A program made the position numbers and the translations under genes. A DNA stretch of 64,000 nt. Source: Candidatus Nanopelagicus limnes (lineage in GTDB: Bacteria; Actinomycetota; Actinomycetes; Nanopelagicales; Nanopelagicaceae). The notes under the pieces are model-generated. The model saw nothing but the letters and a program-made list of their open reading frames with translations. It was not told where the DNA came from and searched no databases. Each line of letters opens with the position of its first letter. Position 1 is the first letter of the stretch. The stretch is taken from contig NZ_CP016768.2 of assembly GCF_002287885.2 (NCBI RefSeq), positions 62,001-126,000 on the forward strand, written 5' to 3'. Positions 1 to 64,000 of the stretch are shown piece by piece.

Positions 1-33
1 GCCACTTCTACATCCGCAGGTTAGAAATATGAG

Positions 34-600
34 CTATGAAGATTTACCTAGAAAGGCTGATCGGTAGTCCTTGCTACTCATTTCATAAATTTCTTCTAAG
101 CCATCCTCTTCATCTATTTGCTCTCCTACTAGTTTAAAGCCAAGTTTTTTAATAATGTGTTGAGAAATTAAGTTATCTGGTGAGACGGTGTAGCGAAGAG
201 TATTTACTGCTGGAGTATTTACAACCCAGCCCCACATGCCGTGAAGTAATTCCTGGCCATAGCCTTTACCTTGATAAGCCTTATCAACTCCAAAACCAAT
301 CTCAATCATGCCATTTATATCTGGGCCATCATGAAATCCGGCGGATGCAATAATTATTTGCTCACTCTTTAATACCACTACGCGAAGTAAATAGTTTGCA
401 AGCTCTGGATTTGCTGTAATTCTTGGAGCTCGATACTTAATTGGATTTGGATTGTTGGCAAAGTACTTAAGCGGATCAGTAAATCCTCGATTACTCCATA
501 AAATTGGGTGAGCTAAATTCTGCACAAGTAGTGGGTATTCATCTGGCAGCACGGTATGCAGGTAAAGCCGGTTGGTCTCTATGGTGAGATCTTGATCCAT
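34..600 (-). CDS. GNAT-family N-acetyltransferase (RimJ/RimL-like)
   Basis: The 188-residue protein carries the acetyl-CoA-binding signature QGKGYG at residues 110-115, and the strand before it (IGFGVD) is typical of the RimJ/RimL-type GNAT fold. The start is an ATG with TAAAGT placed six bases upstream and no Shine-Dalgarno, so it looks leaderless. The family acetylates amino groups of protein N-termini, antibiotics or metabolites; nothing in the sequence points to a substrate. It lies divergently from the HtrA-like gene. The family call is secure, the specific role unknown. Confidence 0.85.
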   Translation of the reverse strand: MDQDLTIETNRLYLHTVLPDEYPLLVQNLAHPILWSNRGFTDPLKYFANNPNPIKYRAPRITANPELANYLLRVVVLKSEQIIIASAGFHDGPDINGMIEIGFGVDKAYQGKGYGQELLHGMWGWVVNTPAVNTLRYTVSPDNLISQHIIKKLGFKLVGEQIDEEDGLEEIYEMSSKDYRSAFLGKSS

Positions 601-606
601 CTCTTA

Positions 607-612
607 ACTTTA
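607..612 (-). promoter_or_regulatory. -10 element TAAAGT, leaderless start of the acetyltransferase
   Basis: On the minus strand TAAAGT is followed by six bases and then the ATG ending at 600. Transcription would begin at or next to the start codon. Confidence 0.5.
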
Positions 613-692
613 CTCCAGTAATTTCTCAGTTATCTCTCAAGTAAACTACCTACCATCTGGGTATTGATTTTATGACGTATAAGGGGATGAAT

Positions 693-1805
693 ATGAAAAA
701 CGGTGCCGTTAAAGTGTTAATTGGATTTATCATTGGCGCAGTTTCAGTTGGTGGTTATGCAATAGCTATTCCAAATAATGTGCCGGTAGTTAAGGCTTGT
801 ATTGATAATAAGACCAAAGCACTTTATGCCTCCACTAATGGCAGCTGTGCTAAGGGAAGAAGTGCCATAGATATCGGCGCAACTGGAGCAAATGTTAAAA
901 GTATTGCTCAGTTAGTTTCACCCTCTGTAGTTTCAATTGAGGTTACCGCCCTTGCTGGCAATGGCACAGGCTCTGGTTCAATCTATAAATCCACCTCCTC
1001 CCTTTCATACATCATCACAAATAATCATGTGATTGAAAATGCCGCAAGTAGCGGCAAGATTGAGGTTGAGTTAAACAACGGTGATATCTACACCGCAAGT
1101 ATTGTTGGTCGTAACTCTGAGTATGACTTGGCAGTGATTTCAATTAATAAAGGAAATCTGCCAGAGATTCCAAGAGGCAACTCTGCCTCCCTCGCAATTG
1201 GGGATGTTGTAATTGCATTTGGGTCTCCCCTTGGATTATCTGGAACTGTTACTAGTGGAATTGTTTCGGCATTAAATCGGCCAGTAACAACTGGATCAAC
1301 AACAGCTGAAAGTTATATGGATGCAATTCAAACTGATGCTGCAATTAATCCTGGAAACTCAGGTGGTCCATTAGTTGACTCACAAGGCAGGGCAGTAGGT
1401 GTGAACTCAGCAATTGCAACACTTGGTTCATCCTTTGGCCCAAGCGGCAATATTGGTCTTGGTTTTTCAATTCCATTTAATCAGGCAATCAGAATTGCTG
1501 ATGAGCTAATCGCAACCGGTAAATCAACTAAACCATTTTTAGGTATTTCATTTGACCCAACCTTTACTGGAAACGGCGCAAAAATTGCAATTATCACTCC
1601 AGGACAAGCTGCAGATAAAGCAGGACTTAGCGTTGGAATGATTGTGAAAAGTATTGATGGTTTTAAGGTCAATGATGCAGTCTCTGCCATAGTAAGAATT
1701 AGAAGCCACGCACCAGGTGATCAAACGATTATGGTGGTTGAAACTACAGCTGGTGTATCAAAAACATTTAACATTACTCTAGGTTCATCCCCAGCGCTGC
1801 CATAA
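693..1805 (+). CDS. HtrA/DegP-like S1C serine protease with PDZ domain
   Basis: A trypsin-like envelope protease of 370 residues. A hydrophobic N-terminal segment (about residues 5-25) serves as a signal anchor. The catalytic triad is visible as His112 (ITNNHV), Asp145 (SEYDLAV) and Ser223 (NPGNSGGPL), followed by one PDZ domain over the last 95 residues. Family members degrade or refold misfolded exported proteins. In-frame ATGs exist at 672, 687 and 693; the AAGGGG at 681-686 is six bases before 693, so I chose that one. A two-cysteine stretch between anchor and protease domain (residues 36 and 52) is unassigned. Confidence 0.9.
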   Translation: MKNGAVKVLIGFIIGAVSVGGYAIAIPNNVPVVKACIDNKTKALYASTNGSCAKGRSAIDIGATGANVKSIAQLVSPSVVSIEVTALAGNGTGSGSIYKSTSSLSYIITNNHVIENAASSGKIEVELNNGDIYTASIVGRNSEYDLAVISINKGNLPEIPRGNSASLAIGDVVIAFGSPLGLSGTVTSGIVSALNRPVTTGSTTAESYMDAIQTDAAINPGNSGGPLVDSQGRAVGVNSAIATLGSSFGPSGNIGLGFSIPFNQAIRIADELIATGKSTKPFLGISFDPTFTGNGAKIAIITPGQAADKAGLSVGMIVKSIDGFKVNDAVSAIVRIRSHAPGDQTIMVVETTAGVSKTFNITLGSSPALP

Positions 1806-1812
1806 GTTCTAT

Positions 1813-1853
1813 ACTCTCCTTAATAAGTTTTATTTGAATTTATTAAGGAGAGT
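1813..1853 (+). promoter_or_regulatory. 14-bp perfect hairpin covering the Shine-Dalgarno of the YdcZ-like gene
   Basis: Left arm ACTCTCCTTAATAA (1813-1826) and right arm TTATTAAGGAGAGT (1840-1853) are exact inverted repeats with a 13-base loop. The right arm contains AAGGAG, the only good ribosome binding site for the next gene, so folding would hide it. It has no T-tract on the plus strand, so it is not a canonical terminator, though it may still protect the 3' end of the protease mRNA. Confidence 0.6.
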
Positions 1854-2805
1854 AATTATTAAAGCTGGTGAGAAGGTTGTAGGACTTGAGCTTCTTTCAG
1901 CTTTTTCTGGCGTATTAATAGCTGCGCAATCTAGGGTAAATGGAGCACTCTCAGATGAAATGGGTGACTCAGTAGAGGCTGCAATAGTTTCATTTTCCAC
2001 CGGATTACTTTTTGTAACTTTGATAGCTGTGTTTCGTAAAGATGTAAGAGCAGGCTTTAGGCAAATATTTAAAGCGACAAAAGCTGGAGAAATGCCACCT
2101 TTAACACTTGCAGCTGGAGTACTTGGTGCATCCTTTGTTGCAATGCAAACCTATGTGGTGCCAATCGCTGGGGTTGCTTTATTTACTGTTGCATCCCTTG
2201 CAGGTCAAACTGCCATTTCACTTTGGGTTGATAAATTAGGTTTAAGCGGTGGCGCTAAATCATTAATTACTAAACGTAGGGTAACTGCAGCAATTATTAC
2301 TGTTATTGCTGTTGCAGTATCGGCTTGGGATAGATTTGCGATGAGTGATTTTTCGATACTAGCTTTATCTTTGGCACTCTTTGCTGGAACATGGGTTGGA
2401 GTTCAGCGGGCGCTAAATGGCAGGATTAACTCATATTCAAATAAAAGTTTTGCTACCTCACTTTTAAACTTTATAACCGGTACTAGCTTTCTTTTGGTTT
2501 TATTAGCAATTCGATCAATCTTTACAGATCATTCAATTCTAAATTTTAAAACAGCTCCTTGGTGGATGTTTTTAGGTGGCTCAATTGGAGTAATTTACAT
2601 TGCACTCTCAGCCCATATCGTTCAACATCTTGGCGTACTTGAGTTCACTCTGTTTAGTGTTGGCGGAATGTTAATTGGATCGTTGCTTATTGATTTTGTT
2701 TTTCCAACACCCGGTACTCATATTTCACCTTACTTGACTGCTGGTATTGCACTGACCTACTTAGGTGTGGTTGCAAATGGTCAGTCGCGCCTATCTCGGC
2801 GGTAA
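1834..2805 (+). CDS. DMT-family transporter, YdcZ/DUF606 type
   Basis: An integral membrane protein of up to 323 residues with about ten hydrophobic segments in two similar halves; the motif LIAAQSRVNGAL near the start and VGVQRALNGRI in the second half are the repeated YdcZ signature (each helix followed by an RxNG/RALNG motif). Substrate unknown. The start is unclear. TTG at 1834 is in frame but lies inside a hairpin loop, while AAGGAG at 1845-1850 is correctly spaced only for in-frame ATT codons at 1855 or 1858. The 3' end overlaps the convergent dedA gene by 25 bases. Confidence 0.8.
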   Translation: MNLLRRVIIKAGEKVVGLELLSAFSGVLIAAQSRVNGALSDEMGDSVEAAIVSFSTGLLFVTLIAVFRKDVRAGFRQIFKATKAGEMPPLTLAAGVLGASFVAMQTYVVPIAGVALFTVASLAGQTAISLWVDKLGLSGGAKSLITKRRVTAAIITVIAVAVSAWDRFAMSDFSILALSLALFAGTWVGVQRALNGRINSYSNKSFATSLLNFITGTSFLLVLLAIRSIFTDHSILNFKTAPWWMFLGGSIGVIYIALSAHIVQHLGVLEFTLFSVGGMLIGSLLIDFVFPTPGTHISPYLTAGIALTYLGVVANGQSRLSRR

Positions 2806-3389
2806 TTAATAAAGGCTGAAACTAAAGATGCTGTTATAAAAAAGGCAGCAAGGGCGTATGAGATATCGCCAACCCAAGAGATTGAACCAGAGTAGAAGCC
2901 AGCTAAGGTAATTCCAACTCCCCATAAGAAAGCGCCCAATGCATTAGCAGATAAGAATTTGTAGTAATTCATCTTTACGGTTCCAGCAATTGGTGGCACA
3001 AAAGTTCTAACCCAAGGAATATATCTTGCAATTACAACTGACCACCAGCCGTATCGAGCATAAAATTTTTCTGACCTAGCAAGCATTTTCTGCATTCGCT
3101 TTGATTTATGTTTTTCAAGGTAAGGCCGGCCAACCTTTCGGCCAATTACATACCCAACCTGATCACCCACAAAAGCTGCTAAAAAGACAGCAAGAACGAG
3201 AAAAACAATATTTATGTCATCCCTACTAGCAGCTACTAAACCAGCACTAAATAGCAAAGAATCCCCAGGCAAAAAGAACCCAATTAGCAAACCAGTTTCA
3301 ATAAAAATAATGCCAGCGATAACCACATAAAACAAAAAGGGTGCAACGGGAGATAGTTGCTCGTCAAATGAGGCGGCAAAACTCAGCAT
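2781..3389 (-). CDS. DedA family membrane protein
   Basis: A 202-residue polytopic protein of the DedA/VTT family. Family hallmarks are the early FLPGDSLLFSAG stretch and the ARYIPWVRTFVPPIAG segment with its conserved Arg and Pro residues. DedA proteins are linked to membrane lipid (undecaprenyl phosphate or phospholipid) flipping and membrane homeostasis. It starts four bases after the malic enzyme gene ends and is probably the last gene of the upp-malic enzyme-dedA operon. Length is normal for the family. Confidence 0.9.
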   Translation of the reverse strand: MLSFAASFDEQLSPVAPFLFYVVIAGIIFIETGLLIGFFLPGDSLLFSAGLVAASRDDINIVFLVLAVFLAAFVGDQVGYVIGRKVGRPYLEKHKSKRMQKMLARSEKFYARYGWWSVVIARYIPWVRTFVPPIAGTVKMNYYKFLSANALGAFLWGVGITLAGFYSGSISWVGDISYALAAFFITASLVSAFINYRRDRRD

Positions 3390-3393
3390 TTAT

Positions 3394-4770
3394 TTAAACA
3401 GACTTCTTTACTGCAGCTGCCACCTTTTGTACGACATTTAAATCAAAAACACTTGGCACAATAAAATTGGCGTTTAGTTGCTGATCTGAAACACAAGATG
3501 CAATTGCATCAGCTGCTAGCACTAACATATTGTCGGTAATTTTGGTTATATGAGCATCGAGTAAGCCTCTAAAGATGCCAGGAAATGCCAATACATTGTT
3601 GATCTGATTTGGTTGATCACTCCTGCCAGTTGCAACAACTGCTGCATGTTTTCTTGCCAGTGCTGGATCAATCTCAGGATCTGGATTTGCTAAGGCAAAG
3701 ACAATCGCACCCTTTGCCATTGATTTAACATCATTTTCGGTTAATACATTCGGAGCACTTACGCCGATAAATACGTCAGCATCCTTCATTGCAGCATGGA
3801 TATCTCCTCTAAATGAACCAGGTGAGCAGTTTGTTACAAACCATTTACGCATTGGATCTTCTGCGCCTTTATCTTCAAAAACTAAACCATCCTTATCAAA
3901 GCCAATTATATTTTGAGCACCCTTTGCAACTAACAACCTTGCAACCGCGGTTCCAGCCGCTCCTACGCCACTTAAAACAATCTTGGTTGATTTTAAATCC
4001 TTCTTTACAAGCTTTAACGCATTTGTTAACGCAGCAAGAACCACAATTGCTGTTCCATGCTGATCATCATGAAAAACTGGAATATCAAGTAGATTTCGCA
4101 ATCGTGCTTCAATTTCAAAACAACGAGGTGCTGAAATATCTTCTAGATTAATTCCGCCATAAACGGGTGCAATAATTTGAACTGTTCTAACAATCTCATC
4201 AACATCTTGAGTATCAAGACATACTGGCCAAGCATCAACATCAGCAAACCTTTTAAATAAAGCAGCTTTTCCCTCCATCACCGGCAAAGCTGCCCCTGGA
4301 CCAATGTTTCCAAGGCCTAAAACAGCTGATCCATCAGTAACAACTGCAACTGTATTTCGCTTAATTGTTAATCTTCTTAAATCAGAAGGATCCTTAGCAA
4401 TTGCTTGTGAAATTCTGGCAACCCCTGGTGTGTAGGCACGAGATAAATCATCACGGGTTTTAAGTGGAACTTTGGATGCGATTTCAATTTTTCCACCTAA
4501 GTGAAGCAAGAATGTGCGATCTGAAACCTTTCTAACATTTAGATTCTTATTTGCCGAAAGTGCGGCAGTTATCGCTTCAGCATGTTCGGCATCAATTGCA
4601 TCGCAGGTAACATCTATTACTACTCGATCTAAAACTGATTCAACAACATCAAGAGCTGTAATAGCAGCCCCTGCTGCAAGGATTGCTTGTGTTATTTCAG
4701 ATACTGGTTGCGCTGAGGCAGGTCCATCAACACGGATTGTGATTCCATAACCGGGGGATGTGCTTGCCAT
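3394..4770 (-). CDS. NAD(P)-dependent malic enzyme with N-terminal ACT domain
   Basis: Oxidatively decarboxylates malate to pyruvate. The 458-residue protein begins with an ACT-like domain (about 1-80), then the malic enzyme N-terminal domain with the YTPGVA and [12 protein letters not shown] motifs, the DDQHGTA metal/substrate motif, and the NAD-binding domain ([13 protein letters not shown]). This is the short bacterial form. It abuts the upp stop codon directly, so the two are co-transcribed, with dedA following. The ACT domain suggests allosteric control by a small ligand; the ligand cannot be read from the sequence. Confidence 0.93.
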
Positions 4771-5409
4771 TTAAACAACACCATATAAACGATCACCAGC
4801 ATCACCTAATCCTGGGACTATGTAACCCTTTTCATTTAATCGCTCATCAAGTGCGCCAGTAACAAGTTTTAATTGCAGCGCGCTGGATGCAAAAGCTTTT
4901 TCTAGTACTGCAATTCCTTCCGGGGCTGCCAGGATACAAATCGCAGTTATATCTGTTGCACCCTTTGCAGCTAAGAACTCAATGGCCGAAACCAGTGTAC
5001 CGCCGGTGGCTAGCATCGGATCTAATATGTAACACTGACGACCTTTTAAATCCTCCGGCAATCTATTTGCATAAGTTGTTGCCTTTAATGTCTCTTCATT
5101 TCTAACCATGCCAAGAAATCCAATTTCAGCAGTTGGAATTAATCTAGAAAATCCCTCCAACATGCCAAGGCCTGCTCTAAGGATTGGCACCACAACAGGT
5201 TTTGGTTTTGTAAGGTGCGCACCTTGCGCCATAGCAACAGGTGTTTTAACAGTTACTGCTTGAGTTTTAACCTCGCGCATTGCCTCATACGCAAGAAGTG
5301 TGACGATCTCTTCAGTAAGACGTCTAAAGGTTGGTGAATCAGTTTTTTCATCCCGCAGCACCGTTAGCTTGTGTGTAATCAGCGGGTGGTCTGCAATATG
5401 GATTTTCAC
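4771..5409 (-). CDS. upp: Uracil phosphoribosyltransferase
   Basis: Converts uracil and PRPP to UMP in pyrimidine salvage. The 212-residue protein has the PRPP-binding loop DPMLATGGT and the C-terminal uracil-binding region ending [11 protein letters not shown], as in all Upp enzymes. The start is GTG at 5409-5407, preceded by TAGAGT at six bases and no Shine-Dalgarno, so it is likely leaderless. First gene of the upp-malic enzyme-dedA operon. Confidence 0.96.
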
Positions 5410-5415
5410 ATAATT

Positions 5416-5421
5416 ACTCTA
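5416..5421 (-). promoter_or_regulatory. -10 element TAGAGT, leaderless start of upp
   Basis: On the minus strand TAGAGT is followed by AATTAT and the GTG start, giving an mRNA with essentially no 5' leader. Confidence 0.55.
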
Positions 5422-5515
5422 CAAGGGGAAAGCCCTACTACCAATTACTACTGATTAACGGGAGAATAAGAAGGTCAGGTTTTGAGCATAAAGTTGGTGA
5501 AAGGATGTGATCAAA

Positions 5516-5974
5516 ATGTCAGTAGATTTTGGAATCATCGCCTGGCATGAAGATGGTCGCTGGGATGCCACCAGATTAGTTTCAAATAGAGATATTGGCG
5601 CAATTATTGATTTACTAAAGGCTCAACAAACCAATGGCGGAGCTATTGCATTAATCGCAATCGAGGATGAGTTTGTAATTATTGCAAGAGCACTGGGGGA
5701 TCAAATGCAGATGATGATCTCAGATGTTACCTACGCCCTAGATTATGAGGTCGCTGCAGAGTTGATTGAAGTATTAGATCTTGAATTTCCAGAAGAGGAT
5801 GATGAAGCCCAACCCGGTGGGGATTTAGATCTACTAAATGATTTAGGAGTAAGTGAGATGGAGCTCTTAACCATTCTTGATGACAGTGAGTTATATCCAG
5901 ATGAGCAATTAGAAGCCATTGCTAGCAGATTAGGGTTTGGCGAACAATTTAATCAGGTAATTGAAAGTAATTAG
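5516..5974 (+). CDS. tRNA adenosine deaminase-associated protein
   Basis: A small acidic protein (152 residues) of a family found in Actinobacteria immediately upstream of tadA; the opening VDFGIIAWHEDGRW and the aspartate/glutamate-rich middle are family-like. Its biochemical role is unknown. Start choice: GTG at 5507 is one base after GAAAGGA, whereas ATG at 5516 is ten bases after it, so I use 5516. The stop codon overlaps the tadA start by one base, implying translational coupling. Confidence 0.8.
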   Translation: MSVDFGIIAWHEDGRWDATRLVSNRDIGAIIDLLKAQQTNGGAIALIAIEDEFVIIARALGDQMQMMISDVTYALDYEVAAELIEVLDLEFPEEDDEAQPGGDLDLLNDLGVSEMELLTILDDSELYPDEQLEAIASRLGFGEQFNQVIESN

Positions 5975-6423
5975 TGGATTACAAATCCTTAATGCAACAG
6001 GCGATATCACTTGCCAGAGAAACTGCCATTAAAGGTGATGTGCCAGTCGGAGCTTTAGTAGTTGATGATTCCGGAAATGTAGTTGGGCAAGGAGCTAACT
6101 TAAGAGAGCAAGATAATGATCCAACCGCTCATGCTGAGATTGTTGCAATTAGAAATGCTGCAAAGAAAATAGGAAACTACCGATTAGATGATCTAACTAT
6201 GGTTGTAACACTTGAGCCATGTGGGATGTGTGCTGGTGCCATAGCGCAGAGCAGGATTAAAAGATTAGTTTTTGGTTCATTTGATGAGAAGTATGGCGCA
6301 GTTGGATCTGTCTGGGATCTATTGAGGGATTCACGTGCAATTTATAAACCAGAGGTATTAAGTGGAGTTCTAGAGAATGAATGCGCGCAGTTACTCAGTG
6401 ATTTTTTCACAACAAAGCGTTAA
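5974..6423 (+). CDS. tadA: tRNA-specific adenosine deaminase
   Basis: Deaminates the wobble adenosine of tRNA-Arg(ACG) to inosine. The 149-residue protein shows the zinc and catalytic motifs HAEIVAI (His and catalytic Glu) and PCGMCAGA (two zinc Cys). The start is GTG at 5974, overlapping the previous stop by one base. Its end overlaps the convergent permease gene by four bases. Confidence 0.93.
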   Translation: MDYKSLMQQAISLARETAIKGDVPVGALVVDDSGNVVGQGANLREQDNDPTAHAEIVAIRNAAKKIGNYRLDDLTMVVTLEPCGMCAGAIAQSRIKRLVFGSFDEKYGAVGSVWDLLRDSRAIYKPEVLSGVLENECAQLLSDFFTTKR

Positions 6424-8786
6424 ACAATAATCTCATATGATGGATTTAAAATAATTAGTTGACCATTATTTTCACCCACCATACCTTCTGCCTTTAATTG
6501 TGATCCAACCTCAAGACCGGTAATTTCACGACGACCTAAGAATTGCAAAGTAACGCCGCCACTTTCATCCCACATCTCAACCTCAACTAATGGGGATGAT
6601 CCAGAAGGTGCTGACTTTATTGAGTTAACTCTTCCCTGAACATGTGCTCGTTTACGCCAAGTGATATTGCCAATCGGGGTTATATCTTCAGCGTAATGGC
6701 TTATTGGTTCATTTGATTTAGTTGCAACAGGTGCTTTAGTAAACGCACTCTGTATTCTTACAGGCACTTCTTGCTTTGATTCGTTTTTCTTATCTAATGG
6801 CGCCTTCCAGCTGCTTTGGCCAGAGATAATTTTTTCAACGTCAAATGGAATGATGGTTGCAACAACTCTTTCTAGTTGAGAGATAGGACGAGCAATATCT
6901 TCAGCTGTTTGATCATGAAGCAGCCAGCCTAAAACCTTGGAGTAAGAACGACGAGGTAGGAGAAGTGTTAACTCAACATCATTGCCGGCTGTTGCTCTAA
7001 TTGCATAATCAACTGCAGCATTTGCAAGACGTCTATCAGGGCAATCAATTAATTCAAGTGGCACATCAGCACAAGCCTCATTTTTTGCCCACTCTTTGCT
7101 TAACATCTCAGCTCGTCTATCATCAATTACAAAATGCACCGCAGAAAGATTTCTTGGATTTAAACTTCTGGCGTATCGAATGGCACCTATTGTGGCAAGA
7201 TCAAAGCTATCAATTAAAACCGTCACATCATGTCTAGTCATTGAAGTGGCTCTTGAAGACTGAATTGTTATGTTTAATGCATCTTGTTCACTTGTGTACT
7301 GCTTGCGCAATCTTAAAAATGCCATCACTAAAAATGGTGTAACAACAACGACAACCCAAGCTCCTTGATTGAATTTAACTACTGCAAAGATTAAAACTAC
7401 TAATAGTGAGATTGAGCCAGATAAACCATTAATTACATAGTTAACCTTCCAAGCACCTTTCTTATGGGTTCTTGCATACTTAGCCATACCAAGACCTGAG
7501 AGAGTAAATGCAGTGAATACTCCCAGTGCATAGTAGGCAACTAAATGCTCAACTGATGCTCTAGTTACTAATATCAAAATCATCGCAGCTGCAGTTAAAA
7601 CTAAAATTCCATTTGAGAAGTTAAGCCTATGCCCACGTTTAGTTAGCCAATTAGGTAAGTAACCATCTTGGGCAACAAAGTTAACCACCATTGGAAATGC
7701 GCTATATGTGGTGTTAGCACCTGCAAATAAAATCAACATTGTTGCCGCTTGAACAACTATGAAAAATGCACTGCCAAAGGCGCCATCTCCTAATATTGTT
7801 TTTGCAATCTGAGAGATAACTGTTGGTGTTCCTGATTCATATGGCATGGCGTAAATCTTGTGGGCAAAGTAGGAAACACCTAGAACTAATGAACCAAGCA
7901 GCGTGCTCATAATTACCAGAGTTCTTCTGGCATTTATATGCTCTGGTGATTTAAACAAAGAGACTCCATCTGAGATTGCTTCAAGTCCAGTTAAAGAAGA
8001 TCCACCATTTGCAAATGCTCTAAGTAATATGAAGATTGCAGCAAAGGTTAATAAGCCTTGCTCCTGACCGATCTCAACTGCTCCCGGTTGGTTGATATCT
8101 AAGGTTGGCAGGGTTCCTGAAATTTCTCGGTAGATACCGATTGCAAAGACGGTAAACATTGAACCAACGAAAAGATATGTAGGAAGTGCAAATGCTTTAC
8201 CTGCCTCTTTTACTCCTCTTAAATTTCCATAGGTAAGCAAGAGAATGATTGCAAGTGTCATATGAATCTTCCAGGGAGATAGCTCTGGGAAAGTGGAAAT
8301 AATGGCAGCAACTCCTGCAGCTGATTGAATTGCCAGAGTTACGATGTAATCAAGCATAAGAGCAACTGCTGCAACTTGAGCAACAACTGGGCCAAAGTTA
8401 TCGCGAGAGACTATGTATGCCCCACCAATTTTTGTATAAACAGAGATTACATTTCGATATGACAAGGTAACAATTAAAAGAATCAGTAAAACATTCATTG
8501 TCATCGGCATTAACATTGCAAATGCAGCAAGACCAAATGCTGGAACTAGGGCAAGTAAAATCTGTTCAGAACCATAAGCAGAGCTTGAGATGCAATCAGA
8601 GGATAAAATTCCTAGCGCATACTTTTTATCAAGTCTTTGGTGGCTTAAAGTATGGCGGTTTAAAGGATTGCCTAAAAGACGTCTTTTGATTTTATAGGAG
8701 AATGGATCTTTTAGATGAGCATGCTCTTTGAGCACCTTTGGCGCTGGTGCGTTATCACTCCAAGAGTTAGGCAAAGTTGAAAACAC
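6420..8786 (-). CDS. APC-superfamily permease fused to UspA-like and OB-fold domains
   Basis: A 788-residue protein. Residues about 50-490 form a twelve-helix APC (amino acid/potassium type) transporter with the SSAYGSE and GGAYI motifs of helix 1 and 2. Residues about 510-650 are soluble and resemble a universal-stress-protein fold (VTVLIDSFDLATIGAIRYAR). The last 95 residues (from about 695) look like the small OB-fold protein that is usually a separate actinobacterial gene near an APC permease (GRVNSI, WLGRR-like FLGRREITG, GSQLKAEG). The start is GTG; no good Shine-Dalgarno is visible. The cargo is unknown. The permease call is firm; the OB-fold call comes from pattern recognition. Confidence 0.85.
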   Translation of the reverse strand: MFSTLPNSWSDNAPAPKVLKEHAHLKDPFSYKIKRRLLGNPLNRHTLSHQRLDKKYALGILSSDCISSSAYGSEQILLALVPAFGLAAFAMLMPMTMNVLLILLIVTLSYRNVISVYTKIGGAYIVSRDNFGPVVAQVAAVALMLDYIVTLAIQSAAGVAAIISTFPELSPWKIHMTLAIILLLTYGNLRGVKEAGKAFALPTYLFVGSMFTVFAIGIYREISGTLPTLDINQPGAVEIGQEQGLLTFAAIFILLRAFANGGSSLTGLEAISDGVSLFKSPEHINARRTLVIMSTLLGSLVLGVSYFAHKIYAMPYESGTPTVISQIAKTILGDGAFGSAFFIVVQAATMLILFAGANTTYSAFPMVVNFVAQDGYLPNWLTKRGHRLNFSNGILVLTAAAMILILVTRASVEHLVAYYALGVFTAFTLSGLGMAKYARTHKKGAWKVNYVINGLSGSISLLVVLIFAVVKFNQGAWVVVVVTPFLVMAFLRLRKQYTSEQDALNITIQSSRATSMTRHDVTVLIDSFDLATIGAIRYARSLNPRNLSAVHFVIDDRRAEMLSKEWAKNEACADVPLELIDCPDRRLANAAVDYAIRATAGNDVELTLLLPRRSYSKVLGWLLHDQTAEDIARPISQLERVVATIIPFDVEKIISGQSSWKAPLDKKNESKQEVPVRIQSAFTKAPVATKSNEPISHYAEDITPIGNITWRKRAHVQGRVNSIKSAPSGSSPLVEVEMWDESGGVTLQFLGRREITGLEVGSQLKAEGMVGENNGQLIILNPSYEIIV

Positions 8787-8860
8787 GCTCCAAGTAGAAG
8801 TTGAGAGATTAAGTATACGCCTGTTTAAATCTTGATTTTTAAGCAGTAAAAACTGAGCGT

Positions 8861-10297
8861 ATGCTTATCTTTATGCAACTTTCTACCCAGCTCTATATTG
8901 ATGGTAAATGGGTTAATGGCGCATCAACCATGCCAGTCACAGATCCATCTGATGAATCAGTAATTGCTAATGTTCAAATTTCATCAGAAGAACAATGCAT
9001 TGAGGCTGTAGATGCAGCTCACCGAGCATTTAAAGGTTGGGCAAAGACGGCGCCTCGTGTGCGTGGTGAAATCTTGCGCAAAGCATTTGAAATTATGGTG
9101 GCAGAGGCTGATCGATTAGCTGAGATTATTTCAAGAGAAAATGGCAAAGTATTAAGTGATGCTAAGGGTGAGGTTTTATACGCTGCAGAGTTTTTTAGAT
9201 GGTTCTCAGAAGAGACAGTACGTATAAATGGTGAGTTTAGAACATCACCAAGCGGCGATAAGAGAATTATTGTTACAAAGCAGCCAATTGGTGTTTCCCT
9301 TTTAATTACACCCTGGAATTTTCCAGCTGCGATGGCGACTAGAAAGATTGGACCGGCGCTCGCTGCTGGCTGCACAGTCATTCTTAAACCAGCAGGTGAA
9401 ACTCCTCTGACAGCTCTAGCAATAATTGAAATATTGGAGCGTGCTGGTGTTCCAGCAGGTGTTGTCAATTTAATTTTGCCATCCCCAACTGGTCCTGCAA
9501 TTGCAAAGATTTTAAAGGATCCAAGGGTTGTTAACTTATCTTTCACGGGATCAACTGAGGTTGGTCGAATACTTCTTAAAGAAGCAGCTGATCGTGTCAT
9601 CAGATGCTCAATGGAGTTAGGTGGAAATGCGCCTTTCTTAGTTTTATCGGACGCTAATGTTGATGATGCGGTCGCTGGCGCACTTCTGGCAAAGATGCGT
9701 AATGGCGGAGCAGCTTGCACAGCTGCCAATAGATTTTATGTTGCTAAAGAGATTGCAAATGATTTCACTGAAAAACTTACTAAAGCAATGGGTGGCTTAA
9801 AGATGGCACCTGGCACATCATCTGGCGCCCAATTAGGGGCAAGTGTTTCAGTTAAAGAGCGCAATAAAATTGCAGAGTTAGTTGATTCATCTGTAGCTGC
9901 GGGTGGGGATGTTAAAACTGGTGGAAAATCGCCAGTGGGCGCTGGTGCTTTTTACCCGGCAACTGTTTTATCTGTTAAAAACGATAATCCAATTTTGGCG
10001 CAGGAGATATTTGGGCCGGTAGCGCCAATTGTTGTTACAAATTCAGATGAGGAAGCAATCGAACTTGCTAACGCAACAGAGTTTGGTTTGATTGCATATG
10101 TTTATTCCTCTGATTTAAAACGAGCTATGAAGGTGGCAGAATCTTTAGAGTCTGGAATGGTGGCAATTAATAAAGGTGTTATTTCAGATCCAGCCGCGCC
10201 ATTTGGTGGCTTTAAGCAATCAGGTTTGGGCCGTGAAGGTGGTTTTGCCGGCATTGAAGAATTTTTAGAGACTAAATATATTGGCGTTGAGATTTAA
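8861..10297 (+). CDS. NAD(P)-dependent aldehyde dehydrogenase, succinate-semialdehyde type
   Basis: A class of ALDH that oxidises an aldehyde to its acid; closest in pattern to GabD-type succinate-semialdehyde dehydrogenase. Catalytic residues are visible: Asn154 (PWNFP), Glu252 (MELGGNAP) and Cys286 (GGAACTAANR, where most family members have GQxC). Length 478 is normal. ATGs at 8861 and 8873 are both possible; AAAACT lies six bases before 8861, resembling the leaderless promoters elsewhere in the window. No gabT or other GABA gene is nearby, so the substrate is inferred only. Confidence 0.85.
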   Translation: MLIFMQLSTQLYIDGKWVNGASTMPVTDPSDESVIANVQISSEEQCIEAVDAAHRAFKGWAKTAPRVRGEILRKAFEIMVAEADRLAEIISRENGKVLSDAKGEVLYAAEFFRWFSEETVRINGEFRTSPSGDKRIIVTKQPIGVSLLITPWNFPAAMATRKIGPALAAGCTVILKPAGETPLTALAIIEILERAGVPAGVVNLILPSPTGPAIAKILKDPRVVNLSFTGSTEVGRILLKEAADRVIRCSMELGGNAPFLVLSDANVDDAVAGALLAKMRNGGAACTAANRFYVAKEIANDFTEKLTKAMGGLKMAPGTSSGAQLGASVSVKERNKIAELVDSSVAAGGDVKTGGKSPVGAGAFYPATVLSVKNDNPILAQEIFGPVAPIVVTNSDEEAIELANATEFGLIAYVYSSDLKRAMKVAESLESGMVAINKGVISDPAAPFGGFKQSGLGREGGFAGIEEFLETKYIGVEI

Positions 10298-10306
10298 TAA
10301 ATCTGG

Positions 10307-10391
10307 CGGAGGATGAGGGATTTGAACCCTCGGTAGGTTGCCCTACACACGCTTTCCAAGCGTGCGCACTCGGCCGCTATGCGAATCCTCC
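10307..10391 (-). tRNA. tRNA-Ser (anticodon GGA)
   Basis: The minus strand folds as a class II tRNA: acceptor GGAGGAT paired with ATCCTCC, anticodon stem CACGC/GCGTG around the loop TTGGAAA (anticodon GGA), a long variable arm, and the T loop GGTTCAAAT. Discriminator G at 10307. Confidence 0.95.
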
Positions 10392-10408
10392 ATTATTACT
10401 TACAAGGC

Positions 10409-10437
10409 TTAAGGGTATCGGTGGTGATGACTAAGAT
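10409..10437 (+). promoter_or_regulatory. Probable promoter of the SRP RNA
   Basis: TTAAGG (10409-10414) and TAAGAT (10432-10437) are separated by 17 bases, ending nine bases before the first paired base of the RNA. The -35 match to consensus is only partial. Confidence 0.4.
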
Positions 10438-10446
10438 TTACCGTTA

Positions 10447-10534
10447 GATCCCCCGTGCGGCATTAACGTGCCGAACTCCCCCAGGGCAGGAATGCAGCAA
10501 GGGTAGGTGCGCTCTAGTGGGTGTACGGGGGATC
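10447..10534 (+). ncRNA. ffs: Signal recognition particle RNA, small bacterial type
   Basis: The ends GATCCCCCGT and ACGGGGGATC pair to close a hairpin, and the tip carries the conserved Ffh-binding sequence around GGCAGGAATGCAGCAAGGGT, split over 10484-10503. The RNA scaffolds Ffh for co-translational membrane targeting. Location between tRNA-Ser and dnaX is the usual actinobacterial order. Confidence 0.95.
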
Positions 10535-10581
10535 CTATTATTTGCAAGAGTTTTAAATTAACTAAGCAGAGGAGGCGATAA

Positions 10582-12264
10582 ATGTCATTAGCTCTATACC
10601 GCAAATATCGCCCATCAACTTTTGCAGATGTTATTGGTCAAGAGCATGTGACAACTCCACTAAGCAATGCTTTAACCTCAGGACAAATACACCACGCATA
10701 TTTATTTAGTGGACCAAGAGGATGCGGAAAAACATCAAGTGCCAGAATTATGGCCAGATCTTTAAATTGTGAAAAAGGACCAACGCCAAACCCATGCGGG
10801 ACTTGTCGATCATGTAAGGATTTAGTTGCAAATGGACCAGGTTCATTGGATGTTATTGAGTTAGATGCAGCAACACATGGATTAGTAGATGATGCAAGAG
10901 ATTTACGGGATAAAGCTTTTTTTGCACCCGTTCAATCTCGTTACAAGATTTACATTATTGATGAAGCTCACCAATTGGGCCCTGGAGCTGCCAACGCCTT
11001 ACTTAAAGTAGTTGAAGAGCCACCAGCACATGTTTTATTTATTTTTGCTACAACTGAACCCGAAAAATTAATTTCAACAATTAGATCAAGAACTCACCAC
11101 TACCCATTTAGATTAGTTCCACCAGCAATTCTTTCGACCCACTTAGAAAAAGTCTGTGAATCCGAAGGCATCAAGGTAGCAAAGGGTGTTATTCAATTAG
11201 TTGTTAGGGCATCCGGTGGATCAGTCAGAGATGCGCAATCAATCCTTGGCCAATTACTAGCTGGTGCTGGTAGCGATGGTGTTACTTATGAGATTGCAGT
11301 AGCTCTTCTTGGTTACACCGACTCAACCCTTTTGGATGAATCAATTGATTCACTTGCTGCATCTGATTCTGCTTCCCTTTTTAACACAGTTGATCGCGTA
11401 GTTGAATCAGGACAGGATCCTAAAAGATTTGCGCAAGATCTACTTGAGCGCTTGCGTGATTTAATTATTGTAGGAGCAGTTGATGAAAATAACTCACAAG
11501 TATTAGTTCAAATTCCAACTGATCAATTAGATCGCATGCGAACTCAGGCAAAGCTAATTGGTATTGCAAATCTAATTAGATCAGCAGATCTACTTGCTAA
11601 TGGATTAACCCAGATGCGGGGCGCAACACCGCCTAGATTGATTTTGGAGTTAGTTTGTGGACAGATGATGCTGCCGCAGGCAAATGATGCAGCTGTTACT
11701 GCTCGACTTGAAAAGTTGGAGCGCGGAGTAATTAGTGCAGCACCAACTGCTGAAGTTAAAGCTGCAAAGAGTGAGCCGGTTCAAAATACTGTTAAAACCG
11801 AACCAAAGATTGAAGTAAAACCAGCAGCAGCAGTTAAAACTGAACCAGTTAAGGTTGAGAGCAAGCCAACTAACCACAAGCCAAGTGGTGTTGCAGATAT
11901 AGCAACCTTACGCAGATTATGGCCGCAGGTAATTGAAAATGTTAAAGGCAAGCGCCGTCTAACCTGGTCATTACTTGCAACAAGTGCTCAAATACTCTCC
12001 GTAGATGATGAGAGCATAAGCATTGGAATTGTTAACGCAGGAGCACGTGATTCATTTGTTAGGTCAGAAAGTGATGTAATTTTATCTGATGCTTTTGAAG
12101 AGGTTGCCGGAGTTAGACGAAAGATAGTTGCAACAGTTGATACCTCAGTTGCCACCACCACAATGGCAAGAAGTGATGAAGATCCTACGGATGCCAATAT
12201 GCTGACCGGCGCTGATCTGCTAGCTAGTAAATTAGGCGCTAAGGTTATTAAGGAGTCAGACTAA
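10582..12264 (+). CDS. dnaX: DNA polymerase III subunit gamma/tau
   Basis: Clamp-loader ATPase of the replisome. The 560-residue protein has Walker A (GPRGCGKTS), the four-cysteine zinc motif (from LNCEKGPTPNPCGTCRSC), the DEAH box (IIDEAHQLG) and the sensor motif. A lysine/proline/valine-rich linker (about residues 385-430) leads to a tau-like C-terminal domain. AGGAGG sits seven bases before the ATG. I found no A-rich slippery heptamer, so a frameshifted gamma form is not indicated. Confidence 0.96.
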   Translation: MSLALYRKYRPSTFADVIGQEHVTTPLSNALTSGQIHHAYLFSGPRGCGKTSSARIMARSLNCEKGPTPNPCGTCRSCKDLVANGPGSLDVIELDAATHGLVDDARDLRDKAFFAPVQSRYKIYIIDEAHQLGPGAANALLKVVEEPPAHVLFIFATTEPEKLISTIRSRTHHYPFRLVPPAILSTHLEKVCESEGIKVAKGVIQLVVRASGGSVRDAQSILGQLLAGAGSDGVTYEIAVALLGYTDSTLLDESIDSLAASDSASLFNTVDRVVESGQDPKRFAQDLLERLRDLIIVGAVDENNSQVLVQIPTDQLDRMRTQAKLIGIANLIRSADLLANGLTQMRGATPPRLILELVCGQMMLPQANDAAVTARLEKLERGVISAAPTAEVKAAKSEPVQNTVKTEPKIEVKPAAAVKTEPVKVESKPTNHKPSGVADIATLRRLWPQVIENVKGKRRLTWSLLATSAQILSVDDESISIGIVNAGARDSFVRSESDVILSDAFEEVAGVRRKIVATVDTSVATTTMARSDEDPTDANMLTGADLLASKLGAKVIKESD

Positions 12265-12286
12265 GTTTTTGCTTAGTTGAAACTTT

Positions 12287-12886
12287 ATGTATGAAGGAAT
12301 AATTCAAGATTTAATTGATGAGCTAGGACGTCTTCCTGGCGTTGGACCAAAGAGTGCCCAACGTATTGCCTTTCATATTATTCAATCAGATCGTGTTGAT
12401 GTAACTCGCCTTGCTGAAGTATTAAAGACAGTTAAAGAGCGAGTTAAGTTTTGCTCAATTTGTGGAAATATCTCAGAAGAAGAGTTATGCAAGATATGTA
12501 GGGATCCAAGAAGAGATAAGACATCTATTTGTGTTGTTGAAGAAAGCAAAGATGTGCTTGCAATTGAAAAAACGAGAGAGTTTAAAGGTACTTATCATGT
12601 GTTAGGCGGGGCAATTTCGCCAATTGATGGAGTGGGCCCTGAGAACTTAAGAATTAAAGAGTTAATGACTAGATTATCTGAAACAACAATTGGTGAAATA
12701 ATCATTGCTACCGATCCAAACCTTGAAGGTGAAGCAACAGCTACCTATTTGACTAGATTGATCAAACCTTTGGGGATCAAGGTCTCTCGTCTTGCCTCTG
12801 GTCTTCCAGTGGGTGGGGATCTTGAATATGCTGATGAAATTACCCTCGGCAGAGCTTTTGAGGGGCGCAGATCCTACGATAATTGA
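12287..12886 (+). CDS. recR: Recombination protein RecR
   Basis: Works with RecF/RecO in gap repair. The 199-residue protein has the N-terminal helix-hairpin-helix ([15 protein letters not shown]), the C4 zinc finger ([16 protein letters not shown]) and the Toprim domain ([13 protein letters not shown]). It follows dnaX by 22 bases with no Shine-Dalgarno. The ybaB gene that normally sits between dnaX and recR is absent here. Confidence 0.96.
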
Positions 12887-12970
12887 TCAATCTCATTATT
12901 TAAGATGTTTAGGCGTCTTAATATTTGAGATAATTCCCAAATTGTCAAGCCTATCCTTCACACTTACCCC

Positions 12971-14242
12971 ATGGGTTTAATCGTGCAGAAGTTTGGTGGC
13001 TCATCGGTTGCCGATGCTGAGGGGCTAAAGCGGGTTGCAAGCCGCATCGTTGCTACTAAAAAATCGGGTCACCAGGTCGTAGTTGTGGTCTCTGCCATGG
13101 GAGATACCACTGATGAATTAATTGATTTAGCCAATCAAGTTTCCCCACTTCCAAATGGACGTGAGTTGGATATGTTGTTAACAGCAGGTGAGCGAATCTC
13201 TATGGCGCTGCTTGCAATGGCAATTTCAAATTTAGGTCATGAAGCAAGATCATTTACTGGTTCTCAAGCTGGAATTATTACAACATCAACTCATGGCAAG
13301 GCAAGAGTTATTGATGTGACACCAGGAAGAATTCAAGAAGCACTAAAAGAAGGTGCGATAGCAATTGTTGCAGGATTTCAAGGAGTTTCACAAGATACAA
13401 ATGACATTACTACTTTAGGTAGAGGTGGATCTGACACAACTGCGGTGGCACTCGCTGCAGCACTTGAAGCAGATGTTTGCGAGATCTACACAGATGTCGA
13501 TGGAATCTTCTCAGCCGATCCAAGAGTTGTTCCAGCAGCTAAGAAGTTATCAACTGTTACATATGATGAAATGTTAGAGCTAGCAGCAAGTGGAGCCAAA
13601 GTATTACACCTTCGCTGCGTTGAGTACGCGCGGCGTTTTGATTTACCAATTCATGTTAGATCATCTTTTTCCAACAAGGAAGGAACCTGGGTGGTTAAGG
13701 ATCATCCAGAAGGGGGCGAAATGGAAGCAGCAATAATCGCAGGAATAGCTCATGATAAAAGTGAGGCAAAGGTGACCATAGTTGGAGTGCCAGATAGGGC
13801 GGGTATGGCAGCTGCAATATTTCAAGCAATCGCTGATGCCGACATAAACATCGACATGATTGTGCAAAATGTGTCAGCAGCAGCAACTGGCTTAACAGAT
13901 ATCTCATTCACATTACCAAAAACAGAAGGTGCCAATGCGACAGCTGTGTTAAAGCGCATTCAAGGTGAGATCGGTTTTGCTTCAATTCAATATGATGATC
14001 AGATAGGTAAATTGTCATTAATTGGCGCTGGTATGAGAAGTCATCCAGGAGTTACAGCCACCTTCTTTGCTTGTCTTTCAGAAGCTGGCGTAAATATTGA
14101 AATGATTTCAACATCAGAGATTCGAATCTCAATTGTTTGCAGAAGTTCTGATCTAGAAAAAGGTGTTAAAGCAGCACACACAGCCTTTGATTTAGATGCA
14201 GATCAAATTGAAGCTGTTGTTTATGGAGGAAGTGGACGATGA
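12971..14242 (+). CDS. lysC: Aspartate kinase (alpha subunit, with internal beta start)
   Basis: Phosphorylates aspartate, the first step to lysine, threonine and methionine. The 423-residue protein has the kinase motif KFGGSS at residues 7-12, the central [11 protein letters not shown] loop, and two C-terminal ACT domains (from about residue 265) that normally bind lysine and threonine. CACACT stands six bases before the ATG, echoing the leaderless elements elsewhere. The last four bases overlap asd. Length and layout match the Corynebacterium alpha subunit. Confidence 0.95.
13710..14242 (+). CDS. lysC: Internal in-frame start for the aspartate kinase beta (regulatory) subunit
   Basis: An in-frame ATG at 13721 (codon 251) follows AAGGGGG at 13710-13716. 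Translation from here gives a 173-residue product consisting of the two ACT domains. In Corynebacterium glutamicum the beta subunit starts at practically the same residue, so an alpha2beta2 enzyme is expected. The entry begins at the ribosome binding site. Confidence 0.7.
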
Positions 14243-15285
14243 GCAAAAAACCTTCACTTGCTGTAGTTGGCGCAACTGGGGCTGTTGGCACAGTAATGCT
14301 TGATATTTTATCGAAACGAGAAAATGTATATGGCGAGATTAGATTAATTGCATCTGCGAAAAGTGCTGGTAAAAAACTTACCTGTCGTGGTGAAGAGCTA
14401 ACGGTTGTTGCACTTTCTCCTGAGGCATTTGAAGGAATTGATATTGCAATGTTTGATGTTCCTGATGAGGTTTCTAAAGAGTGGGCACCAATCGCAGCAA
14501 GCAAGGGAGCGGTAGTAGTTGATAACTCTGGTGCGTTTCGAATGGATAAAGATGTGCCATTAGTTGTGCCAGAGGTAAATCCACAAGAGATCAAAAATAG
14601 ACCAAAGGGAATTATCTCTAATCCAAACTGCACCACCCTTTCCATGATCGTTGCTATGGGTGCTTTGCATAGAGAGTATGGATTAAAGGAATTAGTTGTC
14701 GCCTCCTACCAGGCTGCTTCCGGTGCTGGCCAAGGGGGCTTAGATATTTTGCGTGAACAAATAAATTTAGTTGCAAATAAAAGCTTAGGTGATGAAGCAG
14801 GAGATATTAGAAAAGTTGTGAAAGACTTTGGTCCATTTTCAGATCCACTTGCACTTAATGTGATTCCTTGGGCAGGTTCATTAAAAGAGGACGGATACTC
14901 ATCTGAGGAATTAAAGGTTAGAAATGAATCAAGAAAAATCTTGGGGCTTGCAAACCTTAAGGTCTCGGCCACCTGTGTTCGAGTTCCGGTTTTAACAACC
15001 CACTCCCTTGCCGTGCATGCAATTTTTGACAAGGAAGTCTCACGCTCTGTTGCTCAAGAGGTATTAAGAAATGCGGCTGGTGTTGAGTTAGTTGATGATC
15101 CAGAAAACTATAGGTTTCCAACCCCAGCAGATGTTGTTGGCACAGATCCAACTTGGGTTGGACGGGTTAGAAAATCACTTGATGATCCAAATGCAATCGA
15201 GTTATTTGTTTGCGGCGATAATCTGCGAAAGGGTGCAGCGCTTAATACTGCTCAAATTGCAGAGTTGGTTGCGGCCGAGTTTTAA
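14239..15285 (+). CDS. asd: Aspartate-semialdehyde dehydrogenase
   Basis: Reduces aspartyl phosphate to aspartate semialdehyde. The 348-residue protein has the NADPH-binding GATGAVG (residues 11-17), catalytic Cys131 in SNPNCTT, and the conserved GAGQGGL loop. It overlaps lysC by four bases (ATGA), the normal operon in Actinobacteria. No diaminopimelate genes follow. Confidence 0.96.
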
Positions 15286-15297
15286 AAAACCTAACGC

Positions 15298-15303
15298 TAG
15301 GCT
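15298..15303 (+). promoter_or_regulatory. -10 element TAGGCT, leaderless start of the fucose synthase gene
   Basis: TAGGCT, six bases (AAGCAC), then the ATG at 15310. No ribosome binding site is present. Confidence 0.6.
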
Positions 15304-15309
15304 AAGCAC

Positions 15310-16221
15310 ATGACAATTTTGGTAGCTGGCGGTTCTGGTTTAGTCGGCTCAGCAATTGTCAGAGAGCTCAAGCGATTAAATCAAGTCGTTGTGGGAATAT
15401 CTAGTAAAGATGTTGACTTACTAGATCGAGATAAAACTTTTGAGTTTACATCAAACCTTAAACCGACCGCCATTATTGATTGTGCGGCAAAGGTCGGTGG
15501 AATAGGTGGCAATAACTCTTATCCTGTTGAATTTTTATCTCAGAATTTACAAATTCAATCAAATCTTATGGACGCAGCTCATGCAGCTAAGGTTTCAAAA
15601 TTTGTATTCCTAGGTTCTAGTTGTATTTACCCAAGGGATTGCGCTCAACCAATAAAAGAGGAGTATTTATTAACTGGTGAGCTTGAGCAGACAAACTCGG
15701 CTTACGCAGTGGCAAAAATTGCTGGTATTGAATTGATCAAGTCTTATCGCAAAGAGTATGGATATAAGTGGATTTCGGTAATGCCAACAAATATGTATGG
15801 GCCAAATGATAATTTTGATTTAGAAAATGGGCATGTACTACCGGTTCTTATTCGAAAGTTTATTGAGGCAAAGCGATCAGGTAGTGGCAAGGTAATTTTA
15901 TGGGGAAGTGGTTCACCCCTTCGAGAATTTCTGCATGTTGATGATTTAGCCAAGGCAGTTTTACTTTGCATGGATAAATATGATGACTCCAAGCAAATAA
16001 ATGTTGGATCAGGGCAGGAAGTTTCAATCAAGGATTTGGCAGATAAGATCTCGAAAGCAGTTGGATTCAATGGTGAAATAAGTTGGGATTCAAGTAAACC
16101 CGATGGCACAATGAGAAAAGTTCTAGATTCATCCAAGATTGCTAATTTAGGCTGGAAACCACTAATTTCATTAGATCAAGGCATCGCATCCACTGTAGAG
16201 TGGTATCTACAAAATAAGTAA
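15310..16221 (+). CDS. fcl: GDP-L-fucose synthase
   Basis: An epimerase/reductase that turns GDP-4-keto-6-deoxymannose into GDP-L-fucose. The 303-residue short-chain dehydrogenase has GGSGLVGSA at the NADPH site, the family motif SSCIYP, and the catalytic Tyr/Lys in SAYAVAK. It is ten bases upstream of gmd, which makes its substrate. Together they supply GDP-fucose, most plausibly for the fucosyltransferase at 33.4 kb. Confidence 0.93.
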   Translation: MTILVAGGSGLVGSAIVRELKRLNQVVVGISSKDVDLLDRDKTFEFTSNLKPTAIIDCAAKVGGIGGNNSYPVEFLSQNLQIQSNLMDAAHAAKVSKFVFLGSSCIYPRDCAQPIKEEYLLTGELEQTNSAYAVAKIAGIELIKSYRKEYGYKWISVMPTNMYGPNDNFDLENGHVLPVLIRKFIEAKRSGSGKVILWGSGSPLREFLHVDDLAKAVLLCMDKYDDSKQINVGSGQEVSIKDLADKISKAVGFNGEISWDSSKPDGTMRKVLDSSKIANLGWKPLISLDQGIASTVEWYLQNK

Positions 16222-16230
16222 GGAGCCATT

Positions 16231-17223
16231 TTGTCTAAGAAGATTGCATTTATTACCGGTATCACCGGACAAGATGGTTCATATCTAACAGAGTTTCTAC
16301 TTGAAAAAGGTTATGAAGTACACGGACTTATTCGCCGCTCTAGCTCTTTTAATACCGCTCGTATAGATCACATCTACCAAGATCCTCACACACCAAATCC
16401 AAAATTGATTTTGCACTATGGTGATTTAACTGATGGTGTGAATATGACTAATTTGATTCATCAGATTCAACCAACTGAGGTGTATAACTTGGGTGCGCAA
16501 TCTCATGTTCAAGTTTCATTCACTATGCCTCAATACACAGCCCAAGTTGATGCGGTGGGCGCTGTGGCACTCCTTGAATCAATTAGGGCATCTGGTATTA
16601 AATGTCGTTACTACCAAGCAAGCACAAGTGAGCTTTATGGATCAACTCCTCCACCGCAAAATGAGGATTCCGTCTTTAGACCAAGAAGCCCATATGCAGC
16701 AGCAAAGTTAATGGCTTATTGGTCAACAGTTAATTACCGTGAGGCGTATGGAGTGCATGCCACAAATGGAATTTTATTTAATCATGAATCACCTCGTCGC
16801 GGTGAAACATTTGTTACTAGAAAAATAACAAGAGCTGTTGCCAAGATTGCCACCGGTAGTAAAGATAAGTTGTACCTTGGTAATTTAGACGCTGTGCGTG
16901 ACTGGGGATATGCGAAAGAGTATGTCGAATCAATGTGGTTAATGCTTCAGCAAGATAAGCCCAATGATTATGTAGTTGCTACCGGGGTTGGCGCCACTGT
17001 TAAAGATTTCGCTCAAGCAGCCTTTGAACATGTAGGACTTAATTATAAAGATCATGTTGAAGTGGATAAGCGTTATGAAAGACCAACTGAGGTTGATGCG
17101 TTAATCGGTGACCCATCAAAGGCTGAAAAAGTACTGGGCTGGAAGGCGAAAACACATTGGAAAGAGTTAGCAAAGTTAATGGTGGATGCTGATTTAGAAA
17201 AGGCTAAATCAAAATCTAACTAA
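16231..17223 (+). CDS. gmd: GDP-mannose 4,6-dehydratase
   Basis: Makes GDP-4-keto-6-deoxy-D-mannose from GDP-mannose. The 330-residue protein has [10 protein letters not shown] at the NADP site, the TSELYG motif with the catalytic acid, SPYAAAK with the catalytic Tyr/Lys, and the [16 protein letters not shown] stretch characteristic of Gmd. The start is TTG, eight to nine bases after AAGGAG. Confidence 0.96.
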
Positions 17224-17224
17224 T

Positions 17225-18229
17225 TTACTTTCTTAATCCACTTTTTGTGTTTTCAGCGATATGAACTACTGCCACCGCTAATTCAAATACCAATCGGATT
17301 GCAAGAATTACTAAGAAAGTAACAATTACTCCGGCTAATGCCACCATTGGAAATGCTGCATAATCTTGATTTATGCCATATGTTGTTGAAGCATAAATTG
17401 GAATACCCACAGCTGCTAAGCCAATAATAAATAAAAAGTAGAAGGTGTATAGGTAGGAAGCGACTTTTCTAGTTAGATACTCAGATAACTTAAAATCCTT
17501 CATATGCCCAAGTACAGTCTTAATATCCGCTTGCCAACTAATCCAAGCCCAAAGTGAGGCAAGAAGTCCAAGTCCTAATATCAGTAATTTCAAAGCAATT
17601 TGAATGACACCCAAAACTACTAACCAAATTAAACTCTGAGTAACACCTGATGGCAGATCTGAGGCTGCTAGATCGTAATTATCTAATAGTGATCTAACCA
17701 TTCCAATTAGCGCTAACAGATAAATTGTTGCTGAAGCTGTGTAGAAAACTACCTGATGTGTTTTATTAGCAGGAGCTTTTAGGAAATTAACTAAACCTGT
17801 AAGAAGGTTTGCAACCTGAGTTTTTTGAACAATTAAGGTTAAAACCATTGGAATCAGTGCAACAGTTGCAAAAGCTTCAACATATGGAGCCTCCCCAGTT
17901 TTAACAAAAACATTCTTAATCACCTGGGCAAATCCCACTTCATTAGAACGCCAGATATCAGTTAGCCAGACCAGGAAAAAAATACGTGTGACAAAGGCAG
18001 CCACAGTTAAAAAAGCTCGCATCTCAAGGTTTTGGGCAAAAATTGCAAAAAATAGCGCTAAGTAGCTAACTATTAACCAGGTTAGACCAGTTGAGCTAGT
18101 AATGGCAGTAAAGGCATCTTGGTAGTTGGAGTAATCATTAAGTGTGTACCAATAAAAGGTATCTGGAATTACTAGAAGGAGAGTAATTACTAAATATAGG
18201 CGATGTAATTTATTTGAAATTAGATTCAT
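17225..18229 (-). CDS. Polytopic membrane protein with DUF4282-like C-terminus
   Basis: A 334-residue protein with about eight hydrophobic segments and no enzymatic motif. Its C-terminal end (two helices, then RLVFELAVAVVHIAENT) resembles DUF4282, a small actinobacterial membrane domain of unknown function. TAGGCT lies six bases before the ATG, inside the end of the upstream phosphoesterase gene, so it can be transcribed alone. It converges on gmd with a one-base gap. Function unknown. Confidence 0.65.
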   Translation of the reverse strand: MNLISNKLHRLYLVITLLLVIPDTFYWYTLNDYSNYQDAFTAITSSTGLTWLIVSYLALFFAIFAQNLEMRAFLTVAAFVTRIFFLVWLTDIWRSNEVGFAQVIKNVFVKTGEAPYVEAFATVALIPMVLTLIVQKTQVANLLTGLVNFLKAPANKTHQVVFYTASATIYLLALIGMVRSLLDNYDLAASDLPSGVTQSLIWLVVLGVIQIALKLLILGLGLLASLWAWISWQADIKTVLGHMKDFKLSEYLTRKVASYLYTFYFLFIIGLAAVGIPIYASTTYGINQDYAAFPMVALAGVIVTFLVILAIRLVFELAVAVVHIAENTKSGLRK

Positions 18230-18235
18230 TGTTAG

Positions 18236-18241
18236 AGCCTA
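18236..18241 (-). promoter_or_regulatory. -10 element TAGGCT, leaderless start of the membrane protein
   Basis: Minus strand: TAGGCT, six bases (CTAACA), then the ATG at 18229. Confidence 0.55.
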
Positions 18242-18243
18242 CC

Positions 18244-19056
18244 TTAAGCAATTAATGTAATTAGTGAGACTTCAGGCGGGCAAGCAAATCTAATTGGCGC
18301 AAAAGGGCTCATACCCATACCAGCTGAAACATTAAGCCAAGGTTCATCATTTACCTTGGTAACTCCACGAGATCGCCAATTTTCTAAATCACAATTTGTA
18401 GTAAGTGATTTACTCCCCCCCGGCCAAGGCAATCTAATCTGACCACCATGGGTGTGGCCTGTAAAAATTAAATCTAATTTATCCTGCGCCATCCCAGCAA
18501 GAACTCTTTCATATGGTGCATGGGTTACACCAATTGCAATATCTGCAGTTTTACTCACTCTTCCTTCAACCTTTCGATAATCATCTAACTCTAAGTGAGC
18601 ATCATCTGTACCACGTGCTTCAATTACAACACCATTGACCTTTAACTTAACTTTATTGTGATTTAAATCTTGCCATCCTCGTTTTGTTAGCTGTTTTTGC
18701 AATCTCTGCCATGGCAACTTTTCACCTAACTTGCGCTCACCATTATCTTTTCTTAAGTAAGAAAAGGGATTTTTAAAACTAGGTGCGTAGTAATCATTAG
18801 AGCCAAAGACAAATAAACCTGGTAGATCAAGAAGCTCGTCCAGCGCGTTAAGTGCAATATCAACCCCATCTTTGTGGGCTAAAAAATCACCTGTGCTAAT
18901 AACTAAATCAGGCTTTAAATGAATAAATGTTTTGATATCTGCAATCTCGCGTTTATTTCTAGGGTGCAGATGAAGATCTGAAAAATGCAGGACTCTAATT
19001 GGTTTAGTACCCTTAGGGAGCAGGGGCAGGGTAGAGGTGCGCACTTTGTATGCCAT
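18244..19056 (-). CDS. Calcineurin-like metallophosphoesterase
   Basis: A 270-residue protein with the metal-binding blocks FSDLHLHP, STGDFL, GSNDYY (usually GNHD), GVTHAP and FTGHTHGGQIR. It resembles the YkuE/YaeI-type phosphoesterases adjacent to GatB/YqeY genes in Actinobacteria; the substrate is unknown (phospholipid or cyclic nucleotide hydrolysis are options). ATGs at 19062 and 19056 are possible. TATCTT stands nine bases before 19056, the same geometry as glnR, so I prefer 19056. Confidence 0.88.
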   Translation of the reverse strand: MAYKVRTSTLPLLPKGTKPIRVLHFSDLHLHPRNKREIADIKTFIHLKPDLVISTGDFLAHKDGVDIALNALDELLDLPGLFVFGSNDYYAPSFKNPFSYLRKDNGERKLGEKLPWQRLQKQLTKRGWQDLNHNKVKLKVNGVVIEARGTDDAHLELDDYRKVEGRVSKTADIAIGVTHAPYERVLAGMAQDKLDLIFTGHTHGGQIRLPWPGGSKSLTTNCDLENWRSRGVTKVNDEPWLNVSAGMGMSPFAPIRFACPPEVSLITLIA

Positions 19057-19076
19057 AGGCATGAGAAGATACCGCT
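19057..19076. promoter_or_regulatory. Bidirectional promoter between phosphoesterase and GatB/YqeY genes
   Basis: The two start codons are separated by only 20 bases. The minus strand reads TATCTT (complement of 19066-19071), nine bases before its ATG. The plus strand reads GAAGAT (19065-19070), six bases (ACCGCT) before its ATG. The two -10 elements share five base pairs. The same arrangement recurs at 47888-47907. Confidence 0.5.
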
Positions 19077-19529
19077 ATGGGACTAAAAGAAAAACTACAG
19101 TCAGATTTAACCGATGCGATTCGCTCAAAGGATGGCGTAAAAAGCGGCACCATCAGAATGCTCCTTGCTGCTATTACCAATGAAGAGGTGGCGGGCAAGA
19201 GCGCAAAGGTATTGACCGAGGCTGAAGTAATTACAGTTTTATCCAGGGAGGCTAAAAAGCGTCGGGAAGCTGTTGAGGCTTACACAAATGCAAAGCGTGA
19301 TGATTTAGCAAATAAAGAAAAAGAAGAAGCAGCTGTTATTGCTCTCTACCTACCTGAGCAATTAAGTGAGGCAGATATCAAGAAATTGGTAGCAGATGCA
19401 ATTGCTGAAACAAATGCAGCAGGGCCTGCTGGCATGGGATTAGTAATGAAAGTTTTACAACCTAAGATTGCTGGCAAAGCTGATGGCGGAGTGGTTTCAT
19501 CATTGGTCAAAGCAGCACTTTCCCAATAA
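19077..19529 (+). CDS. GatB/YqeY domain-containing protein
   Basis: A 150-residue helical protein with the YqeY pattern: MGLKEKLQSDLTDAIRSKD at the start and the C-terminal LQPKIAGKADGGVVSSLVK that matches the tRNA-binding tail of GatB. It may assist amidotransferase or tRNA interactions, but its biological role is not settled for the family. It probably lacks a 5' leader. Confidence 0.9.
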   Translation: MGLKEKLQSDLTDAIRSKDGVKSGTIRMLLAAITNEEVAGKSAKVLTEAEVITVLSREAKKRREAVEAYTNAKRDDLANKEKEEAAVIALYLPEQLSEADIKKLVADAIAETNAAGPAGMGLVMKVLQPKIAGKADGGVVSSLVKAALSQ

Positions 19530-19546
19530 AAAGTAAGGATTACTAA

Positions 19547-19702
19547 ATGAAGTATGAATATGTCACTGTGCCATTGCTAACCCATGCGACAAAGCAGATC
19601 CTAGATACCTGGGGCTCTGAAGGTTGGGAGTTAGTTCAAGTTGTTCCTGCCCCTGGCGGAGGCGATCAACTAGTCGCGTATATGAAGCGAGTGATTGCGT
19701 GA
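19547..19702 (+). CDS. DUF4177-like small protein
   Basis: A 51-codon gene reading MKYEYVTVPLL at its start, then GSEGWELVQV and YMKRV at its end, which matches the small DUF4177-type proteins located next to ridA in Actinobacteria. AAGGA at 19535-19539 is seven bases before the ATG. The stop overlaps the ridA start (GTGA). Function unknown. Confidence 0.75.
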   Translation: MKYEYVTVPLLTHATKQILDTWGSEGWELVQVVPAPGGGDQLVAYMKRVIA

Positions 19703-20166
19703 GTGTTAAAGAAAAGCTTTCCGCACTTGGCCTAACACTTCCAACTGCTGCAGCACCGGTTGCTGCATATGTTCCAGCAGTTAAAAGTGGCAACTTGGTG
19801 TTTACTGCAGGACAGCTTCCAGTAATTGATGGCAAATTAGTTAAAGAGGGCAAGGTTGGTAGTGACGTAACAGCAGAGGACGCCAAAGATCTAGCTCAAA
19901 TTTGTGCATTAAACGCACTGGCCGCAATTTCATTAGTTGCAGATCTTGATCAAATTGAAAGAGTTGTCAGGGTAGGCGGTTTTGTTAATTGCGCGCCAAG
20001 CTTTATAGCAATACCAGGAGTAGTAAATGGTGCTAGTGAATTATTGATTAAGGTATTTGGAGATGTAAATGGCAAACACGCAAGAACTGCAGTTGGAGTT
20101 GGTGAATTGCCACTAAACGCACCAGTTGAAATTGAGATTGTAGTTCAGCTTAAAAATCAATTATAG
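19699..20166 (+). CDS. RidA family protein
   Basis: Deaminates reactive enamine/imine intermediates and so protects PLP enzymes. The 155-residue protein has GNLVFTAGQLP and the C-terminal acid NAPVEIEIVV; the conserved Arg is at VRVGGFVN and A/RTAVGV region. This is the YjgF/RidA group with an extra N-terminal stretch common in Actinobacteria. The start is GTG at 19699, overlapping the previous stop by four bases. Confidence 0.88.
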   Translation: MSVKEKLSALGLTLPTAAAPVAAYVPAVKSGNLVFTAGQLPVIDGKLVKEGKVGSDVTAEDAKDLAQICALNALAAISLVADLDQIERVVRVGGFVNCAPSFIAIPGVVNGASELLIKVFGDVNGKHARTAVGVGELPLNAPVEIEIVVQLKNQL

Positions 20167-20223
20167 TTGAATAGACCGTTATAGTTTTAGGTCTGATCTA
20201 GTGTTTTGCGGACAAAAAGTCAC

Positions 20224-21564
20224 TTACTCAGTTCCTATATTATTGGTACTTTTAATATTTTGAATTAACTGCTTAATTAAGAGCATTGAAAAAATAATTG
20301 CAATCAAATTTGTATAAATTGTAGTTATTGATAGTCTACTAGTTAACAAAGTTAGTAATATCAGGGATTCTAATTGCAATAGAGAACGATTAACCATAAA
20401 GACTTTATTTAGATATATGAGTATGGGAATGAATATTATCAAACGATAGACATAACTTGTTCCTAAAACCCAAATTACTACATATGTCAGCAAAAGAGAG
20501 TTCAGAATCGCCATGTAATTAGAAGTCTGCTCTTTTTTTATAAATAAGTTGATAACACGGAAAAAATAGAAAACTGCGAAAACAGATGTAGTTACCAAGA
20601 AAATTACAATATATATAAAAGAGATCGAAGAACCAAAGTAATGTTTAATTCCAAAAGATAATCCGTTTGGATTCCCTTTATCTGTAAACCGGACCATTTG
20701 AACTGCTGATTCAAAGTTTATCGACCAATATACTATTGGCAAAACCATTATTCCCTTCGCAAATATGAATAAATGTTTCCTTAAGAAAATCAACATGCAA
20801 AGCATTATCAATATTGGCCAAAGTTTAAAAAAAGCACTCACCACCAAAAGAGTGGCCCCAATAGATTGTTTGATTTTGTTTCCTATAAGTAGATATAAAC
20901 TGGATATTATCAACAAAATCGTAATAATTTCATTACCCCGATCGATAGCTAACACAATTGGCGGGCTAAGTAAAGTTATTAATAAAGTAACTTGATTTAT
21001 TTGATTTTTACTCGATATAAGTATCATTAGAACAAAAAAAAGTAATGTAGAAATAAGCCCAAGCCAAACTACATTAGAAAAATCTAACAATCTTAAGAAA
21101 GAAATTACATGAGGATTTTGATTCAACGGCCTAGAGAATGGATCACAGATTATTTCACCTATTTGAATTGGAGTAGTGCAGTCGCTCGCGGCTGTTAAGT
21201 GTGCTAAGTCTCCATATAAAAATACATTGTTGTTCACAAACATAGTTCCCGAACCAAAACGATTCAAAAAAACATATAATTTGTCATTGCCTTGTCCATT
21301 CAAATATAAAGATACTATGTAGGTAAAAGGAAAAATAAAAAACAATTTATAGTTAATTACTTTTGCAATTTCAGTATGTTTGAATAGAGTATTATAAAGA
21401 GTAACCAGTAATATTATCGAAATTAATATTTGAGAAATCACCGTGAGTAAATTAAAATTCTTTTGAAAATGGGGTAAAACTAGACAGGCAATCCAACAAA
21501 TTAAAAGCAGTAGAATTTCTCTGTATTTTTCTTTTTTCCCAGTAATTAAAAATTTATTGCTCAT
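20224..21564 (-). CDS. Integral membrane glycosyltransferase-like protein (GT87/DUF2029 type)
   Basis: A 446-residue protein with about eleven hydrophobic segments. The motif LAIDRGNEIITILLI resembles the DRGNxD motif of GT87 polyprenol-phosphate-mannose-dependent mannosyltransferases, and the periplasmic loop after helix 1 contains CTTPIQIGEIICDPFSRPLN. It is noticeably richer in A/T than neighbouring genes, hinting at acquisition. Its ATG overlaps the crp stop (ATGA), which couples it to the regulator. Substrate unknown. Confidence 0.65.
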   Translation of the reverse strand: MSNKFLITGKKEKYREILLLLICWIACLVLPHFQKNFNLLTVISQILISIILLVTLYNTLFKHTEIAKVINYKLFFIFPFTYIVSLYLNGQGNDKLYVFLNRFGSGTMFVNNNVFLYGDLAHLTAASDCTTPIQIGEIICDPFSRPLNQNPHVISFLRLLDFSNVVWLGLISTLLFFVLMILISSKNQINQVTLLITLLSPPIVLAIDRGNEIITILLIISSLYLLIGNKIKQSIGATLLVVSAFFKLWPILIMLCMLIFLRKHLFIFAKGIMVLPIVYWSINFESAVQMVRFTDKGNPNGLSFGIKHYFGSSISFIYIVIFLVTTSVFAVFYFFRVINLFIKKEQTSNYMAILNSLLLTYVVIWVLGTSYVYRLIIFIPILIYLNKVFMVNRSLLQLESLILLTLLTSRLSITTIYTNLIAIIFSMLLIKQLIQNIKSTNNIGTE

Positions 21565-22250
21565 CTGCCCCGTTTTACTAATCTTTCATAATCTAAAATA
21601 ATTACTGCGCGTGGTTCAAGCTTTACCCAACCACGGGATGCAAAATCAGCTAACGCCTTGTTAACAGTTTCTCGAGATGCCCCAACTAATTGGGCAAGCT
21701 CCTCTTGGGTTAGCTCATGGTTAACGTGCAGGCCATCATCTTTTTTAGTTCCAAATCTCTCACCTAATTCAATAATCGCCTTAGCAACTCGGCCAGGCAC
21801 ATCAGCAAAGACTAAATCAGATAAAACATCATTGGCTCTTCTTAAACGTTGTGACAGTCTTTTTAAAAGTTGAAGTGAAACATGTGGATGGGCGGTTACC
21901 CAACCAATCACTTGATCATTTGCAAGGGCTAGTAACTTAGAATCAACGACTGCTGTTGCAGTTGCTGTTCTTGGTCCTGGATCAAATAGTGATAACTCAC
22001 CAAACATATCCCCTGGACCTAAAATTGATAAAAGGTTTTCTCTGCCATCACCAGAGGATGTGCCAAGCTTTAGCTTGCCCTCAACTACAACAAATAACTT
22101 ATCTCCTGGGTCACCCTCTTTGAATAAAATCTGACCCTTTGAAATCTTTATGCCATTCATGGAGGCTCGCAAACTGGCGGCGGAGGCATCATCTAAAGCA
22201 CTAAAAAGCGGGGCTTTTCTAACTACCTCATCTTCATTTTTGGCGGGCAT
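21561..22250 (-). CDS. CRP/FNR-family transcriptional regulator (GlxR-like)
   Basis: A 229-residue regulator: cyclic-nucleotide-binding domain with FGELSLFDPGPRTATA (the cAMP pocket, with Glu, Arg and Thr) and a C-terminal winged helix (LTQEELAQLVGASRETVNKAL). This is the global cAMP regulator of Actinobacteria. An in-frame ATG also exists at 22328, but TATCCT stands seven bases before 22250 and the family begins close to this Met, so I use 22250. It is divergent from nth, as in Mycobacterium. Confidence 0.92.
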   Translation of the reverse strand: MPAKNEDEVVRKAPLFSALDDASAASLRASMNGIKISKGQILFKEGDPGDKLFVVVEGKLKLGTSSGDGRENLLSILGPGDMFGELSLFDPGPRTATATAVVDSKLLALANDQVIGWVTAHPHVSLQLLKRLSQRLRRANDVLSDLVFADVPGRVAKAIIELGERFGTKKDDGLHVNHELTQEELAQLVGASRETVNKALADFASRGWVKLEPRAVIILDYERLVKRGR

Positions 22251-22257
22251 AGAAGTA

Positions 22258-22263
22258 AGGATA
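22258..22263 (-). promoter_or_regulatory. -10 element TATCCT, decides the crp start
   Basis: Minus strand: TATCCT, seven bases, then ATG at 22250. It argues against the longer reading from 22328. Confidence 0.5.
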
Positions 22264-22294
22264 CTGCTGGGAGGTAGTACAACTCCAATCAGCG

Positions 22295-22300
22295 TAATCT
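22295..22300 (+). promoter_or_regulatory. -10 element TAATCT, leaderless start of nth
   Basis: TAATCT, seven bases, then ATG at 22308. Confidence 0.45.
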
Positions 22301-22307
22301 TAGGCAA

Positions 22308-23009
22308 ATGCGAGAGAGTTTGGCTCAAAAGAAAGTTCGAGCAAGGGCTATCTATCGGATTCTATGTAAAAGCTATCCAAATGTTAGGTGTGAATTAAGT
22401 TATAAAACTCCCTTTCAATTACTAGTTGCAACTGTTCTATCGGCGCAATGCACCGATAAGCGAGTGAATCAAACAACACCTGCCTTATTTAAGAAATATC
22501 CAAATCCAATAAAAATGGCCCAAGCTGATATTAATGATATTCAAAGATTGGTTAAATCAACTGGGTTTTATCGGGCGAAGGCTAAGAATATAAAATCACT
22601 TAGTAGCAAGATAGTTACAGATTTTGATAGCAAGGTGCCAAACAAATTAGAAAGTTTGATCACTTTTCCAGGTGTTGGCAGGAAGACAGCAAATGTAGTT
22701 TTAGGTCATGCATTTGGTATTCCAGGCTTAACCGTTGACACTCACTTTGGCAGATTAAGTAGAAGATTTAAGTGGAGTAAATCTATGGACCCGGTAAAGG
22801 TTGAGTTTGAAGTTGCTGATTTAATCACAAGAAAAGAGTGGACTAATTTGTCGCAGCGCTTAATCTGGCATGGCAGAAGAGTGTGTCACTCCAGAAAGCC
22901 AGCGTGTGGTGCATGCCCAATTGCTAAGCACTGTCCATCCTTTGGAATAGGTGAGATGGATCCAATTAAGGCAAAGCGAATGGTGAAAGTTGAGGCAGAT
23001 TTTAAATGA
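22308..23009 (+). CDS. nth: Endonuclease III
   Basis: DNA glycosylase/AP lyase of base excision repair. The 233-residue protein has the helix-hairpin-helix FPGVGRKTANVV with the catalytic Lys, the catalytic Asp in VDTHFGR, and the iron-sulphur motif C-x6-C-x2-C-x5-C near the end. Stop overlaps the tlpA-like gene start by four bases. Confidence 0.96.
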   Translation: MRESLAQKKVRARAIYRILCKSYPNVRCELSYKTPFQLLVATVLSAQCTDKRVNQTTPALFKKYPNPIKMAQADINDIQRLVKSTGFYRAKAKNIKSLSSKIVTDFDSKVPNKLESLITFPGVGRKTANVVLGHAFGIPGLTVDTHFGRLSRRFKWSKSMDPVKVEFEVADLITRKEWTNLSQRLIWHGRRVCHSRKPACGACPIAKHCPSFGIGEMDPIKAKRMVKVEADFK

Positions 23010-23548
23010 AGAAATTTTCATTTCTTTTGATCACTACTTTGCTAATTTCTGGCTGTACGTCACCTACCAAGGTAAGTTCACCTGGCGTGGTTACGTCTTG
23101 TGATCAAATCAGATTACTAGAGAGCGCCGATAAATCAGTTTTGATGAGATGTTTAGATGGGTCGGGTGAAATAAATTTTCATAAAATAAAAGGACCCCTG
23201 CTTATAAATGTATGGGGATCCTGGTGTGAAGGATGTAAGCAGGAGATGCCCTATTTTGTTGAGCTATATCAAAGCCAATTATTTAAAAACGGACAGATCC
23301 AGATGCTTGGCATAAATGTTGAAGAAAAATCTAATAAGGACGCTATTGATTACATTCAAAAAAGCGGGATGAGTTGGCCAAATCTTGAAGATTCAAGTGG
23401 AGTTTCAAAATCAATATTTGGGCCAGGCGTTCCGGTTACCTGGTTTATCGATGAAAATGGCAAAAATATAGAAACTAAAATTGGGGCTTACACAAATAAA
23501 AAGCAATTATTCAATCAAGTTGAAAAAGCTTTTGGAGTTAAGTTATGA
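23006..23548 (+). CDS. TlpA-like thioredoxin-fold lipoprotein
   Basis: An exported, lipid-anchored thiol oxidoreductase. The lipobox LLISGC gives a lipidated Cys at about residue 17; the thioredoxin fold has the active site WCEGC (CxxC) and the cis-Pro region GVPVTWF. 180 residues. It overlaps nth and the cvpA-like gene by four bases on either side, as in the mycobacterial nth-tlpA-like operon. Confidence 0.9.
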   Translation: MKKFSFLLITTLLISGCTSPTKVSSPGVVTSCDQIRLLESADKSVLMRCLDGSGEINFHKIKGPLLINVWGSWCEGCKQEMPYFVELYQSQLFKNGQIQMLGINVEEKSNKDAIDYIQKSGMSWPNLEDSSGVSKSIFGPGVPVTWFIDENGKNIETKIGAYTNKKQLFNQVEKAFGVKL

Positions 23549-24039
23549 ATTACTTTGATCTGTTAATTGTTTTAGTCCTATTAATCGCTTTTTATAGTGG
23601 ATATAAAAATGGTTTGATCAAAACGATTTTTAGAACTGCTGGTTATGTTGCAGGTGGTGTAGCGGGATTGGCCTTGGCTGTTAAATACCTTGCAACCTGG
23701 GAGAGTCAAACCCAAAAAGTTGCTTTTGCATTACTTGCTATATTTATAGGAGCTTCAATTGGTGAGTTTTTGCTTGGCAAAATTGGGTCGTTGTTTCGCA
23801 AAATACTTTTTGTGCCACCCTTTAAACTTATTGATTCACTGGTAGGGGCGGCCATTTCAACACTTCGCGCAGCCTTTATTTTGTATTTAGTTGCAACACT
23901 GTTGGTCTTTTCATCCTGGAGCATCGCAGATAAATACATTAAACCTTCAAAACTTTATGATTATTCAGATTCTCATTTACCTTCAGTAATGAACGAGGTG
24001 AAAAGTGAGATTGTTAAGTTACTTGAAAAAGTAAACTAA
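23545..24039 (+). CDS. CvpA family membrane protein (MarP without protease domain)
   Basis: A 164-residue protein with four membrane helices and the CvpA pattern ([21 protein letters not shown], split at residues 4-24). In Actinobacteria the gene at this place normally encodes MarP, a CvpA-like membrane domain followed by a trypsin-like protease of about 200 residues. Here it stops right after the membrane domain, and the NUDIX gene that usually precedes it is missing. Reading ends at a normal stop, overlapping acs convergently by four bases. Confidence 0.75.
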
Positions 24040-25994
24040 TCCTCACTCTTTCCAGTTTTTAACCCTTCAGAGATTAATTTCATTACATTTGGATCAGCAA
24101 GTGTTGTTGAATCTCCAACTACTCTATTTTCTGCCACATCCCGCAAAAGCCGGCGCATAATCTTGCCGCTTCTTGTTTTTGGCAACTCTGCTACGACCAT
24201 TATTTGACGTGGTTTTGCAATTGGGCCAATTTGTTTTGCAACATGATCGCGAAGCTCCTTAACTAAAGCATCCCCCGTGGCTGATTCAATGCCACCTCTT
24301 AAAATAACAAATGCAACAATTCCTTGGCCAGTCATCTCATCCTTTGCGCCAACTACTGCAGCCTCTGCAATCACATCATGTGAGACTAATGCTGATTCAA
24401 CCTCTGTGGTTGAGATTCGGTGTCCTGAAACATTCATAACATCATCTACTCGGCCCAATAACCAGATTGCGCCATCTTTATCTAACTTTGCGCCATCTCC
24501 TGCAAAGTAAACTCCTTCAAAACGTGACCAGTAAGTTTCTTTATAACGAATGGGTTCATTCCAAACACCACGCATCATTGAAGGCCAAGGTTTTGTTAAG
24601 ACAAGATAACCACCTCTGCCATTGCCAACAGCTTTACCTTCATCATCAACAACTTCAGCTGAAATACCAGGAAGGGCCTTCATGGCACTGCCTGGTTTTG
24701 TTGCAGTAACTCCAGGTAATGGTGAGATCATGATTGCGCCAGTCTCTGTCTGCCACCAAGTGTCAACAATTGGGCAATTATTTTTTCCAATTACCTCTCG
24801 ATACCACATCCATGCTTCAGGGTTAATTGGTTCACCAACTGAACCAAGTAAACGCAGGGATGAAAGATTAGATTTGTTTGGATATTCATCTCCCCATTTC
24901 ATCCAAGTTCTAATCAAAGTTGGTGCGGTATATAAGATACTGACTTTGTATTTCTCAATTAATTCAAATAATCGCCCTTTACTTGGGGTGTCGGGCGTTC
25001 CTTCATAAATCAGCTGTGTTGCACCATTTATTAATGGTCCATAAACCACATAAGAATGGCCGGTAATCCAACCAATATCTGCTGTGCACCAGTAGATGTC
25101 TTTCTCAGTCTTTAAATCAAAAACTGCATGATGGGTGAATGCTGCTTGCGTTAAATAACCACCAGTAGTGTGATAAACACCCTTGGGTTTTGCTGTAGTT
25201 CCTGAGGTGTAGAGAATAAATAAGCCATTTTCTGAGTCAAAGAACTCACACTCATGCTTACCCGATTGTTTATCAACAAGCTCATGCCACCAAATATCTT
25301 TTGAAGTATCAAACTTAGTTTCTTGTCCAGTGCGTTTTACCACTAAAACATTTTTAACATTTGTCTCACCCTTAAGCGCTTCATCAACTGCAGGCTTTAG
25401 TGCAAATGGCGCGCCTTTTCTAAATCCACCGTCGGCGGTAATGACTAAGGAGGCATCAGCATCTTGAATTCGAGAAAGCAATGAGTCGGCTGAAAATCCG
25501 CCAAAAACTACAGAGTGCATCGCACCTAACCTGGCACAAGCAAGCATTGCAATCGCCGCCTCTGGAATCATCGGCATATAGATCGCAACTCGATCTCCTT
25601 GTTTAATTCCCAGCTCTTTTAAAGCATTTGCAGCTTTGCAAACCTTTGATAATAGATCTGCGTAGGTAATTGTTTGAGTATCTCCTGGTTCACCTTCGAA
25701 GTAGAAAGCAACTCGATCCCCCCTGCCTTCAATTACATGTCGATCTAGGCAGTTATAGGAAGCGTTTAACTTTCCACCAATAAACCATTTAGCAAAAGGT
25801 AGTTGCCAATCAACAACTTGATTCCATTTTTGGTTCCAATGCAATCTATTTGCTTGTTTTTCCCAAAAAGCTAATCGATCTGTATCTGCCTCTTTATAAA
25901 TATCACTTTTTGCATTTGCATTATCAATAAAAGTTTGTGAAGGCAGGAAGGTGCGATCTTCATAAGATAGGTTTTCAAAAGATTCACTACTCAT
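24036..25994 (-). CDS. acs: Acetyl-CoA synthetase
   Basis: Activates acetate to acetyl-CoA via acetyl-AMP. The 652-residue protein has the P-loop-like [11 protein letters not shown], the TWWQTETG motif, and the C-terminal regulatory lysine in [14 protein letters not shown], the usual target of protein acetylation. Full length for the family. Neighbouring crp is consistent with the known cAMP control of acs in Actinobacteria, but I see no clear Crp site. Confidence 0.97.
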
Positions 25995-26068
25995 AGTAAG
26001 GCTGAGGTTATCAGCGATAAGTTTTCCCCACTAGAAGGAGATTAAATTTTTTAGTGCCAGCCTTTAGA

Positions 26069-26074
26069 TAGGCT
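26069..26074 (+). promoter_or_regulatory. -10 element TAGGCT upstream of the 40-codon ORF
   Basis: The same hexamer as at the leaderless genes, here about 50 bases before an ORF that has its own ribosome binding site, so it would produce a normal 5' leader. Confidence 0.4.
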
Positions 26075-26125
26075 AGATGAATCTGATAAATCCCATGCAA
26101 TTTAAATAAAAAGAAATGGAGCTTT

Positions 26126-26248
26126 ATGTTAACTGGCACTTTAATCACCTTAATTACCCTGCTGGAGCGACTACTCGCCTCCGGCACATTAACCATGGCC
26201 CTTTCGGCGTTGTTTAAAAAGGCGTTGCTTCTGCTTGGTGCCTACTAG
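26126..26248 (+). CDS. Small hydrophobic protein, 40 codons, unknown function
   Basis: The ORF begins MLTGTLITLITLLERLLASG and ends FKKALLLLGAY; it is leucine-rich, has one Glu/Arg pair in the first half and a lysine pair in the second, and could be a single membrane-seeking helix pair. TGGAG sits about five bases before the ATG, a TAGGCT promoter element lies upstream, and a ten-pair hairpin follows the stop. The arrangement promoter-SD-ORF-hairpin supports a real gene. I do not recognise a family. Confidence 0.45.
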   Translation: MLTGTLITLITLLERLLASGTLTMALSALFKKALLLLGAY

Positions 26249-26267
26249 GGCAGATTTAACGCATGCA

Positions 26268-26297
26268 TTGGGGCGGTGATTTCTAAAACCGCCCCAA
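26268..26297 (+). terminator. GC-rich hairpin between the small ORF and purA
   Basis: Arms TTGGGGCGGT (26268-26277) and ACCGCCCCAA (26288-26297) pair perfectly over ten bases around a ten-base loop. There is no T-tract after it, so it could be a terminator of the Actinobacteria type without U-run, a 3' stabiliser, or part of the purA leader. Confidence 0.5.
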
Positions 26298-26384
26298 ATG
26301 TGGTGGAATTGGACGTAATCCCGTAAGGAAATTACAACTAAAAAGGTTTTAAGCAAAGTGGCTCACCTTTAAAGTTACTAATAA

Positions 26385-29058
<2,674 letters not shown>

Positions 29059-29062
<4 letters not shown>

Positions 29063-29388
29063 GTCAAGATTCTGATATAAAGAGCCAGGTTAAAAAGATT
29101 CTAAAAGTTGTTGAACAAATTGCTCCAGGCAAATTGGTAGAGTTAAGAATTCCTCCCTACGCTGCGATTCAATGCGTAGAAGGCGGCAATCATCGCCGAG
29201 GAACGCCACCCAATGTGGTTGAAATGGCGAGTGAAACATTAATAAATCTGGTGAAAGAGCCAGCAAATTGGGAGACTTTTTGCAATCAAGGCTTAATTTC
29301 AGCCTCAGGCACAAGCTCGAATTTATCTCAACTCTTTGAAGAGGTTAGTAAACTAATGGAAAGTCTTAATGGAGGAATAAATGGCTAG
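29059..29388 (+). CDS. Sterol-carrier-like (SCP) family small protein
   Basis: A 109-residue protein containing VELRIPPYAAIQCV and RRGTPPNVVEM, the conserved core of the actinobacterial 'sterol carrier family' (SCP_3-type) protein. The fold binds hydrophobic ligands in relatives; the ligand here is unknown. Overlaps purB by four bases and the next gene by eight. Confidence 0.75.
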
Positions 29389-30760
29389 TAAGTCTAAGCG
29401 GGCCAGAATGGCGCCTAAAGAGAATTTACAAAGAAAATTCCTGTTGTGGGCTATTGCAGTATTTTTCGTTAAATTAGCAATAATTTTTAGAATTCAAGGA
29501 ATGAATGCAGGCTCAGGTGATCGAGTTTATTTCGTTGACGGAGCTTGGCTTGGCGCTGATGGTGAGAATTATCTAATGGGCTATAACGCCCTATTAAAGG
29601 ATGGAGTATTTTCCACAGAAAGCATTCTTAATTATTGGCCAGCTGGATATCCCTTGGTTTTATTGTTTTTATCGATTCTAGGCAAAAGTTGGGCGCTTAC
29701 AACCTTATCTATAGTTCAGTCAGCAATCTTTTCATATGCTGCATATTTTTTTGCTTCACAAATATCAAAAACTAGATTAAAGAAATTTGCATTTCTAGCT
29801 TTTTTGTTAGTAATTTTCAACCCAACCTTATCGCTGAGCTCAATAGCAGTTGGTTATGAAAGCTTTACAGCTTCAGGAATACTTATTGTTGTCGGCTTGA
29901 TCATAAAAGATTTTATTGAAAAAGATGACAAAAAGTTCTTTAAGTATTTGATTATTAGTTCAATTGTTGTCGGCATACTTTCATTTATGCAGCCAAGGCT
30001 AATTGTTACTGGAATATTACTAAATGTATTTTGGATTATTACTCGTAAAGGCGTTAAGGCTAGCTCACTTGCAGTAGTCATAACTTTGGTAGTAACACTC
30101 TTTTTCCCTGCAACATTGGTGTATAGAAACAATCAAGCGATTGGAATTAACAGTATTTCGACAAACCTGGGTGTAACCATGAATATTGGCGCTGGTGATA
30201 ACGCCACGGGTGGATATATGAAAGAAGGGTATGGAGTTGAGTGTGACTTATCAGGGACTTCTGCGCAGCAGGATAACCAAAGAACTAGGTGTGTACTAAA
30301 TTGGTATCTAAACAATCCCACGAAGGCAATTGAGCTTTTTTACAATAAATCAGTTTACTTTTGGTCACCATGGTATGGACCATCAGCAAACGGCACCATG
30401 GCAAGAAATCCGTGGCTCACCATTAATCCATTAAAAAACATTGCAACTACGCAGGATGGTTTTAATATTGTTTATGGTGGATTTGGAAAAGTAATTTCTT
30501 GGCTCTGGCTACTTGGTGGATTGACACTATTACTTTATGGATATTTCACCCTCTGGCGTCATAATTTACTTGAAAAATTTATAGGTAATTTGGCTATGGT
30601 TGCAATTACCACTAACTGGTTGATTACCCTGTTCACAATTGGGGATCACCGCTTTCGAATTCCAATCATGGGAGTGAGTCTTTTCCTTCAGGCAATCGGC
30701 CTTAAAACCCTTTTTAGTGGGGGAAAAGCTCCGATGGTTGATGGCCCAGCTTTGCGATAA
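29381..30760 (+). CDS. Membrane glycosyltransferase-like protein (GT39/PMT-like)
   Basis: A 459-residue polytopic protein with a basic N-terminus and about nine to ten helices. After helix 1 a large loop carries YFVDGAWLGADGENYLMGYN, and NYWPAGYPLVL follows, a layout typical of GT-C enzymes using a lipid-linked sugar. GGAGGA precedes the ATG, which lies inside the end of the SCP-like gene. Acceptor and donor unknown; other GT-C subfamilies are possible. Confidence 0.65.
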   Translation: MASKSKRARMAPKENLQRKFLLWAIAVFFVKLAIIFRIQGMNAGSGDRVYFVDGAWLGADGENYLMGYNALLKDGVFSTESILNYWPAGYPLVLLFLSILGKSWALTTLSIVQSAIFSYAAYFFASQISKTRLKKFAFLAFLLVIFNPTLSLSSIAVGYESFTASGILIVVGLIIKDFIEKDDKKFFKYLIISSIVVGILSFMQPRLIVTGILLNVFWIITRKGVKASSLAVVITLVVTLFFPATLVYRNNQAIGINSISTNLGVTMNIGAGDNATGGYMKEGYGVECDLSGTSAQQDNQRTRCVLNWYLNNPTKAIELFYNKSVYFWSPWYGPSANGTMARNPWLTINPLKNIATTQDGFNIVYGGFGKVISWLWLLGGLTLLLYGYFTLWRHNLLEKFIGNLAMVAITTNWLITLFTIGDHRFRIPIMGVSLFLQAIGLKTLFSGGKAPMVDGPALR

Positions 30761-30803
30761 TCTACCCGCCTGATAATTGATTGAGTGTTGAAGGAGACCA
30801 CAA

Positions 30804-30980
30804 ATGGGACGTGGCCGTTCAAAAGCAAAACAAACAAAGGTTGCAAGAGATCTTAAGTACTCAAACCAAGATATGGATCTAGAGCGATTAGCAAAAGAGT
30901 TGCACGGTGAGGTAAAAAATGATGCAAGCTTTGATGATGAAGATCCATACAGTGAAGGTAGCAACACAACACGTGCTTAA
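30804..30980 (+). CDS. DUF3073 family protein
   Basis: A 58-residue highly charged protein beginning MGRGRSKAKQTKVARDLKY and continuing with a short acidic tail; this is the complete DUF3073 pattern, a family restricted to Actinobacteria and of unknown function. AAGGAG lies about nine bases before the ATG. Confidence 0.9.
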   Translation: MGRGRSKAKQTKVARDLKYSNQDMDLERLAKELHGEVKNDASFDDEDPYSEGSNTTRA

Positions 30981-30985
30981 TTGAT

Positions 30986-31801
30986 ATGCGTCCTACCCCA
31001 TATGTTGCATCCTTAAGAGTTTATGAACCGATAACTGTATTCATAAAATCAGATCAACTTAGATGGAATCAAATTCCAGTCACAACTCCAACAGGCAAAG
31101 ATGAACAAAGTAGAGCCTTACGGCGAGTAATTGTGACAGAGCCACCTGCTCTTAAATTAGATGGTGCGCACATTTTAGAAATTGATGAGGAAAAATACAT
31201 AGCTCCATGGTCAACAGCAGCTAGGTGCTGGGCTGCATTGGACGATTTTAAATCTTCAATGCCATTCACAATAAGTAATTTTTTTCTGCCAAAAGAAATT
31301 GAAAATGCACTTTCACTAAACTCTGAGAGTATTGAAGATAAGGTCTCTCATATAATTACTGCAACCTGGAGTATTCCACCACGTTGGTTTTCACTCTTTG
31401 AGCCTTCCGATCGAATTAGAGGCACCAATGATGATGGTGCTTACACAATTCTTCGAACCTCAATATCAAACGCAAAGCAGAGATGTTTATTTGCTCACCA
31501 AGCAGTAGTTAATGCTTTTGGCAATGGCCCAATTGAGCAAGAGATTGCAGATTTACTTGAATGGCTATCAATTTTTGATTCGAATTCAATTGTGGAGTGT
31601 GATTACGGAGGGTTAGCTATTTATCTTGAGAAATCTTTAATTGAAAATGGCCAACCAGGATTAAACGCGGATACTTCAATAGAGGATGTTGCTAGATCAC
31701 TCGCTGGCTTAGCAGCAGGAGATGGCGCACTGGCAGGTCAGGGCTATGAGCGATTAGTTACTCGTTGGCGAAGAGTTGCTGCCTTTGAGCAGGCTATGTA
31801 G
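30986..31801 (+). CDS. Conserved actinobacterial hypothetical protein
   Basis: A soluble 271-residue protein opening with MRPTPYVASLRVYEP, a start I associate with a conserved actinobacterial hypothetical located between DUF3073 and bldC. No catalytic motif, membrane segment or signal peptide is visible. It starts five bases after the DUF3073 stop, so the two are likely co-transcribed. Function unknown. Confidence 0.65.
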   Translation: MRPTPYVASLRVYEPITVFIKSDQLRWNQIPVTTPTGKDEQSRALRRVIVTEPPALKLDGAHILEIDEEKYIAPWSTAARCWAALDDFKSSMPFTISNFFLPKEIENALSLNSESIEDKVSHIITATWSIPPRWFSLFEPSDRIRGTNDDGAYTILRTSISNAKQRCLFAHQAVVNAFGNGPIEQEIADLLEWLSIFDSNSIVECDYGGLAIYLEKSLIENGQPGLNADTSIEDVARSLAGLAAGDGALAGQGYERLVTRWRRVAAFEQAM

Positions 31802-31900
31802 TTTCAAATACTTGTCATTTACTCTCCCAAACCACAATACTTGCCTCATAAGGTTTAAATCGGACATACTCACCAACTAACTTAAAAAGGGGCAACTTAA

Positions 31901-32089
31901 ATGAACTCAGATCATGAGGTCTTATTAACCCCAGCTGAGGTTGCATCATTATTTAGAGTAGATCCAAAGACTGTCACCAGGTGGGCAAAATCTGGCAAGT
32001 TAACCTCAATTAGAACCTTAGGCGGACATCGAAGATATAAAGAGTCTGAAGTTAAAGCACTTCTTCTTAAAACAACTAGCAACAGTTAA
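31901..32089 (+). CDS. bldC: BldC-like MerR-type DNA-binding protein
   Basis: A 62-residue protein that is a single MerR-type winged helix: LLTPAEVASLFRVDPKTVTRWAK followed by the wing LGGHRRY (quoted in parts). BldC in Streptomyces binds DNA cooperatively to control development; this small, non-filamentous-looking genome still keeps it. AAAAGGGGC precedes the ATG. Confidence 0.92.
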   Translation: MNSDHEVLLTPAEVASLFRVDPKTVTRWAKSGKLTSIRTLGGHRRYKESEVKALLLKTTSNS

Positions 32090-32109
32090 AGAATGGATAT
32101 CAATTAACC

Positions 32110-32292
32110 ATGAGTCAAGAAAAAAACACTGGTGAAGATGCAAAGGCTAAAATGTTGGCAGCTCTAGCGAAAAAACAAAAAGGTAGTAACTCTGGCAAAA
32201 GCGCCGGGCCTACTTCAGGATCCAAGGTTGGCTCAGGGCAAACTGGTGGTTCAGCCCCAAAGATGCATAGACGCAAATCTGGTTCTGCTTAA
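32110..32292 (+). CDS. DUF5302 family protein
   Basis: A 60-residue, Lys/Gly/Ser-rich protein with the C-terminal motif PKMHRRKSG of DUF5302, an actinobacterial family of unknown function found near bldC. Probably disordered and basic; nucleic-acid binding is a guess. Confidence 0.75.
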   Translation: MSQEKNTGEDAKAKMLAALAKKQKGSNSGKSAGPTSGSKVGSGQTGGSAPKMHRRKSGSA

Positions 32293-32310
32293 TTAACCTT
32301 ATCTAGCCAA

Positions 32311-33348
32311 ATGGGAATAACAAATACAGAGTACTTCTTACTGTTTGTGGTCTCCTATTTATTTGTGGGAGTTCTAACACCGGTAATGCGAAAGATTGCT
32401 ATTGCCACAGATGTGGTTGATCGACCTAACTCATCTCATAAATCCCACAAGAAGCCTGTGCCTTATTTAGGTGGGGTTGCAATAATTATTGGAGTAATAA
32501 CAGTTTCTTACTCAGCCTCTCTTTTCTCACAATTCACATCAAGTACTTTCTGGCTTGCTACCTCAGTTCTTGGCCCAGCATTATTGCTAGGACTTATTGG
32601 TTTATGGGATGACATAAAAAACTTACCTCCCTTACCTAGATTTATAGCCCAAACCTTGGCCGGTGTATTTACTGCCAGCATTTTGATAATTACAGACAAT
32701 ATTGGAAATCCAACGGGATCTTCTATTTTTGATTCAATAATTACAGTTGTGTGGATTGTTGGAATTTGTAATTCAATAAATTTCTTTGACAATTTAGATG
32801 GCGGGGCTGCAGGAACAGTTGCAATTTCATCTATTGCACTCGCTTACTTAGCTCTTAACGGTGATCAGTATTTGATTGCAGCACTCTCTGTAGTTACAGC
32901 TGGTTCTACCTTAGGGTTTTTAGTCTGGAATAAGAGTCCAGCCAAAATCTATATGGGAGATGCCGGGGCATTGTTTCTGGGAGTTTTGCTAGCTACTTTA
33001 ACTGTTCGATTTGAACCAACCGCCCAAACACAAATTGGCTCATTTATGATTCCAGTATTTTTGCTTGCAATACCAATACTTGATACAACAGTTGCTGTAC
33101 TTTCTAGAATACGAAGGCATCTTTCACCCTTCCAAGGTGGACAAGATCATCTATCTCATCGATTAATTAGATCTGGATTTTCTAGAAAACAATCTGCCTT
33201 TATTTTATGGACACTTTCCGCCTTTTTTGCCGGCTTTTCAATGATGCTTTCAAAACAATTCTTATTTAATGATATTTCGGTAGTTGGAATCGGAATTGTA
33301 TTACTCGTAATTCTGCTTTTTGTTTTTTTCAAGCAACGTGATTCTTGA
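32311..33348 (+). CDS. Undecaprenyl-phosphate sugar-1-phosphate transferase (WecA/MraY family)
   Basis: An initiating enzyme for cell-surface glycans that transfers HexNAc-1-phosphate to undecaprenyl phosphate. The 345-residue protein has ten to eleven helices and the family motifs GLWDDIKN, NFFDNLDG and KIYMGDAGALFLG, plus the HLSHRLI cytoplasmic loop. Closer to WecA/TagO than MraY. It is separated by 96 bases from the fucosyltransferase gene and may start the same glycan. Confidence 0.9.
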   Translation: MGITNTEYFLLFVVSYLFVGVLTPVMRKIAIATDVVDRPNSSHKSHKKPVPYLGGVAIIIGVITVSYSASLFSQFTSSTFWLATSVLGPALLLGLIGLWDDIKNLPPLPRFIAQTLAGVFTASILIITDNIGNPTGSSIFDSIITVVWIVGICNSINFFDNLDGGAAGTVAISSIALAYLALNGDQYLIAALSVVTAGSTLGFLVWNKSPAKIYMGDAGALFLGVLLATLTVRFEPTAQTQIGSFMIPVFLLAIPILDTTVAVLSRIRRHLSPFQGGQDHLSHRLIRSGFSRKQSAFILWTLSAFFAGFSMMLSKQFLFNDISVVGIGIVLLVILLFVFFKQRDS

Positions 33349-33424
33349 ATCGATGAAAACCAAAAACATAAATCAGAAATCCCTTCTCAACATAAAACAG
33401 ATATGCCTTAGATAAATCTGGGTT

Positions 33425-33444
33425 AATGCTTAACTTTAAGCATT
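33425..33444. repeat. Perfect 9-bp dyad directly before the fucosyltransferase gene
   Basis: Arms AATGCTTAA and TTAAGCATT flank a central CT and end at the base before the GTG start. TAACTT at 33431-33436 could be a -10 element, eight bases from the GTG, so a protein bound to the dyad would cover the promoter. Confidence 0.5.
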
Positions 33445-34368
33445 GTGAAATACGCTATTATTGCTGAAATGGAGAAGTTGCGAGTAAAACTTGTAGGTGG
33501 TTTAGGAAACCAAATATTTGGATATATGGGGGGCTACTGGCTGGCCAGAAATCAGAATCGAATGCTAGTTTTAGATTTTTCAGAAATTTCCTATAATCAT
33601 AGTGAATTTGATATAACTTCATTTAATCTGAATGCAGTCATTGAAAATCATAAAGGCATTAATCCTTTTAGGAACCTCGTTTCTCGAGTTAATTCTAGCT
33701 TCAATTTTAGGTCACCAAAAATTGCAAAGAGTCTAAGTTTTTTCACTGAAAAGTTTAGCGATCAAGGTTTTACATCAAATCAGAATTTCTTAACAAGCAA
33801 GAAAAATGTCGATGCTCGTGGTTATTTTCAAGATATGAAATACGTAGATTTTTTTTTAAAGGAAAATTCAAAACTAGAGTTAATTGAGGAAAACTCGAAT
33901 TTAAATTCTCTGAAAAAATTGATAAATAAGCCTAATCAAATTGCAGTGCATATAAGACGAGGAGATTTTTTATCCTTGAAGGATTATCATGGTGTTTTAG
34001 ACATTAGCTGGTACATCAAAATTTTAAATCAGCATGAAACTTCCAACTCAGAACCATACGATCTTTGGTTATTCACAAATGACAAAAACTGGGCCGAAGA
34101 GAAATTTTCAAATCTTAAACAGCAAAATTGTAGGCAAATATTCGTAGTTACTGATGAAATCTTGCCAGATCCGGCCACAAGTTTTCTTCTTTTCTCGGAG
34201 GCGCCTATCAAAATTTGTGCTAATAGTACTTTTTCAATTCTTAGTAGCAGAATGGGAAGTGGTGTTGTATACGTGCCAAAAAGCATTACAAGAAGTGGAA
34301 CTCAGAAAGATTTAGAGGCAAGTCTACCTATTGATTGGCTTAAAGTTGATCCAGTATGGGAGATATAA
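33445..34368 (+). CDS. Alpha-1,2-fucosyltransferase-like protein (GT11)
   Basis: Transfers fucose from GDP-fucose. The 307-residue protein has VKLVGGLGNQIFGYMGGYWLA at its start (quoted as seen at residues 14-34, the GLGNQ motif) and the donor-binding motif VHIRRGDF with His169. Downstream SxFSILSS matches the third GT11 motif. The start is GTG 33445 or ATG 33469. It is A/T-rich relative to housekeeping genes. gmd and fcl at 15-17 kb provide the donor. Confidence 0.85.
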   Translation: MKYAIIAEMEKLRVKLVGGLGNQIFGYMGGYWLARNQNRMLVLDFSEISYNHSEFDITSFNLNAVIENHKGINPFRNLVSRVNSSFNFRSPKIAKSLSFFTEKFSDQGFTSNQNFLTSKKNVDARGYFQDMKYVDFFLKENSKLELIEENSNLNSLKKLINKPNQIAVHIRRGDFLSLKDYHGVLDISWYIKILNQHETSNSEPYDLWLFTNDKNWAEEKFSNLKQQNCRQIFVVTDEILPDPATSFLLFSEAPIKICANSTFSILSSRMGSGVVYVPKSITRSGTQKDLEASLPIDWLKVDPVWEI

Positions 34369-34703
34369 ATGTTTTGTATAGAAATACACCACTAAGCGGG
34401 GCTGAATTTTCACCACTATTAAGATTGATTCATTCTTTTAACTTATATTTTTTAATTCATTTGCATAATTGGTTACTGTAATAATCGAAAGTATTGCTTT
34501 TAATCAACACAAAGTACCGAATACAAGGAAAAACCCAACTATATAAATGTTACAAATTTCAGTTCTATTCGAATTTTTATTAATAGTGTTATTGTATATA
34601 TTTAATTTTGCCATAGATTAGTAAAACTTTAGCACATTTTACGAGATTTTCTGAGTCAGGTAAATCAGTATAGCGGTATTTCGAGTGTAAATTCATTGTT
34701 TAT
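34369..34703. other. AT-rich intergenic stretch without recognised content
   Basis: 335 bases between the fucosyltransferase and the gtrA-like gene. It is strongly A/T-rich, has stops in all frames and no convincing ORF, tRNA or terminator. It may be decayed sequence in an accessory island. Confidence 0.5.
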
Positions 34704-35117
34704 TTAATTTTTAATAAATTTACCTTTAAAAATTAAATGGTTTAGTACAAAATAATTTATTGGAACAATAACAATTACAGGTGCTAATTTTGCAATTCTT
34801 GGATCAATTCCTGATGCGACTAAAAAATTGATAATTGAGGTAGAAATTATCCACCAAAAAATAAGATTAAGAAGATACTTCATGCCAGATTTTGAGTATT
34901 TTTCCTGACTTTTAAAAGTCCATTTGTAATGTGAGAGATAGTTGAGAGTAGTTGCTACTGTTGCTGATAAAAAGTTTGAGATATAAACAGAATGTGTTAT
35001 TCCATATAGCAAAATAAACAACAAATAATCTATTGCAGTAGTCGTAATGCCAACAAGACTCCATCGAAGCATCGAATAATTGAAGTACTTATCTTTCACT
35101 AGTTTTAGATTCATCAA
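34704..35117 (-). CDS. GtrA family membrane protein
   Basis: A 137-residue protein with four membrane helices; MLRWSLVGITTTAIDYLLF and the CATTLNYLSHYKWTF-like stretch (SATVATTLNYLSHYKWTF) are the GtrA pattern. GtrA-type proteins flip or channel polyprenyl-linked sugars for wall or O-antigen modification. Start is TTG or the adjacent ATG. It fits the neighbouring surface-glycan genes. Confidence 0.85.
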   Translation of the reverse strand: MMNLKLVKDKYFNYSMLRWSLVGITTTAIDYLLFILLYGITHSVYISNFLSATVATTLNYLSHYKWTFKSQEKYSKSGMKYLLNLIFWWIISTSIINFLVASGIDPRIAKLAPVIVIVPINYFVLNHLIFKGKFIKN

Positions 35118-35141
35118 TTCCTAACTTTTTGATTCTTTAAA

Positions 35142-35218
35142 TGGTGGCTGAGGCCGGGATCGAACCGGCGACCTAACGATTTTCAGTCGTTCGCTCATAC
35201 CAACTGAGCTACTCAGCC
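35142..35218 (-). tRNA. tRNA-Phe (anticodon GAA)
   Basis: The minus strand begins GGCTGAGTAGCTCAG, the anticodon loop is CTGAAAA, and the T loop is GGTTCGATC. The CCA end is encoded (TGG at 35142-35144 on the plus strand). Confidence 0.95.
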
Positions 35219-35242
35219 AATCAAAGTGCAGTTAAGCACTTG

Positions 35243-35316
35243 CGACCCAGACGGGACTTGAACCCGCGACCTCCGCCGTGACAGGGCGGCGCGCTAACCA
35301 ACTGCGCTACTGGGCC
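35243..35316 (-). tRNA. tRNA-Asp (anticodon GTC)
   Basis: The minus strand begins GGCCCAGTAGCGCAG, the anticodon stem CCGCC/GGCGG encloses CTGTCAC (anticodon GTC), and the T arm is GGTTCAAGT. Discriminator G. Confidence 0.95.
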
Positions 35317-35353
35317 TTACTTTCAAAGCTGAGAATTTAACTCAACTTCGACG

Positions 35354-35426
35354 CGTCCCCAACGGGATTTGAACCCGTGTTAACGCCGTGAAAGGGCGAC
35401 GTCCTAGGCCACTAGACGATGGGGAC
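35354..35426 (-). tRNA. tRNA-Glu (anticodon TTC)
   Basis: The minus strand begins GTCCCCATCGTCTAG, the anticodon loop is CTTTCAC (anticodon TTC), and the T arm is GGTTCAAAT. Third member of a Phe-Asp-Glu cluster. Confidence 0.95.
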
Positions 35427-35490
35427 CAGAAGGAGAAGGGTATCGGGCAAAGAGTGCTTATCAAAACTAATTAAATGGGAAGATTTATGC

Positions 35491-36450
35491 ATGAAAATTA
35501 CTTCTAACTGCGGCCAAGAGGTAATCCATAAAGCAGCTATGGCATTAATAGATGGAAATTTAGTCGCTTTCCCAACGGAGACCGTTTACGGCTTGGGCGT
35601 CGATGCCACTAATGAAACAGCGGTAAGTAGGTTGTATAAGGTCAAGAATAGACCAACTACTCACCCATTAATTGTTCACATTTCCTCAGTAAATCTCTTA
35701 TCAAAATGGGCGGTGGAAGTTCCAGAGTACGCACTTGAACTAGGTGAGAAATTTTGGCCAGGGCCCATGACTTTGATAGTCAAAAGAAGTGAGTTAGCAC
35801 AGGATTTTATTACTGGAGCACAAGACAGTGTGGCAATTAGGGTTCCAAATCAACAAGTTGCACTTTCATTACTCAAGCAATTTGAACAACTTGGAGGGCA
35901 TGGAGTGGCAGCACCCAGCGCTAATAAATTTGGTGCGGTTTCCCCTACTTCCGCTTCGGCGGTACACGAAGAGCTTGGATCAGATTTAAACTCAACTGAT
36001 TTAATCCTAGATGACGGTAATTGTCTAATAGGCGTTGAGTCAACAATTATTGATTGTACTAATGAATTTCCTAGGGTTATTCGCCCTGGCTGGTTAACCC
36101 CAGAACAAATCATTGATTGCACAGGTTTAGAACCAAGTAATGAGAGTTTCAAAAATTCTTTGAAATCTCCTGGGTTACTTGATTCTCATTACTCACCAAA
36201 AGCCAGAGTTTTTCTTGACTTAATGGCAGGGCCGGGAGAAGGTTTTATCGCATTGGCAGAAATTTCCACGCCTAAAGGTGCAGTCAGACTTGCGGCACCA
36301 ACAACTATTGAACAGTTTGCCGCAGAGATTTACTCCGCTCTAAGGGATGGGGATAAAAAAGAATTAAACAAAATTATGGTGATTCAACCACCTGGAGGTG
36401 GTCTTGCATTAGCAATTCGAGACAGGCTCGGTAAGGCAGCGGAAAAATAG
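35491..36450 (+). CDS. Threonylcarbamoyl-AMP synthase with C-terminal Sua5 domain
   Basis: Makes threonylcarbamoyl-AMP for the t6A37 modification of tRNAs reading ANN codons. The 319-residue protein has the YrdC domain (PTETVYGLGVDATN, KNRPTTHPL, SANKFGAVSPTSA) and the Sua5 linker SPGLLDSHYSPKA before the second domain. An in-frame ATG occurs at 35419, but that lies within the tRNA-Glu sequence, so I begin at 35491 after GGGAAG. It sits between tRNA genes; tRNA-Lys(TTT) downstream is a t6A substrate. Confidence 0.92.
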   Translation: MKITSNCGQEVIHKAAMALIDGNLVAFPTETVYGLGVDATNETAVSRLYKVKNRPTTHPLIVHISSVNLLSKWAVEVPEYALELGEKFWPGPMTLIVKRSELAQDFITGAQDSVAIRVPNQQVALSLLKQFEQLGGHGVAAPSANKFGAVSPTSASAVHEELGSDLNSTDLILDDGNCLIGVESTIIDCTNEFPRVIRPGWLTPEQIIDCTGLEPSNESFKNSLKSPGLLDSHYSPKARVFLDLMAGPGEGFIALAEISTPKGAVRLAAPTTIEQFAAEIYSALRDGDKKELNKIMVIQPPGGGLALAIRDRLGKAAEK

Positions 36451-36496
36451 GCATTAGACTTTCGCCTAGTTAGACTCTTTATTTGCAGCAATTTTG

Positions 36497-36569
36497 GGGC
36501 CTTTAGCTCAGTCGGTAGAGCAACGGACTTTTAATCCGTGGGTCGTCGGTTCGATCCCGACAGGGCCCA
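36497..36569 (+). tRNA. tRNA-Lys (anticodon TTT)
   Basis: GGGCCTTTAGCTCAG start, anticodon stem CGGA/TCCG around CTTTTAA (anticodon TTT), T arm GGTTCGATC, acceptor closing AGGGCCC and discriminator A. Confidence 0.96.
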
Positions 36570-36697
36570 CAGATAGCAGCCTTAACCACTGGACATTTAG
36601 CCCCAGCAGACTCCCAGGATTTCGCTCTAGTTTAGGTAGGTAGCAAAGGCAACATTTACCTACTTTTAGTGTCTTACTAGGTAGAGGGGTCAAGACG

Positions 36698-38086
36698 TTG
36701 GCTCATCGAAAGCGGGAAATCAAAGTGTCACTTCGCAATAAGGCTCAGGCCCCAGCAACAGTTGCTGCGTGGTCTGTTTCTGATTTATCCGCTCTTTATA
36801 CCCAAAACCGCTCATCACTTATCGCTCAAGCCCGCCGAATTCTTCGAAGCGATGCTGATGCAGCAGAGGTAGTCCAAGATGCCTTCCTTAAATTTATCTT
36901 GGCAGCCCCAGAGCTAGATACCGCAGATCGTGCCATGGCATATCTGCGCACCACAGTTAACAATCTATGCCTAAACGTAATCCGTGCAACTGGATCTCGC
37001 CCCAACTTAGTTGCCCTTGATTCAGATACATCCCAAGAACGCCTTGCTGAGATCGCAGCAGAGAATCACATTCCAATGGATGCAACACTTGCCGCAGCAG
37101 AGGATGCATCAATAATTCGAGAAGCACTATCTCGACTTTCAGAAACTCAACGCACAGCCCTTGTTATGTGGGAAGTTGAAGGCCGTACCACTAAAGAGAT
37201 TGCAGCTGCAATTGGAACAAGTGAGAAAAATGTTCGCCATGTTGTTCAACGTGCCCGCGCATCATTTATTCGTGTTCTTACCGAGTGGGTCGTTGATGAG
37301 AAAACCGGCGCTACTGCTCTTGATTCTATTTCTGGTACATATAAGAAGGCAGCAGAGCTCGCTAAGAAATCATCAAAGGTTGCACTTTCATTACTTATCG
37401 TGATGGTCGCATTCCTTGGGTTTAACTCTGTAACTGGAAGTGAGTTTAATAATGGTTTGGTCGTTTCAACTCTAACTCAAGAGGCACCAGTTTCGACTCA
37501 ATCATCGACTCCATCTCCTACAGAAACAAACTTAGATCTTTCAAATCAAAAGATTATTGAAGATAATTCTGCGATTAACTTCCGCACATCGAAGTCATTA
37601 TTTGCTGGTCTTTCTAAGGATGGACTACCAACAGGGTTTACAGTTTCTGATGCGACTGGAAATGTTGGATCACTTTCTGTTTCATCTCAATCAACAATTA
37701 CTAACCCTGATGGTTATGTGCTTGTTTCATATGCACAATCCCAGGGTGAATCAGTGTTAAATATCTTGGTTTCCCAAACAATTACAGTTGATGGTGCAGG
37801 TACTTCATACTTCGCAAGCCCTTCTGTGACTGTTGCTGGCTCATGGTTTCCGCTGACCCAAACTGGCTCTGCCGCAACAATTACCCGCCTTTCTAACGGA
37901 AATTATCTTCTAACAGCCACCATATATATAGATTCAACGGTGGATTCAGCGCTATTTGTGGCTACTACTGGCGGGTTAGATGTCGATGCGATTCCAAATG
38001 AGATAAATACCCGTATAATTTTGAACTCTAGCAAGAGCTCAATCCTTGCCCAGGCGATCAATATTGGCGCCAAGGGGGTCAAATAA
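36698..38086 (+). CDS. ECF-type sigma factor fused to a membrane anchor and extracytoplasmic domain
   Basis: A 462-residue protein. Residues 28-97 are sigma region 2 (ILRSDADAAEVVQDAFLKF), 138-195 are region 4 (LSETQRTALVMWEVEGRTTKEIA... quoted in part), a helix at about 228-246 (VALSLLIVMVAFLGF) spans the membrane, and about 210 Ser/Thr-rich residues lie outside. No separate anti-sigma gene adjoins it. The start is TTG, eight bases after GAGGGG. The next gene encodes an S-layer-like protein, a probable target. Release or conformational signalling through the membrane helix is inferred. Confidence 0.82.
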   Translation: MAHRKREIKVSLRNKAQAPATVAAWSVSDLSALYTQNRSSLIAQARRILRSDADAAEVVQDAFLKFILAAPELDTADRAMAYLRTTVNNLCLNVIRATGSRPNLVALDSDTSQERLAEIAAENHIPMDATLAAAEDASIIREALSRLSETQRTALVMWEVEGRTTKEIAAAIGTSEKNVRHVVQRARASFIRVLTEWVVDEKTGATALDSISGTYKKAAELAKKSSKVALSLLIVMVAFLGFNSVTGSEFNNGLVVSTLTQEAPVSTQSSTPSPTETNLDLSNQKIIEDNSAINFRTSKSLFAGLSKDGLPTGFTVSDATGNVGSLSVSSQSTITNPDGYVLVSYAQSQGESVLNILVSQTITVDGAGTSYFASPSVTVAGSWFPLTQTGSAATITRLSNGNYLLTATIYIDSTVDSALFVATTGGLDVDAIPNEINTRIILNSSKSSILAQAINIGAKGVK

Positions 38087-38138
38087 ATGACACCTAAAAA
38101 ACAGGTTTCTCCTGCAATCCGGATATTGCGGGGGGAAA

Positions 38139-38167
38139 GAGATGCGTCAGCACGTGCGACTCATCTC
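38139..38167 (+). promoter_or_regulatory. Hairpin in the leader of the S-layer-like gene
   Basis: GAGATG-C-GTC pairs with GAC-T-CATCTC around AGCACGTGC, itself containing the palindrome GCACGTGC. It lies 49 bases before the chosen ATG in a leader of at least 129 bases, and could stabilise the mRNA or be a binding site. Confidence 0.5.
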
Positions 38168-38215
38168 GAAGCCGCTACTAGGAAATTCCTGGTAACGACT
38201 AACGAAAGGAAACAA

Positions 38216-40015
38216 ATGTCTACAAAGACAAACTTCAAGCGCATAGCGCTTGTTGCTGTTGCAGCGTTAGGAATGGGCGTACTTAGCTCAGTTCCTTCGC
38301 AAGCAGCGGTTTCTGCTGTAACTATTACAGCAGTAAATGGAACTTCAACAATTCAGACAGGTACTACTGGTGGAACCTCAGATACCAGAACTGCTGCAAC
38401 TGTTGATGTAGTTGCATTGGTTGGAGCTGGTGATTCTGTAACAGTTTCCGCTGTTGCAAAGTCAATTCCAACTGGAGCAACTCGAGTTGCACTTCTTGGT
38501 ATTGTTGAAACAAACACTGCAAGTGGTTACGCGAGAACTGATATCGATGACACCACAAAAATGGGTACTTCATTAACTCTTGCGGGTGCTTCCTATGCAA
38601 CCGACTCAGAGACTATTGCTTCTGCTGTTTACACAATGGCAGGCGGAGCAGCAGGCTATATTGGTACTAAGTTCTTCTTGCAACTTGAGTCTGGAACTGG
38701 AACGACAATAGCTGGAACTTACACTTACACTGTAACCGTTCAGTCAATTAGTTATCTCGCTGCAACTGCTACATATGCAGTTTCAACACAGACAACAGAT
38801 GTAAGTATTGTGGTTGCTGCTTTAGCTGCAGCAAGTAAAGTGGCTAGTGCAGTAAACTCTAGAGTTTATATTAACGATACTGCTGCAACTGAAGAAGATG
38901 AAAGTTTGTCATCTGTTGCAACAGCTTCTAACACTGCAGTTGGTTACTTGTATGTCTACTTAAAGAATGCAAGTGCTGGCGGAGCAGCTAGAGAGTCAGT
39001 AACTGTGACCACTAATATTGGCCAAGTTGGCGATGGTGCTTCAAACCGTGGACGAAGTGTTGTGCTTAAGTACAACAACGATTCAGGTGAAAGTTACCCA
39101 ATCTATGCAGACGGCACAACAGGTGTTGCAACATTTACCATTTCGACACCAAGCGTGGCTTTCGGAACCAAAACAATGTCATTCTATGCAGTAGCTGCAA
39201 AGACAATGACAGCAACAGTTGCCACTCCACTCCTTAAGGTTGGAACAAATTCTGATGCAGTTAGGGTTACAGCAGTCGATGCCAGCGGAATTGCATGGTC
39301 AGGAGCTGCATATATTTATGCTTCTTCAGCAGCTGATGCATTAATTGCTGGATCAGTTACACCTAGCTTGTGTACTTGGGATGCAGATGATGCACGCCAT
39401 GAGTGCACTATTTCAGGAGTTTCTGCTGGAACAGCTAAGTTCAAGATCATTGATGCTGCCACTGTAGCGCTAGCAACTGCAACTTCTAATGAAGTTTCTG
39501 TTGTTGTAAACGCAAACGCAGCTTCTACTGTGAAGCTATCATTTGATAAAGCATCTTATGCACCAAATGAGCGCGCACGAATCTATGTAACTCCTCTTGA
39601 TTCTGCAGGCAAGGAAATTGCCTCAAGCACATGGGCTAATTTGTTTGCTGCCGGTGGAATCTCGGTTAATGGAGCTGTTACATATCCTGCAGGACAGCCA
39701 GTTGATAGCCTTACAGCTGTATCAGTAACAACAGCTGGTAATGCCTCATCAACAACTGGAGCTAAGGCTGGATCTCTGGTATACACAGTGTTCATGCCAG
39801 CAGCTGGTGGATCAGTTACAATTTCAGCAACCGGTGGTACTTCACTACCACTTGCTGGACAAGTAGCCGTTACTGCAACTGCAACCGTTACTGATTCAGG
39901 AGCAGCTGCATTAGCAGCAGTAACTGCATTAGCAACCACTGTTGCATCTCTTAAGACTCTTATCACCACTTTAACTAATTTGGTGCTTAAGATTCAAAAG
40001 AAGGTAAAGGCTTAA
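38216..40015 (+). CDS. Secreted S-layer-like surface protein
   Basis: A 599-residue exported protein. The signal peptide (MSTKTNFKRIALVAVAALGM start, cleavage near SVPSQA-A) is followed by an Ala/Thr/Ser/Val-rich beta-type body with only two Cys (SLCTWDADDARHECTI) that may form a disulphide. It ends in an amphipathic helix (ASLKTLITTLTNLVLKIQKK, plus VKA) likely to be the attachment or oligomerisation segment. There is no LPxTG or membrane anchor. ATG at 38087 is in frame, but GAAAGGA precedes 38216 and the signal peptide starts there. The S-layer role is inferred from composition and context. Confidence 0.75.
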   Translation: MSTKTNFKRIALVAVAALGMGVLSSVPSQAAVSAVTITAVNGTSTIQTGTTGGTSDTRTAATVDVVALVGAGDSVTVSAVAKSIPTGATRVALLGIVETNTASGYARTDIDDTTKMGTSLTLAGASYATDSETIASAVYTMAGGAAGYIGTKFFLQLESGTGTTIAGTYTYTVTVQSISYLAATATYAVSTQTTDVSIVVAALAAASKVASAVNSRVYINDTAATEEDESLSSVATASNTAVGYLYVYLKNASAGGAARESVTVTTNIGQVGDGASNRGRSVVLKYNNDSGESYPIYADGTTGVATFTISTPSVAFGTKTMSFYAVAAKTMTATVATPLLKVGTNSDAVRVTAVDASGIAWSGAAYIYASSAADALIAGSVTPSLCTWDADDARHECTISGVSAGTAKFKIIDAATVALATATSNEVSVVVNANAASTVKLSFDKASYAPNERARIYVTPLDSAGKEIASSTWANLFAAGGISVNGAVTYPAGQPVDSLTAVSVTTAGNASSTTGAKAGSLVYTVFMPAAGGSVTISATGGTSLPLAGQVAVTATATVTDSGAAALAAVTALATTVASLKTLITTLTNLVLKIQKKVKA

Positions 40016-40035
40016 TTTCCGCCTAAACCAAGAGT

Positions 40036-40083
40036 AAATAAACGGGCCCAGTTTCCAGAAAAGGAAGTTGGGCCCGTTTATTT
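40036..40083 (+). terminator. Very strong terminator after the S-layer-like gene
   Basis: The arms (40036-40056 and 40063-40083) give 21 base pairs in RNA, 19 Watson-Crick and two G-U, around the six-base loop AGAAAA. The outer core is AAATAAACGGGCCCA against TGGGCCCGTTTATTT, so the RNA ends in a U-rich tail. The right arm finishes four bases before the TAGGCT promoter of the next gene. Confidence 0.9.
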
Positions 40084-40086
40084 CGG

Positions 40087-40092
40087 TAGGCT
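40087..40092 (+). promoter_or_regulatory. -10 element TAGGCT, leaderless start of the O-antigen ligase-like gene
   Basis: TAGGCT, six bases (AATAGC), ATG at 40099. It starts a new transcript straight after the terminator. Confidence 0.6.
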
Positions 40093-40098
40093 AATAGC

Positions 40099-41937
40099 AT
40101 GAAGACCAACACATCACATTTTGAAAATATAGCTAAATCTCCCCTAAGGTGGATACTAATATCCTTAGTTTTTGTTACGCTTTTTTTCCAATCCACACTC
40201 GCAGATCCCTTTAATTCACCAAAATTATGGATATTAATTGTCCTTGCATCCTGGATTTCAGGCTATCTCATAAGCTTTAGAAGTGTAATTTTCGCGAATC
40301 TAGAGATCCAGCGTTTAACTGTGGTGATTATTCTTTTTATCATCTGTCTATTAGTTGCTTCTTTTTTAACAGATAATTTATATTTTGCTTTTTTTGGCGA
40401 AACTCAACGCCGAAATGGATTTCTCCAGTATTTTGCATTATCGGTAATAATGCTAGTGACTGCCATGTTTTTTCGAGATTTTAACGTTAAGAGTCTCTTC
40501 CAAGTCACATACGTAATTGCTTCTATATCGGCCTTTTATGCACTATTGCAGACCACAGGCAATGACTTTGTGAATTGGGTCAACCCATACAATTCAATAA
40601 TTGGTACTTTAGGAAACCCTAACTTTGCCGCCGCAGTCATGGCAATAATGGGAGTTATGATTTTTACTTCAACATTTATAATTGAGCAAAAGTTTATATA
40701 TAGATTATTTCCAGCTTTACTTGCATTACTCCTATTGTTTTTAATTTATAAATCCAATGCGCGTCAAGGACTTATTTCTTTTGGTTTAGGAGTTGGAATT
40801 TTTCTAACTATATTTATGTGGTCAAAAAGCAGATTGCTCGGCACTGTAGCAACTGTTATAGGAGGAATAACTGTACTTATCTCTGTATTAGGAATTTTAC
40901 AAGTTGGGCCGTTTGAAAAATATTTGTACAAACCATCCGTCAGTATACGAGGTCATTACTGGAAAGCTGGAATCGATATGTGGTTGGCTCATCCTTTTTT
41001 TGGTGTCGGTGTTGATAGATACGGTGCTTACTTTAAAGAGTTCCGAGATTCTAGTTACCCTCTTACCTATGGTTTTGAGATTACCAGCACAAATGCTCAT
41101 AATACATTTATACAATTTTTTGCAACTGGCGGAATTTTTGTTGGAATTACATATATTCTGTTGAATATTTATGTGTTGCAACGAGCCATAAAAGGGATTA
41201 AGAGTTTCAACGGCTCTGATAAAATGCACATGGCCTCACTTTTTTCAGCTTGGGTGGCTTTTCATGCACAATCTTTGGTGTCAATTGACAATATAGGAAT
41301 TTCAATTTGGGGATGGATTCTTGGGGGTGCAATTGTTGGCTTATCAATATCGAAAATTGATTATAGCAATCAGAAAGAAGTTTTTTCGCAATTGAGTATT
41401 AGCAACAAAAAAGTTTTGCAGAATTCAATTTCAGGTGCATTAGCGTTAATGTCAATAATTTTGTTGAGTAATCTTTACAGTGGTGAAACCAATTCATATA
41501 GGTCAAGCGTTAAAGTAAATTTACAAGATGCTAATTCACGTTCCTACTATAGAGATTTACAGTTTAGGGTTATTGATACGCCACTTATTGACCCTACTTA
41601 TAGTTTATTTGCATCTATAAATCTTGTTGAAAGTGGATTTATAAATGAAGGATTATCAGAAATTGAAAAGATATCCCTCAAAGATCCTAGAAATATAACA
41701 GCATTAAGTCTATTAGCCATCGTCAACGAGCAACTAGGAAACCTACCTAAAGCAATTGCCTATAGGGAAAAAATAGTAAGATTAGATCCTTGGGGCGCAA
41801 CTAACTATCTCGCGCTAGGCATATATTACAAGCAGCAAGGAAACCTGATTCAGTCTCAAACGATATTAGAGAAGATTTTATCCTTTGCGGCTTCTAATCC
41901 TATTTCTCAACAAGCTAAAAAAGAATTAGCACCTTAA
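40099..41937 (+). CDS. O-antigen ligase/polymerase (Wzy/WaaL) family protein with TPR-like tail
   Basis: A 612-residue protein with about eleven to twelve helices, then a large soluble tail. GTLGNPNFAAAVMA and the loop KAGIDMWLAHPFFGVGVDRYG with SAHNTFIQ-like TNAHNTFIQFFATGG are the Wzy_C/O-antigen ligase signature. Residues about 530-612 contain two TPR-like repeats. It would polymerise or transfer lipid-linked glycan outside the membrane. It is followed by two UDP-sugar genes, forming a glycan operon. Confidence 0.85.
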   Translation: MKTNTSHFENIAKSPLRWILISLVFVTLFFQSTLADPFNSPKLWILIVLASWISGYLISFRSVIFANLEIQRLTVVIILFIICLLVASFLTDNLYFAFFGETQRRNGFLQYFALSVIMLVTAMFFRDFNVKSLFQVTYVIASISAFYALLQTTGNDFVNWVNPYNSIIGTLGNPNFAAAVMAIMGVMIFTSTFIIEQKFIYRLFPALLALLLLFLIYKSNARQGLISFGLGVGIFLTIFMWSKSRLLGTVATVIGGITVLISVLGILQVGPFEKYLYKPSVSIRGHYWKAGIDMWLAHPFFGVGVDRYGAYFKEFRDSSYPLTYGFEITSTNAHNTFIQFFATGGIFVGITYILLNIYVLQRAIKGIKSFNGSDKMHMASLFSAWVAFHAQSLVSIDNIGISIWGWILGGAIVGLSISKIDYSNQKEVFSQLSISNKKVLQNSISGALALMSIILLSNLYSGETNSYRSSVKVNLQDANSRSYYRDLQFRVIDTPLIDPTYSLFASINLVESGFINEGLSEIEKISLKDPRNITALSLLAIVNEQLGNLPKAIAYREKIVRLDPWGATNYLALGIYYKQQGNLIQSQTILEKILSFAASNPISQQAKKELAP

Positions 41938-41944
41938 TATCTCA

Positions 41945-43132
41945 ATGCAAATCACTGTTGTAGGGCAAGGCTATGTAGGACTACCTTTAGCAATTGCTGC
42001 TGCTGATGCTGGATTTAAAGTGTTTGGATTAGATTTAAATCAGGAAAGAATTACATTACTTAGTCGTGGTATAAGTCTTATTGAAGACTTAAACGATGAG
42101 GCTGTACTGAGAAACTTAAAATCAAAGAACTACGAGCCAACTACAAATCCAAAGACGATTAATCAATCGGAGATTGTATTGATTTGCGTTCCTACGCCAA
42201 TTACCAATGACAATAAACCAGATCTAGAGGCGCTAATCAGTGCTACCACTACTGTTGGAAGAAATCTAAAAGCCGAAACCTTAGTAATTGTAGAATCAAC
42301 AATTGAGCCTGGTACTTGCCGAAATATTCTTCTACCAATTATGTTAAAGGAGTCTGGCTTAAAACTTGGTGAATTTGAAATTGCTTACTCCCCTGAGCGA
42401 ATCGATCCAACAAATAAAAAGTGGGGTATTAGGAATACACCAAAATTAGTGGCCGGCCTTACGGATAATGCTACTAAGAGAGCAGAGGAGTTTTACGAGA
42501 AGTTTATTGAATCAATAATCATTTGTTCATCTTTAGAAATTGCTGAGACTGCAAAGTTACTTGAGAACACATTTAGGTTAGTAAATATCTCATTTATTAA
42601 TGAGTTAGCAATCTTTTGCCAGAAAATGGGAATCGACATTACTGAGGTAATTTCAGCTGCAGCTACTAAGCCGTATGGGTTTATGCCCTTCTACCCAGGT
42701 GTTGGCGTTGGTGGTCACTGCATACCCGTAGATCCACTCTACTTAGCACATGCGGCTAAATCAATTGGTGCTCCCACTAGATTAATAGATTTAGCGGACC
42801 AAATAAACCAAGAGATGCCGGGGTATTTTGTTGGTAGAGCTGAAGAAAAAATTAGCGGGCTTAAGAATAAGAAAGTTTTAGTCGTTGGAGTTTCATATAA
42901 ACCAAATGTGGCTGATGTAAGGGAGAGCCCTGTGGAGTCCTTGATTACCGGATTAAAACAAAAAGGGGCGCAAGTATCTTGGCATGATGATTTAGTAAAA
43001 GTATGGAATGGTGAGGAATCTGTTGCGCTCAGTAGTGATTTCGATCTAGCAATCATTGCGACCCCCCATGATTACCTTGATTTATTAAAGCTTGGAAATG
43101 TGCCAATACTTAATACACGAGGATCTATTTAG
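41945..43132 (+). CDS. UDP-sugar 6-dehydrogenase (UDP-HexNAc/UDP-glucose type)
   Basis: Oxidises a UDP-sugar twice to its uronic acid. The 395-residue protein has VVGQGYVGLPLA at the NAD site, the ESTIEPGT motif, and catalytic Cys259 in GVGVGGHCIPVDP. That form is more usual in UDP-N-acetylhexosamine dehydrogenases (WecC/WbpA) than in UDP-glucose dehydrogenase. Its stop overlaps the next start. Confidence 0.88.
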   Translation: MQITVVGQGYVGLPLAIAAADAGFKVFGLDLNQERITLLSRGISLIEDLNDEAVLRNLKSKNYEPTTNPKTINQSEIVLICVPTPITNDNKPDLEALISATTTVGRNLKAETLVIVESTIEPGTCRNILLPIMLKESGLKLGEFEIAYSPERIDPTNKKWGIRNTPKLVAGLTDNATKRAEEFYEKFIESIIICSSLEIAETAKLLENTFRLVNISFINELAIFCQKMGIDITEVISAAATKPYGFMPFYPGVGVGGHCIPVDPLYLAHAAKSIGAPTRLIDLADQINQEMPGYFVGRAEEKISGLKNKKVLVVGVSYKPNVADVRESPVESLITGLKQKGAQVSWHDDLVKVWNGEESVALSSDFDLAIIATPHDYLDLLKLGNVPILNTRGSI

Positions 43133-44085
43133 TGAAGTATTTAATTACAGGAGGAGCAGGATTTATAGGCTCCCACCTTGTTGAAAAATTGATTGCTAGA
43201 GGTGATCAGGTAGTTGTATTTGATAATCTCTCAACAGGCTCAGCACGTAATCTCTCTGCAATCAAAGAGGGGATTAAGTTTGAGCAAGGAAATATTCTAG
43301 ATAAAGCAGCAATTGATAAATTAGTGTCAGAAAGTGATTATGTTGTGCACTTAGCGGCTGTACTTGGTGTATTTAATATTGTTAATAAGCCTTTAGAGAG
43401 TCTTAAAACAAATCTTCAAGGTAGTGAGGTTGTGCTTGAGGCATGTGATAAATATAGAAAACCAGTTTTAATTGCCTCAACAAGTGAGATCTATGGAAAA
43501 AATGACAAGGTGCCGTTAAGTGAAGAGGATGATCGAATTATTGGTCACCCACTAAAGTCACGGTGGTCATATAGTGAAGCAAAAGCTGTGGATGAAAGCC
43601 TTGCATATTTTTATTACTTAGAGAATAAACTTCCAATTCGTATTGTTAGGTTCTTTAATACAGTTGGTCCTCGTCAGATTGGCCATTACGGAATGGTGGT
43701 ACCAAGGTTTGTAAGCTCAGCTCTAAAGAATGAGCCTCTTTCTGTCTATGGCAGTGGTGAACAAATCAGATGTTTTTGCCATGTAGATGATGCAGTTAGA
43801 GCCCTGCTTTTAGTGATGGATTCAGATAAAACTGTGGGTCAAGTTTTTAATATTGGAAACAACCAGCAGATCACGATTATGGAGCTAGCACAGAAAGTAA
43901 TTGAACTTACTGGATCATCCTCTACTATTGCAAAGATTGCTTATGAGAAGGCATACCCTGAAGGTTTTGAGGATATGCAAAGGCGAGTACCTGATATATC
44001 AAAGATTAAGAAAGTTTTAGGCTGGTCACCTGAAATCAATCTTGATCAAATTATTAAAGATATCGCTGCCTTTAACTCCAAGTAA
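43132..44085 (+). CDS. NAD-dependent sugar epimerase/decarboxylase
   Basis: A 317-residue extended short-chain dehydrogenase acting on a nucleotide sugar: GGAGFIGSHL at the NAD site, TSEIYGK with the catalytic Ser/Glu, and WSYSEAKAVDE with Tyr and Lys. The WSY-x-K context is like UDP-glucuronate decarboxylases and ArnA, so with the dehydrogenase it could convert a UDP-uronate; 4-epimerisation is an alternative. GTG start overlapping the preceding stop. Confidence 0.8.
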   Translation: MKYLITGGAGFIGSHLVEKLIARGDQVVVFDNLSTGSARNLSAIKEGIKFEQGNILDKAAIDKLVSESDYVVHLAAVLGVFNIVNKPLESLKTNLQGSEVVLEACDKYRKPVLIASTSEIYGKNDKVPLSEEDDRIIGHPLKSRWSYSEAKAVDESLAYFYYLENKLPIRIVRFFNTVGPRQIGHYGMVVPRFVSSALKNEPLSVYGSGEQIRCFCHVDDAVRALLLVMDSDKTVGQVFNIGNNQQITIMELAQKVIELTGSSSTIAKIAYEKAYPEGFEDMQRRVPDISKIKKVLGWSPEINLDQIIKDIAAFNSK

Positions 44086-44094
44086 TAACTCTAA

Positions 44095-44100
44095 TAGGCT
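44095..44100 (+). promoter_or_regulatory. -10 element TAGGCT, decides the start of the UPF0303-like gene
   Basis: TAGGCT, seven bases, ATG at 44108. This rejects the longer in-frame reading from 44042. Confidence 0.55.
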
Positions 44101-44107
44101 AACGGAT

Positions 44108-44590
44108 ATGACAACTGGCGGCTTTAGCAGCAAGCAATTATTAGAAGAAGAGCAAATCTTAAAGCTACCCTCACTTACAAATTCAGATGCAGTTGAAATT
44201 GGCGAGATCGCAACTACTTTAGGTAATCAAAGAAAAGTCCCTATAGCGATTCAGGTGCGAATTGGTGATTGGATTGTTTTCCACGCATCCCTACATGGCT
44301 CAAAACCTGAAAATGACTGGTGGATAAATCGCAAGGTTGCCGTGGTTAAGTTAAAGCAACATTCAACTATGTATGAAAGAGTTTCTGCTGAGGAGCGTGG
44401 AGTCGATTGGCATAAAGAAAATAACGTGCAAGATGAAACCCATGCAATTCATGGCGGGGCACTTCCCTTAATCACAGATGAAGGTTTTAAAGGGATTTTG
44501 ATTGTAAGCGGATTACCTCAAGTTGAAGACCATTTATTTGCTGTTGAAGTATTAACAGAGTTTTTAGCCCGAAAAGGTGAAGAGCTTTAA
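44108..44590 (+). CDS. UPF0303 / heme-degrading-domain protein
   Basis: A 160-residue protein with IQVRIGDWIVFHASLHG, NRKVAVVKLKQHSTM and AIHGGALPL, the core of the UPF0303 (GlcG/HbpS-related) family. Relatives bind haem or act in sugar metabolism; no firm function. It is the first gene of a three-gene operon with a sugar kinase and an aldose epimerase, which favours a role in sugar use. Confidence 0.8.
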   Translation: MTTGGFSSKQLLEEEQILKLPSLTNSDAVEIGEIATTLGNQRKVPIAIQVRIGDWIVFHASLHGSKPENDWWINRKVAVVKLKQHSTMYERVSAEERGVDWHKENNVQDETHAIHGGALPLITDEGFKGILIVSGLPQVEDHLFAVEVLTEFLARKGEEL

Positions 44591-45492
44591 TGAGTCAAGT
44601 TTGGGTGGCAGGTGAGGTATTAATTGATTTTATTCCAGATGGTTCAGATCGAACACCAATTGTCGGTGGGGGGCCAGCCAACACAGCAAAAGCACTTTCA
44701 AAGATTGGTATCGATACGCAGTTTATTGATGGAGTTTCAACCGATGATTATGGTCAGATGGCAAAAGATGAGTTGGTTGCGTCAGGTGTAAAACTTGATT
44801 ACGTAAAGTATTCAGATAAGCCAACATGTTTAGCAATAGTTTCACTTAACAATTCAGGATCAGCCACCTATGAGTTTGTTATTGAAAACACTGCCACCTT
44901 TGATTTCACTCTAGGTTGGCTACCAAATCCTCAAACTGAGCAGCCATCACTTCTTCATATCGGAACCCTTGCCACAGCAATTGAGCCAGGGGCCTCTGTA
45001 TTACTTGAATGGGCACAATCTGTAGCAAAGATTGCACCAATTGTTTTTGATCCAAATATTCGGCCTGCTGTAATGAGTGATCGCAATCTGTATGTGAAGC
45101 AAGTGGAGCGATGGGTATTTATTTCATCAGCTGTGAAGGTAAGTGATGAAGATATAAGGTGGCTTTATCCTTCACTTGAAATTGATCAGGTTGTTAAGAA
45201 TTGGCTTGCAAAGGGGCCATCACTGATTGTGGTTACATACGGTGATAAAGGATTAGCAGGGTATCGAGTAGGTGAAAAGGTAATTGTTGATACTGTAAAG
45301 GTTGTAGTTGCTGACACAGTGGGTGCGGGTGACACAGTGGGTGCTATTTTGGTTGAGGCAATTGTGAAAGATGGTCTGGATCCTTTGAGTGGGATGAGGT
45401 TAGAAATGATGCTTAAACGGGCTGCAAAGGCTGCTGCAATAACTGTTTCTAGAAGTGGTGCTAATCCACCAACATTAAAGGAGATTGAGTAA
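44590..45492 (+). CDS. PfkB-family carbohydrate kinase (fructokinase-like)
   Basis: A 300-residue sugar kinase: GGGPANTAKALSKIG at the substrate site and the second PfkB signature DTVGAGDTVGA with the catalytic Asp and anion hole. Fructose is the likeliest substrate. Overlaps the previous stop by one base and is followed directly by the epimerase gene. Confidence 0.87.
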   Translation: MSQVWVAGEVLIDFIPDGSDRTPIVGGGPANTAKALSKIGIDTQFIDGVSTDDYGQMAKDELVASGVKLDYVKYSDKPTCLAIVSLNNSGSATYEFVIENTATFDFTLGWLPNPQTEQPSLLHIGTLATAIEPGASVLLEWAQSVAKIAPIVFDPNIRPAVMSDRNLYVKQVERWVFISSAVKVSDEDIRWLYPSLEIDQVVKNWLAKGPSLIVVTYGDKGLAGYRVGEKVIVDTVKVVVADTVGAGDTVGAILVEAIVKDGLDPLSGMRLEMMLKRAAKAAAITVSRSGANPPTLKEIE

Positions 45493-46260
45493 GTGTTAAA
45501 TATTGATGGGGATCAAATCTCAATAGCAATTGATTTAGATCAAGGAGCACGTCTTGCATCTGTGCAGTGGCGAGATATGCAGTTTGCAGTTCCCTTTCGT
45601 GGACAGGATTTAACTTGGGGTTGGTTTTCTATGGCCCCCTTTGCCGGAAGAATTAAAGATGGAATTATTAAAGATTCAAAGGGTAATAAGCATCAATTAC
45701 CAAATAACTTTGATCCACCGCACGCCTTAATTGGATATGGCGCGCAATCTTCTTGGGAGGATATTGGCGGTGGCCGGCAATTCTTAGAACTACCATCACC
45801 TTTTAACGGTGCGACTGTTACCCAAAGTTATGAGATCTTAGACAACGCAATTCGCTGGTCACTTGATTACGAAGCAAATGGTTGTGATCTGCCGGTAACT
45901 TTAGGTTTTCATCCATGGTTTGCCCGTGAGATTGGTAAAGGAGATTCAGCTGAGCTTTTATTTGCAGCTAATAAGATGTTTAAAAGAGGTGATGATTACC
46001 TACCAACAGGTGACATCATCACGCCAACCCAACCACCATGGGATGACACATTTATGGAGATTAAAGGAGTTCCTGAGATCATTTGGCCAGGAGCTGCCAG
46101 GTTAACAATGGAGTGCGATACGCCTTACTGGATGGTTTATAGCCAGGATGAAGATGGTATTTGTATTGAACCTGTGACAGCACCGCCTGATGCCCAAAAC
46201 TTAGGAATCCAAGGCGATTCCTATATTGAGTGCTTAATTGCATTCAGTGAAGATTTATAA
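45493..46260 (+). CDS. Aldose 1-epimerase family protein
   Basis: A 255-residue beta-sandwich mutarotase-like protein; the substrate motifs GFHPWF (His) and the C-terminal CIEPVTAPPDA (Glu) are visible. Interconverts alpha and beta anomers of a sugar. GTG start immediately after the kinase stop, so it is translated as part of the operon. Confidence 0.87.
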   Translation: MLNIDGDQISIAIDLDQGARLASVQWRDMQFAVPFRGQDLTWGWFSMAPFAGRIKDGIIKDSKGNKHQLPNNFDPPHALIGYGAQSSWEDIGGGRQFLELPSPFNGATVTQSYEILDNAIRWSLDYEANGCDLPVTLGFHPWFAREIGKGDSAELLFAANKMFKRGDDYLPTGDIITPTQPPWDDTFMEIKGVPEIIWPGAARLTMECDTPYWMVYSQDEDGICIEPVTAPPDAQNLGIQGDSYIECLIAFSEDL

Positions 46261-46261
46261 C

Positions 46262-47176
46262 TTAACTTTTAACCCGATACATAACATCACTGCCAAACTC
46301 ATTAAAGCCAAGTGATTTATAAAGATTAAAGGCTGGTTTATTTTCAACTCCAACATATAACATCACGTTGTTTAGCCCTTGATACTTTAAGTAATTAAGG
46401 CCGGTAATTGTTAAATCCCGTCCCATACCTTGCTCTTTGTAATCTGGATTAACCGCTAAAACATAGATCTCACCGAGCGCGTCATGACCATGATCATCAT
46501 CCTGATCACTGTGTGAATGAGTGTGGGCGCCATGAATTTTGGTCCAACAAAATCCAATTAACTCACCCTTATCCTCCGCTATAAAAAATCCTTCTTTTTC
46601 AAACCAAGCTTCATTAAGTCTTACTCTTAAATCATCCTCACTCCACCCACCTTGATCTGGGTAATTAGCGAAGACTTTATTGTTAAGCGATAAGAAAGCT
46701 TGATTATCAAGATCTGGAATGAATGTGCGGATTGGGTATTTAGAAGTGACTGATTGTATTTGACCAAGTGATTTACTCATTAAAAGATTTGACCAAAGCC
46801 GTTCAAGTTTTAAAGATGAAGCAATAGCTTTTGCAGCGGGTAGATCACCATGAGACCAGATTCGAGTTTTATCACCACATACTTTTATTGCCTCATTCAA
46901 TATCAAAGATCCCAACCCTTTGCCTCTATGGTTTGGATGCACCACTGCTTCGACACTTGGACCTGCCACTAGATCAGTTGTATCAAGGTGGGCGTATGCA
47001 ATTACTTGATTGCCATTTTCAAAAACTATGTGTGAATCTGATTTATCACCACCATGGCGAAGGTGAAGTAATACATGCTCTGCAATAGGTGGAGTTCCAT
47101 CAAAATCATGGGCAGCATTTATTAAAGCCAAAACACTTTCTTGTTGTGATTTAGATAGGTGATTTAAGTGTTGCAA
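46262..47176 (-). CDS. mshD: Mycothiol synthase
   Basis: Acetylates Cys-GlcN-Ins to give mycothiol. The 304-residue protein has two GNAT domains in tandem, with PNHRGKGLGS in the first and PDYKEQGMGRDL in the second, and WTKIH in the second domain, as in MshD. Odd feature: a histidine/aspartate-rich insert (HTHSHSDQDDDHGHD) before the second acetyl-CoA strand. TTG start six bases after the glnR stop. With mshA in the window this indicates a mycothiol-producing actinobacterium. Confidence 0.88.
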   Translation of the reverse strand: MQHLNHLSKSQQESVLALINAAHDFDGTPPIAEHVLLHLRHGGDKSDSHIVFENGNQVIAYAHLDTTDLVAGPSVEAVVHPNHRGKGLGSLILNEAIKVCGDKTRIWSHGDLPAAKAIASSLKLERLWSNLLMSKSLGQIQSVTSKYPIRTFIPDLDNQAFLSLNNKVFANYPDQGGWSEDDLRVRLNEAWFEKEGFFIAEDKGELIGFCWTKIHGAHTHSHSDQDDDHGHDALGEIYVLAVNPDYKEQGMGRDLTITGLNYLKYQGLNNVMLYVGVENKPAFNLYKSLGFNEFGSDVMYRVKS

Positions 47177-47182
47177 GGGTTA

Positions 47183-47887
47183 TTAATTAATATCAGCTGT
47201 TGTTTGATTATTTTGTACTGAAAAGCGATAGCCAACATTACGCACTGTGCCAATAATTGCCTCAAACTCTGGACCTAATTTTGAACGAAGGCGTCTGATA
47301 TGAACATCAACAGTTCTAGTTCCACCAAAGTAGTCATATCCCCAGATCTCTTGCAGTAATTGAGATCTTGTAAAGACTCTGCCTGGGTGTTGGGCTAAGT
47401 ACTTAAGTAATTCAAACTCTTTAAAGGTTAGATCAAGGACTCGACCCTTTATCTTGGCGGTGTATGAGGACTCATCAATTATTACCTCACCACTTCTAAT
47501 CTCACCAGAGGATGGATTACTTGCTAATTGCGCAATCGCAGATTGGCCAATCACAATCCGAATTCGAGCGTCCACCTCAGCAGGACCTGCGGTATCAAGA
47601 ATTACATCATCAATGCCCCAATCCGCATTTATTGCAGATAGGCCACCTTCTGTAGTGATCACCATAATCGGAACATCCACCCCAGTTGAGGTAATTAACT
47701 TGGTAAATGATTTCGCAGCTGGCAGATCACGTCGGGCATCAATTAGTAAGCAATCAACTACTGGTGGTTCAACTAAAACTGAGGCCTCAATTGGCAAGAT
47801 CTTCACATCATGCTGCAACAAGCCAAGAGCGGGCATTACATCAGCGCTAGCACCGCTTGAGTTTGTCAGAAGAAGTAGACGTGCCAT
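47183..47887 (-). CDS. glnR: GlnR-like orphan response regulator
   Basis: Nitrogen-control regulator. The 234-residue protein has an atypical receiver domain ([10 protein letters not shown] with Asp50, TADWGIDDV-like [18 protein letters not shown]) and an OmpR-type winged helix ([20 protein letters not shown]). It closely follows the actinobacterial GlnR pattern and has no partner kinase beside it. TATTCT lies nine bases before its ATG in a shared promoter. Adjacent mshD and ThiX-like genes match the mycobacterial order. Confidence 0.9.
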
Positions 47888-47907
47888 AAGAGTGCAAGAA
47901 TACCGCT
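47888..47907. promoter_or_regulatory. Bidirectional promoter between glnR and thioredoxin-like gene
   Basis: Exactly 20 bases separate the start codons. Minus strand TATTCT (complement of 47897-47902) is nine bases before glnR; plus strand AAGAAT (47896-47901) is six bases (ACCGCT) before the other ATG. Same layout as 19057-19076, including the ATACCGCTATGG end. Confidence 0.55.
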
Positions 47908-48309
47908 ATGGAAAGTTTGCTGCCACTTCTTTTACTTATCTCCATAACCTCAGTAATTGGGCTAACTCTGCGCGCTAAAAAGGGTGTTATTAAAAAGGGA
48001 TCAAGGTTGAAAATTTCAGAGGGTGAGTTCGCTGGCAAATATGGCAGCCGTCTTACCATCCTGCAATTTTCTACCACCTTCTGCTCTGAGTGCCGAACTG
48101 CAAAAGCAATTGTTAAAGATGTGGTTAAGGATTCTAAGGACATCACTTATGTTGAAGTTGATGCTGAATCCAATCTTGATTTGGTTAGAAGAATTGATAT
48201 TCGCTCCACTCCAACCACCATATTTTTAGATAGCAAGGGGTTTGAGATCGCCAGGGCAAAGGGTGCGCCAAAACGTGATCAACTTATCAAGGCGATCAAA
48301 GCTATCTAA
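47908..48309 (+). CDS. ThiX-like membrane-anchored thioredoxin
   Basis: A 133-residue protein: an N-terminal helix (residues 2-20), then a thioredoxin fold with the active site TFCSECR (CxxC) and the cis-Pro STPTTIF. The orientation of the fold (inside or outside) cannot be read. Divergent from glnR as in Mycobacterium (ThiX). Confidence 0.85.
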   Translation: MESLLPLLLLISITSVIGLTLRAKKGVIKKGSRLKISEGEFAGKYGSRLTILQFSTTFCSECRTAKAIVKDVVKDSKDITYVEVDAESNLDLVRRIDIRSTPTTIFLDSKGFEIARAKGAPKRDQLIKAIKAI

Positions 48310-48354
48310 GGCTTTTGTGCAAATGCTTTGCAAGAAGTAATTTAGTAAATATCG

Positions 48355-48360
48355 TAAAAT
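48355..48360 (+). promoter_or_regulatory. -10 element TAAAAT, leaderless start of a 29-codon ORF
   Basis: TAAAAT, seven bases (TCTCATT), ATG at 48368. Confidence 0.5.
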
Positions 48361-48367
48361 TCTCATT

Positions 48368-48457
48368 ATGTTCTTCATACAACCTGTTTACTTCACAAAG
48401 CGGCGCGTAATTGATTTTGCCCGCGCAAAAGGTTGGATGTGTTGGATAAATATTTAA
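48368..48457 (+). CDS. Possible 29-codon leader peptide upstream of the DUF4395 gene
   Basis: The ORF begins MFFIQPVYFTKRRVIDFARA and ends KGWMCWINI, with one Cys between two Trp. It has a leaderless promoter and ends 53 bases before the DUF4395 start, followed by a run of seven T. Leaderless cysteine-containing leader peptides upstream of sulphur genes are known in Mycobacterium, but there they carry several Cys. No attenuator hairpin is evident except GCGCG/CGCGC inside the ORF. Confidence 0.4.
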   Translation: MFFIQPVYFTKRRVIDFARAKGWMCWINI

Positions 48458-48510
48458 TTTTTTTAGCTTTACAAAATTAATTTTATTTATCTAACAAAGG
48501 AGAAAAGAAA

Positions 48511-48966
48511 GTGTCAAATACAACTCAAGCAAAGCCTGAGCGTTTAATCGATGCCAGAGGTCCAAGATATACCGCAGCAATTACAACTGTAGTTCTATCA
48601 GCTGCGTTGGTAACAGAATCTAATTTAATTATTGGATTTCAATTTGCAGTCTTTTTATCAGCCGTTTTATTTGGACTTCGCAGGTCCGTCTATGGTTTTA
48701 TCTATCGTAATTTGATTCAACCACGGCTTTCAGGACCAGTACCTAGTGAGAATGAGGCAGCCCCAAGATTTGCCCAATTAGTTGGCGCACTATTTGCTGC
48801 AACCGCACTCCTTGGTGGCTTAACTGGAAACACACCGGTCTTTTTAATTGCAACTAGTTTTGCACTAGGAGCTGCCTTCTTAAATGCTGCCTTTGGTTTT
48901 TGCTTAGGTTGCCAGTTCTACTTAATCCTTTTGCGTGCTAAATCTCGCATAACTTCAAGAAATTAG
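48511..48966 (+). CDS. DUF4395 family membrane protein
   Basis: A 151-residue protein with four hydrophobic segments; IDARGPRYTAAITTVVL and the C-terminal FCLGCQFYLIL motif (two Cys) are the DUF4395 pattern. The family is co-located with thioredoxin and sulphur-transfer genes in Actinobacteria, so a thiol/sulphur role is suspected. GTG start seven bases after AAGGAG. Confidence 0.85.
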   Translation: MSNTTQAKPERLIDARGPRYTAAITTVVLSAALVTESNLIIGFQFAVFLSAVLFGLRRSVYGFIYRNLIQPRLSGPVPSENEAAPRFAQLVGALFAATALLGGLTGNTPVFLIATSFALGAAFLNAAFGFCLGCQFYLILLRAKSRITSRN

Positions 48967-48985
48967 GTGGTGCTAAATAGCCAGT

Positions 48986-48991
48986 TAGACT
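48986..48991 (+). promoter_or_regulatory. -10 element TAGACT, leaderless start of fur
   Basis: TAGACT, six bases (TATCCC), ATG at 48998. Confidence 0.6.
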
Positions 48992-48997
48992 TATCCC

Positions 48998-49417
48998 ATG
49001 GCTAAACCAAATGAGCTGCGGGAAAAAGGGCTTCGCTTAACTCCACAACGTGAGTTAGTGCTGCAAGCGGTTAGACAGCTTGGCCATGCCACACCGGAAG
49101 AAGTAGCAGAAAAAGTACGCGCAACCCATCCTGGGATTAATCTTTCAACTGTTTATCGAAACCTTGAAACATTAGAAAATGTTGGTTTAGTGCTCCACAC
49201 CCATTTAGGTCATGGTGGTGCGACCTATCACGCAGCCGAAGAGTTAACCCACCTTCACTTAGTCTGTTCAGAGTGTGAAGGGATTGGGGATGCCCCAATT
49301 GAAACTGCAGCTAACTTTGTTAATACCTTGGCGGATGATTACGGATTTAAGACAGATGTAACACACTTTGCTGTTTATGGATTATGTAGTAAGTGCGCAA
49401 ATAAACCAGGTAAGTAA
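48998..49417 (+). CDS. Fur family metal-responsive repressor
   Basis: A 139-residue regulator with the DNA-binding helix region LRLTPQRELVLQAV, NLSTVYRNLETLE, the metal site HLHLVCSECEGIG and a second CxxC (CSKC) at the end. Iron- (Fur) versus zinc- (Zur) specificity is not decidable here. Stop overlaps the ygfZ start by one base. Confidence 0.92.
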   Translation: MAKPNELREKGLRLTPQRELVLQAVRQLGHATPEEVAEKVRATHPGINLSTVYRNLETLENVGLVLHTHLGHGGATYHAAEELTHLHLVCSECEGIGDAPIETAANFVNTLADDYGFKTDVTHFAVYGLCSKCANKPGK

Positions 49418-50322
49418 TGACCGCCGTATTAGTTGAGTCAGGTCCAGATAAAGGTGCTATTTGGCACTCTGGTGAGCCAAATCAGGAGCAAAAAGCATTA
49501 GTAGCAGGAAATGCTTGGGCCGATTTATCACACCGGGGAATAATTTCAATCTCAGGCAAAGATCGCCTTACCTGGCTGCATGCATTAACTACCCAACACC
49601 TTGAAAAGTTAGAGGCTGGCAAATGGGTTGAAGCATTAATTCTTGATGTACAAGGACATGTAATTGATCAGCTATTTCTAGTTGACGATGGAAATACCAC
49701 TTGGTTACACACCGAAAATTCACGAACACAGGAGATTTTAGATTACTTAAACAAGATGAAATTTATGTTAGAGGTGGAAGTTAAAGATCAATCAAATGAT
49801 TACGCAGTGTTACGCGCTCCAGGTAAATCAGATCTACTAGGTGGTCCATACGCACTTGTCCCAAGGGTTGAGTTAAAAGAAACAACGGATGCTTTTAGTA
49901 AGTCTTATTCTCAAGTTGGCATGTGGGCGCTGGAGGCAGAGCGTGTATCGCAAGGTAGAGCTAGATTGTTATTTGAAACAGATCATAAATCAATTCCAAA
50001 TGAGTTAGGTTTTATAAACAAGGCAGTACATATGAATAAGGGTTGCTACAGAGGCCAAGAGACTGTGGCAAAGGTTTTTAACTTAGGACAGCCGCCAAGA
50101 AAGTTAGTAAGGCTGCATTTAGATGGCTCAATGGTTGCGATGCCAGAGCATGGCGCAAAGGTTTATTTGGAGGATAAAGAGGTTGGCTTTATAGCCACAG
50201 TTGCCCGCCACTATGAGTTAGGACCAATTGCATTAGCTGTAATAAAGCGGAATGTGCCAGGAGATGCCACCTTAATCTGTGAGGGAGTTAGCGCCTCACA
50301 AGAGGAGTTAGCACTTCGGTAA
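49417..50322 (+). CDS. YgfZ/GcvT folate-binding protein
   Basis: Assists iron-sulphur cluster proteins. The 301-residue protein has the diagnostic motif NKGCYRGQETVAKV (KGCYxGQE). Folate-binding GcvT fold. Coupled to fur by the ATG overlapping the TAA, suggesting metal-linked expression. Confidence 0.9.
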   Translation: MTAVLVESGPDKGAIWHSGEPNQEQKALVAGNAWADLSHRGIISISGKDRLTWLHALTTQHLEKLEAGKWVEALILDVQGHVIDQLFLVDDGNTTWLHTENSRTQEILDYLNKMKFMLEVEVKDQSNDYAVLRAPGKSDLLGGPYALVPRVELKETTDAFSKSYSQVGMWALEAERVSQGRARLLFETDHKSIPNELGFINKAVHMNKGCYRGQETVAKVFNLGQPPRKLVRLHLDGSMVAMPEHGAKVYLEDKEVGFIATVARHYELGPIALAVIKRNVPGDATLICEGVSASQEELALR

Positions 50323-50327
50323 GGGTT

Positions 50328-50333
50328 TAGGCT
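50328..50333 (+). promoter_or_regulatory. -10 element TAGGCT, leaderless start of a small membrane protein
   Basis: TAGGCT, six bases (TACCTA), ATG at 50340. It supports the 37-codon ORF as a real gene. Confidence 0.55.
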
Positions 50334-50339
50334 TACCTA

Positions 50340-50453
50340 ATGGAAATTTTGACCACAATTTTATTAATTGCAGTAAGCCTGACCTTTTCAATCTTATTAA
50401 TTTATAAGGGTGTAACTGGGCTTAAGAAAACTTTAAAGGTGGATAAAAAATAA
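50340..50453 (+). CDS. Small membrane protein, 37 codons
   Basis: It reads MEILTTILLIAVSLTFSILL, then IYKGVTGLKKTLKVDKK: one membrane helix and a basic cytoplasmic tail. A leaderless promoter precedes it and its TAA overlaps the next ATG by one base, so it is translationally coupled to the nitrobindin-like gene. No family recognised. Confidence 0.6.
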   Translation: MEILTTILLIAVSLTFSILLIYKGVTGLKKTLKVDKK

Positions 50454-50956
50454 TGGCATTTACGATCCCAGAAAATCTACATCCAGATTTAATGCCACTT
50501 GCTTGGTTGATTGGTACATGGCGTGGAAAAGGACGTGGTGAGTATCCAAATGTGCCAGGCTTTCAATTTGCCCAAGAGGTTTCATTTAATCATGATGGCA
50601 GGGCTTTCTTAAACTACTTCTCACGTTCTTGGATCATTGATGAAAATGATGAAATCATTAGACCAGCTGCTTCTGAGGTTGGTTTTTGGCGGGTTAAAGA
50701 AAACAATGTGCTTGAAGTATTACTTGCTCATAACACTGGCATTGCTGAAGGTTGGGTTGGTGTTGTTAAGGGCGCCAAGATTCAACTTGAGATGGATCAG
50801 GGTTACTCATCTCCTTCTGCAAAAATAGTTACTGCTGGTTCTAGGTTATATGGATTAGTAGAGGGTGAATTGTTCACCTCCTATGACATGGCAGCACAAG
50901 GACAAACATTGCAAGCACATCTTTGGTCCTCACTTGAAAGACAATCTGAAAATTAA
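50453..50956 (+). CDS. Nitrobindin-like (FABP/DUF1794) protein
   Basis: A 167-residue beta-barrel protein: HPDLMPLAWLIGTWRGKGRGEYP (quoted as residues 7-29 of the protein, core GTWRGKGRGEYP) and the C-terminal HLWSSLERQ match the nitrobindin family, whose members bind haem and isomerise peroxynitrite. The His that binds haem is likely the one in QAHLWS. Starts in the stop of the small membrane protein. Confidence 0.85.
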   Translation: MAFTIPENLHPDLMPLAWLIGTWRGKGRGEYPNVPGFQFAQEVSFNHDGRAFLNYFSRSWIIDENDEIIRPAASEVGFWRVKENNVLEVLLAHNTGIAEGWVGVVKGAKIQLEMDQGYSSPSAKIVTAGSRLYGLVEGELFTSYDMAAQGQTLQAHLWSSLERQSEN

Positions 50957-51884
50957 CGAGAAATTTACTGGCGAGGTTTTAGCAAAGGTAACACGTGGTG
51001 ATTTAGTTGAGTCCCTCCACTTAGGGCATTTAATAGTTTTAAATGCAGATGGATCAACTTATTTATCAAAAGGCTCACCTGAGTTACCGATCTATCCACG
51101 AAGTGCCATCAAGTCCTTACAAGCAGCTGGAATGCTTAAGGCAGGGCTTGAGGTGGAAGAAAATGAGTTAGCAATCATTTGCGCCAGCCACTCTGGCTCT
51201 CAATCACATATTGATTTAGTTACCAAAATGCTCACAGCCCGAGGACTTTCAACATCACAACTTAAAAATGCTGTTGATAAACCATTAGGTGAAAAAGAAA
51301 AAATCTCTTGGGGGGATAAAGCGCCAAGCCAGTTAGCCCAAAATTGCAGTGGCAAACATGCTGGAATGCTTATTACCTGCCAGCAAAATGGCTGGGATAT
51401 GAATACCTACTTAGATCTAAAACACCCATTGCAGGTGGCAATTAAAAATGAGATTGAAGATCTATCTGGTGAAAAGGTGAGTGCAACAAGTGTTGATGGC
51501 TGCGGAGCGCCATTATTTGCAATCTCATTAATCGGATTAGCAAAAGCTATTTCAAATTTAGTTAAATCTAAAGAAGAGTCTTATCAGCAAATAGTTTTGG
51601 CCTGCACAAAATACCCAGAGTTAGTTGCAGGGGACGGCCGATTAACAACTCGGATGATGCGAGCTGTTCCTGGATTATTTATGAAGGAGGGTGCTGAGGG
51701 TGTGCAGGTGTGTGCGTTAAGTGATGGCAGAGTGATTGCAATAAAGATAATTGATGGCTCTTGGCGACCAGTTGCTCCAATCATTACGGAAATCTTGAAA
51801 CGTTGGGGCATTGAGATGCCAGATGAGAGTGTGAAGATTTATGGGGGAAGCAGCGTAATTGGTGAGGTAATTGCCAATATTTAA
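50934..51884 (+). CDS. L-asparaginase II family protein
   Basis: A 316-residue protein of the actinobacterial/rhizobial asparaginase II family (PF06089): VESLHLGHLIVLNADG, KSLQAAG, CASHSGSQ, NCSGKHAGML and VDGCGAP blocks are family-like. The start is TTG at 50934, overlapping the preceding gene by 23 bases; a longer reading from 50865 would lie wholly inside that gene. Hydrolysis of asparagine is inferred from family. Confidence 0.85.
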   Translation: MKDNLKINEKFTGEVLAKVTRGDLVESLHLGHLIVLNADGSTYLSKGSPELPIYPRSAIKSLQAAGMLKAGLEVEENELAIICASHSGSQSHIDLVTKMLTARGLSTSQLKNAVDKPLGEKEKISWGDKAPSQLAQNCSGKHAGMLITCQQNGWDMNTYLDLKHPLQVAIKNEIEDLSGEKVSATSVDGCGAPLFAISLIGLAKAISNLVKSKEESYQQIVLACTKYPELVAGDGRLTTRMMRAVPGLFMKEGAEGVQVCALSDGRVIAIKIIDGSWRPVAPIITEILKRWGIEMPDESVKIYGGSSVIGEVIANI

Positions 51885-51900
51885 ATCACTTAACTTAAGT

Positions 51901-51906
51901 TAGAAT
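51901..51906 (+). promoter_or_regulatory. -10 element TAGAAT, leaderless start of mshA
   Basis: TAGAAT, seven bases (TGATCAT), ATG at 51914. Confidence 0.55.
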
Positions 51907-51913
51907 TGATCAT

Positions 51914-53203
51914 ATGAAATCCCCACGAACTTCAAAGATTGCTACCTTGATGGTTCACACCTCACCCCTTGATCAAGCAGGCACGGGGGATGCCGGTGGC
52001 ATGAATGTTTATGTGGTGGAAACTGCTAAGAAGATGGCCCAAGCCGGAGTTAGCGTAGATATTTTTACAAGAGCAAATAAACCAAATCTGCCAGAGAGTA
52101 TTGAGATTGCAGATGGGGTAAATGTTAAGCATCTAGTTGCAGGACCTTTTGAAGGTTTATCTAAAGAGGAATTGCCCAGCCAATTAGGAGCGCTAACTAG
52201 TGCTTTTATGAATTACCAAAAACAATTACCTAAAGATTATTACTCACTGCTTCACTCTCATTACTGGATCTCAGGACAATTAGGTTGGGTGGTTAGTGAG
52301 GCAACCGGTACTCCATTAATCCACACCATGCACACAACTGCAAAGGTAAAGAATTTAAATTTAGCCGATGGTGAAAAACCAGAGCCACAAATTAGAGCAA
52401 TTGGTGAAGAGCAGGTTGTAAAGGCTGCAACGGGTTTAATTGCAAACACAGATGCTGAAGCTGCATCTTTAGTTTCACTCTATGACGCCTGCCCTGATCG
52501 AGTATTTGTTGTTGCCCCTGGTGTTGATCTACAGAGTTTTTCACCAGCGGACGGCAAAGGGGCAGCACGTGAGCGATTAAATATTGCACCGGACGCCATT
52601 CTGGTTACATTTGTTGGTCGAATCCAACCTCATAAGGGTCCTGATGTATTGATAAAAGCTGCAGCTGAAATGGTTGCTCACTCACCATATCTTCGCGCAA
52701 AACTTGCAGTGGTAATTATGGGTGGAGCTTCTGGCAGTGGCGTTAATGAGTTAGAAAATCTTAAGTCATTAGCAAAATTTTTAAAGGTTGAAGATGTTAC
52801 ACATTTTATAGATCCAGTTTCACGGACAGTTCTTCCTGATTGGTATCGCGCAGGTGATTTAGTTTGCGTGCCAAGTTACTCTGAATCATTTGGTTTAGTA
52901 GCACTTGAAGCCCAAGCTTGTGGCACTCCAGTTGTTGCAACTGCTATTGGTGGACTTCGAACAGCAGTCTCAGATGGAATCTCAGGCTCTTTAGTTGATG
53001 GCCATGATCCAAAGGCTTGGTCTGCTGTTATCTCAAGATTAATCGCAGAACCACAAAGAAGATTGCTCTTATCAATGGGCGCAGTTGAACATGCCAGCCA
53101 CTTTGGTTGGGAGATGACTGCTAGAAAAACTCTAGATGTATATGACTGGGCGCTTGGTAAAGATAAGAATCAAGAGAAGTTCAAAATACTTAGAAATCAG
53201 TAA
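51914..53203 (+). CDS. mshA: D-inositol-3-phosphate glycosyltransferase
   Basis: First step of mycothiol synthesis: transfers GlcNAc from UDP-GlcNAc to inositol 3-phosphate. The 429-residue GT4 enzyme has SPLDQAGTGDAGGMNVYV at the substrate pocket, HSHYWISG, VGRIQPHKGPDVL and the donor-binding SYSESFGLVALEAQACGTPV (20 residues) with the two Glu. Pattern is specific for MshA. Confidence 0.93.
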   Translation: MKSPRTSKIATLMVHTSPLDQAGTGDAGGMNVYVVETAKKMAQAGVSVDIFTRANKPNLPESIEIADGVNVKHLVAGPFEGLSKEELPSQLGALTSAFMNYQKQLPKDYYSLLHSHYWISGQLGWVVSEATGTPLIHTMHTTAKVKNLNLADGEKPEPQIRAIGEEQVVKAATGLIANTDAEAASLVSLYDACPDRVFVVAPGVDLQSFSPADGKGAARERLNIAPDAILVTFVGRIQPHKGPDVLIKAAAEMVAHSPYLRAKLAVVIMGGASGSGVNELENLKSLAKFLKVEDVTHFIDPVSRTVLPDWYRAGDLVCVPSYSESFGLVALEAQACGTPVVATAIGGLRTAVSDGISGSLVDGHDPKAWSAVISRLIAEPQRRLLLSMGAVEHASHFGWEMTARKTLDVYDWALGKDKNQEKFKILRNQ

Positions 53204-53252
53204 GTGATAAATACTGTATTTTTCAAGAAAAGTATCACCATAATTTATTGGG

Positions 53253-53258
53253 TATAGT
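53253..53258 (+). promoter_or_regulatory. -10 element TATAGT, leaderless start of the ABC exporter
   Basis: TATAGT, six bases (TCCACT), ATG at 53265. This is the closest match to the consensus TATAAT in the window. Confidence 0.6.
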
Positions 53259-53264
53259 TCCACT

Positions 53265-55103
53265 ATGGTTTCCATTAATTCCTCTGTATTTAATTTTCCA
53301 GAAATAAAAAGAGTATTGCTCCTTCTAGAAAAAAAGGATCGCGTAAAACTTTTCTTGGTATTAGTGGTTAACACTTTCCTAGCATTTCTAGATTTATTTG
53401 GAGTAGCTCTAATAGGTATAACCTCTGCGATATTGATACGAGGCTTACAGGGGCTGACAGCAGGTGATCAAGTCTCTAGATTCCTCGAGCTGCTAAATCT
53501 TGATGAGCTACCACAACGGAACATACTAATTCTTCTTGGTACTACTGCAATTTTTTTCTTTGTTCTAAAGACTGTACTTTCAGTGTATTTCTTAAGAAGA
53601 ACTCTTCGGTACATGAGCATTCGTAATGCACAGATTTCTAGTTCACTAGTTTCGAAAATGTTAAATAGACCTGTTGAGAAAATCTTTAACAAATCTATTC
53701 AAAACCAAATTTACAATGTTACTGGTGGGGTAGAAAGATTAGTTGGTGGGGCTGTGACAAATCTAGTCGTTATAGCATCAGACGTAGTTCTACTTCTTGT
53801 GATAATACTTGGATTAATGTTGGTAGATCCATTAACATCAGTAGGCACTTTTTTTGTTTTTACAGGAATTGCATTTTTGCTTTATTTTTTACTTCATAAA
53901 AGAGTATCAATTTTAAATAGTAAATTTGCCTATGAAAGTATTTATTTTAATCAAAAAGTATCAGAAGGCATAAACTCATTTCGAGATTTATTTATTAAAG
54001 GCGGTAGAGAGTTTTACGTAAATGAAATTCGTAAAACCAAAATGAAATTAGCTGGTTACGATGCTGAAATCAAGTTCATCCCAAATATTAGTAAATACAC
54101 AATAGAAATATCAGTAATTCTTGGTATAGCTCTAATTGCCGGAATTCAGTTTTATTTGTTTGATTCGAATAGAGCTATTGCAGTTATATCAGTATTCCTA
54201 GCTGCAAGCACAAGAATTGCACCTGCAATAATTCGGTTACAGCAAAATATAATTTTAGTTAAATCAAGTTTGTCAGCAGCTCAACCAACTTTTGAGTTAA
54301 TTGACGAACTAAATGGTATTAAAGAATTAGAGACAACTGAAACCTTAATTACTACTAGCCATAGAGATTTTGCACCAAGAGTAAATTTAAAAAATCTTAA
54401 ATTCAAATACACGGATGCAATTAATGAAACAATCCAGGACATTTCACTAGAAATTAGTGAAGGTAAATTCATTGCTTTTGTTGGACCTTCAGGTGGGGGT
54501 AAAAGCACCTTAGTTGACTTAGTTCTAGGCTTATTGGCACCTTCTTCTGGGTCAATATCAATCTCTGGCCTAACTCCCGTTGATGCGATTAAAAAGTGGC
54601 CAGGTTCAATAGGTTACGTGCCACAAGATGTATTTATTGAGAATTCGACCGTAAAAGAAAATATCTGCTTAGGGTTCAATCCAGAGTTAGTGGCAGATGA
54701 TCTGATTTGGCAGGCATTAGAGCATGCAGACCTATCTGATTTTGTTAGAGGTTTAGAGGGGCAACTTTCCTATCGAATTAGTGATTCGGGTAAGAATTTA
54801 AGTGGTGGCCAACGTCAAAGACTTGGTATTGCCAGAGCGCTTTTAACAAAGCCAAAGATTGTTATTTTTGATGAGGCAACAAGTGCTTTAGATGCTGAGA
54901 CTGAAAATAGAGTTTCAGAATCCATTTTGAAATTAACAGGTGAATGCACAGTCATCTTCATTGCCCACCGTTTATCAGTGGTGAGGAGTGCGGATATGAT
55001 TTATTACATCGATAAAGGACGCATTGTTAATCAAGGAACTTTTGATGAGCTGCGCTCAATAAATGCTGATTTTAACAATCAAGCTAACTTTATGGGCATA
55101 TAA
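53265..55103 (+). CDS. ABC exporter, fused permease and ATPase
   Basis: A 612-residue half-transporter: about six helices over residues 1-330, then an ATPase domain with Walker A (GPSGGGKST), Q-loop (YVPQDVF), signature LSGGQRQR, Walker B (IVIFDEATSALD) and the H-loop AHRLS. It resembles lipid-linked oligosaccharide flippases (PglK/MsbA). It interrupts the usual mshA-ybjN-gpmA order and has its own promoter; the gene is A/T-rich. Confidence 0.88.
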   Translation: MVSINSSVFNFPEIKRVLLLLEKKDRVKLFLVLVVNTFLAFLDLFGVALIGITSAILIRGLQGLTAGDQVSRFLELLNLDELPQRNILILLGTTAIFFFVLKTVLSVYFLRRTLRYMSIRNAQISSSLVSKMLNRPVEKIFNKSIQNQIYNVTGGVERLVGGAVTNLVVIASDVVLLLVIILGLMLVDPLTSVGTFFVFTGIAFLLYFLLHKRVSILNSKFAYESIYFNQKVSEGINSFRDLFIKGGREFYVNEIRKTKMKLAGYDAEIKFIPNISKYTIEISVILGIALIAGIQFYLFDSNRAIAVISVFLAASTRIAPAIIRLQQNIILVKSSLSAAQPTFELIDELNGIKELETTETLITTSHRDFAPRVNLKNLKFKYTDAINETIQDISLEISEGKFIAFVGPSGGGKSTLVDLVLGLLAPSSGSISISGLTPVDAIKKWPGSIGYVPQDVFIENSTVKENICLGFNPELVADDLIWQALEHADLSDFVRGLEGQLSYRISDSGKNLSGGQRQRLGIARALLTKPKIVIFDEATSALDAETENRVSESILKLTGECTVIFIAHRLSVVRSADMIYYIDKGRIVNQGTFDELRSINADFNNQANFMGI

Positions 55104-55114
55104 GTAATTTTCAG

Positions 55115-55591
55115 ATGCTTGATCCAAATGCAGTAATTGATGATTTTCTATCATCACATGATTTAGATTATGAACAAAAGGATGAAAATACTTACCTAAT
55201 AACCCTGCCAGGGGAAGCTAAACAGCAAACCCATTGCGCATTAGTAGTTGGTGATCACTCATTGAGTATTAACGCATTTGTTATTAGAAAGCCGGATGAA
55301 AACAAGGCGGCGGTCTTTGAGTATTTGCTAAAGAAAAATGCCTCAATGTATTCAATTGCATTCGCTGTAAATGAGTTAGGTGATATTTATTTAGTGGGCA
55401 GATTACCTCTTGATGCGGTAAATGAGAGAGAGATTGATCGAATATTGGGAGCAGTTCTGCAGTATGCCGACTCATCCTTTAATCCACTCCTAGAGTTGGG
55501 TTTTTCATCCGCCATCCGCCGTGAGTGGGCTTGGCGAGTATCACGGGGTGAATCTTTAGCTAACCTAAAAGCCTTTGAGCATTTAATTTAA
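55115..55591 (+). CDS. YbjN domain-containing protein
   Basis: A 158-residue protein of the YbjN fold, as always found between mshA and gpmA in Actinobacteria. [20 protein letters not shown] and [19 protein letters not shown] are recognisable. Function unknown (stress-linked in E. coli). Confidence 0.82.
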
Positions 55592-55614
55592 TCACTTGTG
55601 AAAGGATTATTACT

Positions 55615-56361
55615 ATGGGTTATAAGTTAATTTTATTGCGTCATGGTGAGAGTCAATGGAATGCTAAAAATCTCTTTACCGGCTGGGTTGATGTTGATCT
55701 ATCTGAAAAAGGAAAGAAAGAGGCTGCAAGAGCTGGTCAGTTATTAAAAGAGGCAAATTTACTGCCCGATGTATTACACACCTCCCTCTTAAAGCGGGCG
55801 ATAAATACTGCAGATATCGCTCTAAGTAATTGCGGCAAAACAGGAATACCAACACATAGATCTTGGCGATTAAATGAGCGACATTATGGAGCGCTGCAAG
55901 GAAAGGATAAGGCGCAGACATTAGCTGCCTATGGACAAGCACAATTTGATCTATGGCGCAGATCCTTTGACACACCTCCGCCACCAATTGCAGATGATGA
56001 TGAGTACTCACAAAAAAATGATCCAAAGTATGCTGATTTAGGTGATGATCTACCAAAGACTGAGTGTCTACAGGATGTAGTAGAACGCGCTATTCCATAT
56101 CTAACTAGTGAGGTTAGTAAGGATATGTTGGCAGGTAAGACGGTATTAATCACTGCGCACGGTAATTCACTGCGCGCAATTGTTAAACATATTGATTGCA
56201 TCTCTGATGCTGATATTGCAAAGGTAAATATCCCAACTGGTATTCCGCTTTACTATGAGTTTGATAATGATTTTGAACCAATTACAAAGGGTGGTCGCTA
56301 CTTAGACCCAGAGGCAGCTAAAGCTGCAATTGAAGCGGTTGCTAATCAGGGTAAGAAGTAA
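55615..56361 (+). CDS. gpmA: 2,3-bisphosphoglycerate-dependent phosphoglycerate mutase
   Basis: Interconverts 3- and 2-phosphoglycerate. The 248-residue protein has [18 protein letters not shown] (phosphohistidine at LRHGES), ERHYGALQG and [13 protein letters not shown] with the second His. GAAAGG precedes the ATG. Confidence 0.96.
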
Positions 56362-56364
56362 GTC

Positions 56365-57018
56365 TTAAGCCTTATCACTTGCGTAGGTGCCAGTAACTAG
56401 GAAATAAACTCGGCGTGCAATTGAGACTGCGTGGTCAGCGCATCGCTCGTAATATCTGCCAAGTAAGGTCATATCAATCGCAGTTTCAATTCCGTGTTGC
56501 CAAGATGGATCAAGCAGAGTTTGGATGATTTTGCGGTGCAGAGAATCAATTGCATCATCATCTTTTTCCACCTCAAGTGCGCGATCGGTGTCACGGTTTT
56601 TAAGGACTAGCGCCACCTTCTCAATGATTGATACGCAAACTCGGCCCATCTCCTCAATTGTTAGAGATAACTCAGGTGGAACAGCCGTTGCTGGATATCT
56701 CATTCGGGCTGACTTTGCGATGTGATGGGCCAGATCTCCCATTCGCTCTAGATCAGCACTCATACGAAGTGAGGTGACTAAGGTTCTTAAATCAGTTGCA
56801 ACTGGGCTTTGTCTAGCAATTAAATTTATTGTTTTAGCATCTAACTCATGCTGGATTTCATCAATAATTAAATCATCGGCGATAACTTTTTCTGCCAGTG
56901 CTAAATCGGCGGTCAAAAGAGCGGTGGTCGCATTTTGCATAGCGGTTTTAACCAGCCCAGCCATATCCACCAGGGTGGAGCTAACGGCATCTAACTCTTC
57001 TTGAAATTGCTCACGCAT
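56365..57018 (-). CDS. phoU: Phosphate signalling protein PhoU
   Basis: Negative modulator of phosphate sensing. The 217-residue protein has two three-helix bundles with the repeated acidic motif EKVIADDLIIDEIQ and LEVEKDDDAIDSLH. Its leaderless promoter and start codon lie within the beginning of the divergently transcribed kinase gene. Confidence 0.93.
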   Translation of the reverse strand: MREQFQEELDAVSSTLVDMAGLVKTAMQNATTALLTADLALAEKVIADDLIIDEIQHELDAKTINLIARQSPVATDLRTLVTSLRMSADLERMGDLAHHIAKSARMRYPATAVPPELSLTIEEMGRVCVSIIEKVALVLKNRDTDRALEVEKDDDAIDSLHRKIIQTLLDPSWQHGIETAIDMTLLGRYYERCADHAVSIARRVYFLVTGTYASDKA

Positions 57019-58260
57019 TGGCTAAAGGTAATCGCAATTACGCGCTGGTGCGGGGAGGTGGGTGAACAGGTCTTTAACAATTGGTTAAAAACTGGGATTA
57101 ACCCCACCCTGGCTAACTTTTGGTTAACTAAAGCCGCCCGCGCCTCATACGATAAGGGGGTGATCTGGGGATTTAAACAAAAGCAGAGAGCACCACAGGT
57201 CAACCTGCCACCCCAAAATGATTTATCAACGCAAAGCTTTGATTTATTGCGAGCAATGGATGCTGAATCAATTGTTGTTAATTCAACTGATCAAGTTATT
57301 TACTACTCAGAAAAAATCACAAACTTTAACTTAATCAAAGATGACAGAATATTAAATAAAGAGTTAATTAATTTAATCCGTGCTGTTCGGCGATCAGGTA
57401 ATCCACAGGATGCAACCATGGAGCTACCGCGCGGTCCAATTGGCGCAGGTACTCACAATCTCCTGGTTCGAGTTGTAAGCATCGGAGATGCTGGCTTGAT
57501 AGCAAGCCTTATCTTTGATGATAGTGAGATGAGAAGACTTGATGCGATCAGACGAGATTTTGTGGCCAACATTTCACATGAGTTAAAAACTCCTATTGGG
57601 GCCCTTTCTATATTAAGTGAGGCGGTATTAGAAGCTAGCAATGATCCGCAAGCAATCACTAAATTTGCCTCTCGAATGCAAACTGAGGCAAAACGGTTAT
57701 CTGATTTAGTGCAGGAGATTATTAATTTATCAAGATTACAAGATGATGATCCTCTTAAAAATGGCAAGAGCTTTGATTTAGCTGAGGTTATTTCAGAGGC
57801 GGTTGATCAATCCCGATTACATGCAGAAAAGCGCCAAATTGTATTAGCTTATGAAAGTTTTGAAGAGGCTCGAATTAATGGTGATCGCAATCAGGTGACA
57901 ATGGCTGTTCAAAACCTAATTGAGAATGCAATTAATTACAGCCCAGATAAAACTAGAGTGGCTATAACTTTAAAGAATAATGACGCCCTTGCTGAAATTT
58001 CAGTTTCAGATCAAGGTATTGGAATTCCAGAAAAAGATTTAGAGCGAATTTTTGAACGTTTCTATCGGGTTGATCCAGCCCGCTCTCGCCAAACTGGTGG
58101 CACAGGTCTTGGTCTATCAATTGTTAAACATATTGCAACAAATCATGGCGGTGATGTTTCGCTCTGGTCGGTAGAGGGTGCTGGCAGTACATTCACAATT
58201 CGCTTCCCATTGGTTGTGAATAATTCACCAATCAATCAGCTTTATCCGGAAGGTAATTAA
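57001..58260 (+). CDS. SenX3-like sensor histidine kinase lacking membrane helices
   Basis: Phosphate-type sensor kinase. Up to 419 residues: a PAS-like region (DAESIVVNSTDQVIYY), the dimerisation/phosphoacceptor box FVANISHELKTPIGAL with its His, then the ATPase motifs NLIENAINYSPD, DQGIGIP and GTGLGLSIVK. SenX3 normally has two N-terminal membrane helices, and none is seen here. The start is uncertain: TTG 57001 overlaps phoU by 18 bases, and GTG 57058 is the next option. It is adjacent to its response regulator. Confidence 0.87.
   Translation: MKLLTHWLKVIAITRWCGEVGEQVFNNWLKTGINPTLANFWLTKAARASYDKGVIWGFKQKQRAPQVNLPPQNDLSTQSFDLLRAMDAESIVVNSTDQVIYYSEKITNFNLIKDDRILNKELINLIRAVRRSGNPQDATMELPRGPIGAGTHNLLVRVVSIGDAGLIASLIFDDSEMRRLDAIRRDFVANISHELKTPIGALSILSEAVLEASNDPQAITKFASRMQTEAKRLSDLVQEIINLSRLQDDDPLKNGKSFDLAEVISEAVDQSRLHAEKRQIVLAYESFEEARINGDRNQVTMAVQNLIENAINYSPDKTRVAITLKNNDALAEISVSDQGIGIPEKDLERIFERFYRVDPARSRQTGGTGLGLSIVKHIATNHGGDVSLWSVEGAGSTFTIRFPLVVNNSPINQLYPEGN
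57025..57030 (-). promoter_or_regulatory. -10 element TACCTT, leaderless start of phoU
   Basis: Minus strand: TACCTT, six bases (TAGCCA), ATG at 57018. Confidence 0.5.
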
Positions 58261-58941
58261 ATGACCAAAATATTGGTAGTTGAGGATGAAGCATCATTTT
58301 CTGAAGCACTCTCATATGTTTTAGGAAAAGAAGGTTTTGAGGTAACAGTTGCTGATACTGGTGATGGCGCAATTGCTGCATTTGATAAAACTGGCGCCGA
58401 TCTAGTCTTGTTGGATTTAATGTTGCCTGGCTTGTCTGGAACTGAGGTCTGTAAACAGCTAAGAGCAAGGTCTAATGTGCCAATAATTATGTTAACTGCC
58501 AAAGATACTGAGGTAGATAAGGTGGTTGGGTTAGAACTAGGCGCTGATGATTATGTAACAAAGCCTTATTCAAAAGCGGAGTTAGTGGCACGAATTAAAG
58601 CGGTGCTGCGTCGACAAGGTGATTCAGAATCTGGCGAGGGCTCCTTAATTAGCGCCGGGCCGGTAAAGATTGATGTAGAGCGCCACCAAGTTAAAATCAA
58701 TGAAGAGTTAATTTCTTTGCCATTAAAGGAGTTTGAGTTACTTGAGTTTTTAGTTAGAAATAGTGGTCGAGTTCTAACTAGAACTCAATTAATTGATCGA
58801 GTATGGGGCTCTGATTACTTTGGTGATACTAAGACTTTAGATGTTCATGTTAAAAGGTTACGAGCAAAGATTGAAAAAGATCCAGCAAATCCAACCTATA
58901 TCCAGACCATCAGAGGTCTTGGCTATAAATTTGAAAGCTAA
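58261..58941 (+). CDS. RegX3/PhoB-like response regulator
   Basis: A 226-residue OmpR-family regulator: receiver domain with VEDEASF and the phosphoacceptor Asp in LVLLDLMLPG, the switch Thr/Lys (MLTAKD, YVTKPYS), and a winged helix (LKEFELLEFLVRNSGRVLTR). It starts directly after the kinase stop and is its partner; they should control phosphate starvation genes. End overlaps the convergent lipoprotein gene by four bases. Confidence 0.92.
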   Translation: MTKILVVEDEASFSEALSYVLGKEGFEVTVADTGDGAIAAFDKTGADLVLLDLMLPGLSGTEVCKQLRARSNVPIIMLTAKDTEVDKVVGLELGADDYVTKPYSKAELVARIKAVLRRQGDSESGEGSLISAGPVKIDVERHQVKINEELISLPLKEFELLEFLVRNSGRVLTRTQLIDRVWGSDYFGDTKTLDVHVKRLRAKIEKDPANPTYIQTIRGLGYKFES

Positions 58942-59447
58942 GGCTTAACCTCACTTACTACGGGGGCAGCAACAGCATTAGATCTGACAAGATTCTCATA
59001 AATTCCATCTTGGGCTACCACTAAGGCATCAAGTGTTACTGGTGTTGCTGTTGCAAAGGTGAAAGTAATTGGAATTCGCTCACCTGCTACCTTGCTGATT
59101 TGAGCAAAAGCATCTGCATTTGCAGAGTCTCCAACAAAGGTAATTGGCTTATTTTTAAGTAGATCAAATTTCACACCAGATAATTTTGCAGCAACTCCAC
59201 CAATATTTATGCCAGTTATCGCATCTGATTGATCTGACCAATTTACCAGGGTGCCAACTAAAATACCTTCTGATAATTCATTTTTAACAATTTTAACATT
59301 ACGTAATCTAATTTCAGCACTTTGTGCTTCAACACCATCTGTTACTTGTTTAATCATTCTTGTTTCTGCAGTTCGACCAGAACCACATGCAGTCAACGTT
59401 GTTGCCAGGATTGTTAATACAAGAATTTTCTTAATGGTATTTGCCAT
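58938..59447 (-). CDS. LpqE-like lipoprotein
   Basis: A 169-residue secreted lipoprotein: lipobox LTACG at residues 18-22 and a beta-rich body of the type found in the LpqE/PCu(A)C-related group. Function unknown. Divergent from carD, as lpqE is in Mycobacterium. Leaderless promoter. Confidence 0.7.
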   Translation of the reverse strand: MANTIKKILVLTILATTLTACGSGRTAETRMIKQVTDGVEAQSAEIRLRNVKIVKNELSEGILVGTLVNWSDQSDAITGINIGGVAAKLSGVKFDLLKNKPITFVGDSANADAFAQISKVAGERIPITFTFATATPVTLDALVVAQDGIYENLVRSNAVAAPVVSEVKP

Positions 59448-59453
59448 GGCTAA

Positions 59454-59459
59454 AGGTTA
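59454..59459 (-). promoter_or_regulatory. -10 element TAACCT, leaderless start of the lipoprotein
   Basis: Minus strand: TAACCT, six bases (TTAGCC), ATG at 59447. Confidence 0.5.
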
Positions 59460-59564
59460 TCTAGAAGAGGTGAATATCCTCAAAAATAAAGGCCAATTTA
59501 GGCAGGTGAAATGGGTCGCAAAATGCTGGTATTATTGGTCCCTATCGAAAGGCCTTTTCCTCTT

Positions 59565-60047
59565 ATGACATTTAAAGTCGGCGAAACTGTTGTCTATCCA
59601 CACCACGGAGCAGCACAGATTGAAGCAATCGAGAAGCGCACAATCAAAGGCGAAGAGAAGATTTACCTAGTTTTAAAGGTAGCTCAAGGTGATCTAACAG
59701 TTCGAGTTCCAGCTGAGAATATTGATTTAGTTGGCGTTCGTGATGTTGTCGATAGCGCAGGTTTAGACCGAGTATTTAATGTTTTGCGTCAACCATATAC
59801 CGAGGAGCCAACAAACTGGTCTCGTCGTTACAAAGCCAATGTTGAAAAATTAGCATCAGGTGATGTTATTAAGGTGGCAGAGGTTGTTCGCGATTTATAT
59901 CGTCGCGATTTAGATCGTGGTTTATCAGCTGGTGAAAAACGTATGTTGGCTAAGGCAAAGCAGATTTTAGTTTCAGAGTTAGCTCTTGCTGAGCGAACAG
60001 ATGAAGAAAAAGCGGCAACCTTGCTAGATGAGGTTCTCGCCTCTTAA
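59565..60047 (+). CDS. carD: CarD family transcription factor
   Basis: Binds RNA polymerase beta and stabilises open promoter complexes. The 160-residue protein has the RID domain opening [20 protein letters not shown] and the C-terminal helices with [11 protein letters not shown] and [12 protein letters not shown]-like [13 protein letters not shown]. In-frame ATG at 59511 exists, but the family begins at 59565. Important for interpreting the short promoters here. Confidence 0.95.
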
Positions 60048-60067
60048 TTGGCAGTACTTCCACTGTC

Positions 60068-61210
60068 ATGATTAATAAAACTGCCGCAATTATTGCAGCA
60101 GCTGGTGCTGGAAATCGCTTAGGTGCTGATCTTCCTAAAGCACTGGTTAAATTAGTTGATAAAACATTAGTTGAACACGCTGTTGCAAGCTTAGCGCCCG
60201 TTGCCCAATTAATAGTTGTTACCGCACCCGCGGGCTTTGTGGATGAGTATAGAAAAATACTTGGTGATTCAGTTGAGATTATTGAAGGTGGAGTGCTTCG
60301 AAGTGACAGTATTCGAATTGCGCTTTCTAAGATTCCAAATCAATATGAGTATGTTTTAGTTCATGATGCCGCAAGATCACTTGCCTCAACCACACTAGCT
60401 GCAACAGTAATTGCACAGTTGATAAATGGTGAGCAGGCCGTAATTCCAGCACTTGATGTGATTGACACAATCAAAGAGGTAGATAGCAAAGGTTATGTTC
60501 GAAACACACCAGAGAGATCATCTTTAAAAGCTGTTCAAACGCCACAAGGTTTTACTAGATCTGTTTTAGAGCGAGCACATGCAGCGTCCGATGATGCAAC
60601 AGATGATGCTGCATTAGTTGAAGCAATAGGAATTCAAGTAAAAGTAATTGCTGGCGAAGAGCGAGCACTTAAGATCACAACAAAATCTGATCTTGCAACT
60701 GCGACAGCGTTATTAATTCCAAATACACAAAGGCAAATCAGAGTTGGTATAGGTGTTGATGCGCATGCATTTGGTAGTGATCAATCTAAGAAGTTATCAC
60801 TTGCCGGCTTAACTTGGGATGAGGTTGCTCTTGATGGTCACTCAGACGGTGATGTTGCAGCTCATGCAATCTGTGATGCTCTTCTTTCAGCTGCAAATTT
60901 TGGTGATTTAGGAAGTAATTTTGGTGTGGCAGATGCGAAATATGCTGGCGCGTCAGGTTCTCAGTTATTAAGTGAAACTTTGGCAAAAATTAAAGCTGCT
61001 GGTTTTACGATTGAAAATGTTGCAGTTCAAATAGTTGGTAATAAGCCAAAGATTGCGCCAAGACGGGCAGAGGCAATTGCTGCTTTGTCCAAAGCCCTGT
61101 CGGGTGCCAAGGTTTCAGTATCTGCCACCTCAACTGATGGACTTGGCTTTACTGGTGAAGGTAAAGGCTTATCTGCAATCGCTAGTGCCTTGATTACCTC
61201 AAGGAATTAA
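60068..61210 (+). CDS. ispDF: Bifunctional IspD/IspF of the MEP isoprenoid pathway
   Basis: A 380-residue fusion. Residues 1-220 are IspD (AAGAGNRLGADLPKAL, VLVHDAARSL) making CDP-methylerythritol; residues 225-380 are IspF (GVGVDAHAFG, LDGHSDGDVAAHAICDAL, NFGDLGSNF) making the cyclodiphosphate. In most Actinobacteria the two are adjacent single genes; the fused form skips IspE, as in Proteobacterial IspDF. Order carD-ispD-ispF-cysS is kept. Confidence 0.95.
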   Translation: MINKTAAIIAAAGAGNRLGADLPKALVKLVDKTLVEHAVASLAPVAQLIVVTAPAGFVDEYRKILGDSVEIIEGGVLRSDSIRIALSKIPNQYEYVLVHDAARSLASTTLAATVIAQLINGEQAVIPALDVIDTIKEVDSKGYVRNTPERSSLKAVQTPQGFTRSVLERAHAASDDATDDAALVEAIGIQVKVIAGEERALKITTKSDLATATALLIPNTQRQIRVGIGVDAHAFGSDQSKKLSLAGLTWDEVALDGHSDGDVAAHAICDALLSAANFGDLGSNFGVADAKYAGASGSQLLSETLAKIKAAGFTIENVAVQIVGNKPKIAPRRAEAIAALSKALSGAKVSVSATSTDGLGFTGEGKGLSAIASALITSRN

Positions 61211-61261
61211 TATTCAATACCCAAGGGATAGAATTACAACAGGTTTATAGATTGGGATCAA

Positions 61262-62503
61262 ATGGCAAGTAGGAACAAGACGCAAAAGGCTAAAAAAGAA
61301 AATGCTTTACCACTTGTTCTAATCTCTCTTACCGTTGGAGTTTTGGCTTTGCTTCAAAATAAATATGGGCGGGCCAGTGACATATATGGTTTTTATGGCA
61401 TGCATTTCTACGATGGCCAACATTTGTGGCCATTTTCTGAAAAAATCCTGGAAGGTGACACAACAATCCAGCACCCAGTTGAATACCCTGCACTAACTGG
61501 ACTGATTATGTGGCTGATCAGTTTCTTGGTTTCGCCTTCCCCAACCGCCATATATAGCTACTATCGAATTACCGCAGCATTTCAAATAGTTTTATTGTCA
61601 ATCTGTGCATATCTAGTATTTAAATTATCTCAAAAGAAATACAGTTATTATTTTGTGCTTGCACCAGCAGTCCTATATTCACTGAATAGAAATTGGGATA
61701 TTTGGGCAATGGCCGCAATGTTGCTCTCTATTTATCTCTTTGAGAAAAAAAGATTTCAACTAAGTGCCATCTTGCTTGCCGTATCGATTGCAACAAAATT
61801 TTTCCCAATCGTACTAATGCTTCCAATAATGGTAATTCTGCTTAGAAATCGACAGATTTCTATCTTTATAAAGTATTCCCTAACGACATTAAGCACTTGG
61901 CTTATAATTAATTTACCTTTTGCATTGATTAATTTTGATGGCTGGGCGTATTTCTATAAATTCAGCGCTGAACGAGGCTTAGGTTCAGCATCATTTTATG
62001 AAATAACAAGCATATTAATGCCTATGGCGAAGTTTAACTCGGCACATTTCTATGTTTTGAACTTGATTACCTTAATACTGGTTACTTATTTCTTACTAAA
62101 GCTTAAGTCTATTCCGAATCTATCTGCCACTTCTTTTTTTGTCATGTTTGGTTTTATATTATTCAATAAGCAATATTCAATGCAATATGTTATTTGGCTT
62201 TCTGCGTTGGCCGTGATTTCAATGCCATATATTAAGAAACAACACCAGGATTTATTAATTTATGTGTATGTTTTATGGCAAGCCTCCGAATTAGCTTTTC
62301 AATACTCCTTTTTTCAGAAACTATTGACCGATGTATATGCAAATTCCGCTACGCCAATGACAATTACAGTTTCAAATACCACCTTTGCGTATGTAGGGGC
62401 AGTTAGATATTTCCTGGCAGTGGCTTTTGCATTATTACTGGCAAGATTTGTGTATCTTAAAAACAGTGCGGATACCGCCATAAAAGATAAATCCATCCTT
62501 TAG
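61262..62503 (+). CDS. Membrane mannosyltransferase-like protein (GT87/DUF2029)
   Basis: A 413-residue protein with about ten hydrophobic segments. The loop after helix 1 has the catalytic-like acid in YDGQHLWPFSEKI, and NWDIWAMAAMLLSIYLFEKKR is a GT87-like stretch (with the following IATKFFPIVLM). TAGATT lies eight bases before the ATG, so the start is nearly leaderless. It sits between ispDF and cysS, normally neighbours. Confidence 0.65.
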   Translation: MASRNKTQKAKKENALPLVLISLTVGVLALLQNKYGRASDIYGFYGMHFYDGQHLWPFSEKILEGDTTIQHPVEYPALTGLIMWLISFLVSPSPTAIYSYYRITAAFQIVLLSICAYLVFKLSQKKYSYYFVLAPAVLYSLNRNWDIWAMAAMLLSIYLFEKKRFQLSAILLAVSIATKFFPIVLMLPIMVILLRNRQISIFIKYSLTTLSTWLIINLPFALINFDGWAYFYKFSAERGLGSASFYEITSILMPMAKFNSAHFYVLNLITLILVTYFLLKLKSIPNLSATSFFVMFGFILFNKQYSMQYVIWLSALAVISMPYIKKQHQDLLIYVYVLWQASELAFQYSFFQKLLTDVYANSATPMTITVSNTTFAYVGAVRYFLAVAFALLLARFVYLKNSADTAIKDKSIL

Positions 62504-62550
62504 TACTTCAGGGTTGTTTAAGTTAAGTTGGGCAACGAAGTAACTGAAGG

Positions 62551-62556
62551 TAGACT
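62551..62556 (+). promoter_or_regulatory. -10 element TAGACT, leaderless start of cysS
   Basis: TAGACT, six bases (GACTCA), GTG at 62563. Confidence 0.6.
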
Positions 62557-62562
62557 GACTCA

Positions 62563-63936
62563 GTGAGTTCATTAAATCTTTATGACACCAAAAGCAGAAC
62601 TGTTTCTGCGTTTAAACCAATAAAAAAGTGTGAGGTTGGGATATATCTCTGTGGCGCAACGGTTCAAGCACCCCCGCATATTGGTCATATTAGAAGTGGT
62701 GTTAATTTTGATATTTTACGACGTTGGTTAATTGCATCTGGTTACAAAGTAAATTTCATAAGAAATGTAACTGATATTGATGACAAGATTTTGCATAAGG
62801 CAGTTCATGAGGAAATTCCATGGTGGCAGGTTGCGCAAAAATATGAACGAGCATTTACCGATGCCTATAACTGGCTAAATGTTTTACCACCAACATATGA
62901 GCCTCGGGCTACCGGTCACATAACTCAAATGATTGAGTTAATAAATAAGTTAATTGAAAACGGATCAGCTTATGCCCCAGGAAATGGCGATGTTTATCTT
63001 GAGGTAAGAAAAGTTAAGAATTATCTAGAGCTTTCCAATCAAAAGTTAGATGATCTTTTAGTAAGTGATGATGCTGATTTAAAGTATAAAAAGGATCCAA
63101 GAGATTTCGCACTTTGGAAAGCTGCTAAAAAAGGAGAACCATCGTGGCCAACACCATGGGGAGATGGCAGACCGGGTTGGCATATTGAGTGTTCTGCAAT
63201 GGCCCATGCCTATCTTGGTGAATCATTTGATATTCACGGTGGCGGACTTGATTTAATTTTTCCGCATCATGAAAATGAAATAGCACAATCAGCTTCCGCC
63301 GGTTTTGGCTTTGCCAATACCTGGATGCACAACGCATGGGTAACAACAAGTGGTGAGAAGATGAGTAAATCACTTGGTAATTCATTGCAGGTTGCTGAGA
63401 TTTTAAAGAAGGTGCGTGGGATTGAGCTTCGCTGGTATTTAGGGAGTGCTCATTATCGCAGTATGCTGGAGTTTTCATTTGAAGCACTAAATGAATCAGC
63501 AACAGCATTTAAACGAATTGAGGCTTTTTTAAGTAGAGCAGAGGCGATCTTAGGAAAAGCACCTGAGGTATTAATCGCAGATGAGTTTACTAAAGCTATG
63601 AATGATGATTTAGCTGTTCCACAAGCGCTAGCTTTTATTGCTGAAAGTATGAGAATTGGAAATAGCGCTGCTGAGTATAAGAAAGTCATTGCTAAAACTG
63701 CAGGTGAGATTCGTGGCGCTCTATCAATACTTGGCTGTGATCCAAAGGATGATGCATTTAAATTAAGTAGTTCTAATGATTCAGCAATTGATGGTCTGAT
63801 CAAATTAGCTCTTGAGCAAAGAGAGGCCGCAAGGGTGCGAAAAGATTTTGCTGCAGCTGATCAAATTCGTGATCAGATCGCCTCACTAGGCATTACAGTA
63901 GAAGACACATCCAATGGTCCAAGGTGGAGTTATTAA
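62563..63936 (+). CDS. cysS: Cysteinyl-tRNA synthetase
   Basis: Charges tRNA-Cys. The 457-residue class I synthetase has the HIGH motif PPHIGH, zinc ligands Cys28 and the WHIECSAMA and HHENE region, and the KMSKSLGN loop. GTG start. Its stop overlaps the next start by one base. Not the MshC ligase, which lacks this length and context. Confidence 0.96.
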   Translation: MSSLNLYDTKSRTVSAFKPIKKCEVGIYLCGATVQAPPHIGHIRSGVNFDILRRWLIASGYKVNFIRNVTDIDDKILHKAVHEEIPWWQVAQKYERAFTDAYNWLNVLPPTYEPRATGHITQMIELINKLIENGSAYAPGNGDVYLEVRKVKNYLELSNQKLDDLLVSDDADLKYKKDPRDFALWKAAKKGEPSWPTPWGDGRPGWHIECSAMAHAYLGESFDIHGGGLDLIFPHHENEIAQSASAGFGFANTWMHNAWVTTSGEKMSKSLGNSLQVAEILKKVRGIELRWYLGSAHYRSMLEFSFEALNESATAFKRIEAFLSRAEAILGKAPEVLIADEFTKAMNDDLAVPQALAFIAESMRIGNSAAEYKKVIAKTAGEIRGALSILGCDPKDDAFKLSSSNDSAIDGLIKLALEQREAARVRKDFAAADQIRDQIASLGITVEDTSNGPRWSY

Positions 63937-64000
63937 TGAAACCAGGTAAAGCACGTAAAGATCGCCCAAAGGGTGCCAAAACTTTTTCACGTGGCAGTAA
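63936..64000 (+). CDS. Start of a gene cut by the window end, probably RlmB-type 23S rRNA methyltransferase
   Basis: Only 21 codons are visible, reading MKPGKARKDRPKGAKTFSRG and going on, a basic N-terminus like that of TrmH/RlmB proteins. The gene after cysS in Actinobacteria is usually rlmB. The call rests on context. Confidence 0.5.
   Translation, partial: MKPGKARKDRPKGAKTFSRGS

Follow-up and report, generated by a model that had tools for sequence, protein, structure and literature searches.

Organization of the locus

The window, a 64,000-nucleotide stretch of the Candidatus Nanopelagicus limnes genome (contig NZ_CP016768.2, positions 62,001 to 126,000), carries a cassette made up of an ECF-type promoter, a gene for a membrane-tethered sigma factor, a structured leader RNA, a gene for a secreted S-layer-like protein and an intrinsic terminator (Table 1). 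This layout bears out the original prediction of a 599-residue secreted product, whose N-terminus looks like a signal peptide on inspection, and of a 21-pair terminator, found here with 20–21 bp. Terminator-like hairpins also lie 3′ of the surface-protein genes of most relatives.

The start of the sigma gene was revised. It had been placed at TTG 36698, giving 462 residues. Relatives of the protein share a conserved start, M-(A/S)-L/F-R/K, which in the window corresponds to GTG 36725, and TTG 36698 would fall within a conserved GACG-loop hairpin, on its 3′ arm. Because the relatives' starts are conserved and the hairpin would bury TTG 36698, GTG 36725 is the most likely start and the predicted protein has 453 residues. 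The hairpin shows two-sided changes in all 8 pairs, with a covariation score reached by none of 500 shuffles, and its stem lies about 10 nt downstream of the −10 element in most loci, in both sigma clades (A and B, see below) alike. It is absent or different in a few loci, e.g. L065, L069, L072, L108, L110 and L115.

Table 1. Features of the cassette in window coordinates; residue numbers count from TTG 36698 (462-residue numbering) for the sigma protein.
Feature	Position	Strand	Remarks
Candidate ECF-type promoter, CAACATTT-N11-GTGTCTTA	36650..36676	+	Single copy in genome
GACG-loop hairpin, predicted 5′ end of sigma transcript	36684..36707	+	Covariation, 8/8 pairs
Membrane-tethered ECF sigma factor	36725..38086	+	GTG start, 453 aa (TTG 36698 start: 462 aa)
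Sigma region 2	36794..36994	+	Residues 33-99; Sigma70_r2, Pfam
Sigma region 4	37112..37261	+	Residues 139-188; Sigma70_r4_2, Pfam
Juxtamembrane segment	37262..37378	+	Residues 189-227
Transmembrane helix	37379..37435	+	Residues 228-246
Extracytoplasmic all-beta domain	37592..38074	+	Predicted structure, most residues pLDDT >90
In-frame extension of surface-protein gene through leader	38087..38215	+	Frame open in 39/54 loci
Structured leader RNA, model R1	38103..38201	+	99.5 bits
Leader helix P1, loop UCCGGA	38107..38136	+	Covariation, fold
Leader helix P2, GCACGUGC loop region	38139..38167	+	Covariation, fold
Leader helix P4 (AAGCC-stem-GACU)	38170..38200	+	Also upstream of unlinked surface-protein paralogues
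Ribosome-binding site GAAAGGA	38204..38210	+	Before conserved ATG 38216; unpaired in predicted fold
Secreted S-layer-like protein, 599 aa	38216..40015	+	Ig-like beta domains, C-terminal helix 561-598
Strong intrinsic terminator	40036..40084	+	20-21 bp

A sigma factor joined to a membrane helix and an outside domain

The proposal that a single protein carries sigma regions 2 and 4 was confirmed by Pfam matches above the curated cut-offs (Sigma70_r2, 44.4 bits; Sigma70_r4_2, 47.7 bits), while Pfam matches to sigma region 3 reached an E-value of 0.25 at best. The protein scores 79.1 against TIGR02937 (sigma-70 ECF), whose cut-off is 42.9, and the best-scoring specific NCBIfam models all stay under their own cut-offs. 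A single strong hydrophobic peak was found at residues 228-246, where the membrane helix had been predicted, with a Kyte-Doolittle mean of 2.18 against 1.32 for the runner-up in the protein. Lysine-rich residues precede the helix and none follow it, suggesting that the C-terminus faces outward.

Cysteine and histidine are absent from residues 182-228, between region 4 and the helix, so that this segment holds no zinc anti-sigma motif. No zinc-finger Pfam domain matched the protein, and no FecR-like anti-sigma extension appeared in Pfam or among the best 25 NCBIfam families. The claim that no anti-sigma gene lies nearby also held for the flanking genes tested in the window (glycan genes and a Sua5 gene, with a tRNA-Lys in between), none of which has an anti-sigma domain. 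At the end of region 4, the silent sites of codons 172-201 (37211-37300) are conserved at 0.51, the gene average being about 0.38.

The search of the outside part for known domains gave a divided result: a domain is confidently predicted, and no known relative of it was found. Structure prediction gives an all-beta ectodomain with pLDDT above 90 across most of residues 299-459, and the domain is confidently folded in most sigma relatives. It matched nothing among Pfam and PDB sequences and had no clear match among PDB folds, the best (AbyU, VIA Z 5.0) lying below the level that the tool treats as meaningful. A sensor built like the coat that it might read was considered and rejected, as the ectodomain has no similarity to the surface-protein profile.

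Elsewhere in the class, a single-sequence scan of a 297-genome sample found sigma matches in only five genomes, all of one other family. Four of the five proteins extend further, with a hydrophobic segment followed by a long C-terminal part; the three complete tethered ones have 544-595 residues.

It is conceivable that the tether is no sensor, and that a constitutive sigma factor sits at the membrane to keep transcription of a secreted protein near the secretion machinery. Short sigma proteins of 318-337 residues in L095, L096 and L098 (G157, G001 and G006, respectively), which keep the membrane helix and lack the beta domain, would fit such an arrangement. It is nonetheless unlikely: a confidently folded beta domain is retained in most relatives, the tethered layout recurs in the other family, and the juxtamembrane and membrane segments (conservation 0.81 and 0.83, against 0.81 in sigma region 4) are too conserved for a mere anchor.

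Occurrence and pairing of the two genes

At E ≤ 1e-20, 93 of 296 Nanopelagicaceae genomes have a relative of the sigma protein, as do 59 of the 108 good ones. Sixty loci were retrieved, and in all of the roughly 55 informative ones, where the contig continues past the sigma gene, the downstream neighbour encodes a secreted, S-layer-like protein of the Ig-repeat family. Per genome, both genes were found in 76 cases, one alone in 17 and 15, and neither in 188, an odds ratio of 56 in which counts from relatives of shared ancestry are not independent events; for sigma gene and leader RNA the ratio is 158. Many of the genomes are drafts with contig breaks in the cassette region, and in several genomes with only one of the two genes that gene lies at a contig end. 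The genes on the other side of the cassette vary among relatives, and the sigma/surface-protein pairing is constant. The predicted two-gene order is thus kept in every informative locus, and also in the other family, where both loci with downstream sequence (L306 and L309) have a secreted protein next; the sigma protein of L309 is short and has no membrane helix.

Carriers of the cassette include Ca. Planktophila versatilis, P. lacus, IMCC26103, IMCC25003, IMCC19121, IMCC26077 and LanE43. In L092 (G237:C24:9243-13972), two complete sigma/leader/surface-protein cassettes stand in tandem. Several public metagenome bins of the freshwater clade (L207, L210, L230, L247, L256 and L260) bear the title 'Bifidobacterium breve' or 'Streptomyces griseus'. 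No earlier account of this gene pair in Nanopelagicales was found in the literature searched, which lies mostly outside subscription journals.

The surface protein family is divergent, with per-column identity averaging 25%, and is built from Ig-like domains and a C-terminal helix. Sequence matches include the intimin-like FdeC (1.7e-8) and the S-layer protein SbsC (0.002, with high composition bias), and fold matches include invasin, EA1, SbsC and Sap, all with low TM-scores; Pfam gave no match for the window's protein. An S-layer protein had been predicted, of which the secreted tandem Ig-like domains stand; no SLH or other known wall anchor was found in the window's protein, and SLH is present in 0 of 38 family members. 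The similarity of its Ig-repeat folds to S-layer proteins makes 'S-layer-like' a fair description.

A single, clade-matched promoter

The motif CAACATTT-N11-GTGTCT lies upstream of the sigma gene in 30 of 30 clade-A loci, one of which has a single variant base. It has an AAC-N17-GTC arrangement, resembling ECF promoters. The exact form CAACATTT-N11-GTGTCTT occurs in 30 of 36 clade-A genomes, as a single copy in 29 and always upstream of the sigma gene; one further clade-A genome has a second, odd-spaced match, and a reversed-pattern control gave 2 matches in total. In the window's genome no other site was found within 2 mismatches, and the next best, with 3, is at control level; looser sites may also exist elsewhere. 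Clade-B loci carry ACA-N13..15-CGTAG with TGTCCGTTTTGTCC upstream, found once per genome, near the sigma gene, in 21 of 31 genomes. In clade-B loci such as L083 and L091, TGTCCGTTTTGTCC lies just 5′ of the −35 element, single per genome, and is a candidate operator for another regulator.

A branch of the sigma tree with 100/100 support divides the loci 30:30, exactly by promoter type; the second half consists of 27 clade-B loci and 3 with a slightly different upstream element that have kept the CGTAG promoter. G234 holds one cassette of each clade. The match fits a promoter changing along with its own sigma factor, though it is not proof, because the parts are linked and inheritance as a block could by itself produce it. 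Since the promoter is both unique and clade-matched, the tethered sigma factor is likely to regulate its own operon.

A sigma factor that instead regulates genes elsewhere, next to a surface protein with housekeeping expression of its own and a neighbour merely through a shared surface-gene island, would account for the glycan genes around the cassette and for the unlinked, P4-bearing surface-protein paralogues that have no adjacent sigma gene. This was judged improbable: the genome has no second good promoter site, the pairing holds in every informative locus despite differing genes on the other side, and the surface-protein gene would be left with neither intergenic space nor a conserved internal promoter. 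A second promoter within the end of the sigma gene found no support in silent-site conservation, as the silent sites there are among the least conserved, leaving no conserved internal promoter visible.

A structured and partly open leader

The structured leader of the original prediction was upheld by its fold in the window (z −5.2; 0 of 200 shuffles as good) and by covariation across relatives. The alignment has three consensus helices with 33 pairs and a variable fourth hairpin, the loops of the three covarying helices being nearly fixed. Base pairing is kept in 98.1% of cells, against 78.3 in shuffles, with 150 compensatory cells against 45; 22 of the 33 pairs are compensated, every shuffle scoring lower, and the signal was lost when pair partners were slid. 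The many G-U pairs place the RNA on the forward strand. No Rfam model matched at its gathering score, and low-scoring Rfam matches in the window (a plastid 3′ UTR model on the terminator, and others) were dismissed as chance or generic hairpins. Judged by covariation and fold, the leader counts as a structured RNA that is new and unrepresented in Rfam.

The R1 model found the element in 86 of 296 genomes; its strong matches either follow the sigma gene immediately or lie at contig ends, and the loci of the other family gave nothing above noise. Helices P1 and P2 were seen only after a sigma gene, or at contig ends where the assembly stops short of it. Because the weak matches, upstream of other surface-protein paralogues, consist of P4 and a short hairpin only, P4 looks like a general leader of the surface-protein family, with P1 and P2 apparently belonging to the sigma junction. 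The paralogues L072:1058, L149:5344, L153, L156, L158, L160:12881 and L161 have this 3′ module only, P4 with a CTCATGACATATGAG hairpin, followed by the same GAAAGGAAA ribosome-binding site as in the cassette. The three loci with short sigma proteins have a rearranged leader, in which an ACGU-loop hairpin is nested within P1.

The leader could itself be what chiefly regulates the surface protein, acting without the sigma factor as an attenuator or as a riboswitch that binds a ligand or protein. Its three covarying helices with nearly fixed loops and the sharing of P4 with unlinked paralogues are compatible with this role, which is rather doubtful all the same: the predicted fold leaves the ribosome-binding site free, no terminator-like alternative fold was seen, P1 and P2 are confined to the sigma junction or contig ends, and the conserved reading frame suggests that ribosomes traverse the element.

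That frame, the surface protein's own, runs through the leader without a stop in 39 of 54 loci; the other two frames do so in 5 and 7. Among 37 open leaders, with lengths from 97 to 160, 35 have a distance of 1 mod 3 to the ATG, and candidate starts of a long form overlap the sigma stop codon as ATGA, TAATG or TAAATG. The open frame, length changes that are mostly multiples of three and starts overlapping the sigma stop codon (ATGA, TAATG) would all be expected if the surface protein began there and the apparent RNA were an N-terminal extension. Such a purely coding origin is nevertheless very improbable, since the base pairs change in compensatory fashion, one subclade of genus g40 has lost the frame, and a near-invariant GAAAGGAAA-N3-ATG start, kept throughout relatives, stands immediately before the signal-peptide-like region. 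Loss of the frame in the g40 subclade also indicates that leader translation is not essential to the cassette. The pattern suggests that translation of the two genes is coupled across a structured leader and that the short form is the main surface product.

A self-driven operon as the proposed mechanism

From the observed architecture, pairing, promoter conservation and uniqueness, RNA structure and frame conservation, we infer a self-driven operon, considered reasonably probable, in which a membrane sensor sigma factor is its own activator and the surface protein its output. The sigma factor would reside in the membrane, where its outside beta domain would sample the envelope or the surface coat. 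A change there would be relayed by the highly conserved juxtamembrane and membrane segments, and the sigma domains would be freed or activated, most likely via intramembrane proteolysis. The genome encodes a site-2-type protease, which lends this step weak support because all 14 of 14 control genomes also have site-2 proteases. Freed sigma would drive its own promoter, the sole copy in the genome, so that the operon would amplify itself, and one transcript would carry both genes. The leader would then set the yield of surface protein relative to sigma, either shielding the 3′ part of the mRNA, tying translation of that part to sigma translation, or both. Only tentatively, the cassette may represent a new regulatory class, in which an anchored sigma factor whose whole regulon is its own operon reads the state of the coat encoded there, with a structured, partly translated RNA between the genes as a second layer.

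The acI/Nanopelagicales are tiny and among the most abundant freshwater bacteria, and their genomes of about 1.2–1.5 Mb have kept little regulation. The full cassette persists in over half of the good genomes, so control of the surface protein appears to matter to its host, perhaps because the surface is where phages and grazers act. The cassette offers a single-protein envelope sensor for biochemistry together with a structured RNA new to Rfam. Cultured strains carry it as well, among them LanE-43, and lytic phages of LanE-43 have been isolated (PMC10202952), which makes a link between coat control and phages testable.

Comparison with known systems

The surface protein resembles the Ig-domain S-layer proteins SbsC, EA1 and Sap in its secreted tandem Ig-like beta domains, with weak sequence and fold matches; unlike them, it has no known wall anchor, and invasin-type adhesins match it equally well. 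Like the sigma protein, IutY (ECF243) of Pseudomonas putida combines sigma factor and membrane regulator in one protein, and its activation via stepwise proteolysis has been demonstrated (PMC8999054). IutY serves iron-starvation cell-surface signalling and has a fused anti-sigma part, whereas the Nanopelagicus protein has no FecR-type match. ECF48 and ECF53 are, likewise in Actinobacteria, sigma factors fused to a C-terminal transmembrane part (PMC8999054); they are described with zinc-finger extensions, in contrast to the Nanopelagicus stretch from region 4 to the membrane without Cys or His.

ECF52, represented by Streptomyces SCO4117 (PMC5826349, PMC8999054), is also an actinobacterial ECF sigma factor with a C-terminal membrane helix and an extracytoplasmic region. 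For this group proteolytic release has been proposed and positive autoregulation suggested (PMC5826349, PMC8999054), and activation of the gene's own expression was seen in a strain whose truncated SCO4117 had neither tether nor outside parts (PMC5826349). ECF52 has a zinc-finger anti-sigma segment, and since this feature is absent the Nanopelagicus protein is not a member of the group. ECF52 proteins have a carbohydrate-binding domain that follows a proline-rich stretch; for the Nanopelagicus beta domain, Pfam and PDB sequences gave no match and the fold search no clear one. The Nanopelagicus cassette differs from ECF52 in turn by its dedicated surface-protein neighbour, its structured leader RNA and its one promoter site per genome. 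ECF52 and its actinobacterial neighbours are the closest known kind, and the Nanopelagicus sigma factor probably works in a similar way.
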